In this document: positions 1-64,000 of the stretch, piece by piece
How positions within the stretch are numbered: the stretch's first letter is position 1
Layout of the letters: each line of letters opens with the position of its first letter
Assembly: GCF_036327415.1 (NCBI RefSeq)
Contig: NZ_CP123961.1
Span: 992,001 to 1,056,000, forward strand
Length of the DNA stretch: 64,000 bases
Direction of reading: 5' to 3'
DNA from: Bartonella grahamii subsp. shimonis
GTDB lineage: Bacteria; Pseudomonadota; Alphaproteobacteria; Rhizobiales; Rhizobiaceae
Notes under the pieces: generated by a model
Seen by the model: only the letters and a program-made list of their open reading frames with translations
Databases searched by the model: none
What the model was told of the DNA's origin: nothing
Made by a program: the position numbers and the translations under genes

Positions 1-777
1 CTCTTGGGAAAGAGGAAGTGACGCGATTTCTGTATCAAGTGCATCCATAAAATCGATAATAAAAGCAGCATTCGTTCCCAAATCTCTTGGCAAATAACGT
101 GAAGCAGAACGCATATCAACAAAAGTTGTATCCCCTTCATCGGTTAAACGAATGACAATGTCTGAAATGAAGCCAAGGTAAAAAGTTTTTGCCATTGTTT
201 CAATATACAGTTCATCCTCTTCGCCTTGAAATTTTCGTTGCGCTACAATAGGCCAATTGTAGGCTGCTAAAACATTGAGAACAGACTCGCGAATACGATC
301 AGGTGAACCATCATAACGGCGCCCTGACATTTCTGGCCATTGTGACCTCTGTAAAGTTGCTTGTTTAATCAATACACTTTTGAGGGGTAAAGCATCGCTG
401 GGACGTATTGTGCGAAAAAAAGCTGGCGGGCTTTGTGTGTCGGTAGAAATATCGTAAAGAGCCGGTAAGGTAAACCAAAGTTCAAAAAATAACATCAATG
501 GTGTAGCAGTTATTAACGAATAAATGATCCCTTTTAAAGCTTTCATTCCCCCTAGGGCTCCATAGACCCATAAGCTGTAAAGTGCTTTTAAAGCAAGAAA
601 AAGAGAAATAATCACACAGCCAGTAGAGATACCTATCAAAATTATGAAGTCGGTTGCGTTAATGACGGAAAAACGTTGTAAAATGACCGAAAATAATAAA
701 ACAAAGAACGCTAATCCACCAAATCGAGGGGACCATACTGCTGCTCTTGAAATGAATCGAACATATCTCTTCTTCAT
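1..777 (-). CDS. DUF1499 family membrane protein (3' end outside window)
   Basis: I read this frame directly from the minus strand: it opens with ATG at 777 (MKKRYVRFISRAAVWSP) and stays open to the window edge, giving 259 residues with no stop. The first 110 residues hold about three hydrophobic segments. The soluble remainder (…RRYDGSPDRIRESVLNVLAAY…, then a conserved VDMRSASRY block) looks like DUF1499, a family common in Rhizobiales with no established biochemical role. The membrane segments suggest an inner-membrane protein with the DUF1499 part on one face. The C-terminus lies outside the window, so I cannot tell whether the gene is complete. No partner gene is visible upstream, where a 534-base spacer follows. 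The DUF1499 assignment is from memory of the motif pattern. Confidence 0.8.
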   Translation of the reverse strand, partial: MKKRYVRFISRAAVWSPRFGGLAFFVLLFSVILQRFSVINATDFIILIGISTGCVIISLFLALKALYSLWVYGALGGMKALKGIIYSLITATPLMLFFELWFTLPALYDISTDTQSPPAFFRTIRPSDALPLKSVLIKQATLQRSQWPEMSGRRYDGSPDRIRESVLNVLAAYNWPIVAQRKFQGEEDELYIETMAKTFYLGFISDIVIRLTDEGDTTFVDMRSASRYLPRDLGTNAAFIIDFMDALDTEIASLPLSQE

Positions 778-1311
778 GAAGTTTTTTCCCCTCAATTGTA
801 AATTATAAGCCAAGTTTTTTCAGAGTGCATATCTTACAAAAAGCTTCTGCTTATAAGACAAAAGTAAAGCACTTATTTTTGAGGTCAAGGATGCGTAATG
901 TCTTATAAGTTTCCAGCGATTATTTTAGCACTTCATTGAAGGTAATCAGTATTTCTTCTATAGTTTATCATGTCATCGACGTGAATTTTATGGGAATGTT
1001 TGTAAATAAAAAGAAATAAACTAAAATAACAAGCTTTACGGTTGTTAGCAGCATATTTGTTTAGAGCTTTACTCTTTATTTTTCTCTTCTGATTGTGTGG
1101 AGTTTTTTCTATCAGATAATGGGTATCAAATAGGATATGATTTATACAATAGAGATTTCATTCTACCTCAATAAAAAATTTAGGGATCTACAATCAGACA
1201 AACCTGAACTTGAATATTCAATTAATAGAGGAAAAAGATAACCATTTTGATAGGCTTTGTTAATTTTGTATAGAAAGTAAGGTGTTGTCCAAATGAGAGG
1301 TTCGTCCGTTT
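778..1311. other. Non-coding spacer with an inverted repeat
   Basis: No convincing gene. It is the 5' region of the DUF1499 gene and lies downstream of the DUF1254 gene. It holds an 11-base perfect inverted repeat, CTTATAAGACA at 850-860 and its complement at 899-909, separated by 38 bases. Each arm contains the self-complementary octamer CTTATAAG. No clear promoter or U-tailed terminator was seen. Confidence 0.6.
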
Positions 1312-1851
1312 TTATTCATAAAATATGCGGCAGGTCGCAGATGAAAGGAAAGCTTCACTTTCCTTTTTTGCAAGTGAAGAAGGTGCAAAAATACGTAAAA
1401 TGACAAAACCTTCATTCAAATTTTTAGCAACTAAAACTGAATTAGCGTTTTTTTTAGGTTTTGATTTTTTGAGTTCTATTATTTGTATTGGTTTTCCAAT
1501 AATAAGATCGAGTGTATTATCAGGGGCTGTTCGGTCATTAAGGCTATAGAAAATAATTCCGTTGTGTGTGTAAGCAGCGAGTGACCAAAATTGTCGTGTT
1601 TTCAAAGCTTTTAAATGAACAGGTCCATTTTCAAGATTAAATCTGCAGACTTTAAGAAGAAAGAGTGGATCAGCAGATTGTTGAATAGGATTATTGGGAG
1701 TAAAAGCAACAAATTGGTAAGGGGCTCCGGATTTTTTAAGTGCTGTCCATATATTATTTTGTGCCCAAAAGGGGATCAGAAAGAGAACGCAAATATGAAC
1801 GATAATAGCACCAATGATTGCAAGAAGTGCGATATAAATGAATCTAGTCAC
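1312..1851 (-). CDS. DUF1254-type membrane-anchored protein
   Basis: A 179-residue protein with one N-terminal membrane segment (residues about 4-28) followed by a soluble, probably periplasmic part. The AAYTHNGIIFYSLNDR and IRIFAP-like blocks fit the DUF1254 half of the DUF1254/DUF1214 pair found next to class A penicillin-binding protein genes in Rhizobiales. Its start overlaps the end of the upstream DUF1214 gene by 8 bases, which suggests translational coupling and a joint role. The function is unknown; location beside a murein synthase suggests an envelope role, but that is inference only. Family assignment is from recognition of the pair and its context. Confidence 0.75.
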   Translation of the reverse strand: MTRFIYIALLAIIGAIIVHICVLFLIPFWAQNNIWTALKKSGAPYQFVAFTPNNPIQQSADPLFLLKVCRFNLENGPVHLKALKTRQFWSLAAYTHNGIIFYSLNDRTAPDNTLDLIIGKPIQIIELKKSKPKKNANSVLVAKNLNEGFVILRIFAPSSLAKKESEAFLSSATCRIFYE

Positions 1852-2461
1852 AATTTATTTGTCCTGATGGGATTTGTTCTATTGATGGCATTGTAAGCTT
1901 TTGTAATGCCGTTGCAGAGATGATTGAGGTATCGTATAAGGTAAGAATAAGCCCGAATTCTTTTTGACTAACGGTTGCAAGCCAATTGCCGGCTTGTGGT
2001 GTAGGTGAAATCTTGATGCGCAATGAGCCATCATGCTCATAAGTAATAGCGTTTGTGTGGAGTTCAAAAGGTATTTCTTGGGATGAAGTATAGGGTTGTA
2101 GGGATTTGTCAGCTGTATAAAGGGTAAAAAGACGGGTTTCAGGAATGGTGCCTTTGAGCAAATAATGACAGTGAGGGTGGAGTGGGCGCCCTTGGTTATC
2201 TTGCCAAATCTGGAATTGAATGCCTTCAGTGCGTCCGAGTGAAACAATGCCTTGTTTAGCGGTGCGGGCGCGGGTATAAGGATCCATATTGGCGGTTCCC
2301 ATTTGTGGATAAGCACTCCATTTTCCAATTCTAAATAGTCCAAAATGATGAAAGGACTTGAGTACATAATCGACACTCAGTTTTCCACATAGAATGGAAA
2401 AAGCGAAGATAAAAAAGAAAATGGTGATATTAAAAAACATCATAGAATATCTTGAATTCAA
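1844..2461 (-). CDS. DUF1214-type membrane-anchored protein
   Basis: A 205-residue protein with an N-terminal membrane anchor (about residues 8-28) and a soluble domain. The DPYTRARTAKQGIVSLGRTE block at about 60-80 and the following CHYLLKGTIPETRLFTLY block are typical of DUF1214, whose known neighbours are DUF1254 proteins. The start overlaps the stop of the penicillin-binding protein gene by 4 bases (ATGA type), and its own stop overlaps the DUF1254 gene, so pbp-DUF1214-DUF1254 looks like one transcript. No catalytic residues can be named and the function is unknown. Confidence 0.8.
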   Translation of the reverse strand: MNSRYSMMFFNITIFFFIFAFSILCGKLSVDYVLKSFHHFGLFRIGKWSAYPQMGTANMDPYTRARTAKQGIVSLGRTEGIQFQIWQDNQGRPLHPHCHYLLKGTIPETRLFTLYTADKSLQPYTSSQEIPFELHTNAITYEHDGSLRIKISPTPQAGNWLATVSQKEFGLILTLYDTSIISATALQKLTMPSIEQIPSGQINCD

Positions 2462-4608
2462 AATGTTGAATCTCCAGTTGTTTTCATTTTCAAAGAAATT
2501 GCAGAGGGTTTTTTCAGATCTTTGTTAATCAATCGCATGATATTCAATGTTTCAGGAGAAAGCGTAGAAGGTATTGGGGAAGAAAATTCAGAATCTGCAT
2601 GGGAGGAAAGTATTGGGGGATGATAAGAAAGAAGAGAATCTTTGACACCGTAGAGTTGTTTGAGCATAATATTTTGGTGTGCAGTAAGCATGATGCGATG
2701 CCATATCATGGCAGGAACGTCACCCCCAAAAGCACGTTTCATCGGTGAAAAGTTATCATTTCCCATCCATACCGCTCCAGTATAATTGCCTGTAAAGCCA
2801 ACAAACCAAGCATCACGATAGGATTGTGATGTTCCAGTTTTCCCAGCGACAAGAGTCATGGGCAGAGCAGCACGCTTACCAGACCCTCGTGTTGTGACAC
2901 CCACCATCATTTGGTTTATATAAGCAGCTGATTGTCTGCTGAGAACTCGGTGTAGTTTTTTTCCGTTATGCTCGAAATCCCACACTAAATGACCATCGAG
3001 TGTTCTGATTTGTGTGAACCCATGACGATTACCAGCTATTCCGCCATTCGCAAAGACATTAAAGCCAGTTGCTTGATCCATGGGGGTCATGTTGGAAGTG
3101 CCAAGAACCATCGTTTTGTGTGATAAAATATGCGCGTTAATTCCCATATTCTTGATGAGATCTATGATGGGTTGGGTATCGCGGTTAAGATATTGATAGG
3201 TGAGATACACGGGGACTGTATTAATGGAAAAGGCTAAAGCTGTTGCTAAATCAATTTTCCCCAAATAACGACCAGAATTATTTTTTGGTGTCCAACCTCC
3301 CCAATTGATGGGAGCATCTAAAACGATTGTTGAGGGCGATAGTCCGTGTTCTAGTGCGGTTGCGTAAACATAAGGTTTGAATGAAGAACCAGTTTGCCGG
3401 CCACCTTGTGTCGCTCTGTTAAATTGGCTCTTTTTATAATCTAGTCCTCCAACAATTGCACATACGGCACCGTTATTATCGAGTATAACAGTGGCAGCTT
3501 GTGTTACGCGATATTGTTGACCATATTGATGTAAATAATATGCAATTGATTCTTCTGCTGCTTTTTGAATATTCGGATCAAGGGTTGTTTGAATAATTAA
3601 ACTATGGCTTGGAAGTTGATTCCGCATTTTTTTGACTTCCTCGAATGCCCAATCAAGAAAATAATCAGCCTGATTATTTTCTATTTGGGGAAGTGCCCTA
3701 GCAGGGTGGCGATGCGCATTGATAATCTGGCTCTTCGTCATAAAGCCACTATTAACAAGATTAGAAAGGACTACATTGGCACGTGTTTGAGCAGCAAAGA
3801 GATGACTATGAGGAGCATACTTTGTGGGAGCTTTAAAGAGTCCTGCTAACATAGCAGATTCACTTAAAGATACATGACGTATGTTTTTTCCAAAATAAAA
3901 TTTCGCCGCTGCTGCAATACCAAAATTGTTTCCTCCCATATAGGCTCGGTCAAGATAAAGTTGTAAAATCTGTTTTTTGCTAAAATTTGCTTCTAGCCAA
4001 AGAGCAAGATAAGCTTCTTTGATTTTACGTGTTATGGTTCTCTCGTTTGTTAAGAATAAATTTTTAGCCAATTGTTGTGTGAGAGTTGAACCACCTTGTA
4101 CCACACCTCTAGCTTGCATATTTTGTGAAATTGCTCGTGTAAGTCCTTGGAAATCAATACCCCAATGATCGAAAAAACGACGATCTTCTGTAGCAAGAAC
4201 CGCTTTAATGACAGTGTCAGGCATTTCTTCAACGGGGACAGAGATCGCCGGCAGTGCACCACGGTGTCCAATGGAATTTCCATAGCGATCTAGAAAAAGA
4301 ATGGAAAAGTTTTTAGGAGCAGACCAATCTGTTTTGGTCAGTTCAAAAACAGAAATGCCCAAAATAGTGAAAAGAGTAAATCCTATCAACCCTAATGTCA
4401 GCGTTTCATCGAGAACTTCAATGATAAAACGTTTCCATCCTTGAAGATGAAAATTTTGTGAGACGATTTTTGCTTTTTTCCAGAAAAAACTGTTAGCAGA
4501 ACGAATGCGATAAAGTGCTGTATCTAACCATGCATCTAATTCAATGAGAGCAGGACTGTGAAATGGCTTACGGTGTTTCCCTTTCTTTTTTTTTAAAAAA
4601 TCAAACAT
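2458..4608 (-). CDS. Class A penicillin-binding protein (PBP1A-type murein synthase)
   Basis: Bifunctional inner-membrane enzyme that polymerises lipid II (glycosyltransferase) and cross-links stem peptides (D,D-transpeptidase). It has a basic cytoplasmic N-terminus, a membrane segment near residues 70-95 and a glycosyltransferase domain with EDRRFFDHWGID and GGSTLTQQLAKNLFL (about 140-190). The transpeptidase domain carries GSSFKP with the catalytic serine near residue 406, a SIN motif near 455 and KTGTS near 588. At 716 residues it is shorter than E. coli PBP1a and lacks the long OB insert, as usual for the Rhizobiales type. It leads an operon with the DUF1214/DUF1254 genes. mrcA would be a possible symbol, but several paralogues exist in these genomes, so I leave it blank. 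Confidence 0.93.
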   Translation of the reverse strand: MFDFLKKKKGKHRKPFHSPALIELDAWLDTALYRIRSANSFFWKKAKIVSQNFHLQGWKRFIIEVLDETLTLGLIGFTLFTILGISVFELTKTDWSAPKNFSILFLDRYGNSIGHRGALPAISVPVEEMPDTVIKAVLATEDRRFFDHWGIDFQGLTRAISQNMQARGVVQGGSTLTQQLAKNLFLTNERTITRKIKEAYLALWLEANFSKKQILQLYLDRAYMGGNNFGIAAAAKFYFGKNIRHVSLSESAMLAGLFKAPTKYAPHSHLFAAQTRANVVLSNLVNSGFMTKSQIINAHRHPARALPQIENNQADYFLDWAFEEVKKMRNQLPSHSLIIQTTLDPNIQKAAEESIAYYLHQYGQQYRVTQAATVILDNNGAVCAIVGGLDYKKSQFNRATQGGRQTGSSFKPYVYATALEHGLSPSTIVLDAPINWGGWTPKNNSGRYLGKIDLATALAFSINTVPVYLTYQYLNRDTQPIIDLIKNMGINAHILSHKTMVLGTSNMTPMDQATGFNVFANGGIAGNRHGFTQIRTLDGHLVWDFEHNGKKLHRVLSRQSAAYINQMMVGVTTRGSGKRAALPMTLVAGKTGTSQSYRDAWFVGFTGNYTGAVWMGNDNFSPMKRAFGGDVPAMIWHRIMLTAHQNIMLKQLYGVKDSLLSYHPPILSSHADSEFSSPIPSTLSPETLNIMRLINKDLKKPSAISLKMKTTGDSTF

Positions 4609-4833
4609 TTAAAGAGAGCCTATGGCAAAGCAATACAACCAAACAAATCTACAATAATTATATGGAGTAGAAGTATTTTTTTGCTATAGTGCTAACAGAG
4701 AAAGAACTTATTTTGATTTTTTAAAAATTTGGAGTAATGTTAATACCTTCTTCTGTAAGATAGAGGATAAATTATTTCCATTTGTGGTTTTTAAATTAAC
4801 CAAAAAAAACCATTATTTCTTTTATCCTTTATC

Positions 4834-4846
4834 AGGAGAATAGATG
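4834..4846 (+). promoter_or_regulatory. Ribosome binding site and ATG followed by TGA at codon 4
   Basis: AGGAG at 4834-4838 lies five bases before ATG at 4844, an ideal translation start. The frame reads Met-Asn-Tyr and then TGA at 4853-4855. It then continues, in the same frame, into the FeuN-like protein downstream. This looks like the ancestral start of that gene, with a stop in codon 4. A sequencing error or a recent mutation would also explain it. Confidence 0.6.
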
Positions 4847-4873
4847 AATTATTGAAATATTTATGATAAATTT

Positions 4874-5095
4874 TTGTTGTTCGTAATAATGGCAGCTTTT
4901 TTAGGAGCAGATTCTGTTTTAGCTTCTGGGTGTGCTGAAGTAGGTAGGAAGGTTGCCGCGCAAGAGAGCGGGGTTCTCGTCCGTTCAAAATCGGTTGTTC
5001 AGGATGGAAAGGACATGTGTGCAATTGTGGTTGTTGTACCAGCCCGTATTGGTGAAAAGTTACGTCGTGTTGAGTTTTTTGTTCCTGCTGATTAG
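4874..5095 (+). CDS. Small secreted FeuN-like protein upstream of feuPQ
   Basis: A 73-residue frame if TTG at 4874 starts it; ATG at 4889 is another option. Neither has a ribosome binding site nearby, unlike ATG 4844, which is followed by an in-frame TGA. The hydrophobic stretch LFVIMAAFLGADSVLA looks like a signal peptide cut before SGCAEV, leaving a mature protein of about 57 residues with two cysteines and a PepSY-like pattern (…MCAIVVVVPARIGEKLRRVEFFV). In Sinorhizobium meliloti, FeuN is a small periplasmic protein encoded just upstream of feuP that restrains FeuPQ signalling. Position, size and export match, so I infer a FeuN counterpart. Sequence homology itself was not tested. It may be a pseudogene or poorly translated. 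Confidence 0.6.
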   Translation: MLFVIMAAFLGADSVLASGCAEVGRKVAAQESGVLVRSKSVVQDGKDMCAIVVVVPARIGEKLRRVEFFVPAD

Positions 5096-5116
5096 TCTTT
5101 GGCAGATGGTGTTGTG

Positions 5117-5782
5117 ATGCGTATCTTAATCGTTGAAGATGATCGAAATCTTCACCATCAATTAGCAGAAGCTGTAAGACGTGCAGGATATGTTTCCGAT
5201 AGTGCTTTCGATGGTGAAGAGGCTTATTTTTTAGGTAGCACAGAGTCTTATGACGCAGTGATACTTGATATAGGTTTACCGTATATTGATGGTATTCGTG
5301 TTGTTGAAAAGTGGCGTCAAGAAGGGCATTCCATGCCTGTTTTAATGCTAACGGCGCGGGACCGTTGGTCTGATAAGGTGCACGGTATTGATGCTGGGGC
5401 TGATGATTATGTTGTGAAGCCATTTCATTTGGAGGAAGTGATGGCGCGCTTGCGAGCATTAATTCGTCGTGCTACGGGACATGCGACAAGTACATTATGT
5501 TGCGGAAATGTTTTGTTGGATACGAAGACGTCTCGTGTTTTTGTGGATAGTCAATTGATTAAACTAACATCTTATGAATTCAGACTGCTTTCGTATCTCA
5601 TGCATCATTGTGACAGGGTCATTTCAAGAACAGAGCTTACTGAACATCTTTATGATCAGGATTTTGATAAGGACTCGAATACGGTGGAAGTCTTTGTAGG
5701 TCGGTTACGGAAAAAGCTTGGAGTGGATTTGATTGAAACTATTCGAGGAATGGGGTATCGCGTGAGAACGCGAGGTGATTAA
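5117..5782 (+). CDS. feuP: Response regulator FeuP (OmpR/PhoB family)
   Basis: DNA-binding response regulator of 221 residues. The N-terminal receiver domain has acidic residues in VEDD, the phospho-acceptor Asp in AVILDIGLP near residue 51 and the conserved Lys in VVKPF near 101. The C-terminal winged helix ends in VEVFVGRLRKKLG…IRGMGYRV. I chose ATG 5117 because receivers of this family begin MRILIVEDD; upstream in-frame codons would only add six residues. In rhizobia FeuP with FeuQ controls genes including the cyclic-glucan exporter ndvA, and the original report linked it to iron uptake. The stop overlaps the feuQ start by one base. The symbol rests on the three-gene context and general similarity. 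Confidence 0.82.
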   Translation: MRILIVEDDRNLHHQLAEAVRRAGYVSDSAFDGEEAYFLGSTESYDAVILDIGLPYIDGIRVVEKWRQEGHSMPVLMLTARDRWSDKVHGIDAGADDYVVKPFHLEEVMARLRALIRRATGHATSTLCCGNVLLDTKTSRVFVDSQLIKLTSYEFRLLSYLMHHCDRVISRTELTEHLYDQDFDKDSNTVEVFVGRLRKKLGVDLIETIRGMGYRVRTRGD

Positions 5783-7200
5783 TGACTGTTTTCGAAGAGA
5801 ATAATTGGTGTAGGAGGTTCTTTTTTGTAATTACTCGATCTCTCAGTTTACGTGTTATGATCTTATCAACATTATGGGTTGTTATTTCTCTTTTATCGAT
5901 TTCTGCAGTAAGCATTTTATTTTATAAGCGTTCAACTGAACAAAGCCTAGAGCGTATCCTTTCTGCTCAACTCTACAGTCTTATTGCAACAGTGACGGTG
6001 TCATCGGAAGGTACTTTGAGAGGAGGGGCCGGGATTGATGATATTCGTTATTCTGATCCAACAACAGGATGGTATTGGGAAGTTATTGCGATATCCCATA
6101 ATTTAAAAGGAAGATTGACATCCCCCTCATTGGGAACAGGCGAGATATTTACACCAAGTGATGTTGATATACCTTTTGACAATAAATTCTTTCGCTCTTA
6201 TCGGATAACGGGGAACAATGGTCAAAAGCTACAAGTGATTGAGAGTGATGTTGTTCTTGATAATAAAAATCATATTGCACGTTTTCGGCTTGTTGGGAAT
6301 ATCGATGAAGCTCATGCCCAGGTAAAGGAATTTAAGCGAACTTTGCAAATTTTTCTTTGGAGTTTCGGTATCGGGAGTGTTCTTATTAATATTGCTATTA
6401 TTTTCTTTAGTTTTCAACCGTTGAAGCTTATTCGACGCGCATTGAATGATATTCGCGAAGGAAGAGTTCACTACGTGAATACGGATTTAGTAAGCGAAGT
6501 GATGCCGCTTGTACAAGAGATGAATGCTCTCATTAATAATAATCAGCGTATTATTGAGCGATTTCGCACACAGGTTGGTAATCTCGCGCATTCATTGAAA
6601 ACGCCTCTATCCGTGATTATGAATGAGACAGATAAGATGCGCGGAGAAAAGGCTTTTTTGTTGAGAGAGCAAACGCAAATAATGCAAGCTCAAATCAATC
6701 ATTATCTTCAGCGTGCACGGATTGCAGCACAATGCGATAGTATTATCTATCATACGTCTGTTCGCAGTGTGCTTGAACGTTTGGTGCGGGTTATGAAAAA
6801 GCTTAATCCTGAAAAACAAATTCAATTTATTATGGATGTTGATGATATTGTTTTTTCTGGAGAGAAGGAAGATTTAGAAGAAATTATAGGGAATTTGATT
6901 GAAAATGCCACTCAATGGTCTCGCACAAAGGTTTTGATCTCTTGTTGTTTAGAAGAAAATGTTGAAGAAACAGAATATTTTAGTATCTTTGTAGAAGACG
7001 ATGGTCCTGGTTTAACAGAAGACAAAATTGATGAAGCATTAAAAAGAGGGCGGCGGTTTAATGAAAGTAAACTAGGGGCAGGCTTAGGGTTAGCAATTGT
7101 TTCAGATATGGTCAGTGAATATGGTGGCAATCTCTTTTTATCACGTTCTGATTTGGGTGGGTTGTATGCAAAAGTTTTATTACCTAAGATGGGAGAATAA
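5782..7200 (+). CDS. feuQ: Sensor histidine kinase FeuQ
   Basis: Inner-membrane sensor kinase of 472 residues, partner of FeuP. Two membrane segments (about residues 22-48 and 188-210) frame a periplasmic sensor region of about 140 residues, followed by a HAMP-like linker. The H-box NLAHSLKTPLS places the phospho-accepting His at about residue 270. An N-box (NLIENATQW) and G-boxes (DDGPGL, GAGLGLAIV) complete the ATP-binding domain. Translation is coupled to feuP through TAATG. The PhoQ-like layout fits sensing of an envelope signal, and in Sinorhizobium the activity is held back by FeuN. If the FeuN-like gene upstream is defective, this kinase may be constitutively less restrained. Confidence 0.85.
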   Translation: MTVFEENNWCRRFFFVITRSLSLRVMILSTLWVVISLLSISAVSILFYKRSTEQSLERILSAQLYSLIATVTVSSEGTLRGGAGIDDIRYSDPTTGWYWEVIAISHNLKGRLTSPSLGTGEIFTPSDVDIPFDNKFFRSYRITGNNGQKLQVIESDVVLDNKNHIARFRLVGNIDEAHAQVKEFKRTLQIFLWSFGIGSVLINIAIIFFSFQPLKLIRRALNDIREGRVHYVNTDLVSEVMPLVQEMNALINNNQRIIERFRTQVGNLAHSLKTPLSVIMNETDKMRGEKAFLLREQTQIMQAQINHYLQRARIAAQCDSIIYHTSVRSVLERLVRVMKKLNPEKQIQFIMDVDDIVFSGEKEDLEEIIGNLIENATQWSRTKVLISCCLEENVEETEYFSIFVEDDGPGLTEDKIDEALKRGRRFNESKLGAGLGLAIVSDMVSEYGGNLFLSRSDLGGLYAKVLLPKMGE

Positions 7201-7446
7201 CATATTTTCTCCTTAAGCAAGAAATGTCTATAAAGTTTGTAAAGTAGTATTTACAGATAATACATAAAGAGTAGGGAAGCATTATTTTTAGTTTCCTTGT
7301 TTAATTGATATATATAAGAAAAATGAACAATAGATTTAATAATATTTTCTGTGAAAAAATGAATTTTTATCAATTCACATCACTCTTCCCATGAAGAGGC
7401 TAAAATGTAAGCGAGTTATTCTCTGTTCGTATTGGAAAAAAATGAT

Positions 7447-8220
7447 ATGCTCTTATTAATTTTTGCAGCATTTTTTTTGACTTTTCTGGCAAGTGTTCTT
7501 TTTCTTTCACTGCGTTTTGACGATGAGATAAAGAAAGAATGGAAAGTTGAAGCCTTGGATGGTTATAGAAGTCATAAGCATACGATTAAGTTGAATAAGC
7601 TTTATATGCATTATAAAAAAAGAAATATTCTTAAGGCTTTAAGTATTTTGTTTGTTCTTCTTATAACATGGAATATTTATGGGCTAACAGGCAATCCAGA
7701 AGTGAAAAGTTATTTTTTTAGCGAATTAATGGATAAGGATCCTAAAACTCTCAGTAAGCAAGAAAAGCTTATTCGTTTACAAGTACTTTTTTCCCGTGCA
7801 CCTCATGATGGCAAGCTAGCAGATGCGTTAGCGGTAGGGTATCTCGAAGAAAACCTTTTTCAAGAGGCTGTGAATACTTATTTAGATGCACTTCGTTTGA
7901 ATGGAGAAACAGCTCCGAGACTTGTAGGATATGGTTTAGCATTGGTTGGTTATGAAGGGGGAATGATAACACAAGAAGCACAAAATGCTTTTCAAAAAGC
8001 AGCGGATTTAGCGCCAACAGATTTTTATCCACGTTTATTGTTGGCCGATGCATTTCATCAAGCAGGAAAAACTGCGCAGGCAGTGCAATTTTTACAAAGC
8101 TTTCTTGATACAATGCCTGAAAATTTTTCAGGACAATCACGTGTTAAAAAAATGATGATTCAGTTACGTGATTTATCGAGTAAGTATACAAAGAAAAGTA
8201 ATCGTCGCCAATTGAGATGA
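7447..8220 (+). CDS. ccmI: c-type cytochrome biogenesis protein CcmI (CycH)
   Basis: Apocytochrome c chaperone that presents unfolded apocytochrome to the CcmF/CcmH heme ligation complex on the periplasmic side. It has two membrane segments (residues 1-20 and about 66-85 from ATG 7447) and a TPR-type C-terminal part (repeats with ALAVGYLEENLFQEAVNTY and LLADAFHQAGKTAQAVQFL). An in-frame TTG at 7432 would add five residues; ATG 7447 (MLLLIFAAFF) fits the family N-terminus better. At about 257 residues it is shorter than many rhizobial CycH proteins, with a short C-terminal region. It begins the ccmIEFH cluster, but a 303-base spacer separates it from ccmE. Confidence 0.82.
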   Translation: MLLLIFAAFFLTFLASVLFLSLRFDDEIKKEWKVEALDGYRSHKHTIKLNKLYMHYKKRNILKALSILFVLLITWNIYGLTGNPEVKSYFFSELMDKDPKTLSKQEKLIRLQVLFSRAPHDGKLADALAVGYLEENLFQEAVNTYLDALRLNGETAPRLVGYGLALVGYEGGMITQEAQNAFQKAADLAPTDFYPRLLLADAFHQAGKTAQAVQFLQSFLDTMPENFSGQSRVKKMMIQLRDLSSKYTKKSNRRQLR

Positions 8221-8523
8221 TAAAATATAAAGAGAAAAGCTGTTTAGAAAGACAAGAGAAGTAATCGTCTTAGAAGTAGGTGTTTGTGAAGAAGATTGAA
8301 GAACAGAAATGAAGAATGTAAAGAGCGCGATATAAGTGGTTATAGGTTAAATGAAAATTGGTTGCAAAACTAAAAAAGGAAGAAAGAGCTTGATAAGCTT
8401 GTTAGCAAAGGTAAGGTATTGGATAAAAAGTTGCACCTATGTAGAAGATGTGCAAAGCTCTTAAAAAAAATAAAATATTGATACTTAATTATAACGTCTT
8501 TAAAATTTTTTCGTATAGTGTCT
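8221..8523 (+). other. Spacer between ccmI and ccmE
   Basis: 303 bases without a supportable gene, unusual inside a cluster that is normally tight. It holds a short hairpin (TTGCAC at 8431-8436, GTGCAA at 8450-8455) followed by an A-rich run. Decay of former coding DNA is possible, but no homology could be recognised. Confidence 0.5.
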
Positions 8524-9003
8524 ATGAACAGTCAATCTTTAAAGAATTCTGCTTCGTTGAAGGTTATTTTAGAGCAGCGAAAAAAAAAGCGCTTACTTAT
8601 CATATTATTATGTTGTTTTGTTATGATAATTGCAGCAAGTCTCATAGTGTATGCAATGCGTCATGCGGTCAGTTTTTTTAGAATGCCCTCTGAAATTACA
8701 AGAGAAGATATTTTAACGGGGCGCCCTTTGCGTTTGGGTGGCTTTGTTGAAAAGGGAACTGTTCAATATGTTGGAGAGAGAGGTGTTATTTTTTTTGTAA
8801 CGGATAACAAAAAACATGAAAAAGTGGTTTTCAACGGTGCCTTACCGGATCTTTTTCGTGAAGGTCAGGGGGTGATTATAGAAGGGCATTTTGATAAACA
8901 GGGCTTTTTTATAGGGACGCGTATTTTAGCAAAACATGATGAAACTTATATGCCTAAAGAAACAGCTGATCGTTTGAAAAAACATTACATTATGGAGAAA
9001 TAA
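8524..9003 (+). CDS. ccmE: Cytochrome c maturation heme chaperone CcmE (CycJ)
   Basis: Membrane-anchored periplasmic heme chaperone that carries heme from the CcmABCD exporter to CcmF. It has a basic N-terminus with KKKR, one membrane helix (about residues 25-48) and an OB-fold domain with [13 protein letters not shown] and [13 protein letters not shown]. The covalent heme-binding His lies in AKHDETYMP near residue 138. An in-frame GTG at 8518 is an alternative start two codons upstream. ccmF follows after 7 bases. Length (159 residues) is normal for the family. Confidence 0.93.
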
Positions 9004-9010
9004 TTCGATT

Positions 9011-10990
9011 GTGCTTGTCGAACTGGGTCATATTTTTTTAGCTGCAGCATTTTCAGTAAGCTTATTAGGGGTGTTTTTACCTGCTTTAGGTTTTTGGTGG
9101 AGAGAGCGTTTGTTAATGCAAACAGCTGTTCCTCTAACATATATCGCTTTTACATTACTGCTTTTATCTTTTTTAGTGATAATTTATGCTTATGTCGTAT
9201 CTGATTTTTCTGTTTTGAACGTTGTTGAGAATTCTCATTCAGAAAAACCGATGCTCTATAAAATTACAGGTGTTTGGGGCAACCACGAAGGCTCTATGTT
9301 GTTATGGGTTTTAAGTCTTTCTTTTTTTAGTGCATTGATGGCCTTTTTTAGCCAACATGTTCCAGAAGATTTTAAGACGCTTATTTTAATTTGCCAAAGT
9401 TTGATTACAAGTGCTTTTCTTTTATTTATTCTTTTTGTATCTAATCCATTTTTACGTGTGTATCCACCAGCATTGCAGGGAAATGGTCTCAATCCTCTTT
9501 TACAAGATATCGCATTAGCAATTCATCCACCGCTACTTTATTTAGGTTATGTTGGTTTTTCACTTTGTTTTTCTTTTGCCGTTGCGGCATTGATTATGGG
9601 ACATGTTGATAGAATTTGGGCGCGTGGGATGCGTCCGTGGCTTTTACTTTCTTGGTGTTTTTTGACATTGGGTATTATGGTTGGCTCCTATTGGGCTTAT
9701 TATGAGCTAGGATGGGGGGGCTATTGGTTTTGGGATCCTGTTGAAAATGTTTCGTTTATGCCTTGGCTTTCAGGAACGGCTCTTTTACATTCTGCCCTTG
9801 TTCTCGAAAAGCGAGAAATATTGAAAAGTTGGACTTTGTTTTTAGCGCTGCTTACTTTTTCCCTTTCTCTAATGGGAACTTTTCTTGTGCGTTCGGGGCT
9901 TTTAGTTTCTGTTCATAGTTTTGCTGTTGATCCAGCACGGGGGCAAGCAATTCTTGCGCTTTTATTCTTTTTTACAGTAGCGGCTTTTCTTCTTTTTGCT
10001 TTGCGCACCCCTATTTTAAAAACAGAAAGATTTTTTCAACCAATTTCACGTGAAGGGTTTATTGTTTTAAATAATTTATTACTTACAACAATAACAGCAA
10101 CAGTATTGATTGGTACGCTTTATCCTTATTTTATTGAGATATTAACAGGGCAAAAAATTTCTGTAGGGGCTGCTTTTTTTAACCTTACCTGTGGACCGCT
10201 AATGGTTTTGCTGTTGTTGTTTGTTCCGTTTGGGGCAATGATGGCATGGAAACGCGGTGATTTTCTTGCAGTTTTTGAACGGTTGTGGTTTGTTTTTGTA
10301 TTGGTTGGTATCGTCTATTTTATAATATTTTATGCGACATCTGTGCGTGATATTTTTGCAGTTTTAGGGATTGGGCTTTCAGCGTTTGTTGTTTTAGGCA
10401 GTTTAGCGGATTTATGGGGAAAGAGTGGATATGGCAAGAGGGCTTTTTCAGTACGTATTAAAAGATTTCTTGGATTGCCATGGTCTACTTTTGGTGCAGC
10501 AATAGCACATATGGGATTAGGCGTTACATTATTTGGTATTGTTTGTGTGGCAAGTTTTGGGCAAGAACGTATTTTAATCATGAACGTAGGAGATAAGGTG
10601 ACGATAGCGGATAAAACGCTTCATTTTGATGCAGTGTATGATGGTGTTGGTTCGAATTATTCGGCAATGGAGTTTTATTTTAAAATATATGAAAATAAAA
10701 ACATTGTGGGTCATGTAACGGCCTCAAAGCGATTTTATTCAAGCCAAAATACATCAACAACAGAAATTGGTCTTCAAAATTATGGCTTATCGCAGCTATA
10801 TATTGTACCGGGACATATCGATAATCGGGGTCTTGTTGTGCACATATGGTGGAAGCCTTATGTAATATGTATTTGGTTAGGGGCATTCATGATGGCTGTA
10901 GGTGGATGTCTTTCTCTTCTGGGATATTGGTTTCGCATTGGCATATACAATAGGGTACTGCTTGCTTTAAACTTTTGGAAAAGACATTGA
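9011..10990 (+). CDS. ccmF: Heme lyase CcmF (CycK)
   Basis: Large inner-membrane protein (659 residues, about 15 hydrophobic segments) of the heme ligation complex that attaches heme to apocytochrome c. The WD/WWD-type tryptophan-rich region [19 protein letters not shown] lies near residues 236-254. Conserved periplasmic histidines are present (for example WGNHEGSM and [13 protein letters not shown]). The start is GTG 9011, which gives the standard family N-terminus ([13 protein letters not shown]). It sits 7 bases after ccmE and 1 base before ccmH, so the three genes are likely co-translated. Confidence 0.95.
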
Positions 10991-10991
10991 G

Positions 10992-11444
10992 ATGAAAAAA
11001 ATTCTTTGGATTGTATTTTTTTTAATTGCAACGTTTCCTTTTCGATTAGCAATAGCAGTAGAGCCGGATGAGATTTTAAAGGATAAGATTCTTGAAGCGC
11101 GGGCACGCCATATTTCATCGCATTTACGTTGTCCGGTTTGTCAAAATCAATCAATTGATGATTCAGATGCTGCTCTAGCGCGTGATTTACGGCTTTTAAT
11201 TCGGGAAAGGCTAAAGATGGGCTACAGTAATCAGCAAGTCACTGACTTTCTTGTTGAGCGATATGGTGAATTTATTCTCTTGAAACCACCGTTGAATAAA
11301 ATAACTTGGTTTTTATGGTTTTCGCCTTTGATCATTATCATCATTGGCGCAAGTATCATATTTTTCCACTTCAAACGGAATAATCATGAGAAAATAGTGA
11401 GTTATGTAAGTAAAAAAGAACAGTCAAAAATGCCATTGCATTAA
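10992..11444 (+). CDS. ccmH: Cytochrome c maturation thioredoxin-like CcmH (CycL)
   Basis: Periplasmic, membrane-anchored thiol-disulfide protein that keeps apocytochrome cysteines reduced for heme attachment. It has a signal peptide (residues 1-21), the redox motif [16 protein letters not shown] with Cys47 and Cys50, the helical [22 protein letters not shown] block and one C-terminal membrane helix (about 107-128). The 150-residue length is standard. It starts one base after the ccmF stop. An ATGAGC-containing hairpin (11473-11489) lies in the spacer that follows, but without a U-tract. Confidence 0.94.
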
Positions 11445-11630
11445 AAAAGATGTTACATAAAAGAAAAAATCAGCTCATCTGCAATGAGCATACAATCTTA
11501 TTGTAATTATATGAGGGAATACTGAAATCTTACAAAACTTTAATAATTTAGACAGAAAACGGTAAGGTCTGATATTTTATAAGTGATCGAAATTGGAATA
11601 AAAGTGTAATTGAATAGGAGCATAGAGTAA

Positions 11631-13142
11631 ATGGTTAAAAAGGCTTTCTTTAAAACATTTGTCGCAGTGAGTTTTTCTGCGATATTAGAAAGTGCACTGT
11701 TTTTTAGTGGATGTACATCAAGCTTGTGGATGACAAAGGCTCATGCAAGTTCTGTATTTACTTCGTTAATGCAACAACAGGGATTTGCCGATATTGTTGC
11801 TCAAGTGAAACCAGCTGTTGTAGCAGTACAAGTAAAGAGCAATAAAAAGAAAGAAGATAGGTTCTTTAGCAACTTTTTTAGTGCTCCAGGGTTTGATCAA
11901 TTACCAGACCAGCATCCTTTGAAAAGATTTTTTAAAGAGTTTTATGATTTTGATAAACCTAAAAATAAATTTCCCCATCAATCGCAGAGACTTCGTCCTG
12001 TTGCTTTTGGATCGGGTTTTTTTATTTCGTCTGATGGTTACATTGTAACCAATGATCATGTGATTTCTGACGGAACAAGTTATACTGTTGTTCTTGATGA
12101 TGGTACAGAATTGAATGCAAAGCTCATTGGGAAAGACCCCAAAACAGATCTTGCCGTATTAAAAGTGAATGATAAAAGAAAATTTTCCTATGTTGATTTT
12201 GGTGATGATTCAAAGCTTCGTGTTGGAGATTGGGTTGTTGCCATTGGGAATCCATTTGGCCTTGGTGGAACTGTGACAGCAGGTATTGTTTCTGCACGTG
12301 GACGTGATATAGGCACTGGTGTGTACGATGATTTTATTCAGATTGATGCTGCTGTTAATAGAGGAAACTCTGGAGGTCCAACGTTTGATCTTAATGGAAA
12401 GGTTGTTGGGGTTAATACAGCAATTTTTTCTCCTTCTGGAGGAAATGTTGGGATTGCTTTTGCTATTCCGGCAGCGACTGTAAAACAGGTTGTACAACAA
12501 CTTATCGAAAAAGGTTCAGTTCAACGTGGTTGGTTAGGTGTTCAGATTCAGCCGGTAACAAAGGAGATTTCCGATTCAATAGGTTTGAAAGAAGCCAAAG
12601 GTGCTTTGGTCACTGATCCGTTAAAAGGACCGGCAGAAAAGGCTGGTATTAAAGCGGGTGATGTAATTATTTCAGTGAATAATGAAAAGATTGCTGATGC
12701 GCGTGAGCTGGCGAAACGTATTGCAAATATTAAACCAGGAGAAACGGTAACCATAGGGATTTGGAGATCAGGTAAGGAGGAGAGTATCAAGGTTAAACTC
12801 GCTTCAATGTCTGAAGATGAAGGTAAGAAAGAGAGTTCAAAATATTCAAATGGACGTGGTGATTTAGATGAAACATTGGAAGATTATGGTCTGATTGTTA
12901 TGCCTTCTGATGATGGTGTAGGGGTTGTCGTAACGGATGTTGATACCGATTCAGATGCAGCAGATAAAGGGATACGCCCTGGTGATATCATTGTGACAGT
13001 AAATAATAAACCGGTTAAACGAGTCTCTGATATTATTAGCACAATCAAAAATGCTCAGCAGTTAGGACGAAAGGCTATACTCTTACAAGTGCGAACAAAT
13101 GATCAAAATCGTTTTGTTGCTCTTCCAATTTTCAAAAAATAA
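11631..13142 (+). CDS. htrA: Periplasmic serine endoprotease HtrA/DegP
   Basis: Envelope protease and chaperone that degrades misfolded periplasmic proteins; a known immunoreactive antigen in Bartonella and Brucella. The long signal region ends near KAHASS. The trypsin-like domain has the triad His (TNDHVI, about 142), Asp (KTDLAVL, about 173) and Ser (GNSGGP, about 246). Two PDZ domains follow (about 300-385 and 415-495). At 503 residues it is full length. It has its own 187-base upstream region and is followed by an OmpR-type two-component pair, an order I associate with Rhizobiales, which may link protease levels to envelope stress. Regulation by that pair is inference. Confidence 0.95.
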   Translation: MVKKAFFKTFVAVSFSAILESALFFSGCTSSLWMTKAHASSVFTSLMQQQGFADIVAQVKPAVVAVQVKSNKKKEDRFFSNFFSAPGFDQLPDQHPLKRFFKEFYDFDKPKNKFPHQSQRLRPVAFGSGFFISSDGYIVTNDHVISDGTSYTVVLDDGTELNAKLIGKDPKTDLAVLKVNDKRKFSYVDFGDDSKLRVGDWVVAIGNPFGLGGTVTAGIVSARGRDIGTGVYDDFIQIDAAVNRGNSGGPTFDLNGKVVGVNTAIFSPSGGNVGIAFAIPAATVKQVVQQLIEKGSVQRGWLGVQIQPVTKEISDSIGLKEAKGALVTDPLKGPAEKAGIKAGDVIISVNNEKIADARELAKRIANIKPGETVTIGIWRSGKEESIKVKLASMSEDEGKKESSKYSNGRGDLDETLEDYGLIVMPSDDGVGVVVTDVDTDSDAADKGIRPGDIIVTVNNKPVKRVSDIISTIKNAQQLGRKAILLQVRTNDQNRFVALPIFKK

Positions 13143-13153
13143 GGCTTTAGTTG

Positions 13154-13184
13154 TAGGATAAATGTTTATTAAATATTTGTCCTA
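13154..13184 (+). other. 10-bp hairpin between htrA and the response regulator
   Basis: TAGGATAAAT (13154-13163) can pair with ATTTGTCCTA (13175-13184) over ten positions, one of them G-T, with an 11-base loop. No U-tract follows, so it is not a standard intrinsic terminator. It could protect the htrA transcript end or limit read-through into the two-component genes. Confidence 0.45.
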
Positions 13185-13214
13185 TAACATAATAAAATAA
13201 TGGAGATACGTTTT

Positions 13215-13901
13215 ATGAAGATACTCGTTATTGAAGATGATCATGAGACGGGGCATTATCTCGAAAAAGCTTTTTTGGAAGTAGGGCATTCTGTTGATGT
13301 TGCTTATGACGGGGATACGGGATACGCTTTAGCGACCACGGAAAATTATGACGTTATGGTTGTTGACCGAATGCTTTTGCATCGTGATGGTCTTTCTATT
13401 ATTGCTGAATTGCGCGCTAAAGGCAATGCAACACCGGTTCTTATCCTGTCGGCTTTAGGGCAAGTTAATGATCGTGTAGCGGGGTTGCGTGCAGGGGGAG
13501 ATGATTATTTGACAAAGCCTTATGCTTTTTCTGAACTTCTTGCGCGTGTTGAAGTTTTACAACGGCGGAAAAATCCTAAAGAAGCAGAAACTGTTTATTG
13601 TGTAGGCAATCTTGAACTTGATCGGCTAGCACATACGGTAAAACGGGGTGATAGAAATATCTTATTGCAACCACGAGAGTTTCGTTTACTTGAATATTTG
13701 ATGCGCTATGCGGGGCAGGTTGTTACACGCACTATGCTTTTGGAAAATGTTTGGGATTATCATTTTGATCCACAAACGAATGTCATTGATGTCCATATCT
13801 CCCGTTTGAGAGCCAAAATTGAAAAAGATTTTGATGTTCCCCTTCTCCATACCGTGCGTGGAGCTGGATATATGCTGAAAGCACCAGATAACAAAGTATG
13901 A
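13215..13901 (+). CDS. OmpR-family response regulator
   Basis: DNA-binding response regulator of 228 residues. The receiver domain has IEDD near the start, the phospho-acceptor Asp in VMVVDRMLL (about residue 51) and Lys in LTKPYAF near 101. The winged helix ends VDVHISRLRAKIEKDF…VRGAGYML. I chose ATG 13215 because GGAG at 13203-13206 is correctly spaced and MKILVIEDD is the usual beginning; ATG 13200 lacks a site. It overlaps the kinase gene by 4 bases. The order htrA-regulator-kinase-glnE is, from memory, conserved in Rhizobiales. The target genes are unknown. Confidence 0.88.
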   Translation: MKILVIEDDHETGHYLEKAFLEVGHSVDVAYDGDTGYALATTENYDVMVVDRMLLHRDGLSIIAELRAKGNATPVLILSALGQVNDRVAGLRAGGDDYLTKPYAFSELLARVEVLQRRKNPKEAETVYCVGNLELDRLAHTVKRGDRNILLQPREFRLLEYLMRYAGQVVTRTMLLENVWDYHFDPQTNVIDVHISRLRAKIEKDFDVPLLHTVRGAGYMLKAPDNKV

Positions 13902-15280
13902 ATCGTTTGATTAATATAATGCGCACGACGGCGCTGAGGCTTTCAGCACTTTACATTTTATTGTTTGGATTGGTGGCAACAGGGCTTTCTATTTATATGA
14001 CGGCATTTTCTGCTTCATTGTTAACAGAGCAAACTGAACAGGCTTTACATGAAGAATTAAAGTATATTGAAAATGCTTATAATTATGGGGGATTATCCTT
14101 ATTAATGCGTACTATTGATTATCGTTCAAGACAACCAGGAGCATTTCTTTATCTTGTCACGGATTCTATGGGGCGTATTTTAGCAGGAAATGTAGCACGT
14201 ATTGAATTAGGTCTTTTGAATCAGAGTGGTTTTATTTCTACCTCTTTTTGGTATTCCCGTTTTGGAGAACATGGCAAAACAAGTGAACATCGCGCTTTGG
14301 CGGTTATTGTTGATTTACCGAATGCTATGAAGATTCTTATAGGACGCGATTTGGATGAGCCAGAACGTTTTGCAGTGGTTATTCGTAAAGCTGTGATCAT
14401 TGCACTTGCTGCAATGGTTGGAGGAGCTTTACTCATATGGTTTTTTGTTGGCAGGAGAGCTTTACAAAGGATTGATCATGTAACGGCTGCATCACAGCGC
14501 TTGATGGATGGTGATTTCAGTGGGCGTTTACCTGTTTCTGGAGTAGGGGATGAGTTTGATCGATTGTCAACTAATCTTAATGTTATGTTAGACCGTATTG
14601 AAGAGTTAAATATTGGTTTACGTCAAGTATCAGATAATATTGCTCATGATCTGAAAACGCCGTTAACGCGTCTTAGAAATCGCGCTGAAGAGGCGCTTTC
14701 AGGAAATAAGACAAAGCTTGAATATCGTCAGGTCCTTGATAGAGTTATTGCAGAATCAGATCAACTTATTTGTACGTTCAATGCGATTTTAATGATTTCA
14801 CGTATTGAGGCCAGCAGTGCAATTGAGCATCTTGAAATGATGAATATGAAACTGATCCTTGAAGATGCTGTTGAGATTTACGAACCTTTTGCTGAAGAAT
14901 CAGGTGTTTTACTTCGGTTGGGGAATATATTTGATAAAGAGCTTAAGTTGAATCGTGAGCTTGTTGCACAGTCAATTTTTAATCTTATAGATAATGCCGT
15001 TAAATATGCATCTAAAGGTGAAAGGAAAGCGGAAGTTTACTTATCAATGGAATATCGTGATGAACATTTATTAGTTGTTGTGAGCGATAATGGACCAGGG
15101 ATAGCAGAGGACAAACTTGAAAAAGTGACAGAACGATTTGTTCGTCTTGAAGAAAGCCGCACACAGCCCGGGTTTGGGATTGGTTTAAGTATAGCAAAAG
15201 CAGTTATGAAGCTTCACGGGGGTGAATTGTTACTTGAAAATGCAAATCCAGGGCTTAGGGCTATTTTGTTATTTCCTTAA
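13898..15280 (+). CDS. Sensor histidine kinase, partner of the htrA-linked regulator
   Basis: Inner-membrane kinase of 460 residues. Membrane segments lie at about 13-35 and 165-185, with a periplasmic sensor region of about 130 residues. A HAMP domain (RLMDGDFSGRLPVSGVGDEFDRL) precedes the H-box SDNIAHDLKTPLTRLRNRAEE (His near 252). N-box NLIDNAVKYA and G-boxes DNGPGIA and GFGIGLSIAKAV form the ATPase domain. Translation is coupled to the regulator (ATGA overlap). The ligand is unknown; adjacency to htrA suggests an envelope signal. Confidence 0.88.
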   Translation: MNRLINIMRTTALRLSALYILLFGLVATGLSIYMTAFSASLLTEQTEQALHEELKYIENAYNYGGLSLLMRTIDYRSRQPGAFLYLVTDSMGRILAGNVARIELGLLNQSGFISTSFWYSRFGEHGKTSEHRALAVIVDLPNAMKILIGRDLDEPERFAVVIRKAVIIALAAMVGGALLIWFFVGRRALQRIDHVTAASQRLMDGDFSGRLPVSGVGDEFDRLSTNLNVMLDRIEELNIGLRQVSDNIAHDLKTPLTRLRNRAEEALSGNKTKLEYRQVLDRVIAESDQLICTFNAILMISRIEASSAIEHLEMMNMKLILEDAVEIYEPFAEESGVLLRLGNIFDKELKLNRELVAQSIFNLIDNAVKYASKGERKAEVYLSMEYRDEHLLVVVSDNGPGIAEDKLEKVTERFVRLEESRTQPGFGIGLSIAKAVMKLHGGELLLENANPGLRAILLFP

Positions 15281-15356
15281 AGATATTTTTCCTCATTTTT
15301 TCTTTTCATACATAGCGACTATTTTAAAAATATAAAGCAATAGAAAGGAAGGCAAA

Positions 15357-18302
15357 ATGCTTTTCAAGGGAGCGCAGACGAAACAAGCTTTTTTAAAAAC
15401 ACAGCTTCTCCCTTTATGTCCTCTCGATAAAAGTGGTTTCCAATGGTTAAAAGACATGGAAGAACAAGCAAGGAAAGAAGGTTTAGGATCGCTTGTTTCC
15501 CTTATTTCAGAGAGTGGAACGCAGATTGAATTTATCAGTTCGGTTATGACCTTATCTCCTTTTTTGCGTGAGGTTTTAATTGCCAATCCATCATATCTTA
15601 GTGCTTTATTAAATGTTGATATAGAAACAAGGCTGAGCGAAATTATAGATGATATTACGGCTATTGATAAGGATGAATCTATAAATGAAATTTCATTGAT
15701 GGCTGCTTTAAGGCGCAAAAAACGAGAAGCGCATGTTCTTATTGCTTTAGCTGATTTAAGTGGGGTTTTTACTTACGAAGTTTCATGTGCTTGGTTGACA
15801 CGTTTAGGCGAAGCAGCATTAAGTGTAGCGCTGCGCTTTCTATTAAGAGAAGCACATGATCATGGTAAGATCAATTTATTAAGCCGTGAGAATCCAGAAA
15901 AAGACTGTGGTTTAATTATTTTAGGGATGGGAAAATTAGGAGCAGGGGAACTTAATTATTCTTCTGATATTGATCTTATTGTTTTCATTGATGAAACATC
16001 ACCCCATATTGGTAATCTTTCTGAAAGTGTTGACATATTTTCTAAAATGGTACGCCGATTAATCCGTATCATTCAAGAACGCACAGCGGAAGGATATGTT
16101 TTTCGTCTTGATTTTCGGCTTCGTCCAGATCCAGGATCAACCCCTTTGGCTTTACCAGTAAGGACTGCCTTGCGGTATTACGAAGGGCGTGGGCAAAATT
16201 GGGAACGAGCAGCCATGATTAAAGCACGTCCAGTTGCTGGCGATAAGAAGGCAGGTTTTAATTTTCTTAAAGAGCTTTTTCCCTATGTATGGCGGAAATA
16301 TTTAGATTACGCTGCTATTGCTGATATTCATTCGATCAAACGTCAAATTCATGCGCATAAAAATTACGGTCAAATTGCAGCTTATGGACATAATATAAAG
16401 TTAGGTCGTGGTGGTATTCGTGAGATTGAGTTTTTTGTTCAGACACAACAGCTCATTGCTGGTGGGCGTTTTCCTCAATTACGTGGACGTCAGACAGTTG
16501 CAATGTTAGCAGAACTTCACACGCTTGGTTGGATTAGTGAGAAAACGAGAAATAGCCTTATAAAAAGTTATGCTTTTCTTCGAAATGTGGAACATCGTAT
16601 TCAGATGCTTTTCGATGAACAAACACATCTTCTTCCAAATGATATTGCTCAATTCACGAGTGTTGCCTATTTAATGGGTTATCAAGACAGTAGCAGTTTT
16701 ATCCATGATTTATTAAAAACACTTCAGGTTGTTGAAAAACATTATGCAGCACTATTTGAGAATGAGAAAGAACTTGGTTTAGAAATTGGTAATTTAGTTT
16801 TTACAGGTGAAGAAGATGATCCGGAGACATTAATAACGTTAAGTCGTTTAGGCTTTGAAAGAGCAAGTGATATTTGTCGTATTATGCGCACTCTCCATTG
16901 TGGTCGTTATAAAGCAACGCAATCAGCCGAAGCACGCGAGAGGTTAACGGAATTAACACCAGCTCTTTTGAAAGCTTTTGGTGGGACAAAACGAGCTGAT
17001 GAGGCGATGTTGCGTTTTGATAGTTTTTTACAGGGCTTGCCTTCAGGAATTCAGCTTTTTAGCCTTTTGCAGTCTAATCCCTCTCTTTTGGATATGCTTG
17101 TCCTTATTATGGGTGCTGCTCCACGTCTTGCAGAAATTATTACACGAAGATCCCATGTTTTTGATGGAATGTTAGATCCGAATATTCTTTCAGAATTACC
17201 AACAAAAACGTATTTAGAAAAACGGCTTGAATATTTTCTTGAAAATATTCTTCCCTATGAGGAAATTCTCGATCATTTAAGAATTTTTGCAGATGAACAG
17301 CGTTTTTTGATTGGTATTCGAATTTTGAATGGTGCAATTACAGGAGAAAGAGCGGGTTTTGCTTTTACTGCGCTTGCTGATCTTATGATTACAAAAACAT
17401 TTGCTGCCGTTCAAGAGGAATTTTCTCGTCTTCATGGTCGTGTTAAAGGGGGGCGTGTTGGCATATTGGGTATGGGGAAGCTTGGAAGTCACGAATTAAC
17501 GGCAGATTCCGATGTTGACCTCGTTTTTCTTTATGAACACGATGATGATGCAGAAATATCTGATGGAGAAAAGCCTCTTTATATCTCTCAATATTATACG
17601 CGTTTAGCACAGCGCCTCGTTTCTGCTTTATCCACTCTTACAAGCCAGGGTGTTCTTTATGTCGTTGATTTAAGGTTACGGCCGTTAGGCAATAAAGGAC
17701 CTGTTGCTGTTTCTTTTCCATTTTTTAAAAAGTATTATCGCCAAGAAGCATGGATATGGGAATATCTTGCTTTAACAAGGGCTCGAGGCATTGCAGGAGA
17801 TCCTGATTTTTTACAAAAGCTAGAAAATGAAGTGTGTGCAATTATTGCTATTTCTCGTGATAAGAAGGAAGTTGCAAAAGAAGTATGTGAAATGCGTTCC
17901 TTGATTGCAAAAGAAAAGCCGCCAAAAAATCAATGGGATTTAAAAACGATGTCTGGTGGCATTATGGATTTGGAGTTTATTGCTCAATTTTCTCTTATTA
18001 CGCATATCATTGAGTTTCAAATTGGAGCGACGACAGTGGATATTTTAGATCACTTACCAAACAGTTTTCTTAATCAGTCATGTATTGCTGATTTACGTTA
18101 TGCCTATCGTCTTTATACAAATTTGAGTCAAATTATACGGCTTTGCTTAAATGATTCTCTTAATCCCAATGATATGCCACTTGGATTAAGTGACCTTTTG
18201 TTAAATAGTGTTGGGGAACCTGATTTGCTTCGTGTTGAAAAATTAATTGTAGAAACTGGGAAATTGGTCTGTTCAGTTTTTACAAAAATCATGAAACATT
18301 AA
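15357..18302 (+). CDS. glnE: Bifunctional glutamine synthetase adenylyltransferase/deadenylyltransferase
   Basis: Cytoplasmic enzyme that adenylylates glutamine synthetase to inactivate it and removes AMP to restore it, under control of PII and glutamine. It has two nucleotidyltransferase domains: GMGKLGAGELNYSSDIDL at about 190 and GMGKLGSHELTADSDVDL at about 704, each with the G-S/D-x-D-x-D metal site. A helical linker separates them and a regulatory helical C-terminus follows. The length of 981 residues is typical. A good ribosome binding site (GGAAGG) precedes ATG 15357. It lies 76 bases after the kinase gene. Confidence 0.96.
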   Translation: MLFKGAQTKQAFLKTQLLPLCPLDKSGFQWLKDMEEQARKEGLGSLVSLISESGTQIEFISSVMTLSPFLREVLIANPSYLSALLNVDIETRLSEIIDDITAIDKDESINEISLMAALRRKKREAHVLIALADLSGVFTYEVSCAWLTRLGEAALSVALRFLLREAHDHGKINLLSRENPEKDCGLIILGMGKLGAGELNYSSDIDLIVFIDETSPHIGNLSESVDIFSKMVRRLIRIIQERTAEGYVFRLDFRLRPDPGSTPLALPVRTALRYYEGRGQNWERAAMIKARPVAGDKKAGFNFLKELFPYVWRKYLDYAAIADIHSIKRQIHAHKNYGQIAAYGHNIKLGRGGIREIEFFVQTQQLIAGGRFPQLRGRQTVAMLAELHTLGWISEKTRNSLIKSYAFLRNVEHRIQMLFDEQTHLLPNDIAQFTSVAYLMGYQDSSSFIHDLLKTLQVVEKHYAALFENEKELGLEIGNLVFTGEEDDPETLITLSRLGFERASDICRIMRTLHCGRYKATQSAEARERLTELTPALLKAFGGTKRADEAMLRFDSFLQGLPSGIQLFSLLQSNPSLLDMLVLIMGAAPRLAEIITRRSHVFDGMLDPNILSELPTKTYLEKRLEYFLENILPYEEILDHLRIFADEQRFLIGIRILNGAITGERAGFAFTALADLMITKTFAAVQEEFSRLHGRVKGGRVGILGMGKLGSHELTADSDVDLVFLYEHDDDAEISDGEKPLYISQYYTRLAQRLVSALSTLTSQGVLYVVDLRLRPLGNKGPVAVSFPFFKKYYRQEAWIWEYLALTRARGIAGDPDFLQKLENEVCAIIAISRDKKEVAKEVCEMRSLIAKEKPPKNQWDLKTMSGGIMDLEFIAQFSLITHIIEFQIGATTVDILDHLPNSFLNQSCIADLRYAYRLYTNLSQIIRLCLNDSLNPNDMPLGLSDLLLNSVGEPDLLRVEKLIVETGKLVCSVFTKIMKH

Positions 18303-19002
18303 AATAATTCTATAAGAATAATAAAAATTATTAATTCCATTTTTATATATTAATTTTTGTCTTTTATTTCATTATACGCTTGAGAGGGCTAGAGTAAAGT
18401 TCTCTACTGGTTTCTCAATTATGATGAAAAAAATTTCTCTGTTAAATGTGCCATTCTAAGTGTCATTCTTTACACAAAAAGCGATGAGTGATTAGTTTAG
18501 TGAATGATATACTTTATGAACCTTATCTCATGTGTATGATAAAAGCATATTGGTCATTTATTAAGCAGTAGTATATCAGATACATTTATGAATTAAGAGA
18601 TATTCAACACAAGAATATATGCAAGAATGTTTTTATCGTACAGATTTATATAAAAACTTATAGAGATTATGTCTTATTACACTTAATACCAAAATACTGA
18701 AATCAATATGATAAAAAGCTTTATTGATTACATATCTCATTTTTTCAAAAAAGTGACATTATAATTATTTATATAATTCTGAATAATAATGATTAGTATG
18801 AAGCTATAAAAGCTAGTATGAATAATTAATAGAATATAAAGCATATTTAAATTTTTCATATATTATTTATTAAAACTACGTTTATTTTTAAATAGAAAAT
18901 TTATTTTTTTGTAACTGTGTCATTTTTGCTATAGATTTTTAAAAAAACTGTGAAATGATTTACTATTATTTATGTATCACATTAGCTTTTAGGGGAGCAA
19001 TT
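18303..19002 (+). other. Long AT-rich leader of the outer membrane protein gene
   Basis: 700 bases with no coding sequence I can support; extremely AT-rich. It is the 5' region of the porin-like gene at 19003. A possible promoter lies close to the gene (TTGTAA 18909-18914, TATAGA 18930-18935, spacing short at 15). Bartonella hbp genes are known to be controlled by Irr through an upstream element, but I cannot identify that element by eye with confidence. Confidence 0.5.
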
Positions 19003-19827
19003 ATGATTAATAAGTATTTAGTCTCAACATCTATCTTTTCTTTAATTTCAATTTCTGTAGTACAGGCGGCGAATATCGTTACTCCTGAACGGCCTGTTCC
19101 TGTTGTTGCAGTTCCTTCTTTTTCTTGGACAGGATTTTATCTTGGAGGACAGATTGGTAACTTTTCAGGTAAAACAACTGCAAGTTTTTTTAAAGCTGAG
19201 ACAGGGATATGGAATCCAATTGGAAAGGAGGATTTACCTAAACTTTCTGGTTTTATGGGGGGAGTTTATGCAGGTTCCAATATTGATATCGATAATGCTT
19301 TTATTATAGGGATTGATACGGATATTATGTGGTCTGGTAAAAAGGATTCGAAAGATATCAATCTACCGAAAAAAAGTCCAACTGAAGAAACACTACAACT
19401 TACAGAAGAAAAAAGTCTAACAAGAGATTTGCATGAGAATGGTTCAACAACGCATATTAAGGCTATACGTCATACTTTAAAACAAAAATGGTCCGGTGCT
19501 ACACGGGTGAAAATTGGTTTTGCGATTGAGCGTATGATGCCATATATTTCTGGAGGGATTGTTTATACGCAGCTTCAGAATGTTTTTGCGACAGTAACTG
19601 ATAGCAAAAATAGAGCCGTTGATCTTTCTGATTGGTTGCATGATGAAAAAAAGACCATGATTGGTTATACCCTTGGAGGGGGGGTTGATTTTGCAATGAC
19701 TGATAATGTTATTGTGCGTGCAGAATATCGTTATTCAGATTTTGGCAAAAAGAAGTTCATACATGATAAATTTGAAATGGGCTACAAAACAAACGATTTT
19801 CGCGTAGGTGTAGCTTATAAATTTTAA
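19003..19827 (+). CDS. Hemin-binding/Omp25-type outer membrane beta-barrel protein
   Basis: A 274-residue outer membrane protein. I chose ATG 19003 because AGGGGAG at 18991-18997 precedes it and it opens a clear signal peptide cut after VVQAA. The mature N-terminus contains SWTGFYLGGQIG, the entry strand typical of the Omp25/Omp31 and Bartonella hemin-binding (Hbp) family. The C-terminus (VIVRAEYRYSDFG…FRVGVAYKF) ends in Phe, the outer membrane sorting signal. The central region 100-170 is Lys/Glu/Thr-rich and probably forms surface loops. Bartonella carries several hbp paralogues; I cannot tell which this is. Hemin binding is a family property, not shown here. Confidence 0.87.
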   Translation: MINKYLVSTSIFSLISISVVQAANIVTPERPVPVVAVPSFSWTGFYLGGQIGNFSGKTTASFFKAETGIWNPIGKEDLPKLSGFMGGVYAGSNIDIDNAFIIGIDTDIMWSGKKDSKDINLPKKSPTEETLQLTEEKSLTRDLHENGSTTHIKAIRHTLKQKWSGATRVKIGFAIERMMPYISGGIVYTQLQNVFATVTDSKNRAVDLSDWLHDEKKTMIGYTLGGGVDFAMTDNVIVRAEYRYSDFGKKKFIHDKFEMGYKTNDFRVGVAYKF

Positions 19828-19850
19828 TTTTTTGCAGAATGAAAAAATTT

Positions 19851-19884
19851 AAAAGTCTCATTTTCGCATGAGGCTTTTATTTTT
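19851..19884 (+). terminator. Intrinsic terminator of the outer membrane protein gene
   Basis: AAAAGTCTCAT (19851-19861), a 6-base loop and ATGAGGCTTTT (19868-19878) form an 11-base stem with one G-T pair, followed by ATTTTT. It lies 24 bases past the stop codon. Confidence 0.85.
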
Positions 19885-19983
19885 AGATAGGTGCTGGAGG
19901 ATATCTTTTACTCAGAGGGGCTAGTATTCTATTTGGACAATAGTTTGATTTAAAAATATAAATTACTGTTTTTCATGTGCAAT

Positions 19984-20140
19984 GAGAATTTCGAATATTG
20001 TAAAATTCTCTCATTTCAAACCTATTCCACGTTGAAACAATCAAAACCATGTCTTTTGCACGTCAAAAGCAGAGAGATCCGTAAGTATAAAAACATTAAA
20101 GAAAGAATAAAAATGCCTCTTATAAACCATCTCAAGTGCT
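19984..20140 (+). repeat. Dispersed intergenic repeat, copy A
   Basis: It contains the shared blocks CGAATATTGTAA, CATTTCAAACCTATT, AATCAAAACCAT, GCACGTCAAAAGC and CCTCTTATAAACCATCTCAA in that order. The same blocks in the same order recur at 31344, 38711 (minus) and 57288, with partial copies elsewhere. Confidence 0.65.
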
Positions 20141-20410
20141 AAAGACGATTGCTACATTGGGAGGAAAAGTGTGAGATAGTACGAACTTTTCATAAACGTA
20201 AAAATGGTGCTGATGGATTTATCATTACACCATTCTTTATCATCAAATCATTCATAGGGGGCGCGAAATGGGTTTGGATAGCAAAAAGATATGCTTTTTT
20301 AAAACAAGCGTGTGAATTGGCAAGCCAATGGTGTTATGTTGTATTGAAAGACCTCTCATACAATTAACTTTTCTGTTTAAAGCGCATAAAATTACATCCA
20401 CAAGATAACT

Positions 20411-20452
20411 CAATAATCATAAAAATTAATATTATAATTTTTATGATTATTG
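20411..20452. repeat. Perfect palindrome, 18-bp stem
   Basis: CAATAATCATAAAAATTA (20411-20428) pairs perfectly with 20435-20452 around a 6-base loop. GGGTATTTTG follows. It could act as a terminator or cruciform; the nearest upstream gene already has its own terminator 500 bases before. Confidence 0.7.
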
Positions 20453-20665
20453 GGTATTTTGTGCTTTATTATAGATAATAATACATAGTAATATAATAAT
20501 TATTAAAGAGTATTATAAAGGATTTATAGAAAAAAATGGATAGAAAATTAGGAATTTATCGAACATAAAAACATTATTACCTATATCTATTATTGAAATA
20601 GAATCTATTATTTTTTATAAATTTTTCATATATTCGATAATAACAGTTGCGTATAATAGTAGGGG

Positions 20666-20730
20666 ATCATTTCAAATCTATTTACCATAAATAAATCAAC
20701 ATCATTTGTTATGAATTACAAGGGGGATGG
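20666..20730 (+). repeat. Dispersed intergenic repeat, partial copy
   Basis: ATCATTTCAAATCTATTTACC, then an ATAAATCAACATCATT block, match the first half of the repeat family; the CTCTTATAAACC half is not recognisable here. Confidence 0.45.
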
Positions 20731-21218
20731 GTTATTGAAATTATATGTTTAGTTATTATTGGACTTTTTATCATCATTGATATTTGAGTATAGAAGCTAA
20801 ATGAGTTTCTTTATTATCCTCTAAAATACATTAAGCGGTATGAGGATTTTGCGTATGAGATCTTTTGGGGGAGTGAGTGATGAAGTGCAAAGCAGGATTT
20901 GTTTGTAGAACTTTGTGAAGTAAATCATATACGCAATTAGCAGGTGGAACCCGCGTGAAAAGAATCCGGATTATTTATAGATCAGATAGGGTAGAAATTT
21001 TTATCCTTTAGGACGAGAAGGAAGTAAACCGATGAGTTTGTAAAGCCAGTCACATAAGTGGGGAACAGATGGAGAACTCTGAAAGAAATTGATCTATCGA
21101 CAAAGAAGGTGAAACTTTGTCTTGTTAAGATAAAGAGGGCAATAAAATTATGATTTATGAAAGGGATATGAAGTAAAAATATTTTCGTTTTTTGTTGTTT
21201 TGGCAACTGTGGAAGTGT

Positions 21219-22103
21219 TTAAAGATTAATTGTTTCAGTACATGCGATCTCGTTTTGGGTGTTGATAATGCTATAACGTTGCAACTGGCAGTGCCATTGA
21301 TTTTGTAAGCGTTCAATGGAAAATAAGTTAAAGCCCGCGGGTGGTTTTTTATCACCAAAAGCTTGTGATGCGGAAGGAACACCAACAATAGGAATTTTTT
21401 TAATTGGTCCTTCAATGTAATTCAATGTGGGTAAATGAGTATGTCCGTGAAGAATAAGTTCGCAACCGTGATATTTGATAACGTCTAGAAAACGTTTTAT
21501 ATCCCGTAGTTTTTTATGCCAAGACGTTGCCTTGGGAAAGGGGGGGTGGTGTATCATGACGATACGAAAAAGGTTGCGCTGTGCTGCTTCCTTTAAAAAG
21601 AGCGGTAAAGTTTGCGCTTGCATTTTACCAAAATAACCAGAAGCTTGAAAAGGTGGCGTCGCGATGGCTGAAGAAGCTACTATGATAGCAACATTTTCGC
21701 GAATGCGCATATAAGGAAAGGTGCTTTTTTGAGGAACGTCACCTGTGATCCAAGGTTTAAAAAGAGTACATGCTTTTTGGAAAGCACCGCGGACATAGGC
21801 ATCATGATTTCCAAATGTTAAGGAAATATCTTGAGGTTGTCCTAAGTTAAGTAGCCAACGCCGTGCTTGTTCAAATTCTTTATCTAGAGCAAGATTCACA
21901 AGATCACCAGAGATCACGAGATGATCTGGTTTTTTTTTGTTCAAGGCATCTATTAAAGTTTCTAGGACATTTGCCGCCATTTGACTTTTACGTTTTTTTT
22001 GCCAATTCAGATAACCGGTAAGACGCTTTCCAGAAAGTTCAAAAAGGGAAGGTTGCGGGAGAGGGGAAAGATGTACATCCGATATATGGGCAAGATAAAA
22101 CAT
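21219..22103 (-). CDS. Calcineurin-like metallophosphoesterase
   Basis: A 294-residue cytoplasmic protein with all the binuclear metal motifs of the family in order: DVHLSP near residue 9, SGDLVN near 65, GNHDA near 97, HHPPF near 180 and GHTHLP near 218. Such proteins hydrolyse phosphodiesters or phosphomonoesters; a cAMP phosphodiesterase (CpdA-like) role is one possibility but the substrate cannot be read from sequence. It stands alone, flanked by repeat-rich spacers on both sides. No signal peptide is visible. Confidence 0.88.
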   Translation of the reverse strand: MFYLAHISDVHLSPLPQPSLFELSGKRLTGYLNWQKKRKSQMAANVLETLIDALNKKKPDHLVISGDLVNLALDKEFEQARRWLLNLGQPQDISLTFGNHDAYVRGAFQKACTLFKPWITGDVPQKSTFPYMRIRENVAIIVASSAIATPPFQASGYFGKMQAQTLPLFLKEAAQRNLFRIVMIHHPPFPKATSWHKKLRDIKRFLDVIKYHGCELILHGHTHLPTLNYIEGPIKKIPIVGVPSASQAFGDKKPPAGFNLFSIERLQNQWHCQLQRYSIINTQNEIACTETINL

Positions 22104-22933
22104 AAAAGCTCGTAGAGTATTAAAAACGATTTAAAAAATAAACATAAGATAAGTTGATACTTAAAGGCAAGAAGGATTGTAAAACGAAAAAAGACGGCAT
22201 AATACAACATATCATTCTTGGTAACCAATATGTATTTTGTATGATGGGATAAATTTTAAAATGATGGTCATAAAGTTTTAAAACTTTTAAATAGTTTTTA
22301 TACGACCATACATTATTATAAAAAAATTAATTATTCAGTGTAAAATGCAAAAGAATGTGTTGTATTTATCAGGAATTTTTACGGTTTTGCGCTGCCATGT
22401 ATTGCTTTTAATGGGAGATTTTTTCACGCAAAACTAGAACGCTTCAAGAGGAGTATTCCAAATAAAATATCATTGTGTTGTATATTCACATATTTGTTTT
22501 GAAGAGGTATTTCCCAGTGCGCTTGATCCCATTTCACGAAAGCGCTCAATCCTATAAAAAGTCTCGTTTAGGCTTATTATGCGCCACCATCTTTGCATTT
22601 ATACAAGGTGCAAAGCAAAACAATCGTACCATTTCCTCCCAATTTTGTGAAAATCCTTGCTTTAAGAGGATTCATAAGAGGTACTTCATTCTCTTCTTCA
22701 ATGGTTTTTATTTATACAGGACCTCTTTTAATGGTGTGCAAGAGAGTGATTTTAATTGATTTAATATGGAAAGTATTACAAAGAAGAAGAATCCTACAGG
22801 GAATAATGACTCAATATGAAAATAATGATAAACTATCATTATAGATCGATATTTTTATCTAATTGTAAAAGACAAGAAAATACACAAAAAGATAGGCTGA
22901 ATTTTAAAACTATTATATGAAATTTCATATTTT
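22104..22933. other. Spacer with a possible gene remnant
   Basis: 830 bases between the metallophosphoesterase gene start and the end of the next minus-strand operon. GTTTTGCG at 22384-22391 and CGCAAAAC at 22427-22434 form an 8-base inverted repeat. The only coding-like stretch is the small frame at 22593-22844, listed separately. Confidence 0.45.
22593..22844 (+). pseudogene. Possible remnant of a small membrane protein gene
   Basis: An 83-residue frame whose second half (MVFIYTGPLLMVCKRVILID, then LIWKVLQRRRILQG) looks like genuine protein: a hydrophobic segment followed by an amphipathic basic stretch. No ribosome binding site precedes ATG 22593 and the first 25 residues look random. I read it as the 3' end of a broken gene, or a short gene of unknown function. 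No family recognised. Confidence 0.25.
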
Positions 22934-25030
22934 TCAACGGCTTTCACGATACCACATGCTACTCAACAGTAAAAGGCAAGCAAGCAGTGCCAAGAAACCA
23001 GAAAATATCGAAAAATAAAAAGTATTAATTAAACGGGTTTCTGTCGCTTCTTTCAGAACAATTGAATGTGCTGGGGAAGAAGACGGGCGTATTTTTGATT
23101 GAATCAGCTTGAATGGAGGAAGATGAAAGTTGTCTTTTCCATCAGGGTGTAACCGTCCGATGTATCCACCGGTGTGCTTAATAATGGGGGTTAGTTTTTC
23201 TTGTGTTGAAATTAAGTCCAACAACTCAATATTATCGAGCATCCCTACAGAAGAAAGTATTGTTAAATCGCCATTTTTAATGGTAAAAACCCCTGTTTCA
23301 TCAGTGGTCACAGTTGCGCTGAAGAGACCTTCTTGCTCTTTGGTGAGAGTGATATGTTCTTTTTTTCCAGAGGGAAAGGTTATTTCAGCGGGATCTGGAT
23401 GGTCTTTTAGAGTTTGGCGGCGAATTGTTAAATGATGATGGTTGCTGGTTGCACTTAATTTTTCTTCCTCAAGTTCTGGTTCTTTCATGAGCCAATGGGC
23501 AATACGACGATAAAGAGCTGCATAAGGACCGCCGCCTTCGAAACCTCGTGCCCAAAGCCAACTTTCATCAGAGAGCAACATGCCTACACGTCCTTTATCA
23601 ACATGCGAGAGAAGTAAAAGTGGTTGTTCATCGGCTCCTTTCATGAGGGCGATTCCGTTATTTATGTTTTGAATAGCAATTTGTCGCAACCATTGGCCCC
23701 ATTGAGAAGCTGGAAGGTTAAGTGTTGCAAGGCCCCTTGTGACAGGATGGCGCTTCCCTTCTTTGGTTAATGTGGGACGAAAAGGCTTTTCAATAATAGT
23801 TCCATTGGGCAATGCCGGTAGAATGCTTATTAAAGGTGTTTTCGCAAGTGAGTTGTTTTGGGTAAATTCAGGTCCTGTTACCATCAGCAATGCGCCCCCT
23901 TTTTGTACATATTGGGCGATATAATCATAATAGATTAAGGGTAGAGCAGCAGAGTGCTGGTAGCCATCAAGGATGATGAGATCAAAGTTATTAATCTCTT
24001 CAACAAAGAGTTTCCTTGTGGGAAAGACCACCAAGGATAATTGGCTTAAGGGCGTATTATCTGCTTTGGTGGGAGGACGTAAAATAGTAAAATGAACAAG
24101 ATCAATATTAGAGTCACCTTTCAAAAGGTCTCGCCATGTCCGTTCTCCATTATAAGGAGCACCTGAAATAAGAAGAACGCGTAAATTTTCTCTGATTCCT
24201 TCAATGATTGTTATGGCGCGGTTGTTTTCAAAGCTTAGTTCATCTTTGTAAGGTTCAGTTATCACTTGGATAATATTTTTTTCAGCATGAGGAAGGGTAA
24301 TTTCGGTTTGAAAAATTACGCCAGGAGTCACAGAATAATGGCCAATGTCTTGTCCATTGACGCTTAGTGTAATATTTGCTTTCTGTGGTATTGTTTCTTG
24401 GGAGGCTCCTTTATCTTCTACCAAAATGGAGAGCGTTTGTGGTTTGTTGACAAGGGCAAAGCGTGGAGGAGAAATAAACTTGATTTGGCGATCAAATTCA
24501 TTTGAGTGTCCTGTAATCAGAGCATTGAGAGGGGCTTCATGATGAAGATCTGATAGGTCAGGAATGTCATGCACTTGTCCATCGGTGATAAAAATGGTTC
24601 CTGCATAACGAGAGAGCGGTACATCAGATATTGCTTGTCTTAAAGCATCAAACAAATTCGTTGAGGGCGCATACTGATTATCAGCAAGTTTTCCAGCTTC
24701 AATAAAGCGTGGTTCAAATTGTGGATAATGTGCCAATGCTTGAGTTAATTGCGCGCGCGCTTCATCACTGTCGTTTGTACGTGTTCCAAATGTTTGGCTT
24801 TTGCTGCGGTCAATGACAATTCCTACTGTGCTTTTCAGTGGTTCGCGCTGTTCTTTTATGATCATTGGATTGAGCAAAGCAAGGATGAGGGCGCTTAATG
24901 CTATCAGACGAAATAAAGAAGCTTGACGTTGCGCAACAAGACCAACAACGACAAAAAGAATCGATATTCCGCTTAACAGCAGAATCCAAAAGAGTGGTAA
25001 AAAAGGCTGAAAAGTAAAAAATGGGATCAT
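22934..25030 (-). CDS. Large membrane protein of the MoxR operon (VWA/glutamine amidotransferase-like)
   Basis: A 698-residue protein. Two N-terminal membrane segments (about 10-30 and 37-55) precede a region with VGIVIDRSKSQ and TIFITDGQVHD, which resemble a von Willebrand type A fold with an incomplete metal site. A central region with LIILDGYQHSAALPLIYYDY…GGALLMVTGPEF resembles class I glutamine amidotransferase-like folds, and a C-terminal helix (about 675-693) anchors the end. It is the last gene of a four-gene operon, starting within the stop of the DUF4159 gene (ATGA overlap). The function is unknown; the operon type is assumed to act in envelope homeostasis or complex assembly. Confidence 0.75.
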   Translation of the reverse strand: MIPFFTFQPFLPLFWILLLSGISILFVVVGLVAQRQASLFRLIALSALILALLNPMIIKEQREPLKSTVGIVIDRSKSQTFGTRTNDSDEARAQLTQALAHYPQFEPRFIEAGKLADNQYAPSTNLFDALRQAISDVPLSRYAGTIFITDGQVHDIPDLSDLHHEAPLNALITGHSNEFDRQIKFISPPRFALVNKPQTLSILVEDKGASQETIPQKANITLSVNGQDIGHYSVTPGVIFQTEITLPHAEKNIIQVITEPYKDELSFENNRAITIIEGIRENLRVLLISGAPYNGERTWRDLLKGDSNIDLVHFTILRPPTKADNTPLSQLSLVVFPTRKLFVEEINNFDLIILDGYQHSAALPLIYYDYIAQYVQKGGALLMVTGPEFTQNNSLAKTPLISILPALPNGTIIEKPFRPTLTKEGKRHPVTRGLATLNLPASQWGQWLRQIAIQNINNGIALMKGADEQPLLLLSHVDKGRVGMLLSDESWLWARGFEGGGPYAALYRRIAHWLMKEPELEEEKLSATSNHHHLTIRRQTLKDHPDPAEITFPSGKKEHITLTKEQEGLFSATVTTDETGVFTIKNGDLTILSSVGMLDNIELLDLISTQEKLTPIIKHTGGYIGRLHPDGKDNFHLPPFKLIQSKIRPSSSPAHSIVLKEATETRLINTFYFSIFSGFLALLACLLLLSSMWYRESR

Positions 25031-27831
25031 TGCCTTCTTTCTCTTTTAAAGCGTTCCAAGAGCGCTGGAACATGAACTTGGTCCGCTTTATAGTTTCCTG
25101 TAAGAACATAAAGGACAATATTTAAACCTGCACGAAATGCCCATAGACGTTGCATTGGATCATTGGGAACAAGGGGATATTTCCATGTCCCTTTTTCATC
25201 GATGGCCCAAGCACCGGCAAAGTTATTGGCGGTGATGAGAAGAGAACTTACATTATCACCGCTGGCAAGAGAGTTTTTATTTTTTTTGTTCGTTGATGAG
25301 GATTCAACCCATAAAGGTGAACCATTGTAGAGACCAGGAAAACCTGGCATAATATAAAAGGAACGAGCAACAACATGATCCGTTGATGCGGGCTCAATGG
25401 AGGGAATGTTTAACTCTTTTAAGATGGTTCGTAATCTTTGCGTTTCTGGAGTGGCATCTCCTTCAAGATTCAGATTGCTCTTCATTTGATCGCGCGTGTC
25501 AAATAAAATGGTTCCCCCATGTTTCATAAAATTATTTATTTTTTCAAGGCTTTTGGGGGTTGGTGTAGGACTCTTAACATCAATGGGCCAGTAAATAAGA
25601 GGATAAAAGGAGAGTTCATCTTTATCGAGATCAAGTGCCGTAACAGAGCCGGGGGTAAGCATTGTGCGTTCTGCGATAAATCGGCTTAAGGCTTCTAAAC
25701 CACTTTTACTCGTTGTATCAATTTCATGATTATTGGTTATAACATAGGCAAGATGTGTTGCACCAGCAGCTTGTACACTATCATGATGATTTTCTGTCGT
25801 TTGTGCATGAAGCGTTGGATCATATGAAAACAAGGCAATAAAACTTATAAAAGGGAGGAGAAACATATTACGTCGTTTCATGAAAGAAAAAATATCTCCC
25901 ATCCATAAAATGAGAAAATTGTCAAAGGCGAATAATAAGATGGCTAATCCTAAAAGTGGACCGATAAGATTTTTTTCTTTTGTATCGTAAGATAAAGGGC
26001 TTTTATTAAGAGACGTTGACAATGATGATTGTTTTATCAAGTGCGACGAATGAGTTAAGAGATTGATTGCATAAAAATCGTTTTTGATACCATAAAGTCC
26101 TGGGGGAGTATGATAGGAAGGAGAAGGAAGGGATGGATTCTGAGAGTCAAAGACCACTGGAACAACATCAGAGGGCGGTACTTGTAATTGTCCGTTAGCG
26201 GCTATGGTTCGCCACGGTTTTTGTACCATTGTTCTTTTTTCTCTGTGTGTTAGGTTGGTGTTTTCGTTAGACCCTAATGTGATTAGTTTTTGCAACATTT
26301 GTGCAAAAAAGCCAGAAAGAGGAAGATTAGACCATGTTGGGTCAGGAGCAACATGAATGAGAATGAGGGTTCCTTTACCACGTTTTGCTGCGGTAATAAG
26401 AGGGGTTCCATCCGAAAGGCTAAGCCACGTTTTTTCAAAAAGATCTGGGGTTGGTTCTGCGAGGATTTGGCGCGAGACAGTGACATCTTCTGGAAAAGGA
26501 AGATCAAAGAAAAAGCTATTTTTTGCAAAAGGGGCAAGTTTTTGTGGTTTCGTCCAAGACATAATACTTCCAAGGAAACGTTGACCTTGACGCAGCGGTA
26601 TCGGAAGGAGACTATCATAATGTTCTGCACTACTGAGTTTTTCTCCTGCAAAGCGGATGAGTGTTCCCCCTTTATTCACAAAGTCAGAAAGTTTTTTTTC
26701 TGCTTTTTCAGGCATGTTAACCATGTCGCTCATAATGAAAACAGATGGATTTTGTTTAAGCAAATAATCAATATCCGTTGAAAGTTCTCTTCCACCGGCT
26801 GTTATAATCTGTGTATATCCCTGTAATGCTTTGATAATGTAATAAAATGGAGAAAGTAAAGGCTGTGCCATTTCATTGGTATCGGGTGATAGAAGAGCAA
26901 CACGGCTTATCCTGTTATGGCTATCTACCAAGAAGGTTGCAGCAGCATGGTTTTGATTATTCATTTTTATCCAAGCGATATCATTGCGTAGTTCAAGTGG
27001 TACATCAAAAGGAACAAGAGCTGTTGTTTCTCCTTCAGAAAAACTTTTCGTAAATTGACCAAGAAGTTGATTGTTTGAATCGTAGAGGTTGAGTGTAGCG
27101 GAAGTTTTGCCGTGTGTTGTTGAGCGGATAATACGCGCGACCATGCTTCCATCGTTATTTCCTACGGATGTTATGCCGATTAAATCGGAAATATCAGCCA
27201 AATACCATAAGAATTTTTCAGGTTTTAATTCTTCAAGCAAAGCAAAAGTTTTCTCATCTTCATTTGTTTGTAATCCATCACTTAAATAAGCAATATCAAG
27301 AGGTTTTCCTTTGGTTATTTTTCTGAGTTTTTTTAAGACATGCACACGGTTGACAGGCCAAGGACGCGGTTGCAAATGCATTAAATGCTGTTTTATAATC
27401 TTGGCTGGTTGGGGCTCTATATTGGAGATATCATTTTCAGCCGTTGCAACAAGATAAATATTTTTTTGCTGTTTTTCTGCCTGTGTAAGGAGCATTTCAG
27501 CGATAGAGATACGCTTTTTCCATTCTTTTACAGAAGCCCAACCATTATCAATAATGAGTGCAAGGGGTTGAGATCCGGAAAAGCTGATTGGTTTTTGATT
27601 CCACGTAGGGCGTGCTAAAGCTATGATAACAAGTGCCGCTATGGTTAAACGCAACAAGAGCAACCACCAAGGTGTATGTTTTGCTGTTTCTTGCTGATGA
27701 GTTGGTTTGGGTAAGAAGCGTAATGGAGGAAAAAGCTCTTTACGTGGAGATGGAGGAGTTATCCGCAACAGCCACCAAATGACCGGTAGGAACAAAAGCC
27801 CTAGTAACAGAAAGGGAGACGCAAAACTCAA
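25027..27831 (-). CDS. BatA-N-terminal / DUF4159 membrane protein
   Basis: A 934-residue inner-membrane protein. The N-terminus (FLLLGLLFLPVIWWLLR…LFPPLRFL) is the BatA/aerotolerance N-terminal domain with two helices. A VWA-like region follows (LALIIDNGWASVKEW, IAYLSDGLQT). Membrane segments near 625-665 precede the DUF4159 domain (HLAYVITNNHEID…LIYWPIDV…GGTILFDTRDQ…GFPGLYNGSPLWVE). It overlaps DUF58 upstream and the 698-residue protein downstream by 4 bases each. This is the standard MoxR-DUF58-DUF4159 cluster of Rhizobiales; no biochemical role is established. Confidence 0.85.
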   Translation of the reverse strand: MSFASPFLLLGLLFLPVIWWLLRITPPSPRKELFPPLRFLPKPTHQQETAKHTPWWLLLLRLTIAALVIIALARPTWNQKPISFSGSQPLALIIDNGWASVKEWKKRISIAEMLLTQAEKQQKNIYLVATAENDISNIEPQPAKIIKQHLMHLQPRPWPVNRVHVLKKLRKITKGKPLDIAYLSDGLQTNEDEKTFALLEELKPEKFLWYLADISDLIGITSVGNNDGSMVARIIRSTTHGKTSATLNLYDSNNQLLGQFTKSFSEGETTALVPFDVPLELRNDIAWIKMNNQNHAAATFLVDSHNRISRVALLSPDTNEMAQPLLSPFYYIIKALQGYTQIITAGGRELSTDIDYLLKQNPSVFIMSDMVNMPEKAEKKLSDFVNKGGTLIRFAGEKLSSAEHYDSLLPIPLRQGQRFLGSIMSWTKPQKLAPFAKNSFFFDLPFPEDVTVSRQILAEPTPDLFEKTWLSLSDGTPLITAAKRGKGTLILIHVAPDPTWSNLPLSGFFAQMLQKLITLGSNENTNLTHREKRTMVQKPWRTIAANGQLQVPPSDVVPVVFDSQNPSLPSPSYHTPPGLYGIKNDFYAINLLTHSSHLIKQSSLSTSLNKSPLSYDTKEKNLIGPLLGLAILLFAFDNFLILWMGDIFSFMKRRNMFLLPFISFIALFSYDPTLHAQTTENHHDSVQAAGATHLAYVITNNHEIDTTSKSGLEALSRFIAERTMLTPGSVTALDLDKDELSFYPLIYWPIDVKSPTPTPKSLEKINNFMKHGGTILFDTRDQMKSNLNLEGDATPETQRLRTILKELNIPSIEPASTDHVVARSFYIMPGFPGLYNGSPLWVESSSTNKKNKNSLASGDNVSSLLITANNFAGAWAIDEKGTWKYPLVPNDPMQRLWAFRAGLNIVLYVLTGNYKADQVHVPALLERFKRERRQ

Positions 27832-28739
27832 AGTGTCCTCCTTTTTTGCAATGGAGAGCTGCCCATTGTATTTGCAAGATGCAAAATGGTCTTTGTTAAA
27901 GGTTGATCCGTTGTACTAACGTGATAAGACCATCCTTGGTGTGCGCAAAAATTTGCCAATTCTTGTCGCCTTGCGTGATATAGTTTACAATAGCTCTCAC
28001 GAAGATCTTCTGCTTTTGTGGAAACATGTTTCTCTTTCGTTTCAGGATCAAAAAATTCTGTGTGACCTACGTAGGGAAAGCTTTCTTCTGCGGGATCAGA
28101 AATTTCAATTAAATGAGCTGTCACCTGTTTTGTAGTCAAAACGGTTAAATGTTGGATGATTTTTTCAGGATAGTCGAGAAAATCACTCATTATAATGACA
28201 TGTGAAAAGCGTGTAATCGTTGAAAAATCCGGAAATAAATTTTCATCTGAATGATTTTCTAAAGCAAAGGCTATTCGTTCTACGACATTGGATGTCATTG
28301 TGGGGGACATTAAGTTGGGAATAGCAATATGTTCGCCACTGCGTGCAAGAAGTGATGCCAGGGTAAGGGTAAGAATAATGGCATGATTACCTTTAGAGAT
28401 TTTAGAAAAGCGCGAACAGTAATGCATTGATGCACTCTGATCGAGACAGAGCCAAACGATTTGTGTCATTTGCCATTCGTGTTCGCGGAGATACGTATTT
28501 TCATCACGCGCTGAGCGACGCCAATCAATGCGGGTAATGGATTCTCCTTCAACATAGGGACGAAATTGCCAAAAGTTTTCCCCATTACCGCGTTTACGTT
28601 GTCCATGCCATCCGGTCATCAGTGTATTAGCGATACGATGCGCTTGTAAAAGGAAACATGGCATTTTGCCAGTATCCTTATGCAGCTCCTTTGCCAGCAA
28701 CAATGGAGGCTTTTGTAAAACTTTTTTGCCAATAGCCAT
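27828..28739 (-). CDS. DUF58 domain protein
   Basis: A 303-residue cytoplasmic protein. The DUF58 core (GENFWQFRPYVEGESITRIDWRRSAR) is at about 55-80, and a VWA-like segment follows with WLCLDQSASM (metal-site DxSxS-like, Asp-Gln-Ser-Ala-Ser) and HVIIMSDFLD. DUF58 proteins are encoded next to MoxR ATPases and are thought to be their clients or partners. It follows the MoxR gene with no gap and overlaps the DUF4159 gene by 4 bases. Confidence 0.88.
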   Translation of the reverse strand: MAIGKKVLQKPPLLLAKELHKDTGKMPCFLLQAHRIANTLMTGWHGQRKRGNGENFWQFRPYVEGESITRIDWRRSARDENTYLREHEWQMTQIVWLCLDQSASMHYCSRFSKISKGNHAIILTLTLASLLARSGEHIAIPNLMSPTMTSNVVERIAFALENHSDENLFPDFSTITRFSHVIIMSDFLDYPEKIIQHLTVLTTKQVTAHLIEISDPAEESFPYVGHTEFFDPETKEKHVSTKAEDLRESYCKLYHARRQELANFCAHQGWSYHVSTTDQPLTKTILHLANTMGSSPLQKRRTL

Positions 28740-29771
28740 TCAAAGGGCCTCTTTCACGAGGTTATTGATAATATCTTTTACGGTTATATCTTCAGCACGG
28801 GCAGAAAAATTAAGAGCCATGCGGTGTTGTAATACGGGATAGGCCAATGCTTCAATATCATCAAGTGAGGGGGCTAAGCGTCCGTAATAAAGAGCACGGG
28901 CGCGAACACAAAGTGAAAGGGCTTGAGATGCCCGTGGACCAGGTCCCCAAGAAACATAAGTATTCGCAAGGTTATTGTCTTTATGAGGGCGAGTTGAGCG
29001 GACAATTTTTAAAATAGCTTCGATCACATTTTCTGAAAGAGGCATTTTGCGAACGATATTTTGAATTTTTTGCAATTTTTTGGCGGATAAAATTGGTTTT
29101 GCATTTGATTTCTTTTCTTTTGTTGTTTCTAAAATGATCCGTCGCTCTGTTGTGAGGTCAGGATAGTCAATATCGATTTGCATCAAAAAGCGATCCAGTT
29201 GTGCTTCAGGAAGTGGATAGGTTCCTTCTTGTTCGAGAGGATTTTGCGTTGCAAGAACATGAAAAGGTTGTGGCAAATCATAACGGTTACCTGCAACAGT
29301 AACATGATATTCTTGCATAGCTTGTAAAAGGGCTGACTGTGTCCGTGGAGAAGCACGATTGATTTCATCGGCCATGAGAAGTTGCGTGAAAATAGGGCCT
29401 TGAATGTATCGAAAAGAACGCTTACCGTCTTTATCGGAATCCATAATTTCAGAACCAATAATATCCGATGGCATTAAGTCAGGAGTAAATTGGATGCGTT
29501 TTTCATCAAGTCCCAAGACTGTTCCCAATGTTTCAACAAGACGTGTTTTTGCAAGTCCTGGAGCACCGACAAGAAGGGCGTGACCACCAGCAAAAATAGC
29601 GATTAAAGCATATTCGATCACCTGACTTTGCCCAAAAATAACTTTGTCAATTTCTTGTTGTAAAATATCCAATTCTTTGTGTGCCGTATCAATATCATCA
29701 ATAATGACTTGAGCTTCATGATTGATATTGACCTTTTTTACAGAATTGGATGATGGATCATGTTGACTCAT
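28740..29771 (-). CDS. MoxR-family AAA+ ATPase
   Basis: A 343-residue chaperone-like ATPase, first gene of the operon. Walker A GAPGLAKTRLVE is near residues 69-80, Walker B LLMADEINRASPRTQSALLQ near 130-150, sensor 1 ATQNPLEQEGTYPLPEAQLDRF follows and a C-terminal lid ends the protein. A good ribosome binding site (AAGGAAG) precedes ATG 29771. MoxR ATPases are believed to remodel VWA-domain proteins, and two VWA-like proteins lie downstream here. The specific substrate is unknown. Confidence 0.93.
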   Translation of the reverse strand: MSQHDPSSNSVKKVNINHEAQVIIDDIDTAHKELDILQQEIDKVIFGQSQVIEYALIAIFAGGHALLVGAPGLAKTRLVETLGTVLGLDEKRIQFTPDLMPSDIIGSEIMDSDKDGKRSFRYIQGPIFTQLLMADEINRASPRTQSALLQAMQEYHVTVAGNRYDLPQPFHVLATQNPLEQEGTYPLPEAQLDRFLMQIDIDYPDLTTERRIILETTKEKKSNAKPILSAKKLQKIQNIVRKMPLSENVIEAILKIVRSTRPHKDNNLANTYVSWGPGPRASQALSLCVRARALYYGRLAPSLDDIEALAYPVLQHRMALNFSARAEDITVKDIINNLVKEAL

Positions 29772-30017
29772 ATTTCTTCCTTAAGGCGTTTGTCGCAAAA
29801 TGGTAATTTTCTCTGCATGAAAATGGATATCCTATTGTTTGTAACAGAAAATGAGAAGAAAAGAAGTATCATATGCCGTTTTTTTTCATATTCGTATATA
29901 AAAGAGAAAAGTTCTTTGGAAGGAATAGACGTGCTTTATAAGGGATGTCTTAAAAACTTTGTTTTATGAAGAGAGTTCTTTAAAGCAATGAAGACAACTT
30001 TTTTGAAAGGTTAAAGG

Positions 30018-31271
30018 GTGAATATAAAACAGGACTTCAAACAGGTTGCGTGGTTACAACAAAGTGATATCCAAACGCTTCTTCGTGTTTTATCTTTGGA
30101 GGGGGAAGAGGCGCGTATTGTAGGGGGAGCAGTGCGCAATCAACTGCTAGGGCAGCCTATTAGTGATATTGATATTGCAACAACTTGTTTGCCGCAACAG
30201 GTTATTGCACGTGTAGAAGAAGCAGGATTTAAGGCTATTCCTACAGGGATTGCTTTTGGTACAATAACAGTAGTTTCTCATTCATGTTCTTATGAGGTTA
30301 CAACGCTTCGCTGCGATATTGAAACAGATGGTCGTCATGCCAAAGTGGCATTTGGTCGTGATTGGAAAAAAGATGCTGAACGGCGGGATTTTACGATAAA
30401 TGCGCTTTATTGTGATGCTGCTGGCAATCTTTATGATGATGTGGGAGGTTTGAGTGATATTGCTAGCCGAACAGTTCGTTTTATTGGCGTTGCAGAAGAT
30501 CGTATTTGCGAAGATTATTTGCGTATTTTACGTTTTTTTCGCTTTTTTGCGTGGTATGGAACAGGGCGACCTGATGTGCAAGGATTGAAGGCATGTGTTC
30601 GTTTAAAACACGGTTTAAAAAAACTTTCTTCTGAACGTATTTGGGCAGAAATGAAAAAGCTTCTTGCGGCGTTTGATCCAACGCGTGCTCTTTTATGGAT
30701 GCGACAAAGCAGAATTTTGGCACTCATTTTTCCTGAAACGGAACGATGGGGTATTGATGCAATTCACGCATTGGTGAAGACAGAACAGACTCTTGGTTGG
30801 GAAGTTGATCCATTGTTACGGCTGGAAAGCCTTCTTCCTCCTGACCCCATACGTCTTCATGAAATGGCACAGCGCTTGCATTTTTCCCATAAAGAAACAA
30901 CGCGATTAAAAGAATGGGCAGAGTTAGAAATAATAAACCAAAACTGTTCTGATCATTTTGTGCAAAAACTGATTTATTTTCATGGACGACAACCAGTTTT
31001 AGATCAATTATCGTTGTCTGTCGCTGCATCACATCTCGATAATCTGGAAAAAAGTGCTGCTTTGCAAAAAGCAGAGGATTATGTCAAACTTCATCAGCTT
31101 GCCCAAAAATGGCAGATTCCAACTTTTCCTATTAATGGCAACGATTTAATAAAGAAAGGTTTTGCTAAAGGTGTGCTTTTAGGAAAAAAGCTTAAAGAGT
31201 TAGAAATGATATGGGTTAAAAGCGGATTTTTAATGGATCGTCATATATTATTAGAAAAAATAGATTTATAA
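30018..31271 (+). CDS. cca: CCA tRNA nucleotidyltransferase / poly(A) polymerase family
   Basis: Adds or repairs the 3' CCA of tRNAs using CTP and ATP. The 417-residue protein starts at GTG 30018, just after an AAAGG stretch. The head domain carries GGAVRNQLLG and the metal-binding DIDIAT (about 50-56), then TLRCDIETDGRHAKVAFG and RRDFTINALY. The neck region with DYLRILRFFRFFAWYG follows. The long C-terminal helical region is the alphaproteobacterial type. It is divergent from the MoxR operon across a 246-base spacer. A poly(A) polymerase activity cannot be excluded from sequence alone. Confidence 0.92.
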   Translation: MNIKQDFKQVAWLQQSDIQTLLRVLSLEGEEARIVGGAVRNQLLGQPISDIDIATTCLPQQVIARVEEAGFKAIPTGIAFGTITVVSHSCSYEVTTLRCDIETDGRHAKVAFGRDWKKDAERRDFTINALYCDAAGNLYDDVGGLSDIASRTVRFIGVAEDRICEDYLRILRFFRFFAWYGTGRPDVQGLKACVRLKHGLKKLSSERIWAEMKKLLAAFDPTRALLWMRQSRILALIFPETERWGIDAIHALVKTEQTLGWEVDPLLRLESLLPPDPIRLHEMAQRLHFSHKETTRLKEWAELEIINQNCSDHFVQKLIYFHGRQPVLDQLSLSVAASHLDNLEKSAALQKAEDYVKLHQLAQKWQIPTFPINGNDLIKKGFAKGVLLGKKLKELEMIWVKSGFLMDRHILLEKIDL

Positions 31272-31860
31272 TATTTCTGTTTATATTTTTTAAGTCAACA
31301 TATTAATTTATAATAATAATTCATTATTCTTCATGGGAAACAAGAGCTCCGAATATTGTAAGGTTATTTCAAACCTGTTTATATTACATCCATCAAAATT
31401 ATTGCCTTACACAGTCACAAGTAGGGGAAATCGTGTGAGGAAAAGTGATTACAGGGAGGAAAAAAGTCTCTTATAAACCATTTCAAAGATAAGGATTCTC
31501 GAAAGTGAGAATCGATAAAGAGAATAATGATAGCGGTTTGCACCTTGTATGAGCATAAAGAGGGGGCAATGGATTTTTACTATGAGGAGTATTTAATCAT
31601 TTATAGGTTGTGATATGAAATGGATGTGATGGGCACTAAGAAATGTTTATTTTATTAGCACTTGATTGTTGGAAAATGATAGGCGTTATACGCTCTAACT
31701 ATTCTTTATATGTTGTATATTGTTTTTCGTGATAATTTATGGGTTTTTATAGGCATTCTGTAAGTTATTCCAAAAGTATTATTGAACTTTATGCGCTTTT
31801 TTAAATTATTTTATGTATTTTTATCGTTTTATTAAATATTTTAATGGAATTCTTGTGTTT
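31272..31860. other. AT-rich spacer carrying repeat copy B
   Basis: 589 bases between convergent cca and trmL. Apart from the repeat at 31344-31494 no feature was seen. No clear terminator for either gene. Confidence 0.5.
31344..31494 (+). repeat. Dispersed intergenic repeat, copy B
   Basis: CGAATATTGTAAGGTTATTT, CAAACCTGTTTATATT, ATCAAAATTATTG and the 3' block GTCTCTTATAAACCATTTCAA appear in the same order as in copies A, C and D. GTGTGAGGAAAAGTG in the middle resembles the equivalent part of sequence following copy A. Confidence 0.65.
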
Positions 31861-32337
31861 TTATAGAGTACAGTTTCTTTCATGATAACCAATTTGGCGT
31901 AATGCTTCTCCTGTTGTTATGGCTACGCTCATGGCGAGATTTAGAGAGCGTGCCTGTGGTTGCATGGGAATTTTCAATGTGTAATCGGCTGCTTCATGAA
32001 CATAATCGGGAACGCCAGCTGTTTCACGACCAAAAAGTAAAACATCATTTTTTTGATAGCATATCTGCGTATAGCATGTTTTTGCTTTTGTACTTAAAAG
32101 CAACAGACGGCGGTTAAAGTGTTTCATGGAGCTTATAAAATGTTGCCAATCAATGTGTCGTTCTAAGGAAGCATATTCGAGATAATCCAGTCCTGCGCGT
32201 TTGAGATTACGATCCGACAGATTAAAGCCTGTGGGTTCAATAATATGCACATGTAAACCAAAACAGGCGCTAAGACGTAAAATCGTGCCAGTGTTACCTG
32301 CAATATCAGGTTGGAAAAGAGCTATATGAAGTGTCAT
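31861..32337 (-). CDS. trmL: tRNA (cytidine(34)-2'-O)-methyltransferase TrmL
   Basis: SPOUT-family methyltransferase that 2'-O-methylates the wobble base of certain leucine tRNAs. The 158-residue protein shows the family order: ALFQPDIAGNTGTILRLSACFG at the N-terminus, LFGRETAGVPDYVHEAADYTLKIPMQPQARSLNLAMSVAI at the C-terminus, the latter forming the trefoil knot that binds S-adenosylmethionine. Length is standard. It is a single-gene unit facing away from petABC. Confidence 0.94.
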   Translation of the reverse strand: MTLHIALFQPDIAGNTGTILRLSACFGLHVHIIEPTGFNLSDRNLKRAGLDYLEYASLERHIDWQHFISSMKHFNRRLLLLSTKAKTCYTQICYQKNDVLLFGRETAGVPDYVHEAADYTLKIPMQPQARSLNLAMSVAITTGEALRQIGYHERNCTL

Positions 32338-32577
32338 GTTCTCTGTAATATGATTTTTCTTTCGTCTTTGTAAAGAAGCGCCATAATTTATTCGAAAAAT
32401 ATGCTTGAGAAATACATGTTTTTTACGTTTAATTTTTATTCACTTTAAATTTCAGAGAAAAAGGTATGTACACAGGCGTGTTTGGGATAATAGAGAATCT
32501 CCCTCTATTAGGGACTTCCTTTTATTGAGCGATACATGAAATGGATTGACTCATTATGTTGAAAAGAGGGATATTTA

Positions 32578-32712
32578 ATGAGGTTAGATCATCCATTTTA
32601 ATTAAAATCAACAAAATATGCTTTTTATGCAAAAGCAGAAGCAGAAAAAATACTCATTCAAGCAGTTGGAATTGAGGGGGGGAGAGATGCTCTAAATGTG
32701 TTAAAGAAATAA
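32578..32712 (+). pseudogene. Decayed small gene with internal stop
   Basis: From ATG 32578 the frame reads seven codons, a TAA at 32599, then 36 codons with protein-like composition (KYAFYAKAEAEKILIQAVG, then IEGGRDALNVLKK) to TAA at 32710. Two blocks in one frame separated only by a stop suggest a dead gene. I do not recognise the family. Confidence 0.3.
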
Positions 32713-32799
32713 CCGATAACCTCAACTTATTTACTGAGATCTGGTCATAACAAGACTATCTATCTTTCGTTAGGAGTGTTTATTTACACGCTATCTTTG

Positions 32800-32865
32800 T
32801 TTTTCACAGACGGGGGAGTAATTTTGATTGATTAATATGAATAGGTTTGAAATGAAAGAAACTCA
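32800..32865 (-). repeat. Dispersed intergenic repeat, partial copy (minus)
   Basis: On the minus strand, CTTTCATTTCAAACCTATTC, then CATATTAATCAATCAAAATTA match the first half of the repeat family. Confidence 0.5.
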
Positions 32866-33030
32866 CGGTGTTTCAGGATTTCATTCACTCTGTAAAACAA
32901 ATTATCATTATAAAACAGTTTTTTACGGGGATGTTTTTATGGTTGAGGCAACTGAGTGATCAAGCATTGTACAATGGGAGAGGGTATGGTAAAAGAATGC
33001 TTTAGCAAAGTGTCTCTTTAAGTTAAGTCA

Positions 33031-33579
33031 ATGGGTGAGCAAACGAGGCGGGATTTTCTGTTTTTGGTAACAGCTGTTGCAGGAGCAGTTGGAATGGGAG
33101 CGGTTGCGTGGCCTTTTATCCGTCAGTTGCGTCCAGATGAAGCTGTTTTGGCATCTTCCTCTGTTGAGGTTGATCTTTCTGGTATTGAAGAGGGGATGTC
33201 GGTGACGGTAAAGTGGCGAGGGCAGCCTGTTGTTATTCGAAATCGTACGACAAAAGAAATTGCTGATGCGCGCGCTACTGAATTGAGTCTTCTAAAAGAT
33301 CGTCAAGCGCGCAATCCTAATCTTGAAGGTGAAAAAGAAGCAACAGATTTTGCGCGTTCAGCAGGTAAAGGACGTGAAAATTGGCTTATTGTTATTAATC
33401 TTTGTACGCATCTAGGCTGCGTAACACTTGGGCAATCGGGTAAATTTGGAGGATGGTTGTGTCCCTGTCATGGGTCTGTTTATGATACCGCTGGAAGAGT
33501 GCGGTCAGGCCCAGCTAACTATAATTTGGCTATCCCACCTTACCAATTTCTTTCTGATACTTTGCTCAAAATAGGATAA
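33031..33579 (+). CDS. petA: Cytochrome bc1 Rieske iron-sulfur subunit
   Basis: The 2Fe-2S subunit of the ubiquinol-cytochrome c reductase (complex III). A Tat signal (TRRDFLF) and membrane anchor occupy residues 1-35. The cluster ligands lie in CTHLGC (about 126-131) and CPCHGS (about 145-150), with the usual GP-rich loop [14 protein letters not shown]. The 182-residue length is standard. First gene of petABC; petB starts 4 bases after the stop. Confidence 0.96.
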
Positions 33580-33583
33580 GGTC

Positions 33584-34840
33584 ATGACAAGGTTTCCTCC
33601 TTATTGTCCTAAAAATTCTCTTGCCCGTTGGCTTGATAAGCGTTTTCCTCTTCCTCGTTTTTTTTATAATACATTTGTGATTTTTCCTGTTCCACGTAAT
33701 CTTAATTACTTTTACACATTTGGCGGTATTTTGACCATTATGCTTTTATCACAGCTCTTGACTGGTATTGTCTTGGCTATGCATTATGTTCCAGATATTC
33801 ATTTGGCTTTTGAAACTAGTGAACGATTTCGACGTGAAGGGCAGTTTGGTTGGCTTTTTCGTCCATGGCACTGTGTAGGCTCTTCGTTTTTTTTTATTGC
33901 TGTTTATATCCATTTGGCACGTGGACTTTATTATGGTTCTTATAAAAATATGCGAGAAATGGTGTGGGTTACAGGTATTTTTATTTATATCATCATGATG
34001 GCAATAGCGTTTTTTGGTTATGTGCTTGTTTGGGGGATGATGTCTATTTCAGCGGCTTCAGTGATTGCAGGGCTTTTAAAAACGATACCTTTGGTGGGGT
34101 CCTGGTTGCATGAGACCCTTCTGGGTGGTTATGGCGTAGGCCAACCAACGTTGAATCGTTTTTATGTTTTCCATTATGTTTTATCATTTGTTTTGCTTCT
34201 TTTTGTAGGGCTGCATATTTGGGCAATCCATTGTGTTGGACAAGGTAATCCAACGGGTCTTGCTATACAATCAGATAAGGAAACGGTTCCATTTTCGCCT
34301 TATGCACTTATCAAAGATATTTTTTCTATTACTGTTTTTCTAATCTTCTTTGCCTGGTTTTTGTTTTATATGCCCGATTATATGGGGCAGGCTGAAAATT
34401 ATAGTGTGGCAGATCCTTTAAAGGCACCTCTTCGTGTGGTTCCAGAATGGTATTTTTTGCCTTTTTATGCGATGCTGCGTGCTATAACTTTTGATATTGG
34501 TATTTTTCCTTCAACTTTTGTGGGCTTTGTTTTATTCGTCAGTTCGATTTGCGTTTTAATTTTTGTGCCATGGTTAGACCGCTCTAAAATATGTTCAGCA
34601 AGATATCGACCTATTTATAAAATTTTCTTTTGGGCGTTGGTTATTGATGTGGTTTTTCTTGGTTGGTTAGGTACAAAAGAAATAAATGACAAAATTCTTT
34701 TATGGACTCAATTGGCTACGGTTTATTATTTTATATTCTTTTTGGTTATTTTGCCGACTTTACCAGCGTTTGAAAAAAGTCGTTCTCTTCCTTCTTCAAT
34801 TATGCAAGATTTGAAACAGAAAAAAAAGAGACTATGGTAA
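33584..34840 (+). CDS. petB: Cytochrome b of complex III
   Basis: A 418-residue membrane protein with eight expected helices, carrying hemes bL and bH and the quinol oxidation and reduction sites. Recognisable are the heme His pairs (RPWHCVGSSFFFIAVYIH and FYVFHYVLSFVLLLFVGLHIW) and the Qo-site PEWYFLPFYAMLRAI. It overlaps petC by 7 bases. The C-terminus is Lys-rich (DLKQKKKRLW). Confidence 0.96.
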   Translation: MTRFPPYCPKNSLARWLDKRFPLPRFFYNTFVIFPVPRNLNYFYTFGGILTIMLLSQLLTGIVLAMHYVPDIHLAFETSERFRREGQFGWLFRPWHCVGSSFFFIAVYIHLARGLYYGSYKNMREMVWVTGIFIYIIMMAIAFFGYVLVWGMMSISAASVIAGLLKTIPLVGSWLHETLLGGYGVGQPTLNRFYVFHYVLSFVLLLFVGLHIWAIHCVGQGNPTGLAIQSDKETVPFSPYALIKDIFSITVFLIFFAWFLFYMPDYMGQAENYSVADPLKAPLRVVPEWYFLPFYAMLRAITFDIGIFPSTFVGFVLFVSSICVLIFVPWLDRSKICSARYRPIYKIFFWALVIDVVFLGWLGTKEINDKILLWTQLATVYYFIFFLVILPTLPAFEKSRSLPSSIMQDLKQKKKRLW

Positions 34841-35730
34841 ATGTTTTTGTCGGACTGGTTTTTATCGTTGCTATGAGCTTTTCTGCTCAGAGTTTAGCAA
34901 GTGATGCCTCTGATCAGGAGGAGAAAATTATTTCTTTTCCTTTACGGATTCCTAAAAAACAAGAATGGAGTTTTTCAGGGCCATTTGGGCTTTATGATAA
35001 GGCGCAATTGAGGCGTGGACTAAAGGTTTATAAACAAGTTTGTTCCAGCTGCCATGGGCTAAAATATGTGGCTTTTCGCAATTTAAAAGCTCTTGGGTAT
35101 GATCAAGAACAGATTAAAGCTTTGGCGGGGCAATATGAAGTGCGCGATGGTCCTAATCGAGAAGGAAAATTTTTTAAACGTGCTGGGGGTGCAACGGATT
35201 ATTTTCCTTCTCCCTTTGCATATGAAGAAGAAGCAAGATTTATTTTGAATGGGGCTTATCCTCCAGATTTGTCATTGATGGCACGTGCACGTGGTGTATC
35301 TTTGCCGTTTCCTGCTTTAATTACTGATGTATTGAATCATTATGATACAGCTGGTCCAGATTATATTACAGCTCTTTTAACAGGATATCAGAAGGCACCG
35401 AAGGAGATAAAAATTGCGGATGGTTATTGGTATAATCCTTATTTTATTGCCGGTAATTCTTTAACTATGGCTCCTCCTTTGAGTGATGGTATGGTTGCTT
35501 ATGAAGATGGCACCCCAGAAATCATTGAACATTACGCGCGCGATGTTTCTGCTTTTTTGATGTGGGCTGCCGATCCTCATATGGAAATTCGTAAAAAAAC
35601 CGGTTTTCGTGTTATTTTATTCTTAATCATTTTTGCGGGGCTTGTTTATATTTTAAAAAATCGTATTTGGTGTAGTTTAGAAGAAGAGGTAGAGAAAGAA
35701 ACAAAAGAAGAAATAAAGGGAAAATGGTAG
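34834..35730 (+). CDS. petC: Cytochrome c1
   Basis: Membrane-anchored c-type cytochrome of complex III that passes electrons from the Rieske centre to soluble cytochrome c. It has a signal peptide (cut near SLAS), heme motif CSSCHGLKYVAFRN with Cys70, Cys73 and His74, a distal ligand region (LTMAPPLSDGMV) and a C-terminal anchor (about 257-275) followed by a short Glu/Lys tail. Unlike in some bacteria, cytochromes b and c1 are separate here. It needs the Ccm proteins encoded at 7.4-11.4 kb for heme attachment. Confidence 0.96.
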   Translation: MVNVFVGLVFIVAMSFSAQSLASDASDQEEKIISFPLRIPKKQEWSFSGPFGLYDKAQLRRGLKVYKQVCSSCHGLKYVAFRNLKALGYDQEQIKALAGQYEVRDGPNREGKFFKRAGGATDYFPSPFAYEEEARFILNGAYPPDLSLMARARGVSLPFPALITDVLNHYDTAGPDYITALLTGYQKAPKEIKIADGYWYNPYFIAGNSLTMAPPLSDGMVAYEDGTPEIIEHYARDVSAFLMWAADPHMEIRKKTGFRVILFLIIFAGLVYILKNRIWCSLEEEVEKETKEEIKGKW

Positions 35731-35840
35731 AGCAATAAGGCTTGAAAGAGTATAGAGTATAAAGAGTATAAGGAACAAATCTGTTTATGATGCATTGAGG
35801 TTTTATAAAGTAAAAGCAAAGTAAAAACGGAGATGTTAAA

Positions 35841-36281
35841 ATGAAAAAAATTGTATGTACTACTATTATGTCAATTTTGATGGTTTCTAGTACTTACGCT
35901 CAGTCTTTTGAAGTGCCTTCAAAACCTGACATAATCTCTTCGACGGGTATTGTACAGGTGGGGATAGATAACTCTGTGCGTTATGTAACACCTTTAGCAA
36001 CGGATTTTGTTGCTTCCAGCCTTATAGGCGCCAATGTATACAATATAGAAGATGAAAATATTGGTGAAGTAAAAGATATTATTTTACGTGAAAATAATAT
36101 TGCAGGGTTTGTTGTTGCTGTTGGTGGTTTTCTTGGCATAGGTGAGAGTTATGTGGTCATTTCTCCAGAAACAATCCAGATGACAAATGATTATGGTAAA
36201 TGGAAACTCATTATAAATGCGACAAAAGATTCTTTAAAGGACGCTCCAACATTTAAATACGAAGGGCGTTGGACACGCTAA
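35841..36281 (+). CDS. Secreted PRC-barrel domain protein
   Basis: A 146-residue protein with a signal peptide cut after STYAQ. The PRC-barrel occupies about residues 50-135 (ASSLIGANVYNIEDENIGEVKDIIL and AGFVVAVGGFLGIGESYVVIS). PRC-barrels are small beta-barrels found in RNA-processing and photosynthetic proteins; secreted versions of unknown function are frequent in Rhizobiales. It has its own leader and a strong terminator, so it is probably monocistronic. Confidence 0.88.
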   Translation: MKKIVCTTIMSILMVSSTYAQSFEVPSKPDIISSTGIVQVGIDNSVRYVTPLATDFVASSLIGANVYNIEDENIGEVKDIILRENNIAGFVVAVGGFLGIGESYVVISPETIQMTNDYGKWKLIINATKDSLKDAPTFKYEGRWTR

Positions 36282-36308
36282 TTTTATAGTTCCATTCTTT
36301 AATGGATA

Positions 36309-36350
36309 AAACTGTTGCTATCATAATAATATGCTAGCAACAGTTTTTTT
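36309..36350 (+). terminator. Intrinsic terminator after the PRC-barrel gene
   Basis: AAACTGTTGCTA (36309-36320) pairs with TAGCAACAGTTT (36335-36346) over 12 bases, followed by a run of T to 36350. ychF converges from the other side, and the A-rich flank may let it work both ways. Confidence 0.88.
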
Positions 36351-36439
36351 GTTCAAAAAACTCTTAGGAGCTTTGGCGACAAGATTCCAAGGACCTATTA
36401 CAAAGCTTTCAAGATAAACTATTAAGACAGAGTGAAGAT

Positions 36440-37543
36440 TTAAGTATTATGTTTAAATAACATGACATCGCCATCTTGCACAATGTATTCTTTTCCTTCA
36501 TCGCGGGCTTTTCCTGCTTCTTTTGCACCGCTTTCTCCACCCAGAGCAATATAGTCATTGTAGCTGATGGTTTGGGCACGAATGAAACCGCGCTCAAAAT
36601 CTGAGTGAATAACGCCAGCTGCTTGGGGAGCTTTTGTACCACGCGTAATTGTCCATGCTCGTGTCTCCTTAGGACCACAGGTGAAGTAAGTAATGAGATC
36701 AAGTAAACGGTAACCAGCGCGAATAAGACGATTTAAACTTGGTTCAAAGAGTCCTAGAGCATTGAGATATTCTGATGCTTCAGCATCACTCAGTTGTGTG
36801 ATTTCCGCTTCGATAGAAGCAGAAATGATAATGCTTTGCGCATTTTGCTCTGTTGCCATTTTTTCAACTGTTTGGGTAAAGCTATTTCCATGAGCGGCGT
36901 CATTTTCGCTTACGTTACAAACATAGAGTACGGGCTTGGAGGTTAAAAGATTTAAACTCTTAAGAAGGTGGTGTTCATCGGAAGAGATATCTTTGAGTAA
37001 TAACCGAACAGGGGTTCCCTGTTGCAGTATGTTTAATGCTTTTTCCATAATGGGTAAAATTGTGAGAGCTTCTTTGTCTTTTCCAGTTGCTCGTTTACGG
37101 ATTTGTACGATTCGTCTCTCAAGACTTTCAAGATCCGCAAGCATGAGTTCGGTTTCAACCGTTGTCGCATCACAAACGGGATCAATACGTCCTTCTACGT
37201 GAGTAATATCTTCATTTTGAAAACAGCGTAAAACGTGGATAATGGCATCGACTTCGCGAATATTGGCTAAAAATTTATTTCCTAAACCTTCGCCTTTTGA
37301 AGCTCCTCGTACAAGCCCCGCAATATCGACGAAGTTAATGCGTGTAGGAATCATTTCTTTTGAACCAGCGATTGATGCAATTTTTTCCATTCGTAAATCT
37401 GGAATAGCAACTTCACCGGTATTGGGTTCAATGGTACAAAAAGGATAATTAGCAGCCTGTGCAGTGGCTGTTTTTGTTAATGCATTAAAAAGAGTTGATT
37501 TCCCAACATTAGGTAATCCGACAATACCGCATTTAAAGCCCAT
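36440..37543 (-). CDS. ychF: Redox-regulated ATPase/GTPase YchF
   Basis: Obg-family P-loop nucleotidase of 367 residues that binds ribosomes and prefers ATP in studied members. The P-loop GLPNVGKSTLFNALT is at residues 8-22, G3 DIAGLVRGASKGEGLGNKFL near 70, a non-canonical G4 (NVSE near 207) explaining relaxed GTP specificity, and the C-terminal TGS domain (ITYFTCGPKETRAWTITRGTKAPQAAGVIHSDFERGFIRA). It is normally next to pth; here a plus-strand L,D-transpeptidase gene lies in between. Confidence 0.96.
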   Translation of the reverse strand: MGFKCGIVGLPNVGKSTLFNALTKTATAQAANYPFCTIEPNTGEVAIPDLRMEKIASIAGSKEMIPTRINFVDIAGLVRGASKGEGLGNKFLANIREVDAIIHVLRCFQNEDITHVEGRIDPVCDATTVETELMLADLESLERRIVQIRKRATGKDKEALTILPIMEKALNILQQGTPVRLLLKDISSDEHHLLKSLNLLTSKPVLYVCNVSENDAAHGNSFTQTVEKMATEQNAQSIIISASIEAEITQLSDAEASEYLNALGLFEPSLNRLIRAGYRLLDLITYFTCGPKETRAWTITRGTKAPQAAGVIHSDFERGFIRAQTISYNDYIALGGESGAKEAGKARDEGKEYIVQDGDVMLFKHNT

Positions 37544-37809
37544 GAGAGTCTTTCTTTTCTTTTGATTTTATAGTCAAGATAAAGCTTCTTTATTTATAGC
37601 ATGTTTTCAGAAGAGTTGTAGTCTTTGGTGTTGCGATAAGTGAGAAAAAAGTCTAAAGTAACAGATAATCTGCTTTTTACCTTAGTTCTTCTTATCTTAA
37701 TGCTCTCCTTAGTCCAAGGATAAGAAAACTTCGAATTAATGTTAATAGTGTGCTAAGTTTTCCATGGTATGCAAATCTGCATAAATAATTAATCGGAGAA
37801 AATAGAAGA

Positions 37810-38553
37810 GTGTTATCTCGTTGTGCTTTTTTAATTGCAGCACTTTTGGCTTTGGCTGGATGTGCTACACATCAGTCAGATATGTCATCGGTTTCTTTTC
37901 AACAAGTTCGATACATTCCACCAGAAATACAGGCTTTGTACGGTCCTGTAACGAATGAGACCTATTCGTTACCTGCTGTTGATCTTGCGACAATTGATCC
38001 AAAGTTTTGGCGACAAGAAGTGATTTATTATACATCTTATGCGCCTGGAACATTGGTTATAGATACGCAAGAGTGTTTTCTTTACCTTATTGGTGAAAAT
38101 GGAAAAGCTTTACGTTATGGGATTGGGGTCGGTAAGGAAGGTTTAGCATTTGAAGGTGAAGGGGTTGTACAGCGCAAGCGTCGGTGGCCAAATTGGGCTC
38201 CTACTGCTGCTATGATGGCTCGAGAACCAGAACGTTATGGTCATCTTGGGAAAGGAATGCCACCAGGACCCGATAATCCGTTGGGTGCGCGGGCACTTTA
38301 TTTGTTCAAAAATGGGAAAGATACACTTTTCCGTATTCATGGTTCACACGAATCGTGGTCAATTGGGCGTGCTATTTCAAGTGGGTGTATTCGTTTGCTT
38401 AATCAAGATATTATTGATCTTTATGATCGTGTTCCCGTTGGTTCGCGTGTTGTGGTATTGCAAAACAATAGGAGTATTCCTACAGTTTATAGTCAACAAT
38501 CAAATGGCTACGATCCCCTACAGTCGACCATTCAGCCAAGTGAATTTTTTTAA
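37810..38553 (+). CDS. L,D-transpeptidase (YkuD) lipoprotein
   Basis: A 247-residue predicted lipoprotein. From GTG 37810 the signal peptide ends in LALAGC (lipobox, Cys19). The YkuD domain (about 75-215) ends with the catalytic motif IHGSHESWSIGRAISSGCIRLLNQDI, with His near 178 and Cys near 192. Such enzymes form 3-3 cross-links in murein or, in Rhizobiales and Brucella, attach outer membrane proteins covalently to peptidoglycan. Which of these applies cannot be told. It is inserted on the opposite strand between pth and ychF. Confidence 0.9.
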   Translation: MLSRCAFLIAALLALAGCATHQSDMSSVSFQQVRYIPPEIQALYGPVTNETYSLPAVDLATIDPKFWRQEVIYYTSYAPGTLVIDTQECFLYLIGENGKALRYGIGVGKEGLAFEGEGVVQRKRRWPNWAPTAAMMAREPERYGHLGKGMPPGPDNPLGARALYLFKNGKDTLFRIHGSHESWSIGRAISSGCIRLLNQDIIDLYDRVPVGSRVVVLQNNRSIPTVYSQQSNGYDPLQSTIQPSEFF

Positions 38554-38914
38554 TTTGGGGGAGAAGATTGGAGAGAGCTATTTGAGTATTTTGGTTTGCT
38601 GTTCAATCTTCTCTTTCTCTCAAAGAGAATATAAGCCTTTCTTTTTCAAAAGTGTATATAAGCTTGTATCCTTATTCTATTTTCTAACTTTTCACGTTGC
38701 CAACAGATTTTGTCTTTGAGAAAGTTTATAAGAGACGTTTTTTTCTTTTTTCAAGAGTTCTTATCCATATGCTTCACGCGACTGTGACAGGCAAACCAAT
38801 GGTTTTGATTGTTTTATTATCAACAGATTTGAAATGAATCTTATGATTTTAAAAATTTTTATTCAATTTCCAAAATAATTAATTGATTATAAATCGATAC
38901 ATTATAGAAGGATT
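38554..38914. other. Spacer carrying repeat copy D
   Basis: 361 bases between the convergent L,D-transpeptidase and pth genes. Most of it is the repeat listed next; no terminator stands out. Confidence 0.5.
38711..38850 (-). repeat. Dispersed intergenic repeat, copy D (minus)
   Basis: Read on the minus strand: AAGATTCATTTCAAATCTGT, TGATAATAAAACAATCAAAA, CCATTGGTTTGCCTGTCACA, then CGTCTCTTATAAACTTTCTC. Blocks and order match copies A, B and C. It lies exactly where the ancestral pth-ychF junction has been opened. Confidence 0.65.
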
Positions 38915-39496
38915 CTATAAAGAAGAGTTGTTTTTTATCGTTTGTGAAACTTCATTCATAAAGAGGGATTTGTCATCTTTTATAAGGAGAGCGATATTTT
39001 TTGCAATTGCCTCTAAGAGAGGGGATAACCATTCTTGATCAGATTTGGTAAAATTTCCCAGAACATGCCGATGAACAAGTTCTTTACTTCCAGGATGACC
39101 AATTCCTATACGTATACGACAATAGTCAGTACCACAATGGGCATCAATAGACTTAATACCATTATGCCCATTATTTCTTCCACCAATTTTTATACGAACT
39201 TTTCCCGGTGACAGGTCTAACTCATCATAAATTATGATCAAATTCTTCAAATCTAATTTATAAAATCGCAAAGCTTCACCGATAGCTTGACCAGAGAGGT
39301 TCATGAAAGTTTGTGGTTTTATAAGAAAAATTTTCTCATTATTTATAAAACCATTGGAGATTTCTGCTTGAAACTTCTTCGACCATGGAGAAAAAGAAAA
39401 GAACTGATAAATGGCATCAACAGCCATAAAACCAATATTATGGCGGTTATTTTGATATTGTAAACCAGGATTGCCAAGACCAGCAATAAGCCACAT
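38915..39496 (-). CDS. pth: Peptidyl-tRNA hydrolase
   Basis: Releases stalled peptidyl-tRNA by cleaving the ester between peptide and tRNA. From ATG 39496 the 193-residue protein begins [23 protein letters not shown], with the catalytic His in NRHN at about residue 20; an in-frame TTG four codons upstream is less likely. Other conserved blocks are [39 protein letters not shown] and [10 protein letters not shown]. It follows rplY in the same direction, separated by 77 bases with a hairpin. Confidence 0.95.
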
Positions 39497-39543
39497 GTGT
39501 ATCTTCAATCAAAGCTATGAGGAAAGGTAATGTCTCATAAATT

Positions 39544-39566
39544 AAGGCGGAAAAAATTCCCGCCTT
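39544..39566 (-). terminator. Hairpin between rplY and pth
   Basis: AAGGCGG (39544-39550) and CCGCCTT (39560-39566) form a 7-base GC-rich stem just past the rplY stop. The T-rich loop and TTAATTT tail on the minus strand give at best a partial terminator, which may lower pth expression relative to rplY. Confidence 0.5.
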
Positions 39567-39573
39567 TTGAGTT

Positions 39574-40203
39574 TTATGAAGTTTGCGTGTCTTCTACATC
39601 ATTTTCTTGTTCAGAAGTTTCATCGCTGACATCCATGCCAGCAGGAGCTGCAATGGTTGCAATAGTAAAGTCTCGATCTTGGATGATGGGAGTAACATCT
39701 TTTGGCAGTTGCACTGCTGAAATGTGAATAGAATCACCAATAGAGTAGCTGGAGAGATCAATTTCAATAGCTTCAGGAATAGCACTTGCTGGAGCAGTAC
39801 ATTCAATTTCGTGCCGAACAATATTGAGGACACCACCTTTTTTAAGTCCAGGTGCTGTATCTTCATTGAGGAAGTGGACAGGAATATTCACTTCTACAAC
39901 GGATTTTGCTGAAATGCGTAAGAAATCTACATGGAGGGGAAAGTCACGCACGGGATCTAATTGATAATCTTTTGGCAAGACCATAATTTTTTGCTTGTCA
40001 AGAATAATCGTTGCAATGGTGGTACGAAAGCCACCGGCGTGAATTTTGTAGAAAATTTCTTTATAGGGAACTGTTATTGCCAAGGGAGGTTGTTTTTCAC
40101 CATAAATGACAGCAGGAATAAGACCGTTGCGGCGAAGTTCACGGGAGGACCCCTTACCAACCCGCTCGCGTTTTTCGGCCTTAAGAGTGTAGCTTTTGCC
40201 CAT
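39574..40203 (-). CDS. rplY: Ribosomal protein bL25 (Ctc form)
   Basis: 5S rRNA-binding large-subunit protein, long Ctc type of 209 residues. The N-terminal bL25 domain has the typical [22 protein letters not shown] at about 17-38; the C-terminal TL5/Ctc beta domain (…[28 protein letters not shown]) follows, with a short acidic tail ([16 protein letters not shown]). First gene of a unit with pth. Confidence 0.95.
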
Positions 40204-40287
40204 AATTTAAGTCCTTTTTACATGATTGGAGATCCTTCAAAAACAGCAATAGTTTTTGCATGGATATGAAGATATGCGCTAACCAAC

Positions 40288-40333
40288 AGCGATCGCTCCA
40301 TTCTGCGTTGCCTCCAAGGGTGTCTACGCAGAA
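40288..40333. promoter_or_regulatory. Palindrome and hairpin between rplY and the HerA-like gene
   Basis: AGCGATCGCT (40288-40297) is a perfect 10-base palindrome. It is followed by TTCTGCGT (40301-40308) and ACGCAGAA (40326-40333), a perfect 8-base stem around a loop that contains CCTCCAAGGG. The site is in the shared 5' region of two divergent genes, so it could be an operator or a structured rplY leader. The function is unknown. Confidence 0.45.
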
Positions 40334-40413
40334 GTTTGTTCTATAATTCAAACTATTCATAGATGCAAGAGTTGTGGGAAAAATTGATGATTTCTACCGT
40401 TAAAAAGGAGGAA

Positions 40414-40506
40414 ATGTTACAGATTACGGTGTGGATGGAGAATCAACCAATATGTGCTGGCACTGATATGTTCAAAATCAAACACTGGAGATGTTATGAA
40501 GGTTGA
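40414..40506 (+). CDS. Possible 30-residue leader ORF before the HerA-like gene
   Basis: AAAGGAGGAA directly precedes ATG 40414, one of the best ribosome binding sites in the window. The frame reads MLQITVWMENQPICAGTDMF and ten more residues to TGA 40504-40506, overlapping the ATPase start at 40496 by 11 bases. Two explanations fit: a leader peptide that couples translation of the ATPase, or the remnant of an older, longer start. No family recognised. Confidence 0.4.
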   Translation: MLQITVWMENQPICAGTDMFKIKHWRCYEG

Positions 40507-41995
40507 GATTACCTTGGGTGAGATGTCAGAGAGTCGTGCTTTGCATAAATCGATGCCAGCACTTCTTGATCTGGAAGAATTATTGGCGACACGTCTTCTT
40601 GTACAAGGTAATTCTGGATCAGGGAAATCACATCTTTTACGCCGTCTTTTGGAGCAAAGTGCTAAGTGGGTGCAGCATTGTGTAATTGATCCAGAAGGCG
40701 ATTTTGTAACTTTGGCAGATAAATTTGGTCATGTTATTGTAGAGGCTCAACGTAGTGAATTAGAATTGACTCGTATTGCCCATCGCATTCGACAACATCG
40801 GGTTTCAGTGGTATTTAATCTTGAAGGCTTGGATACTGAACAACAGATGCGTGCTGTAGGGGCTTTCCTTGGGGCACTGTTTGATGTAGAACGTGATTAT
40901 TGGTATCCTATGCTTGTCGTTGTCGATGAAGCGCAATTGTTTGCTCCAACTGCGGCAGGAGAAGTTTCTGATGAAGCACGTAAGACTTCTCTTAGTGCGA
41001 TGACCAATCTTATGTGTCGAGGGCGTAAACGTGGTCTTGCTGGTGTTATTGCGACACAACGTTTGGCTAAGCTTGCCAAAAATGTTGCTGCTGAAGCTTC
41101 AAACTTTTTAATAGGACGGACTTTTTTAGATATTGATATGGTGCGCGCTTCTGATCTTTTGGGAATGGAGCGTCGCCAAGCGGAAATGTTTAGAGATCTT
41201 GAGCGGGGAAATTTTATAGCTTTAGGCCCCGCTTTATCACGACGTCCCTTACCAATCATTATCGGTTCTGTTGAAACTTTGGCACGCTCTTCTAGTCCTA
41301 AATTGATGCCACTTCCAACAGAGCGAGATGATGTGCAAGAGCTTGTTTTTACTGCTTCACCAGAGGAAATTTTAACGCCATTTAAACAAACACGAGAGCC
41401 GATGAGGGAGAAATCAATGCACGAGATGTTAGAGGAGGTAGTGCATAAAAAACAAGAGTTTTTGGAAGAAAACCTAAGTTTATTTCCTGAACTTTCTGAT
41501 GTTGAGCGTGACGGCCAAGCAGAACATATTATTCGGGAAATTCTTGAGGATTCTGAGGCTTTTTATCGTTCGACAGCGGTGCTTTATCAAGATTTTTCAG
41601 TTCGTTGCCGTATCCATGGTATGCCAAAGGTTCCTTTTAATCTTTCACAATTTCGGCGTAAATTGGCTATTGCTCAGGCTTTTGTTGATGAACAAACGGC
41701 TGTCAGTGAACATTGGAAACATATTTTGCAGATATCAGAAAGTTTGGAAGAAGATGTTCAAGGAGTCTTCTTGAATGTCGCACAGGCCGCATTAAGGGGA
41801 AAGCCATGTCCATCTGATGCATTTTTAGCACGTCTTTATGGGACTCATTCTTTAAGTCGTGCGCGCCGACTTTTAACCTACTTTGAAGAGCGTGGTCTTA
41901 TTGTTATTCATACGCATTTTAGTGGTCAACGTATTGTTGCATTTCCTGATCTTGGTGTTGAAACAGCACCAGGAGATCCCAAGGAACCACTTTAA
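40496..41995 (+). CDS. HerA/DUF87-like ATPase
   Basis: A 499-residue P-loop ATPase of the HerA/FtsK superfamily. Walker [19 protein letters not shown] is near residues 36-53 and Walker [14 protein letters not shown] near 139-151, then [20 protein letters not shown] (sensor and arginine-finger region). The C-terminal part (about 300-499) is helical and ends in a winged-helix-like segment ([28 protein letters not shown]). The ATG at 40496 has GGAG five bases upstream. Such proteins usually translocate DNA or act with nucleases, but no nuclease partner is encoded beside it. Its stop codon overlaps the stop of convergent prs by 3-4 bases. Confidence 0.82.
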
Positions 41996-42924
41996 CCAAA
42001 TAAGCTGGAAACCGATTGTTCTGCTGCTGTCCTTGCTATTGCTTCTCCAATAAGGTCGGCAATGGGCAAAACACGAATATTATGGGCTTTCTCAATAACT
42101 TGTGTTGGCATAATTGAATCTGTAATAACCAATTCTTTCATCTCTGAATTGGTAATTCGTTCTATTGCATTACCAGAAAGAACACCGTGCGTGATATAAG
42201 CCGTGACACTATTGGCATCATGTTTAAGCAGAGCACTTGCTGCATTGCATAAAGTTCCACCTGAATCAACAATATCATCAAGCAAAAGGCAATCTTTTCC
42301 CGATACATCTCCAATGATATTCATAACCTCTGATTCACCAGGACGTTCACGACGTTTATCAACAATAGCAAGCAAACTGTTCAAACGTTTGGCGAGCGAG
42401 CGTGCGCGTACAACACCACCAACATCAGGTGAAACAACGATAACATTTTCAAGAGAATAATGCACTTTGACATCGCGAGAAATGACAGGAACAGCATAGA
42501 GATTATCTGTAGGGATATCAAAAAAACCTTGAATTTGTCCTGCATGAAGGTCCAATGTTAAAACACGATGAGCCCCTGCTTCAGTAATCAGGTTGGCAAC
42601 AAGTTTTGCGGAAATGGGAGTACGTGGTCCAGGTTTACGGTCTTGGCGGGCGTAACCAAAATAGGGGATAACAGCTGTGATGCGACGTGCTGAAGAACGG
42701 CGAAGCGCATCAACCATGATGAGCAATTCCATCAAATGATCATTGGCTGGATAGGATGTAGATTGCAAAACAAAAACATCTTGTCCACGTACATTTTCAT
42801 GTAGTTCTACGAAAATTTCTTGATCAGCAAAGCGCTTTACAGTTGCCTTGCCTAAGGGGATGTTCAAATAATTTGCAACATCTTCAGCTAGGCGTGGATT
42901 AGAATTTCCGCAGAAAAGTTTCAT
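41992..42924 (-). CDS. prs: Ribose-phosphate pyrophosphokinase
   Basis: Makes PRPP from ribose 5-phosphate and ATP for nucleotide, histidine, tryptophan and NAD synthesis. Of 310 residues, with the PRPP synthase signature [22 protein letters not shown] at about 128-150, [15 protein letters not shown] near 165 and the PRPP loop [14 protein letters not shown] near 216-230. CAGAGGAT precedes ATG 42924. Convergent with the HerA-like gene with overlapping stops. Confidence 0.97.
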
Positions 42925-43393
42925 GATAAATCCTCTGAGTAATCACGATGAAGTGTGACATGGTTTTTAACTTCTTGTTACCAGATTGCAAGGAAACAAT
43001 CACGAGAGCATTACAATTTTATTCATTATTGTTAAAGAGCTATGCGGTATGTTTCCTCTTTTTCCAAAAGTTTGTTACTTTGTAGAGCAAAGTTTTTTCT
43101 CCATGCGGCAAAGAAATACATATTGATTAAGCTTTTTGGTTATTAATTTATAAAAAAATTCTTTCAATATAAGGAATCTCTCATATTTAAGATGAATAAA
43201 GGGGAGTAATCAAAAGGAGTATCATCTTTTCTTCAATCATTATAACCAAACATTGAAAATGATTCATAGCGAAAGCTATCATATTTTATAGGCTGGTAGA
43301 TGATTTTGTAAAAAAAGCAAAGTATAATGGGGTTTATTGTTACATTTGGATAAAAAGTTTAGTTTTGGTATTGTTCTCAAGCATAAAAGGGTC
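42925..43393 (-). other. Spacer upstream of prs
   Basis: 469 bases between the pgeF stop and the prs start, both on minus. It should hold the prs promoter. A small hairpin with a GAAA tetraloop (ATAGC-GAAA-GCTAT, 43266-43279) is the only structure noted. Confidence 0.4.
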
Positions 43394-44185
43394 TCATTTT
43401 TTGTTTTTCAGCATAATAGCAGAAATTTGCCGTCCGTAATCGGGTTCGTTGCGGTGTATTGCACGACGATAGGAGAAAAAACGCTGTTCATCTTTGTAGG
43501 TGCAAAGCTCTACACAAGAAGCATTAACGCCTGACTCGTTGAGTTGATGCATAATGAACGCCCATAGATTAAAATAAAAATGATTTATTTTTTCTGTTTT
43601 TAAAAAATATTTTTGGTACTTGCTGTGGCAATCAATAAATTGGTTGTAAAATTCACTTGTTACTTCGTAGTTATGTGGGCCAATACAAGGTCCAAGGACT
43701 GCCGTTATTGATTGTCTTTTGGCTCCTTGTTTTTCCATAACAGCAATTGTTTTTTCGATAATTCTATTTAAGCTTCCGCGCCAGCCAGCATGAGTTGCAG
43801 CGATGACCCCAGCTTGAGGATCAGCAAACAGAATGGGCCCGCAATCTGCTGTAAGAACCCCAATTATAAGATCCTTTGTAGTCGTAACGAGAGCATCGGC
43901 TTTAGGAGGGGAGGCGATAAAAGCTTTATCGACGACAATGACTTCACAAGAGTGTATTTGATTGACAGTGACTAAATTTTGCGCCTTAACATCAAAATAA
44001 TGAGCGACCAAAGTGCGGTTTTGTGCAATATGTTCAGGATGATCATTTGAGCTTTGTCCAACATTAAGGCTTTGGTAAAGGCTTTTTGAAACACCACCTT
44101 GACGAGTAAAAAAACCATGTTTTATCCCTTGGTGGTGTAAAGCAGAAAGATTTTTTGCAAGGATAGGAACAGGGACAGGATTCAT
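43394..44185 (-). CDS. pgeF: Peptidoglycan editing factor PgeF (YfiH/laccase domain)
   Basis: A 263-residue cytoplasmic protein of the DUF152/laccase-domain family. The zinc-site residues are in VNQIHSCEV (His near 77), LTADCGPILF (Cys near 117) and THAGWRGSL (His near 134). Studied members correct mis-incorporated amino acids in murein precursors; others act on purine nucleosides. It follows midA in the lgt-midA-pgeF order typical of Rhizobiales, with an 82-base spacer. Confidence 0.93.
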   Translation of the reverse strand: MNPVPVPILAKNLSALHHQGIKHGFFTRQGGVSKSLYQSLNVGQSSNDHPEHIAQNRTLVAHYFDVKAQNLVTVNQIHSCEVIVVDKAFIASPPKADALVTTTKDLIIGVLTADCGPILFADPQAGVIAATHAGWRGSLNRIIEKTIAVMEKQGAKRQSITAVLGPCIGPHNYEVTSEFYNQFIDCHSKYQKYFLKTEKINHFYFNLWAFIMHQLNESGVNASCVELCTYKDEQRFFSYRRAIHRNEPDYGRQISAIMLKNKK

Positions 44186-44267
44186 ACAAATTCCTTATAT
44201 GGGTAGTTATTTTCAAAGTAAAAATGGTGTATGAGATGCATGTGTCAATAAGTATTATTGCCGGTCA

Positions 44268-45347
44268 TTAAAACCTAGGAGGTAGAGGTATATTTTTATC
44301 ACAAACATACAAGACTTTAAATAATTTTCCCATTTGATCTGAACTGACTAATCGTTCGATATCTTGGCGGATTTTGTCTTGTAGTGTAGTACTTTTGCCC
44401 ACTCCAAACTGTTTTGCGCGTTCCAGCAGCCCCATTTTTAAAAGAAATTCTCCTTGCTCGACGATTTCAGCAAAACAACCTTGTTCAAGGGCTATTTTTT
44501 TTAAAAAGAAAAAACCAACATGTGATGTTAAATCATGTTCACCAGGAGCATCGAAAACATCACGAAATCTATGTTTTGACAGCGCTTGCAGTGTATCACC
44601 AAATGCAAGATCAGCAGCACCATAGTCGATAAGTAAAGCAGAACCTGTCACGTGCACTAAATGGTGGCTGATTTGTTGCATGAATTGATGCCGTGAGGGC
44701 GCATGTTCAAAAATTGTTCCATCAGGGACATTAGAACCGTAGGATTGTAAGCAAGAAGAAGGAAATTTATGCGGGGTAGCAATAAAGATGAAATCTCCAT
44801 CTTGATTGACTGTAATGCAGCGCTCTTTCCATTCTCCATTGACTTTAATGTATTGGTTCATAGGGAGTGTATCGAGAAATTCATTGGCTATTAAGAAGAG
44901 TGGTTTTGAGGGGATTTGATCAAAACTTTCAATGCTATGGATTTGTTTTTGATAGGAGGAAAGGCATTTTTTTTGTTCCTCTGCGAGCTTTTTGCTTATT
45001 TCAAGGAGATAAACTTCAGCAGATTCAAATGCTGTCGTGGATAATTTTTGAATGGTACGCAAAATATCATCCATCAAAGTTCCACGTCCTGGGCCTATCT
45101 CAGCGAGGATAAAAGGATGAGGACAACCTTGAGCTTTCCAGCTCGCAAGAGTCCAAATGCCAATCATCTCTCCAAATAGTTGGCTTATTTCAGGTGCTGT
45201 AATAAAATCACCAGAACGTCCAAAAGGTTTTTGGGTTTGATAATAACCAAATTGAGGATCGGTAAGTGCTAACGCCATATATTGGCTAACAGAGATTGGT
45301 CCATTAAGGGCAATAATTTCTTTAATTTTTTCTTTTAGATTGGTCAT
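44268..45347 (-). CDS. SAM-dependent methyltransferase, MidA/NDUFAF7 family
   Basis: A 359-residue protein. The family entry [14 protein letters not shown] (about 22-36) precedes [19 protein letters not shown] and motif [17 protein letters not shown] (near 80-95). The mitochondrial homologue NDUFAF7 dimethylates an arginine of complex I subunit NDUFS2; a role in complex I assembly here is inference. The gene start overlaps the end of lgt by 26 bases, so the two are translationally linked. Confidence 0.9.
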
Positions 45348-46200
45348 TTTCTGTCGATTTATATTTAAAGGCGTGGAGAAGAAGATAAAACCCTAAAAGA
45401 AGCATGGGAAGAGATAAAGCCATGCCATAGGTAAAACCAGTAGAATGGAAAAGAGTCGAAAACCATTCTGGATCTTCTTGAGGCGCACGGTAAACTTCAG
45501 AAATGCTGCGTGCTATTGCGTAGCCTATAATAAATGTTCCTGATACAGTACCGGGACGTTTTAATGCGTTGAACCCAAAAATAAGAAGACACAGGATGAT
45601 GAAGAGAAGAAATCCTTCCATGAATGCTTCGTAAAGCTGGCTTGGATGGCGCGGTAGATAGTAAGGATCGAGAGGAAAACAAACAGCCCAAGGACGTGTA
45701 GTAACATTGCCCCATAACTCTTGGTTGATGAAGTTGCAGATTCGTACAATGCCGATACCAATAGGAGCACCTGCAGCGACGATATCAAACATGGCTCGTA
45801 CGTTAATATGATTTTTACGGGCAAACCAGATCATAGCAATGATAATACCAATAAGTCCGCCATGAAAGGACATTCCCCCATCCCATACGGCAATGATAGC
45901 ATTTGGATGGTTAAAATAGTAAATGGGATCCCATACAAGAACTTGTCCTAAACGCCCTCCGACAACAACACTTATGGCAGACCAGACAACAAAATCTCCG
46001 ATCTTTTCTTTATCCATAGGAGGGTGGTCTCTATACCATAGAGGTGTTTTTTTTAATAATTTTTGCGCATACCACCAAGAAAAAAGAATACCCACCACGT
46101 AACCAAGTCCATACCAATGAAGTGCTATGGGACCTAGCTGGATAATGACAGGATCAAGAAAAGACGGAAAAGCAATGGCTGGACAAGACAGATTGTTCAT
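45322..46200 (-). CDS. lgt: Phosphatidylglycerol-prolipoprotein diacylglyceryl transferase
   Basis: Inner-membrane enzyme that moves diacylglycerol from phosphatidylglycerol to the lipobox cysteine of prolipoproteins. Of 292 residues with about seven membrane segments. It shows [23 protein letters not shown] (catalytic His region, near 112) and the Lgt signature [22 protein letters not shown] (about 148-170). The L,D-transpeptidase at 37.8 kb is a likely substrate. Confidence 0.96.
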
Positions 46201-46506
46201 GAATTAAGCATCTTACATTATACGAGATGAATATGAAGTGACTCTGGTGGTCAGAAATGACAGATGAATACGCAATGGTCAAGTCAGTAGGGAGGCTAGT
46301 CAGAAAGGGGGATAGATTTCCACTGGTTTATCGCGGTAAAAAAATGTGGTGATAAAAGGAATATTAAAAAATCTTAAACAAAATCGTCATGAAAAATCGG
46401 CACAATATGTAAAATATAGGGTAAAAGGAACAAATTACAGTATCTAAATGTTATGAGAACACGCTATAATGCGTGCGTCAATAATTAAAATTTAAGGAAA
46501 AATGTT
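46201..46506 (+). other. Divergent lgt/ubiK promoter region
   Basis: 306 bases. TATAAT at 46465-46470 is embedded in a 5-base inverted repeat (CACGC 46460-46464, GCGTG 46471-46475) and lies 37 bases before the ubiK start, a plausible -10 box. No good -35 box. Confidence 0.45.
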
Positions 46507-46752
46507 ATGCGTAACGGATCAAATCGTATTCTTGATGAACTAGCAAAATTAGCAACAGATGCTGCTGACGTCGCGCAAGGTATACGACGTGAAGCTGGAA
46601 CAGCTTTTCGTGTGCAGGCTGAAAAGATAGCAAACAAACTTGATCTTGTTTCTCGCGAAGAGTTTGAGACTTTTAAGGAGATGGTGCTGAAAATCCATGA
46701 TGATAATGCTGATTTGAAAAGGCGCCTTGATGATTTAAAAAAAGACGATTAA
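46507..46752 (+). CDS. ubiK: Ubiquinone biosynthesis accessory factor UbiK (BMFP family)
   Basis: An 81-residue protein of the YqiC/BMFP family. It has an amphipathic N-terminal half and a C-terminal coiled coil (SREEFETFKEMVLKIHDDNADLKRRLDDL, residues about 49-78). E. coli UbiK helps ubiquinone synthesis under oxygen by bridging the Ubi complex and membrane lipids. AAGGAAA precedes it. It is divergent from lgt, as usual in Rhizobiales. Confidence 0.9.
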   Translation: MRNGSNRILDELAKLATDAADVAQGIRREAGTAFRVQAEKIANKLDLVSREEFETFKEMVLKIHDDNADLKRRLDDLKKDD

Positions 46753-47157
46753 AAAAGAACGCAGACACAAAAAAGTACAATAGCTTCTTAAAAAAAGAAT
46801 CTTAAAAAAATATCCCCAATTTTTCAATATGATGCGTGAAACTAAAAAATGCTTAATCTTGAGTCTGTTAGAGCGGAGGATTTGTTTATTTTTGATTTTT
46901 TTTGGGGGTAAAATACATTTTTTTGAATCAGGGGGGCTGGCACTATGAAATTGTATCAATACACTGAAAAGACTTGATGATTCTTTTTATGACTATCAGG
47001 TTGCCCTAAACAGCGCGATTGTGTTCTGGGTGTTTGTGTACTGTCGGTGTTTTATGTGTATTTGTTTGGTGTAAAGGTTCTGATTGTAGCAAAATGTTGT
47101 TACAGTTTAGGCGGTTTATATTCTGTTGACAATGTTTTAAGATGATTGAGGATTGTG
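46753..47157 (+). other. Spacer between ubiK and the YbjN gene
   Basis: 405 bases without gene-like content. T-rich runs occur at 46895-46925 but no stem precedes them. Confidence 0.4.
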
Positions 47158-47658
47158 ATGAGGCTTGCATTTTGCGCCACAGAAAGAAAAGAGCACCCGG
47201 TTGACTTTATTGAACAGATTGCCTGTGAATATGATTGGTCGTTTGAGCGGGATGCGCAAGATGAAATTAGCGTTTGTGTGGAAGGAAAACGCGCAAATTA
47301 TCGTCTTGCTTTTTCATGGATGGAAGAGCATGAAGCACTTCATTTGGCTTGTTCGTTTGATCTCTTTATTAAAAACGCTCGAACAGCTGAAATACAGCGC
47401 TTATTGCTAGCAATTAATGAAAAGTTGTTGTTGGGACATTTTGATTATTGGCAAAGGAATAATTCGGTTATTTATCGGCAAGGTCTTCTTTTGGCTGGTG
47501 GGATACATCCATCTCATATACAGGTTGAAACATTATTGATACATGCACTTAAAGCCTGTGAAAGCCATTATGTTGCATTTCAGATGGTTGCTTTGTCGGG
47601 AGAAAGTGCTTATAAGGCACTGCAGTACACTTTGTTTGAAACTGTAGGGAATGCTTAA
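47158..47658 (+). CDS. YbjN domain protein
   Basis: A 166-residue protein of the YbjN/DUF1790 family. The alphaproteobacterial N-terminus REHPVDxxE-like (KEHPVDFIEQIACEYDWSFERD) is at about 11-32, and the RLLLAINEKLLLGHFDYW block near 84-101. I chose ATG 47158, six bases after GAGG. YbjN resembles type III secretion chaperone folds and affects motility and stress traits in enterobacteria; its role here is unknown. It converges with the kinase gene. Confidence 0.87.
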   Translation: MRLAFCATERKEHPVDFIEQIACEYDWSFERDAQDEISVCVEGKRANYRLAFSWMEEHEALHLACSFDLFIKNARTAEIQRLLLAINEKLLLGHFDYWQRNNSVIYRQGLLLAGGIHPSHIQVETLLIHALKACESHYVAFQMVALSGESAYKALQYTLFETVGNA

Positions 47659-47666
47659 AATATACG

Positions 47667-47685
47667 GTCTGTTATTTTTACAGAC
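47667..47685. terminator. Weak hairpin between convergent YbjN and kinase genes
   Basis: GTCTGT (47667-47672) and ACAGAC (47680-47685) form a 6-base stem around a T-rich loop. The tail GGTTTGCT is poor, so confidence is limited. Confidence 0.4.
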
Positions 47686-47703
47686 GGTTTGCTGAAATGT
47701 TGC

Positions 47704-49044
47704 TTATAGGGGGATATCAAGAATAGCGCGTAATCCCCCGAGTGGGCTCTCATCTAATTGTATATTGCCACCATGGCTGCGTGCTATGTCTTGAGCAATA
47801 GAAAGACCAAGTCCTGTTCCACTTGCATCTTGATTTCGCGCTTTATCAAGTCGAAAGAATGGCTTAAAAACTTCTGTGCGCATATTTTCATGAATTCCAG
47901 GTCCATTATCATCGATTAGCAATATAAAAGATTCTTGTTGAGAGTTAGCTGTTAGTTTAACAGTTGTGCCATAACAAAATGCATTTGATACAAGATTGCT
48001 GACTAAGCGTGTGAAAGCACGGGGACGTACTTGTATTTCTGTAGGACCTTCAATGGTGTAAGAAAATTGACGTTTGTGAAGATGAGCATCGGCAGAGAAT
48101 TTTTGCATAAGAGCATTTAAATCAAAAGTCTTGACACTTTCACTTCCTTCACCACGGGCAAAAGCAAGGTAGTCTTCTAATATATTTTGCATGTCACTTA
48201 CATCTTGCTCAAGCGGTTTAATATCAAAGTCAGTATTGGCTAACGCTAGCTGAAGTTTAAAGCGTGTAAGAATGGTTCTTAAATCATGGCTTACTCCTGA
48301 GAGCATCATGGTGCGTTGTTCAATTTGGCGTTCAATACGTTCACGCATGCGCAAAAAAGCGATGCCTGCACGACGGACTTCATCAGCTCCTTGTGGTTGA
48401 AATCCTTTTGGTAAAGGACGACCACGTCCAAAGCTTTCTGCTGCTTCAGCTAATTGTTGAATCGGTTTGATTTGATTGCGCAAAAAGTAAATTGCTATCA
48501 GCAATAAAACAAGAGCTGTTCCTACCATCCAGCTTAAAAAAATAGCAGTATTGGAAGCATAAGCTTGGCTGCGTGGAGCAAAGACGCGTAAGATGTTGTG
48601 ACCAAGGTGGATACGGATTTCAACAAGATCAGAATCTCCTACGGTATCGATCCAGAAGGGACGGTTAATTTGGCGGGTGATTTCTTCACTTAAAAAATAG
48701 TCAAGAATTGCAAAAAATGGCTTAGGTCCTGGAGGGGGTAAAGAGGTAGGAGATAAAATAGAAATGTTTAATCCCATACGTTGTTGTGCAATACGCTTGA
48801 TATCTTCATAGTTATCTTGTTGTGGATATGTTTCAAGAATATCAATGATGGCTGCAATATCATGCACGACAGCCGTTGAAAGACGCTCGGTTACCATTTG
48901 CCAATGGCGTTCCATAAAGACATAAGCAATGACCGTTTGCAAAAGCACCATAGGAGCGATAATAATGATCAAAGAGCGAGCATAAAGCCGTTTAGGCATT
49001 TTTTTCGTTAACCATCGAAGAAAAAATCTTAAAGGTTTGATCAT
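47704..49044 (-). CDS. EnvZ-like sensor histidine kinase
   Basis: A 446-residue inner-membrane kinase. Membrane segments lie at about 22-44 and 165-187 with a periplasmic region of about 120 residues, then a HAMP domain (IQQLAEAAESFGRGRPLP). The H-box MLSGVSHDLRTILTRFKLQLAL puts His near residue 249. The ATPase domain has NLVSNAFCYG, DDNGPGI and GTGLGLSIAQDIARSHGG. It is the partner of the regulator 8 bases upstream. The EnvZ-type arrangement is general; whether it is osmo- or pH-responsive is not known. Confidence 0.88.
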   Translation of the reverse strand: MIKPLRFFLRWLTKKMPKRLYARSLIIIIAPMVLLQTVIAYVFMERHWQMVTERLSTAVVHDIAAIIDILETYPQQDNYEDIKRIAQQRMGLNISILSPTSLPPPGPKPFFAILDYFLSEEITRQINRPFWIDTVGDSDLVEIRIHLGHNILRVFAPRSQAYASNTAIFLSWMVGTALVLLLIAIYFLRNQIKPIQQLAEAAESFGRGRPLPKGFQPQGADEVRRAGIAFLRMRERIERQIEQRTMMLSGVSHDLRTILTRFKLQLALANTDFDIKPLEQDVSDMQNILEDYLAFARGEGSESVKTFDLNALMQKFSADAHLHKRQFSYTIEGPTEIQVRPRAFTRLVSNLVSNAFCYGTTVKLTANSQQESFILLIDDNGPGIHENMRTEVFKPFFRLDKARNQDASGTGLGLSIAQDIARSHGGNIQLDESPLGGLRAILDIPL

Positions 49045-49052
49045 TCTTGTGC

Positions 49053-49757
49053 CTATTCAATAGAGAGTTTATACCCTATTCCTCGCACGGTTTGGAGCCA
49101 TATAGGCAGTGCTGGGTTTTTTTCGATTTTACGACGAAGGCGGTTGATCTGTACATCAATGGCACGTTCACTTATATTGCTGTCATCGGTCGCGAATTTA
49201 TGGCGCGGAATTGTATCGCCTGCATTTTCGGCAAACATGACCATCATTTCTTGTTCTTTATCTGTTAATTTAATAATTTCTCCTCCTTTTTTGAGTTCGC
49301 GTCGTGAAATTGAAAATATATAAGGACCAAAAACGATTTGCTCAATTTTGGGTTGGCTAAGGGGAAAACCACGTCGTAAAATGGCGTTGATGCGAAGGAG
49401 AAGTTCACGAGGGTCAAACGGTTTAGCCAGGTAATCATCTGCCCCTGCTTCTAATCCACGGATACGATTATCTATTTCTGATAAAGCTGTTAGCATGAAG
49501 ATAGGAACATCTTTTGTTTGGCGGAGTGAATGAGTGAGATCAATACCGTTTTCACCAGGCATCATGACATCAACAATAAGAAGATCAAAATCTAAACTTG
49601 CCAACAGTCGTCTTGCTTCATTAGCATTGGCTGAAACTGAAACACGAAATCCATTTTTAATGAGAAACTGAAATAAAAGATTGCGAATACGTGTATCGTC
49701 ATCAATCACAAGAAGGTGAGGTGCGTCATCACACAAAACTTGAACGTGATTGGTCAT
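49053..49757 (-). CDS. OmpR-family response regulator
   Basis: A 234-residue regulator. A short extension (about 12 residues) precedes the receiver domain: acidic LLVIDDDTRIR, phospho-acceptor Asp in LLIVDVMMPGENG (near 62), Lys in YLAKPFDP near 112. The winged helix ends AIDVQINRLRRKIEKNP…VRGIGYKL. It is OmpR/PetR-like in the receiver. First gene of the pair with the EnvZ-like kinase; the regulon is unknown. Confidence 0.88.
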   Translation of the reverse strand: MTNHVQVLCDDAPHLLVIDDDTRIRNLLFQFLIKNGFRVSVSANANEARRLLASLDFDLLIVDVMMPGENGIDLTHSLRQTKDVPIFMLTALSEIDNRIRGLEAGADDYLAKPFDPRELLLRINAILRRGFPLSQPKIEQIVFGPYIFSISRRELKKGGEIIKLTDKEQEMMVMFAENAGDTIPRHKFATDDSNISERAIDVQINRLRRKIEKNPALPIWLQTVRGIGYKLSIE

Positions 49758-49899
49758 TCTTAAAAACCTTGATAAAAATTTAGTTTACACCAAATGCAAG
49801 TTTACATAAGTTGTATAAAGCTGTCGAGCAGCACCTTTACCTTAAAGGAGAGAAAGTTTTATTCATAAATTTAAAAAAGTTACTTTTGAAAAGGATATT

Positions 49900-50550
49900 A
49901 TGGGTAGTCTTAATATACATATTATTCCAGTCACGACATTCCAACAAAATTGCACTTTGCTTTTTGATAGTGAATGTAAAACGGGGGTTCTCGTTGATCC
50001 TGGTGGTGATTGGCCGCGGATTCAAGACGTAATCGAAAAGAATAGTGTTATCGTTGAAGCTATTTGGATAACACATGGTCATTTTGATCATGTGGGAGCT
50101 GCAATGCAAGCGAAAGAAGCGCTTAATGTAAAAATTATCGGTTCCCATCGCGATGATAAGCCTGTGATGGATGCCGTGAGCGAAAGCGCAAAAAGTTACG
50201 GCATTACTGATGCTTGCATCTGTATTCCTGACCAATGGTTAGAAGATGGTGAGTGCGTTCATTTTGCTGGACATATGTTTAAGGTTTTTCACACCCCAGG
50301 ACATTCCCCTGGTCATGTTATTTATTTCAATGAAAAAGAACGCTTAGCCCTCTTGGGTGATGTTCTCTTTCGGGGTTCTATTGGACGTACGGACTTCCCC
50401 TTCTGTTCCCATGAAAAATTGATGCAATCCCTTCGAGAAAAAGTTTTACCCTTAGGCGACAGCGTTCATTTTATTTGCGGGCATGGCCCCAAAAGTAGCA
50501 TAGGCTATGAGCGCCAAAATAATCCTTTTCTTCAAGATTTTAATATATGA
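49900..50550 (+). CDS. MBL-fold metallohydrolase (YcbL-like)
   Basis: A 216-residue metallo-beta-lactamase-fold hydrolase. The metal motif THGHFDHVG is at residues 58-66; further ligands are in FHTPGHSPGHV (about 131-141), LLGDVLFRGSIGRTDFP (Asp near 152) and FICGHGP near the C-terminus. It is closest in layout to small type II glyoxalases such as YcbL, whose substrate is uncertain. It stands alone with its own terminator. Confidence 0.9.
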   Translation: MGSLNIHIIPVTTFQQNCTLLFDSECKTGVLVDPGGDWPRIQDVIEKNSVIVEAIWITHGHFDHVGAAMQAKEALNVKIIGSHRDDKPVMDAVSESAKSYGITDACICIPDQWLEDGECVHFAGHMFKVFHTPGHSPGHVIYFNEKERLALLGDVLFRGSIGRTDFPFCSHEKLMQSLREKVLPLGDSVHFICGHGPKSSIGYERQNNPFLQDFNI

Positions 50551-50554
50551 GCAA

Positions 50555-50584
50555 ACAAAAAAACGCTTTGAAGCGTTTTTTTGT
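50555..50584 (+). terminator. Intrinsic terminator of the MBL hydrolase gene
   Basis: ACAAAAAAACGCTT (50555-50568) pairs with AAGCGTTTTTTTGT (50571-50584) around a 2-base loop; the T-run is part of the stem. Being symmetrical, it can serve the BA14K gene from the other side as well. Confidence 0.88.
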
Positions 50585-50620
50585 GCCATTTAAGACTTTT
50601 TTAGTAAGACTGAACAGAAG

Positions 50621-51253
50621 TTAATTTATTGGGGCATAACAAATGTGTTCCAAACCATTACGATCTCGGAAAGTCCCTGTTTTAGGGTTGAAGGAGCGGT
50701 ATTTTTTCTTGCAATAGTTAAGCCAATCAGATTCTAATGATTGCTGGAGTGGCTCATATCCCACCGTTTGATGCACTTGATAAACCACTTGTGGCTGTTC
50801 TGGTTTTTTTAAAATTGTACCAAGAATTGTACCTGTTGCAAGACCAAGAATACCCATTGCTAAAGCATCTCCTGAGTTGTTTATATGAATATTACTGCGT
50901 TTTGTTGTTTTGCGCTCGACATAGTTATATGTGTTGTGTTCAACATGATGATGGTGGTATTTCGTCCTTCTATGGTTGACATGGTGATGAGGATGGGGCT
51001 TATCAAAAGAAGGGTGATGTTTACTATGAGAAGAATAGGAGCTAAAATTGCGAGATGAGAAATCTGCTCTCCTATTCATATTCCTCATTGTATCATCTAT
51101 TCGTTTATTTATATCACTCATCGTATTATCTATTTTTCTCGTAACATAATTACTATGATCCCATGCCATATCTGCAAGCGTTGCATCTACTGGCATCAAA
51201 ACGGTTACAGTTGACATTGCTGATAATACCGCGAACTTGATCACTTTTTTCAT
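50621..51253 (-). CDS. BA14K-family secreted protein with histidine-rich insert
   Basis: A 210-residue exported protein. A signal peptide (residues 1-27) precedes a charged helical stretch, then a His-rich segment at about 76-110 (HHPSFDKPHPHHHVNHRR, then YHHHHVEH). A hydrophobic glycine-containing segment (ALAMGILGLATGTILGTIL, about 130-149) follows. The C-terminus (WLNYCKKKYRSFNPKTGTF, then RDRNGLEHIC) is the BA14K repeat of the Brucella 14-kDa immunoreactive lectin-like antigen. AAGGAG is seven bases before the ATG. The insert could bind metal or heme; that is inference. Confidence 0.85.
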   Translation of the reverse strand: MKKVIKFAVLSAMSTVTVLMPVDATLADMAWDHSNYVTRKIDNTMSDINKRIDDTMRNMNRRADFSSRNFSSYSSHSKHHPSFDKPHPHHHVNHRRTKYHHHHVEHNTYNYVERKTTKRSNIHINNSGDALAMGILGLATGTILGTILKKPEQPQVVYQVHQTVGYEPLQQSLESDWLNYCKKKYRSFNPKTGTFRDRNGLEHICYAPIN

Positions 51254-52061
51254 AATGATACTCCTTATTTAATTCGTATGTTCCGCATCCTACATGTGTC
51301 AAACTGAATAGAGCCTGAACAATTTTAGACTTTATTTGGATAAAACAACTAAAAAGTCATTTAGTTAAGCCTACCGTAGGTACAATAAAATAAAATCATG
51401 ACAGAATTTTTATTTTTATTATTTTACTTTGCTTAATTTTAATTAATAAGTTTGTATTGAGATTCCCCTATTTTTTACTATGGGATATAAACTTTTTATT
51501 TAGGGATACTTTTTGTATCACTTGATACAATATGAATTGAACAACAGGTGTATGAATAAAAGTTATCATTTTTTATTACAGGCTTATGGTGCTATGATAA
51601 AGTCTTGTTTTGCTTTATTTGTGTTATAGAACAGTGTCCTGTTTGAATATTCTCTTATGAGGCTAAATAATATTTGAGTTCGATATCAGAGTATAACTGT
51701 ATAAAGATAATATATTTTAGGAATTCTTTTGATATATATATAAGATATTCTCTTTAAATCTGTCTGCATTTTTTAGAGTTTAGAAGTTTTTTACATTTTT
51801 AGGGATTTTTTATAACGCGGTTTAATAAGAAAAATTGCTTAAAAAGTCAATAAATTTTAGGCATTTTTTGTAAAATGTTTTCTCTTATGGTATTTTAGAC
51901 AAATTGGAGCACCCTTGGTGTTTGAGGTTGTCTATTTTGCGGATAATGCTGTTTGCTTTTGAGCTTTAGTCTTTTTTAGAAGAGCTGAAGTTTATTTTAG
52001 GCGGTTTGAAATTTTTTACTCCTTTGTTGATTGCGTTTTTTTTCATTTTATTGTTGCTTGA
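51254..52061. other. AT-rich spacer between the BA14K gene and uvrB
   Basis: 808 bases, no coding sequence supportable on either strand. A short palindrome CCTACCGTAGG is at 51370-51380. No clear terminator for uvrB. Confidence 0.5.
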
Positions 52062-54332
52062 TTAGGGTTTTTTACGAGACTTTCTTTTTCGATTTTCTAA
52101 AATACCAGTGACCATGGTTGGCCCCATGTGTGCAAGGTCTGGTTTGGAGAAAAGACTTGGTTGTAACACGGGCTCATGGGTAGATTTTTCGCTATGATGT
52201 ATTAAGGGGCTCTCAGCGATTTCTAGTTCTATCTTTTGTAATTGTTTGATTTCATCGCGAAATCGCGCTGCTTCTTCAAAGTTGAGATCAGCAGCTGCTT
52301 CATGCATTAATTTTTCAAGGTGTTTAATATGAGATGCTAAATTGTTGCCAACCATATTTTTTTTCTCGATGACATTAGGGATATTTGTGCGAATAAGGTT
52401 GTTTTCATAGCCTGAATTAAGAATATCTCCGATATTTTTTTTGATACTTTTCGGTGTGATATGGTGTTCTTCATTATAGGCTATTTGTTTTTGTCGACGT
52501 CTTTGTGTCTCCTGTAAGGCTCGTTCTATGGAGCCTGTGATTGTATCTGCATAGAGGATAACGCGGCCATCTACGTTACGTGCAGCACGTCCGATTGTTT
52601 GTATGAGGGAAGTTTCAGAGCGCAAAAAGCCCTCCTTATCGGCATCTAGAATAGCAACAAAACCACATTCCGGAATATCTAAGCCTTCTCGGAGCAAGTT
52701 GATACCGATGAGGACATCAAAGGTGCCAAGCCGCAGATCGCGTAGAATTTCAATGCGTTCTAATGTATCAATGTCAGAATGCATATAGCGTACGCGAATA
52801 TCTTGTTCGTGGAGATATTCAGTTAAGTCCTCGGCCATACGCTTTGTGAGAACTGTCACCAATGTACGGTAACCTTTTTGAATTGTTTTACGAATTTCAT
52901 TCACAACATCATCGACTTGATTGCTGGCTGGACGAACCTCTGTTGGCGGGTCAATGAGCCCTGTTGGACGAATAATTTGTTCTGCAAAAGTGCCGTGAGA
53001 TTGTTCTATTTCCCAGCGTCCTGGTGTTGCAGAGACGGCAATAGTTTGTGGGCGCATGGCATCCCATTCTTCAAAGCGTAAAGGGCGATTGTCCATACAG
53101 GAAGGTAGGCGAAACCCATATTCTGCTAGGGTTGCTTTTCTTCGAAAGTCACCTCGGTACATGCCTCCAATTTGGGGAATGGTTACATGGCTTTCATCGA
53201 TAAAAACAAGAGCATTGTTTGGAATATATTCGAACAAGGTTGGTGGTGGTTCACCAGGTTTTCGTCCTGTTAAATAGCGTGAATAATTTTCGATTCCAGA
53301 GCATGAGCCGGTGGTTTCCAACATTTCCAAATCAAAAATTGTACGTTGTTCTAAACGTTGTGCTTCTAAAAGACGTCCAGCTGCGTTCAACTCATCGAGG
53401 CGTTGAACGAGTTCCATTTTGATCGATTTCATCGCTTGGTTAAGTGTTGGGCGTGGTGTTACGTAGTGTGAGTTGGCATAAATTTTAATGGATTGAAGGT
53501 CGCCTGTTTTTTGTCCGGTGAGAGGATCAAATTCCGTAATTCTTTCCACTTCATCGCCAAAGAGAGAAATACGCCAAGCACGATCTTCGAGGTGGGCAGG
53601 GAAAATTTCAATTGTATCCCCTCGAACACGAAAGGAACCACGAATGAAATTAATATCTTGTCGATGATAGTGTTGGGCAACTAAATCGGCCAGTAATTGC
53701 CGTTGATTGAGTTTATCACCTTTTTCTATTTTGAAGGTCATAGCAGTATAAGTTTCTACTGAACCAATCCCGTAGATACAGGATACAGATGCGACAATAA
53801 TAACGTCGTCACGTTCAAGGACAGCACGTGTTGCAGCATGGCGCATACGGTCGATTTGTTCATTAATTGAGGATTCTTTTTCAATATAGGTATCAGAGCG
53901 CGCAACGTAGGCTTCTGGCTGATAATAGTCATAATAGGAAACAAAATATTCGACGGCATTGTGGGGAAAAAAACTTTTAAACTCTCCGTAAAGCTGTGCT
54001 GCTAGAGTTTTATTGGGAGCTAAAATCAGAGCTGGACGCTGTGTTTCTTCAATGATTTTGGCCATTGTATAGGTTTTTCCTGAGCCAGTAACACCCAAAA
54101 GCACCTGCGTACGCTCATCTTTTTGAATTCCCTCAACCAGAGTTTTAATGGCTTGAGGTTGATCTCCTGCTGATTTAAAGGATGTTTCGAGTTGAAATGG
54201 AATACCACCTTCAGATTTTTCAGGACGAATAGGGCGATGAGGTGTCCATAATGCACCATTCTTAAAAAGAGGATTACCTGAAGCAATGAGAGCAGAAAGA
54301 GCTTCTACTGTTGCTGTAACACCATTTTTCAT
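52062..54332 (-). CDS. uvrB: Excinuclease ABC subunit B
   Basis: DNA damage-recognition helicase-like subunit of nucleotide excision repair. Of 756 residues with Walker [18 protein letters not shown] (about 79-95), the beta-hairpin region [24 protein letters not shown] near 374, helicase motifs in [13 protein letters not shown] and QTIGRAARN, and the C-terminal UVR motif ([20 protein letters not shown]) that binds UvrA/UvrC. A long N-terminal extension before [17 protein letters not shown] is common in Rhizobiales. It is not next to other repair genes. Confidence 0.97.
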
Positions 54333-54592
54333 TGTTGTATCCTTTGATAGAAAAGTGCTGGTGATTTTAAAGAAAATACTAATTTTTACAATTTCATTAC
54401 GACAACAGCAAAATGTTATTGAACAGATTTATTTTGGTTTATTGGAGTTTTCATTAGGATATTGACCAAGTTTTTTCTATGAGACAAATTCTTCGAAGTG
54501 TTTCTTTAGAGGAGGCATATTTGTGGTTGTTCGTGGGCACTATTGCATTTTTGCCATGATGATATTTAAGAGGGTATAGGTTATTATGGCGG

Positions 54593-54907
54593 TTATGGAG
54601 AATAATCGGTACGTTTGGGCACTAAAGACATTGTATATGTGTGATAAAGATCATTTCCATCTTTAAATGAAAGATAACGAGATGACACCCAACCTATTTG
54701 AGTGTTATATCGGATATGGCACCAATTCCCTTCACAGTTTTTAACAAAAACCAATTCCCCAGCAGAGATTAAACCGCAAAGTGCATACTGAGTGCTGGGA
54801 CCTGTTCTAAAATTAAGATTTCTCGTCACAAAAGCATCTGCAGCTTCAGACACTGTTGTGGCTAAAAAGAAAGAGCCAAACATAAAAAAAATGACGATTT
54901 TTTTCAT
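54593..54907 (-). CDS. Secreted bacterial SH3 domain protein
   Basis: A 104-residue protein from ATG 54907, which opens a signal peptide (MKKIVIFFMFGSFFLATTVSEA). One bacterial SH3 domain follows (residues about 24-80: VTRNLNFRTGPSTQYALCGLI, then GNWCHIRYNTQIGWVSSRYL) with a Cys pair. Such domains bind peptides or cell wall. An in-frame ATG at 54949 would add 14 charged residues and spoil the signal peptide. It stands alone; no partner visible. Confidence 0.85.
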   Translation of the reverse strand: MKKIVIFFMFGSFFLATTVSEAADAFVTRNLNFRTGPSTQYALCGLISAGELVFVKNCEGNWCHIRYNTQIGWVSSRYLSFKDGNDLYHTYTMSLVPKRTDYSP

Positions 54908-55232
54908 TTTTCTGTAGAGATTTTCTATCCTTCTCTCTTCGTATCCCATATGATTTCTTTTGCTAGATTATGATAAAACAGAAAAAAATACAATTCTTTC
55001 TTCTTTATGACACTTTAAAGAAAAGAATGAAGCTTAACGTTTTAAACACCAAAATGAGATGTTTTAATCATTATTTGTGCATGTTTTGTTTCCTTTATTT
55101 ATTTTTGTATGGAAAATAGCGATACTGTACTATATAATAAAAAAGATCGTAGTTTTCGGATTCCAAAAGTAATTTTGGAAGCCGTTTTTTGTATTTTTAT
55201 TAAACCTTCCGTGTAATAGAAAGGGACGGATT
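54908..55232 (+). other. greA leader and upstream region
   Basis: 325 bases. A -10-like TATAAT is at 55133-55138, and the terminator-like hairpin listed next is downstream of it. No other gene. Confidence 0.5.
55157..55190 (+). terminator. Terminator-like hairpin in the greA leader
   Basis: TTCCAAAA (55161-55168) and TTTTGGAA (55173-55180) pair perfectly; CGG (55157-55159) and CCG (55182-55184) extend the stem past one A/G mismatch. TTTTTT follows immediately (55185-55190). It lies 43 bases before the greA start, so it would abort transcripts begun at the nearby promoter (attenuator), or close an unseen upstream unit. Confidence 0.75.
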
Positions 55233-55706
55233 ATGGAAAAAGTTCCGATGACTACAGCTGGTTTTGAGAGTCTTAAAGAGGAGTTGCGTTGGCGTCAACA
55301 ACAAGAGCGTCCGCGAATTATTGAAGCAATTTCTGAGGCGCGTGCACATGGTGATTTATCAGAAAATGCTGAGTATCATGCAGCTAAAGAAGCTCAAAGT
55401 CATAATGAGGGGCGTATAAATGAGCTTGAAGATTATATCGCACGAGCAGAAGTTATAGATGTCTCGCGTCTTTCAGGCGACAAAATAAAATTTGGAGCAA
55501 CTATTAAACTCTTGGATGAGGATACTGAAGAGAAAAAGGTTTACCAGATCGTTGGTGACCAAGAAGCTGACGTAAAAACTGGTAAAATCTCTATTTCTTC
55601 GCCTATTGCACGTGCACTCATTGGCAAGCAAGAAGGTGATGTGATTGAGGTGAATGCACCCGGTGGTGCGCATAATTACGAGATCATTAAGGTTCAGTAC
55701 ATCTAA
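55233..55706 (+). CDS. greA: Transcription elongation factor GreA
   Basis: Rescues backtracked RNA polymerase by stimulating transcript cleavage. Of 157 residues: N-terminal coiled coil with the functional acidic tip [15 protein letters not shown] (about 41-55), C-terminal FKBP-like domain ([26 protein letters not shown]). The start ATG 55233 gives the usual [14 protein letters not shown]. lpcC follows after 17 bases, so both are probably co-transcribed. Confidence 0.97.
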
Positions 55707-55723
55707 ATAACATATGGATTATT

Positions 55724-56830
55724 ATGCGTGTATCTTTGGATGAAACTGAGATTATTGCGCCTCACTTTAAAAGGCGTTTATCGGGAGTAACATCTACGAT
55801 TATTCAGCTTATTCCACTGCAACGCGAACAGGGTGTGCGTATATCCACTTTTGGGTTTGGTTTACCACAAACTTTGCTGGCTCTTTCCTTTAGAGACCTT
55901 TTCGGACTTTGGAAAAGTCCGAAGGCTAAACCATTTCGTATTTGGCATGCACGACGCAATATTGAGATGCTTTGTGGGATCTTTTTGCGCGATATCTTGA
56001 AAATGAAGCTAAAACTCATCTTTACTTCGGCATCTCAACGTCATCACAAACCTTTTACTAAGTGGTTATTGTGCCGTATGGATAAGGTTATTGCTACCAG
56101 TACACATACGGGCGCTTATCTGGAAGTGCCTCATAAGGTTATTATGCATGGGGTGGATATTAGGCGTTTTACTCCACCACAGACTCTTGATGACTGCTTT
56201 TCTTCGATAGGATTTCCTGGAAAATATGCGGTAGGATGTTTTGGACGTCTGCGCTATTCAAAGGGTACTGATTTGTTTGTGGACGCAATGATAACATTAT
56301 TGCTCCGCTATCCTGAGTGGACAGCACTTATTGCTGGTCGGACTGCAGAACAGCATTATGGTTTTGAAAAGAAATTACGACAGAAGGTTGCTGAAGCTGG
56401 TTTAAATGACCGCATTATTTTCCTTGGTGAGATTTTGGACATTCCTGTGTGGTATCGCCGTCTGTCGCTTTATGTAGCACCTTCTCGTACAGAAGGTTTC
56501 GGTTTAACACCATTAGAAGCAATGGCATCACAGGTTGCGGTTGTAACGAGTGACGCAGGAGCTTATAACGAATTGGTAGCAAAAGGAACAGGAACGGTTA
56601 TTCAAGCAGGAGATGGAGCGGCTTTAACAGCAGCAATTGAACCTTATTTTGCTGATGTAGAAAAAACATTGGCAGCCGGAAAGAAAGCTTTAACCCATGT
56701 TCGTACTCACTTTCCTTTGGAAAAGAGGCAGCCGAGATTGAAAATGTTTACAAAGAACTATTTGCGGAAAAAACACTTTGATATGATATCGAAAATCTTC
56801 TTGAGAAATGATAAAAAGTATTTTCCTTAA
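55724..56830 (+). CDS. lpcC: LPS core glycosyltransferase, LpcC/LpsB type, frameshifted 3' end
   Basis: GT4-family (GT-B) glycosyltransferase of 368 residues as read. Acceptor half with FRIWHARRNIEMLCG; donor half with GCFGRLRYSKGTDLFVDAM, IAGRTAEQHYGFE and the EX7E motif EGFGLTPLEAMA near 265. Rhizobial LpcC/LpsB adds mannose to the lipid A-core region, and I recall it beside greA. After FPLEK the last 34 residues look random. One extra A in the A-run at 56721-56724 would give EAAEIENVYKELFAEKTL and a stop at 56781, which is the expected family ending. So the end is frameshifted by one base. Confidence 0.85.
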   Translation: MRVSLDETEIIAPHFKRRLSGVTSTIIQLIPLQREQGVRISTFGFGLPQTLLALSFRDLFGLWKSPKAKPFRIWHARRNIEMLCGIFLRDILKMKLKLIFTSASQRHHKPFTKWLLCRMDKVIATSTHTGAYLEVPHKVIMHGVDIRRFTPPQTLDDCFSSIGFPGKYAVGCFGRLRYSKGTDLFVDAMITLLLRYPEWTALIAGRTAEQHYGFEKKLRQKVAEAGLNDRIIFLGEILDIPVWYRRLSLYVAPSRTEGFGLTPLEAMASQVAVVTSDAGAYNELVAKGTGTVIQAGDGAALTAAIEPYFADVEKTLAAGKKALTHVRTHFPLEKRQPRLKMFTKNYLRKKHFDMISKIFLRNDKKYFP

Positions 56831-57287
56831 AGGTTTTTCATAGTCATCAAGAAAACTAGCTCAATGGTATAAAAGTTATTTTACAAAATTTATATTGTCT
56901 TTAGTAGAACGCTATAAGAAGTTCTCAAAATTTTGGCTAAAAGATTAAAAATGTATACGCTTGAGAGCGCTATGTGGTTTATGATAAAGCATAATAGGAG
57001 AGAGGAAAGCTACTTTCATTCAGTGATATTTTAGAATAAGAAAATAATGCTTTAACTCAAGTCTAGAGATTCATGCACTATCTTATACGGTGTTGTACTG
57101 GTATTGTTCATTTTGTAAAACTTAAATAGATAGCAAAAAACGTTTCCTTGTCTTAAAAAGATAATGATGGTATCTCCATAGATGAAATAGTCGTACATAT
57201 TATTCAATAAATTCATAATAAGATGGATCTAAGATCAATATTATATATAATATGATTTTTATAGATAATTCACCTTTTCAATTTGAA

Positions 57288-57450
57288 TAAGAGCTTTGAG
57301 TACCGTAAGATTTTCTCATGTCAAATCTGTTGATATTAAATCCATGAGAGCTATCCTTTTGCATATCAAAATTGGAAGAAGGCATGTGGTGGATAAAAGC
57401 TGTTGAAGACAAGGTGTAAAGAGATTTCTTATAAATTGTCTGAAATGCAG
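57288..57450 (+). repeat. Dispersed intergenic repeat, copy C
   Basis: GAGCTTTGAGTACCGTAAGA, TTTTCTCATGTCAAATCTGT, TGATATTAAATCCATGAGAG, TTTTGCATATCAAAA and GATTTCTTATAAATTGTCTG occur in the family order. Confidence 0.6.
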
Positions 57451-57930
57451 GCTGTTACGACATTAACAGAAAGAAAATAGTATGGTGATACTAATTTATA
57501 TCTTATTTTGCAGTACAAACTTGCACCTTATTATTATTTAAGTGAAATTGATGGTGCCCATTTTATATTTTTCATGAGGGTTATCGTAAAATGGGGGTGA
57601 TGAATATTGTGAGATGTTTTTTTACAAGCTTGTGAATTCGTAATATAATAGCGTTTAATTTTCTATAAGGATGTAACTCTATTAAAGAGAAAAAACATTT
57701 TTATCAGCAAATATTCATATTTTGGGCATGAGAGATTATTCGTAAAAAAGGATGTTTTATGCGTCCACTTTATTTGATAAAGAAGATCAATAAAGTGAAG
57801 TTCTATATGTTATGGCTTTGAAAGCTCTTGATATTTGATTATTTTTGTCGAATTATTTTTATATCAACTTTTATATCATTAATATGATGATTTGTATGAA
57901 ATTTTAGGAAATCTTCAGTGGATTGAGTGA

Positions 57931-57963
57931 GGTGTGAATATTATGACGCATACTATTCACACC
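57931..57963. terminator. Hairpin downstream of trkH
   Basis: GGTGTGAATA (57931-57940) pairs perfectly with TATTCACACC (57954-57963); GTTTTAT follows on the plus strand. On the minus strand, which carries trkH, the tail is not T-rich, so as a trkH terminator it is weak. Confidence 0.45.
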
Positions 57964-58012
57964 GTTTTATCTTGTAAAATTTTTATCATGGTAGAATAAA
58001 ATGCTTTAAGCA

Positions 58013-59464
58013 TTAGAATTGTTCACGCCAGAAAGCGGGAATAAAAAGGACGAATATTGTTATAATTTCAAGACGTCCAGCTAGCATTAGAAAACTTAAA
58101 ATCCATAAAGCATTATCGTTGATTGTAGAGAAATTACCAGCGGGGCCAATAATATCTCCAAAGCCTGGACCAACATTTGAAAGTGCGGTTAAGACCCCTG
58201 TAAAGGCAGAGGTAAAGTCAAGACCGGTTGTAAGCAAAAGTGCCGTGCCGATAACAAGGCAAAACATATAAAGACAGACAAAAAACAAAACGGCTTGAGC
58301 AACATCGTTTGATATATTTGAGTGATCGTAGCGCGCCTTTACAACGACATTAGGAGAAAGAAGTTTTTCTATATTTGTTTGTGTAATACGCCAAAGAATA
58401 ATGAGGCGATTGATTTTCATGCCACCAGAAGTAGAACCAGCACATCCGCCTGTAAAAGAAACAATGAAGAAAATTCCAAGCGCAAACGGTCCCCAAAGTT
58501 GATAATCTTCAGCGCTGTAACCTGTGGTGCTAATAATGGATGAAAGATGAAAAATGACATCAAGGAAAATCAAGTGGAAAGCGCGATGATCATAAAACCG
58601 TAGCCATGCCGCTAAAGCAAAGCTGAAAAGGAGAACGATATGGAGAAAAACAATCACTTGTGGGTCAAGGAAGCGTTTGGAGTGTCCAGGAAGGACTAAT
58701 TTAACATAAAGTACGAAGGGCAAAGCAGAAAGCAACATGAAGATTGTTGAAATAATTAAGATGGCTGGTGTATCAGAAAAATAGCCAAAAGAAGCATCAT
58801 GCGTTGAAAAACCAGCTGTTGCTACTGTACTCATTGCATGGTTAATGGCATCAAATAAACTCATGCCTGCAGTAAAATAAGAAAGCATACAAGCCAATGT
58901 GAGTCCAACATAAGCGATGATAATTCCGTTAGCAATTTGGTTGATGCGAGGCAATATTTTTTCAGATTTATCAGATGATTCCATATGAAAAAGTCGTACA
59001 CCACCCACACGCAGTGAAGGCAAAAGCAAGAGGGCTAAACCGATAAAACCAATGCCCCCAATCCAGCATATAATAGAACGCCATAATAAAATACTTCGCG
59101 ATAAATTATCAAGACCAGAAAGGACTGTGGAGCCTGTTGTTGTAATTCCAGAAACAGATTCAAAAATGGCTCCTGCTAGAGAAATGGGAAGAGGAGAAAG
59201 ATAAAGAGGTAAGGCACCTACGATGCTTCCTGTTAGCCAAAGACAAACAGTGAGCATAAAGCCAAGTCGTGCTGAAAAACGACAAGTAGCTCCCTTAGTT
59301 GCTAAAAGAATCAGCGTTGCTAACATGGTAGTTATGGCACAAGAATAGAGAAAGGTTATCCAATTACGATTGTTGTCGTGCAAATCCACAAAAATTGGCA
59401 AAAGCATTGCTCCTCCCATGATTAACGCAAAACGTGCACAAACATTGATAATAAACTGAAAAAT
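58013..59464 (-). CDS. trkH: TrkH-family potassium uptake protein, probable ATT start
   Basis: Ion-conducting membrane subunit of a K+ uptake system; it needs a TrkA/KtrA-type gating protein not encoded nearby. The protein has about ten membrane segments with four pore loops: SGITTTGSTVLSGLD, STVATAGFSTHDASFG, SIISTTGYSAEDYQLWG and TALSNVGPGFGDIIGPAGNF. The first ATG (59419, MGGAMLLPIF) has no ribosome binding site and cuts the first helix. Upstream the frame stays open to TAG 59474-59476, with FQFIINVCARFAL completing the helix. AGGGA at 59471-59475 is six bases before ATT 59464. Starting there gives 483 residues, the usual TrkH length. Confidence 0.85.
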   Translation of the reverse strand: MFQFIINVCARFALIMGGAMLLPIFVDLHDNNRNWITFLYSCAITTMLATLILLATKGATCRFSARLGFMLTVCLWLTGSIVGALPLYLSPLPISLAGAIFESVSGITTTGSTVLSGLDNLSRSILLWRSIICWIGGIGFIGLALLLLPSLRVGGVRLFHMESSDKSEKILPRINQIANGIIIAYVGLTLACMLSYFTAGMSLFDAINHAMSTVATAGFSTHDASFGYFSDTPAILIISTIFMLLSALPFVLYVKLVLPGHSKRFLDPQVIVFLHIVLLFSFALAAWLRFYDHRAFHLIFLDVIFHLSSIISTTGYSAEDYQLWGPFALGIFFIVSFTGGCAGSTSGGMKINRLIILWRITQTNIEKLLSPNVVVKARYDHSNISNDVAQAVLFFVCLYMFCLVIGTALLLTTGLDFTSAFTGVLTALSNVGPGFGDIIGPAGNFSTINDNALWILSFLMLAGRLEIITIFVLFIPAFWREQF

Positions 59465-59716
59465 GACCGTTCCCTATCTTTGTATCTCTTTTTATTATGG
59501 TTTTGTGCCCATAAGAATTTACGTTTTTCTCTTTATAGGATAAAGATTAATTCTTAACCTTAGCATGCCTTGATGAATTGATAATCAGACCTTTTCATAA
59601 AACTTGAAAAGGAGTATGTATAACATAATTGAGGCTCTTGAAAAATGTTTTTTAAAAGGCTGCATTCCGTTATCGTTTACAGAATAATTAAGTTATAATA
59701 AAATAAAGGGGATTTA

Positions 59717-60673
59717 ATGATACAATCGCATATTCGTCTGCTGATTATTGGCTCAGGTCCGGCTGGTTATACAGCGGCGATCTATGCAGCAAGAGCAATG
59801 CTTAAGCCGGTTTTGGTGACGGGCTTGCAGCAGGGTGGACAATTAACAATTACAACTGATGTTGAGAATTATCCAGGTTTTGCAGATCCCATTCAAGGAC
59901 CATGGTTGATGGAACAAATAGCAAAACAAGCTGAGAATATGGGGACAAAAATTGTCTATGATACAATTATAAAGGCTGATTTGTTGAAGTATCCTTTTGT
60001 CTTATATGGGGATTCAGGAACACAATATTCTTGTGATGCACTGATTATTACAACAGGAGCTCAAGCGCGCTGGCTTGGTTTAGAAAGTGAACAGACCTTT
60101 ATGGGCAGTGGTGTTTCCGCTTGTGCTACATGTGATGGCTTTTTTTACCGTGATAAGGACGTTATTGTCGTGGGAGGAGGAAATACGGCTGTTGAAGAAG
60201 CACTTTATTTATCGCATTTGGCTAAAAGTGTAAGTGTAGTTCATCGCCGAGATCATTTTCGGGCAGAAAAAATTTTGCAAGATAGGTTGCTTGCTTGCAA
60301 GAACGTACGTATTATTTGGGATCATGTGGTGGAAGAAATTATTGGTTTGCCAGCTCAAGATTCAATGGGGGCTGTTGTAACAGGGGCTCGTCTGAAAAAT
60401 GTTAAGACAGGCCACGAGATGAAAGTGAATGCAGAGGGCATATTTATTGCCATTGGGCATGATCCTGCTGTTTCTCTGTTTGAAGGACAGTTGAAACAAA
60501 AACGAGGCGGTTATTTATGGACAGCACCGGACTCAACAGCGACAAGTATTGCTGGTGTTTTTGCTGCTGGGGATGTAACAGATGCAACATTTCGCCAAGC
60601 TGTAACAGCTGCGGGAAGAGGATGTATGGCAGCGTTGGAAGCAGAACGGTTTTTGGATATACCTAAGCGTTAG
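59717..60673 (+). CDS. trxB: Thioredoxin-disulfide reductase
   Basis: FAD enzyme that reduces thioredoxin with NADPH. Of 318 residues: FAD-binding GSGPAGYTAAIYAAR at the N-terminus, redox CATCDG near residues 136-141, NADPH-binding GGGNTAVEEALYLSHLAK near 155, HRRDHFRAEK (NADP phosphate contact) and the C-terminal FAD motif GVFAAGDVTDATFRQAVTAAGRGCMAA. AAGGGG precedes the ATG. vtlR/lsrB follows after 42 bases. Confidence 0.97.
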   Translation: MIQSHIRLLIIGSGPAGYTAAIYAARAMLKPVLVTGLQQGGQLTITTDVENYPGFADPIQGPWLMEQIAKQAENMGTKIVYDTIIKADLLKYPFVLYGDSGTQYSCDALIITTGAQARWLGLESEQTFMGSGVSACATCDGFFYRDKDVIVVGGGNTAVEEALYLSHLAKSVSVVHRRDHFRAEKILQDRLLACKNVRIIWDHVVEEIIGLPAQDSMGAVVTGARLKNVKTGHEMKVNAEGIFIAIGHDPAVSLFEGQLKQKRGGYLWTAPDSTATSIAGVFAAGDVTDATFRQAVTAAGRGCMAALEAERFLDIPKR

Positions 60674-60715
60674 CAACTCATTGAGAACATAGAGAATCTA
60701 GAGGTAGAATTAATT

Positions 60716-61621
60716 GTGGCGCCACCGTTGGATTGGGATAAGTTAAGGATTTTTCACGCTGCAGCAGAAGCGGGATCTTTTACGCATGCTGCTCAAAAAC
60801 TTCATTTATCTCAATCAGCCGTTTCACGACAGGTTTCGGCTTTAGAACAAGAGGTTGGGGTATCCTTATTTCAACGTCATGCGCGTGGTTTGATTCTTAC
60901 AGAACAGGGAGAAACTCTTTATCGTACAGCTCATGATGTTTTGATGAAGCTTGAAAGTGTACGTTTGCAATTAAGTGAAAGCTATGCAAAACCAACGGGG
61001 CACTTGCGTGTGACCTCGACTTTTGGAATGGGGGCAGGGTGGATTGCAGAGCGTATGCCAGAATTTCTTAGTCTTTATCCTGATATGCAGGTTCAGCTTT
61101 TGCTTTCCGATGAAGAGCTTGATTTGACAATGTGTCATGCGGATTGTGCTGTTCGCTTACATCAACCCCAACAACCTGATCTTATACAAAGAAAACTCTT
61201 TACAATTCATATGCATGTTTATGCTTCGGAAAAGTATATTGCAAATTATGGAAAGCCAAAAAAATTGTCTGATCTCGATGAGCATCGTATTATTTCGTTC
61301 GGTGAGCCTGTCCCACCTTATTTGTCTGGTTTAAATTGGTTGGAAAAGGCTGGTAGAAGTGATGGATCATTGCGCGTTTCAGTTCTACAAATCAACAATA
61401 TCATCTCAATAAAGAATGCGCTTATGCGTGATCTTGGGATTGCTGTGCTGCCTGATTATATCGTCAATAATGATGAGCATTTGGTGCGTCTTTTTCCTGA
61501 TATGGTTGATATTCCTTCTTTTGATACTTTTTTTTGTTATCCTTATAATTTAAAGAATTTGGCAAGGTTAAATGCTTTTCGAGATTATATTTTTTTAAAA
61601 GCCCGTCAGTGGTCTTTTTAA
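60716..61621 (+). CDS. lsrB: LysR-family regulator VtlR/LsrB
   Basis: A 301-residue LysR-type regulator starting at GTG 60716 after a GAGGTAG site. The winged helix-turn-helix is at about 6-65 (LRIFHAAAEAGSFTHAAQKL and HLSQSAVSRQVSALEQEVG); the effector domain follows. A LysR gene directly after trxB is the conserved position of LsrB (Sinorhizobium, redox and symbiosis) and VtlR (Brucella, virulence, activator of small RNA AbcR2). Cysteines in LTMCHADCAVRL (about 141-146) and FFCYPYN could serve redox sensing as reported for LsrB. Orthology is by context and general sequence. Confidence 0.85.
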   Translation: MAPPLDWDKLRIFHAAAEAGSFTHAAQKLHLSQSAVSRQVSALEQEVGVSLFQRHARGLILTEQGETLYRTAHDVLMKLESVRLQLSESYAKPTGHLRVTSTFGMGAGWIAERMPEFLSLYPDMQVQLLLSDEELDLTMCHADCAVRLHQPQQPDLIQRKLFTIHMHVYASEKYIANYGKPKKLSDLDEHRIISFGEPVPPYLSGLNWLEKAGRSDGSLRVSVLQINNIISIKNALMRDLGIAVLPDYIVNNDEHLVRLFPDMVDIPSFDTFFCYPYNLKNLARLNAFRDYIFLKARQWSF

Positions 61622-61993
61622 TATTAATGCCTTAATTTATAAGGAATAATTAACTGTTGTGCAACTTGAGATTCCCCTAATATTCTTTCGTTTCAAGTTT
61701 GCCCATATTGAATCAATTAAAACTATTCGTTGCACGTTAAAAGTGAAGGGAGGCCGCGTAGAGAAATCTTTTTGAAAAAAGTGATAAATGTTTTTTGTGA
61801 ATGCTAGAAAATGTGAGGGTTCTTGTATATTGAAAACTGGACAATCGTGTGATGGTGTAGCTTACATCTTTATATTTAATTTAAAGAGAGTGCTACATGA
61901 TGGAGACAAATTTAAAGCTATGTGTTTATTGCATAGCAGATACGCTTAAGTCTTTATTGTACTTTTTCTTATAAAATGACATAGAATATCATC
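61622..61993 (+). other. Spacer with degenerate repeat, tiny frame and small-RNA promoter
   Basis: It holds the degenerate repeat copy (61665-61790), then an ATG at 61897 opening a 25-codon frame (METNLKLCVYCIADTLKSLL, from the second ATG) with a weak ribosome site; I cannot say if it is translated. A promoter-like TTGTAC (61957-61962) and TAGAAT (61982-61987) with a long 19-base spacing precede the small RNA candidate. Confidence 0.45.
61665..61790 (+). repeat. Dispersed intergenic repeat, degenerate copy E
   Basis: CTTTCGTTTCAAGTTTGCCC, CATATTGAATCAATTAAAAC, GTTGCACGTTAAAAGTGA match the first two thirds of the family; the final block is changed to AGAGAAATC. Confidence 0.5.
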
Positions 61994-62112
61994 TCTTGAT
62001 TATGTTGCCTCCCATTGCATTTTCTTGAGTGTTCCCTTACGAAGATCTATCGGATTGATTTTATCTCTGAGGATTTTCCAAATTTGCCGGACATATGTCC
62101 GGCTTTTTTTTT
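61994..62112 (+). ncRNA. Candidate AbcR-type (alpha-r15) trans-acting small RNA
   Basis: About 119 bases from the position expected of a start behind TAGAAT to the end of a very strong terminator. The body has two C-rich anti-Shine-Dalgarno-like stretches, GCCTCCCATTGC (62007-62018) and GTGTTCCCTTACG (62029-62041). AbcR RNAs of Agrobacterium, Brucella and Sinorhizobium are of similar length, use CUCCC/UUCCC-type loops to block ABC-transporter mRNAs, and in Brucella AbcR2 depends on VtlR. Here it lies directly downstream of the vtlR/lsrB gene. Identification is by context and motifs; no covariance search was possible. Confidence 0.6.
62086..62112 (+). terminator. Strong intrinsic terminator of the small RNA candidate
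   Basis: GCCGGACATATGTCCGGC (62086-62103) is a perfect 18-base palindrome, followed by nine T (62104-62112). It is the strongest terminator in the window and no protein gene ends nearby on this strand. Confidence 0.92.
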
Positions 62113-62757
62113 ATTTTTGAAAAAGTCCCTAGAAATTGCAATATATGGGAAGGTGATAAGGAAAAAATTTCGAAACTTGTGGATCCCCAACAATTTTTTA
62201 AGAATACTAAAATTCAATGAGGAGTTTGAGGGAGATCTATCCCATTGTACCATAAAAGTCTGTCTTTTAGAGGCGTGATATAAAATATTTAAAATATTAT
62301 ACATGAAGTGCTTTTTATTAGAGTGTGAGGTGAATATTTAAGGCAGCTCTTGTTTATAAAGCCTATCAAGTAGTTATTAGATAAAACTTAAAGGAAACTG
62401 GATTGTTTACATAACGGATGGGAGGTGGCTTCTTCTTCATTTTAGGACGAAGAAGAAGCCGAGAAATAGAAAAGATCTGATTATAAGGGCAATTGTGTTT
62501 AAAAGTGCTTGGTCTTTTTTAGAGTTATAAATTGAATAGAAAAAGCAGAATAGGCTTTTCACCTCTCATAATAATAGACCGATTCATTTATTTGATTGCT
62601 AGATTTTTTTGATCTTTATCTACAGCCCCTATTGTTGTGTTTATTCATGGATATTTTTGCGGAATCGATTGATTCAGACCATGATACAGCTTCTGATAAT
62701 TTTTCGGATATACTGACATTCGGCAAAAAACGATCACAAGAGATGATATTAAAAATT
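62113..62757. other. Spacer with a perfect 12-bp hairpin
   Basis: 645 bases up to the end of the minus-strand aminotransferase gene. GGCTTCTTCTTC (62427-62438) pairs perfectly with GAAGAAGAAGCC (62449-62460) around a 10-base loop, with no T-tail on either strand. Nothing else stands out. Confidence 0.55.
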
Positions 62758-63981
<1,224 letters not shown>

Positions 63982-64000
63982 TCAACAAATGGTTATTGCT

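Follow-up and report, generated by a model that had tools for sequence, protein, structure and literature searches.

The spacer downstream of the lysR gene of Bartonella grahamii subsp. shimonis holds a small RNA gene that sequence comparison confirms as a further member, in Bartonella, of the known AbcR/alpha-r15 family. Comparison with relatives shows a homologue of AbcR, about 122 nt long, which has a promoter region and a terminator of its own, occurs in a single copy and is situated beside the LysR gene. We give a probability of roughly 0.85 to the reading that the site is the Bartonella orthologue of AbcR, for which activation by LysR and repression of mRNAs would be expected from work on relatives. 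Genes of this type are ordinary; the genus is new, and the pattern in which the RNA has been lost is interesting. New here is its biology within the genus, namely one copy instead of several and decay or loss of the RNA on at least three branches that keep LysR.

RNAs of the AbcR family adjust how root symbionts and Brucella take up nutrients and interact with their hosts.

The open literature on Bartonella and AbcR, as far as its accessible text goes, describes no AbcR in Bartonella; subscription papers or the alpha-r15 survey cited by PMC3712013 may mention one. Nothing in the open literature joined Bartonella with ar15 or Bartonella with VtlR. Some other rhizobial sRNAs are described as reaching Bartonellaceae.

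Locus layout and neighbouring genes

In the window, by which we mean the whole stretch of 64,000 nucleotides analyzed, the gene order is trxB-lysR-sRNA. The thioredoxin reductase gene trxB (59717..60673, plus strand; TIGR01292 at 387.7 bits, above cut-off) is followed on the same strand by lysR (60716..61621), which has a GTG start and encodes 301 amino acids with the Pfam domains HTH_1 and LysR_substrate. The sRNA gene begins 368 nt past lysR, and the spacer that holds it is closed by an aminotransferase gene (62758-63960) on the strand opposite to lysR. Place and similarity suggest that the LysR protein is the counterpart of VtlR/LsrB. Its best named matches among those listed were in B. grahamii ATCC 700132 and Bartonella sp. 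CM31XJBT, both at 99%, and its identity to the Brucella-named loci that were fetched was 69-72%. Between the sRNA and the aminotransferase gene, the spacer also contains a perfect inverted repeat with arms of 12 bases and a loop of 10 (62427-62460; GGCTTCTTCTTC / GAAGAAGAAGCC) and no clear T run.

The comparison set comprised at least 80 named loci with a LysR gene, 80 being among the matches listed. In 70 of these 80, trxB precedes lysR on the same strand by at most 200 nt; it was found 202-464 nt upstream, measured by match ends, in nine of the remaining ten, and in the last the contig ends. The RNA was present downstream of LysR in 61 of the 80 listed loci (the motifs are changed in L057 and L060), including five loci named Brucella or Ochrobactrum (L085, L089, L090, L091 and L094). 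Five Bartonella loci held a remnant or nothing, and the other 14 had no RNA within the flank examined (13 from Brucella, Ochrobactrum and other Rhizobiales, one from Tokpelaia). This last locus, from Candidatus Tokpelaia (L092), keeps LysR at 75% identity, and no recognisable sRNA was found in its spacer. The statement in the original prediction that AbcR genes lie near this LysR gene in relatives agrees with the order trxB-vtlR-abcR1-abcR2 described for A. tumefaciens (PMC7486931), which the window repeats with one abcR.

Sequence and fold of the RNA

The RNA gene occupies 61990..62112 of the plus strand, with its first base at 61990 or 61991. It folds at -32.6 kcal/mol, compared with a mean of -20.29 for shuffled sequences (z -4.06), and none of 200 shuffles folded as well. 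Stem-loop 1 (61993..62029) presents the motif M1, CUCCCA (62009-62014), unpaired in an 11-nt loop; the motif M2, GUUCCC (62031..62036), is unpaired in the linker to stem-loop 2 (62041..62078); stem-loop 3 together with nine T (62086..62112) forms an intrinsic terminator. Two traits of AbcR/alpha-r15 (RF02345) are thereby present in the window RNA, the three stem-loops closed by an intrinsic terminator and the two unpaired motifs, resembling anti-Shine-Dalgarno sequences, in loop 1 and linker. The CCTCCC and TTCCC stretches and the terminal palindrome with nine T, all named in the original prediction, can be read directly in the letters: CCTCCCA at 62008-62014, TGTTCCC at 62030-62036, a perfect 18-base palindrome at 62086-62103 and nine T at 62104-62112. 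Together with the fold and the conservation of the unit, this bears out the proposal of an sRNA in the spacer downstream of the LysR gene. The left boundary of 61957 given in the original prediction did not stand, as conservation of the unit sets in before it, at a LysR-type dyad and box (61918-61943). Across 16 Bartonella sequences, the commonest letter reached 85-99% per 15-base bin from 61916 to 62110 and 53% in the next bin; the left border of this block is less clear because the other 15 rows have the end of lysR there.

A continuum of sequences links the Bartonella RNAs with those of other Rhizobiales. Compared with the other aligned Rhizobiales, Bartonella has a longer stem-loop 2, and stem 1 of the window RNA pairs less well than that of its relatives. 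In the Rhizobiales alignment (32 sequences), 99.5% of cells pair compared with 33-46% in slid controls, a share that leans towards the structures because these were derived from the same alignments. Changes on both sides of a pair were found in eight of 20 pairs (shuffled mean 4.9; 2 of 500 shuffles as high) and in 48 cells (shuffled mean 14.4; 0 of 500), and further pair types showed no excess (18, shuffled mean 18.0). Compensatory changes extend to stem-loop 1 across Rhizobiales, to stem-loop 2 and to the stem of the terminator. Within the eubartonellae alone, compensatory changes occurred in five of 32 pairs and eight cells (shuffled means 1.6 and 2.1; 0 of 500 for each), further pair types stayed at the shuffled level, and stem-loop 1 had no compensatory pair, seven of its nine pairs being invariant. 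On most measures, compensatory pairing thus exceeded the shuffled and slid controls.

This pairing also bears on whether the region encodes a small protein instead of, or besides, an RNA. Open frames of 31, 41 and 87 amino acids on the same strand overlap it, but its base pairs covary and its conservation stops sharply at the terminator, and we regard a coding function as highly improbable. Scarcely more credible is that the unit merely terminates the lysR transcript or forms its 3' tail and is conserved for stopping transcription. It does lie downstream of lysR on the same strand and ends in a strong terminator; however, the conserved unit further includes an upstream promoter region, a LysR box and two stem-loops that are not part of the terminator, and it is homologous to a studied sRNA family by the covariance model R2 and through relatives that pass Rfam. 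Moreover, its distance from lysR ranges from 74 to 1626 nt over the 59 loci measured and its sequence is kept throughout, which makes it unlikely to be part of the lysR mRNA and favours an independent gene. The stretch between lysR and the RNA (61622-61917 in the window; loci L034-L047) measures 361-1626 nt in the grahamii, elizabethae and tribocorum groups and 74-120 nt in 15 other measured eubartonella loci; the frames in the long stretch reach at most 103 amino acids in both loci looked at.

Assignment to the AbcR/alpha-r15 family

The original prediction had proposed a covariance search with the Rfam alpha-r15/AbcR model, and the outcome was mixed: ar15 (RF02345) was the top family on the spacer, and its score of 26.9 bits (61991-62107; E 0.002 in a search of 601 bases) fell under the cut-off of 40. 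At the gathering threshold, Rfam gave no match in the whole window. A genome-wide ar15 search did not list the sRNA locus and returned three weak places of at most 15.1 bits, a negative that we do not take as absence. Other families on the spacer, among them rseX, Esr41 and SorY, all scored under their own cut-offs and mostly cover the terminator hairpin. When 20 loci were scanned at the Rfam cut-off, nine were called ar15, namely B. tamiae, all three bee Bartonella and all five other Rhizobiales that have the RNA. None of the ten eubartonella loci passed (three of these, L057, L066 and L069, are altered, decayed or lost), and the Candidatus Tokpelaia locus failed as well.

As the window RNA lies below the Rfam cut-off, its homology was therefore tested independently of the Rfam model. 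For the covariance model R2 we took 22 syntenic homologues and used no eubartonella sequence; of the nine among them that had been through the Rfam scan, every one passes as ar15. In the window's own genome of 2.19 Mb, R2 found the sRNA site as its best match with 57.9 bits (E 1.4e-10, E-values of the models R1 and R2 being rough), and the next place reached 21 bits. Applied to 36 named loci (L034-L069), R2 scored at least 40 bits in 31, and the five that stayed below are those in which the RNA is decayed or lost. Common descent of the window RNA with accepted AbcR/alpha-r15 members is shown by R2; together with the synteny with relatives that pass the cut-off and the kept M1, M2, LysR box and terminator, this settles the homology. 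The proposed AbcR-type class is supported by the same evidence. We read the failure of the eubartonellae at the Rfam cut-off as a limit of the reach of that model, and the cut-off hides the AbcR family in the eubartonella loci scanned.

Sub-threshold matches to the cspA thermoregulator RNA (37-58 bits, cut-off 78) were seen on the minus strand at the right-hand ends of L057, L058, L066, L067 and L069, which are the five Bartonella loci that this mode of search covered.

Presumed promoter and LysR box

The candidate LysR site (61918..61943, plus strand), recognised by comparison, consists of a T-N11-A dyad, ATGT-N7-GCAT (61920-61934), and the overlapping GCATAGCAGATAC (61931-61943), and precedes the RNA start by about 60 nt. 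For S. meliloti, the published LysR box spans -61 to -49 (PMC8844928). A relaxed form of the box was present in 50 of the 58 loci that have the sRNA or a remnant, including the window, always 59-60 nt before the start, and the T-N11-A dyad was present in 52 of the 58. The exact box, GCAT-N3-TG-N3-T, occurs in 13 of the 58 (B. tamiae and the bee types), and the window differs from it at two positions. The box goes with the motif: the relaxed form is absent in seven of the eight loci that lack M2 and present in 49 of the 50 that keep it, counts from related and hence non-independent genomes. Allowing at most one mismatch, the own genome holds 61 box-like places, the one at the sRNA included, compared with 19 for the reversed pattern. 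Of the 60 others, six were looked at individually: a long frame encloses five of them, one stands just past a gene, and none is a convincing promoter. One exact match (TGCATGGCTGATATGC; L114, 1355-1370) stands just after an ABC-permease-like gene and before a small minus-strand frame, with no clear promoter role.

The promoter is presumed to be ATTGTA (61956-61961) and ACATAG (61979-61984), separated by 17 nt (61956..61984, plus strand). Each hexamer agrees in three of six positions with the alphaproteobacterial consensus CTTGAC-N17-CTATAT (PMC8844928, PMC7717549) and is weak alone; relatives have the clearer CTTGAA-N17-GCATAT. A plain sigma-70 scan found promoter-like sites at chance level (nine, 11.0 expected). 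The predicted promoter-like pair consequently gains nothing from the scan and keeps its standing through reading by eye against the clearer promoters of relatives.

By analogy with A. tumefaciens, S. meliloti and Brucella, we infer that LysR (VtlR/LsrB) would bind the dyad at about -60 and activate transcription of the RNA. The RNA, aided by Hfq, may then expose M1 in loop 1 and M2 in the linker, and both motifs could pair with ribosome-binding regions and lower the translation or stability of target mRNAs. A gene for Hfq is present in the genome (110.8 bits).

Search for targets

At ten mRNA starts of substrate-binding proteins (three Pfam families), pairing with M1 or M2 was no better than at 47 window genes, and this limited scan of ten starts gave no support for targeting of transporter mRNAs. 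A 7-base complement of M1 before an ATG was found at 36 places. Thirty were examined and eight stand before a possible frame of at least 60 amino acids; read from sequence and with no family call, the eight include a potassium transporter, pyruvate phosphate dikinase, phage-like and unknown genes. The potassium transporter was dropped as a candidate since the motif lies upstream of the ATG within apparently conserved coding sequence, and the true start is probably further upstream. The 6-base complement of M2 occurs at 138 places; examination of 30 of them flagged a single frame, which belongs to a set of nearly identical repeated matches. No ABC transporter start was recognised at the places examined for either M1 (30 of 36) or M2 (30 of 138).

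Copy number

With the model R1 at an E-value of 0.01 or better, 57 of 61 Bartonella genomes had a match, which was single in 56 and double in one; the window genome had one. In the wider family (61 genomes including the own), 48 had a match, 13 of them with two or three. These copy-number searches used stricter filters, which lose weak matches. The AbcR family is said to be always multi-copy in Rhizobiaceae and Brucellaceae (PMC3712013). This trait is absent in the window genome; being a habit stated for other families, we did not count it as defining. In B. tamiae, a weak second sRNA match (L226, G003:C1:2194207-2194290; 30.6 bits, E 0.0027) is possibly a diverged second copy or a chance hit.

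Decay and loss of the RNA in Bartonella

The sRNA or a remnant of it adjoins LysR in 58 of 61 Bartonella genomes, with one locus per genome, and is missing in three; eight of 66 raw matches had been dropped as the other strand of the same place, the palindromic terminator included. LysR is free of stops in all 61 genomes. M1 is kept in 46 and M2 in 50 of the 58 loci. Four loci have M2 and lack M1, none has M1 alone and eight have neither; M2 thus outlasts M1 in the genus and is probably the main seed in Bartonella. Where decay is most advanced, pairing in the terminator stem is poor and the relaxed box is missing.

On a FastTree phylogeny of LysR DNA (57 rows, decay labels assigned by hand), the decayed and lost cases fall into three groups: melophagi (support 1.00), AR15-3 (0.99), and bacilliformis with one further genome (0.94). 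With a single gene, FastTree as the method and support below 0.9 at several deeper nodes, the order of the groups is not firm. The four M2-only cases sit on separate branches. At least three branches of this tree therefore saw the RNA decay in place or disappear, with LysR open in 61 of 61 genomes. In the abstract of an RNA-seq study of B. bacilliformis, ar15 is not among the highly conserved sRNAs named (PMC7717549), which is in line with loss there.

Such in-place decay in several lineages raises the question of whether the window RNA is itself a relic, an intact-looking AbcR gene that no longer regulates and stands at the first stage of the decay seen elsewhere in the genus. Its weaker stem 1, its Rfam score under the cut-off and the missing transporter target signal would fit. 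In contrast, M1, M2, box and terminator are kept in the clade of the window, and stem-loops 2 and 3 show compensatory changes among eubartonellae; taken together, these point to present selection. We consider a relic unlikely, if less so than a coding gene or a lysR tail. Counted against the reading as an AbcR orthologue are the sub-cut-off Rfam score, the weaker stem 1 with no compensatory pair among eubartonellae, the lack of extra pair types, the non-consensus box, the absence of a target signal at the ten starts scanned and the lack of promoter-like character in the six other box-like places inspected.

Returning to a working AbcR orthologue, we lean towards a VtlR-AbcR circuit with a single RNA seeded by M2, decayed or lost in the B. 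melophagi, AR15-3 and B. bacilliformis groups, and an intact LysR with an AbcR-independent duty. If this single-RNA circuit is real, LysR must have such a duty, since it stays intact where the RNA is gone, and the RNA-less lineages would be a natural experiment that separates the duties of LysR and AbcR. A single RNA with no redundant partner, and lineages that keep LysR and lack the RNA, make these duties testable. The AbcR circuit would then extend across a genus of small genomes, from bee gut types to blood-borne species.

Comparison with known systems

AbcR1 and AbcR2 of S. meliloti and A. tumefaciens likewise lie beside lsrB/vtlR and, in A. tumefaciens, after trxB as in Bartonella. They too have three stem-loops, motifs in loop 1 and linker, and a LysR box about 60 nt upstream (PMC8844928). 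In S. meliloti, longer forms of the motifs occupy the same places (PMC8844928), and these are incomplete in the RNA of the Bartonella window. Whereas S. meliloti and A. tumefaciens carry a tandem pair of abcR genes, the Bartonella window has one copy, and unlike its rhizobial counterparts the Bartonella RNA has a longer stem-loop 2 and falls below the Rfam cut-off.

Small Bartonella RNAs beside regulator genes have been described before. The RNAs Brt1-9 of B. henselae share this placement and are set apart by their published description as genus-specific RNAs of 194-203 nt upstream of XRE-type regulators (PMC5387305).

In Brucella abortus, AbcR1 and AbcR2 carry M1 as CUCCCA and M2 as GUUCCC in the same structural places as in Bartonella (PMC5461406). 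The Bartonella RNA differs from them in being single and adjoining the LysR gene, a place at which 13 loci of Brucella, Ochrobactrum and other Rhizobiales showed no RNA within the flank examined and five named Brucella or Ochrobactrum have it. M2 is the motif required in Brucella infection models (PMC5461406), and M2 is the more lasting motif in Bartonella.
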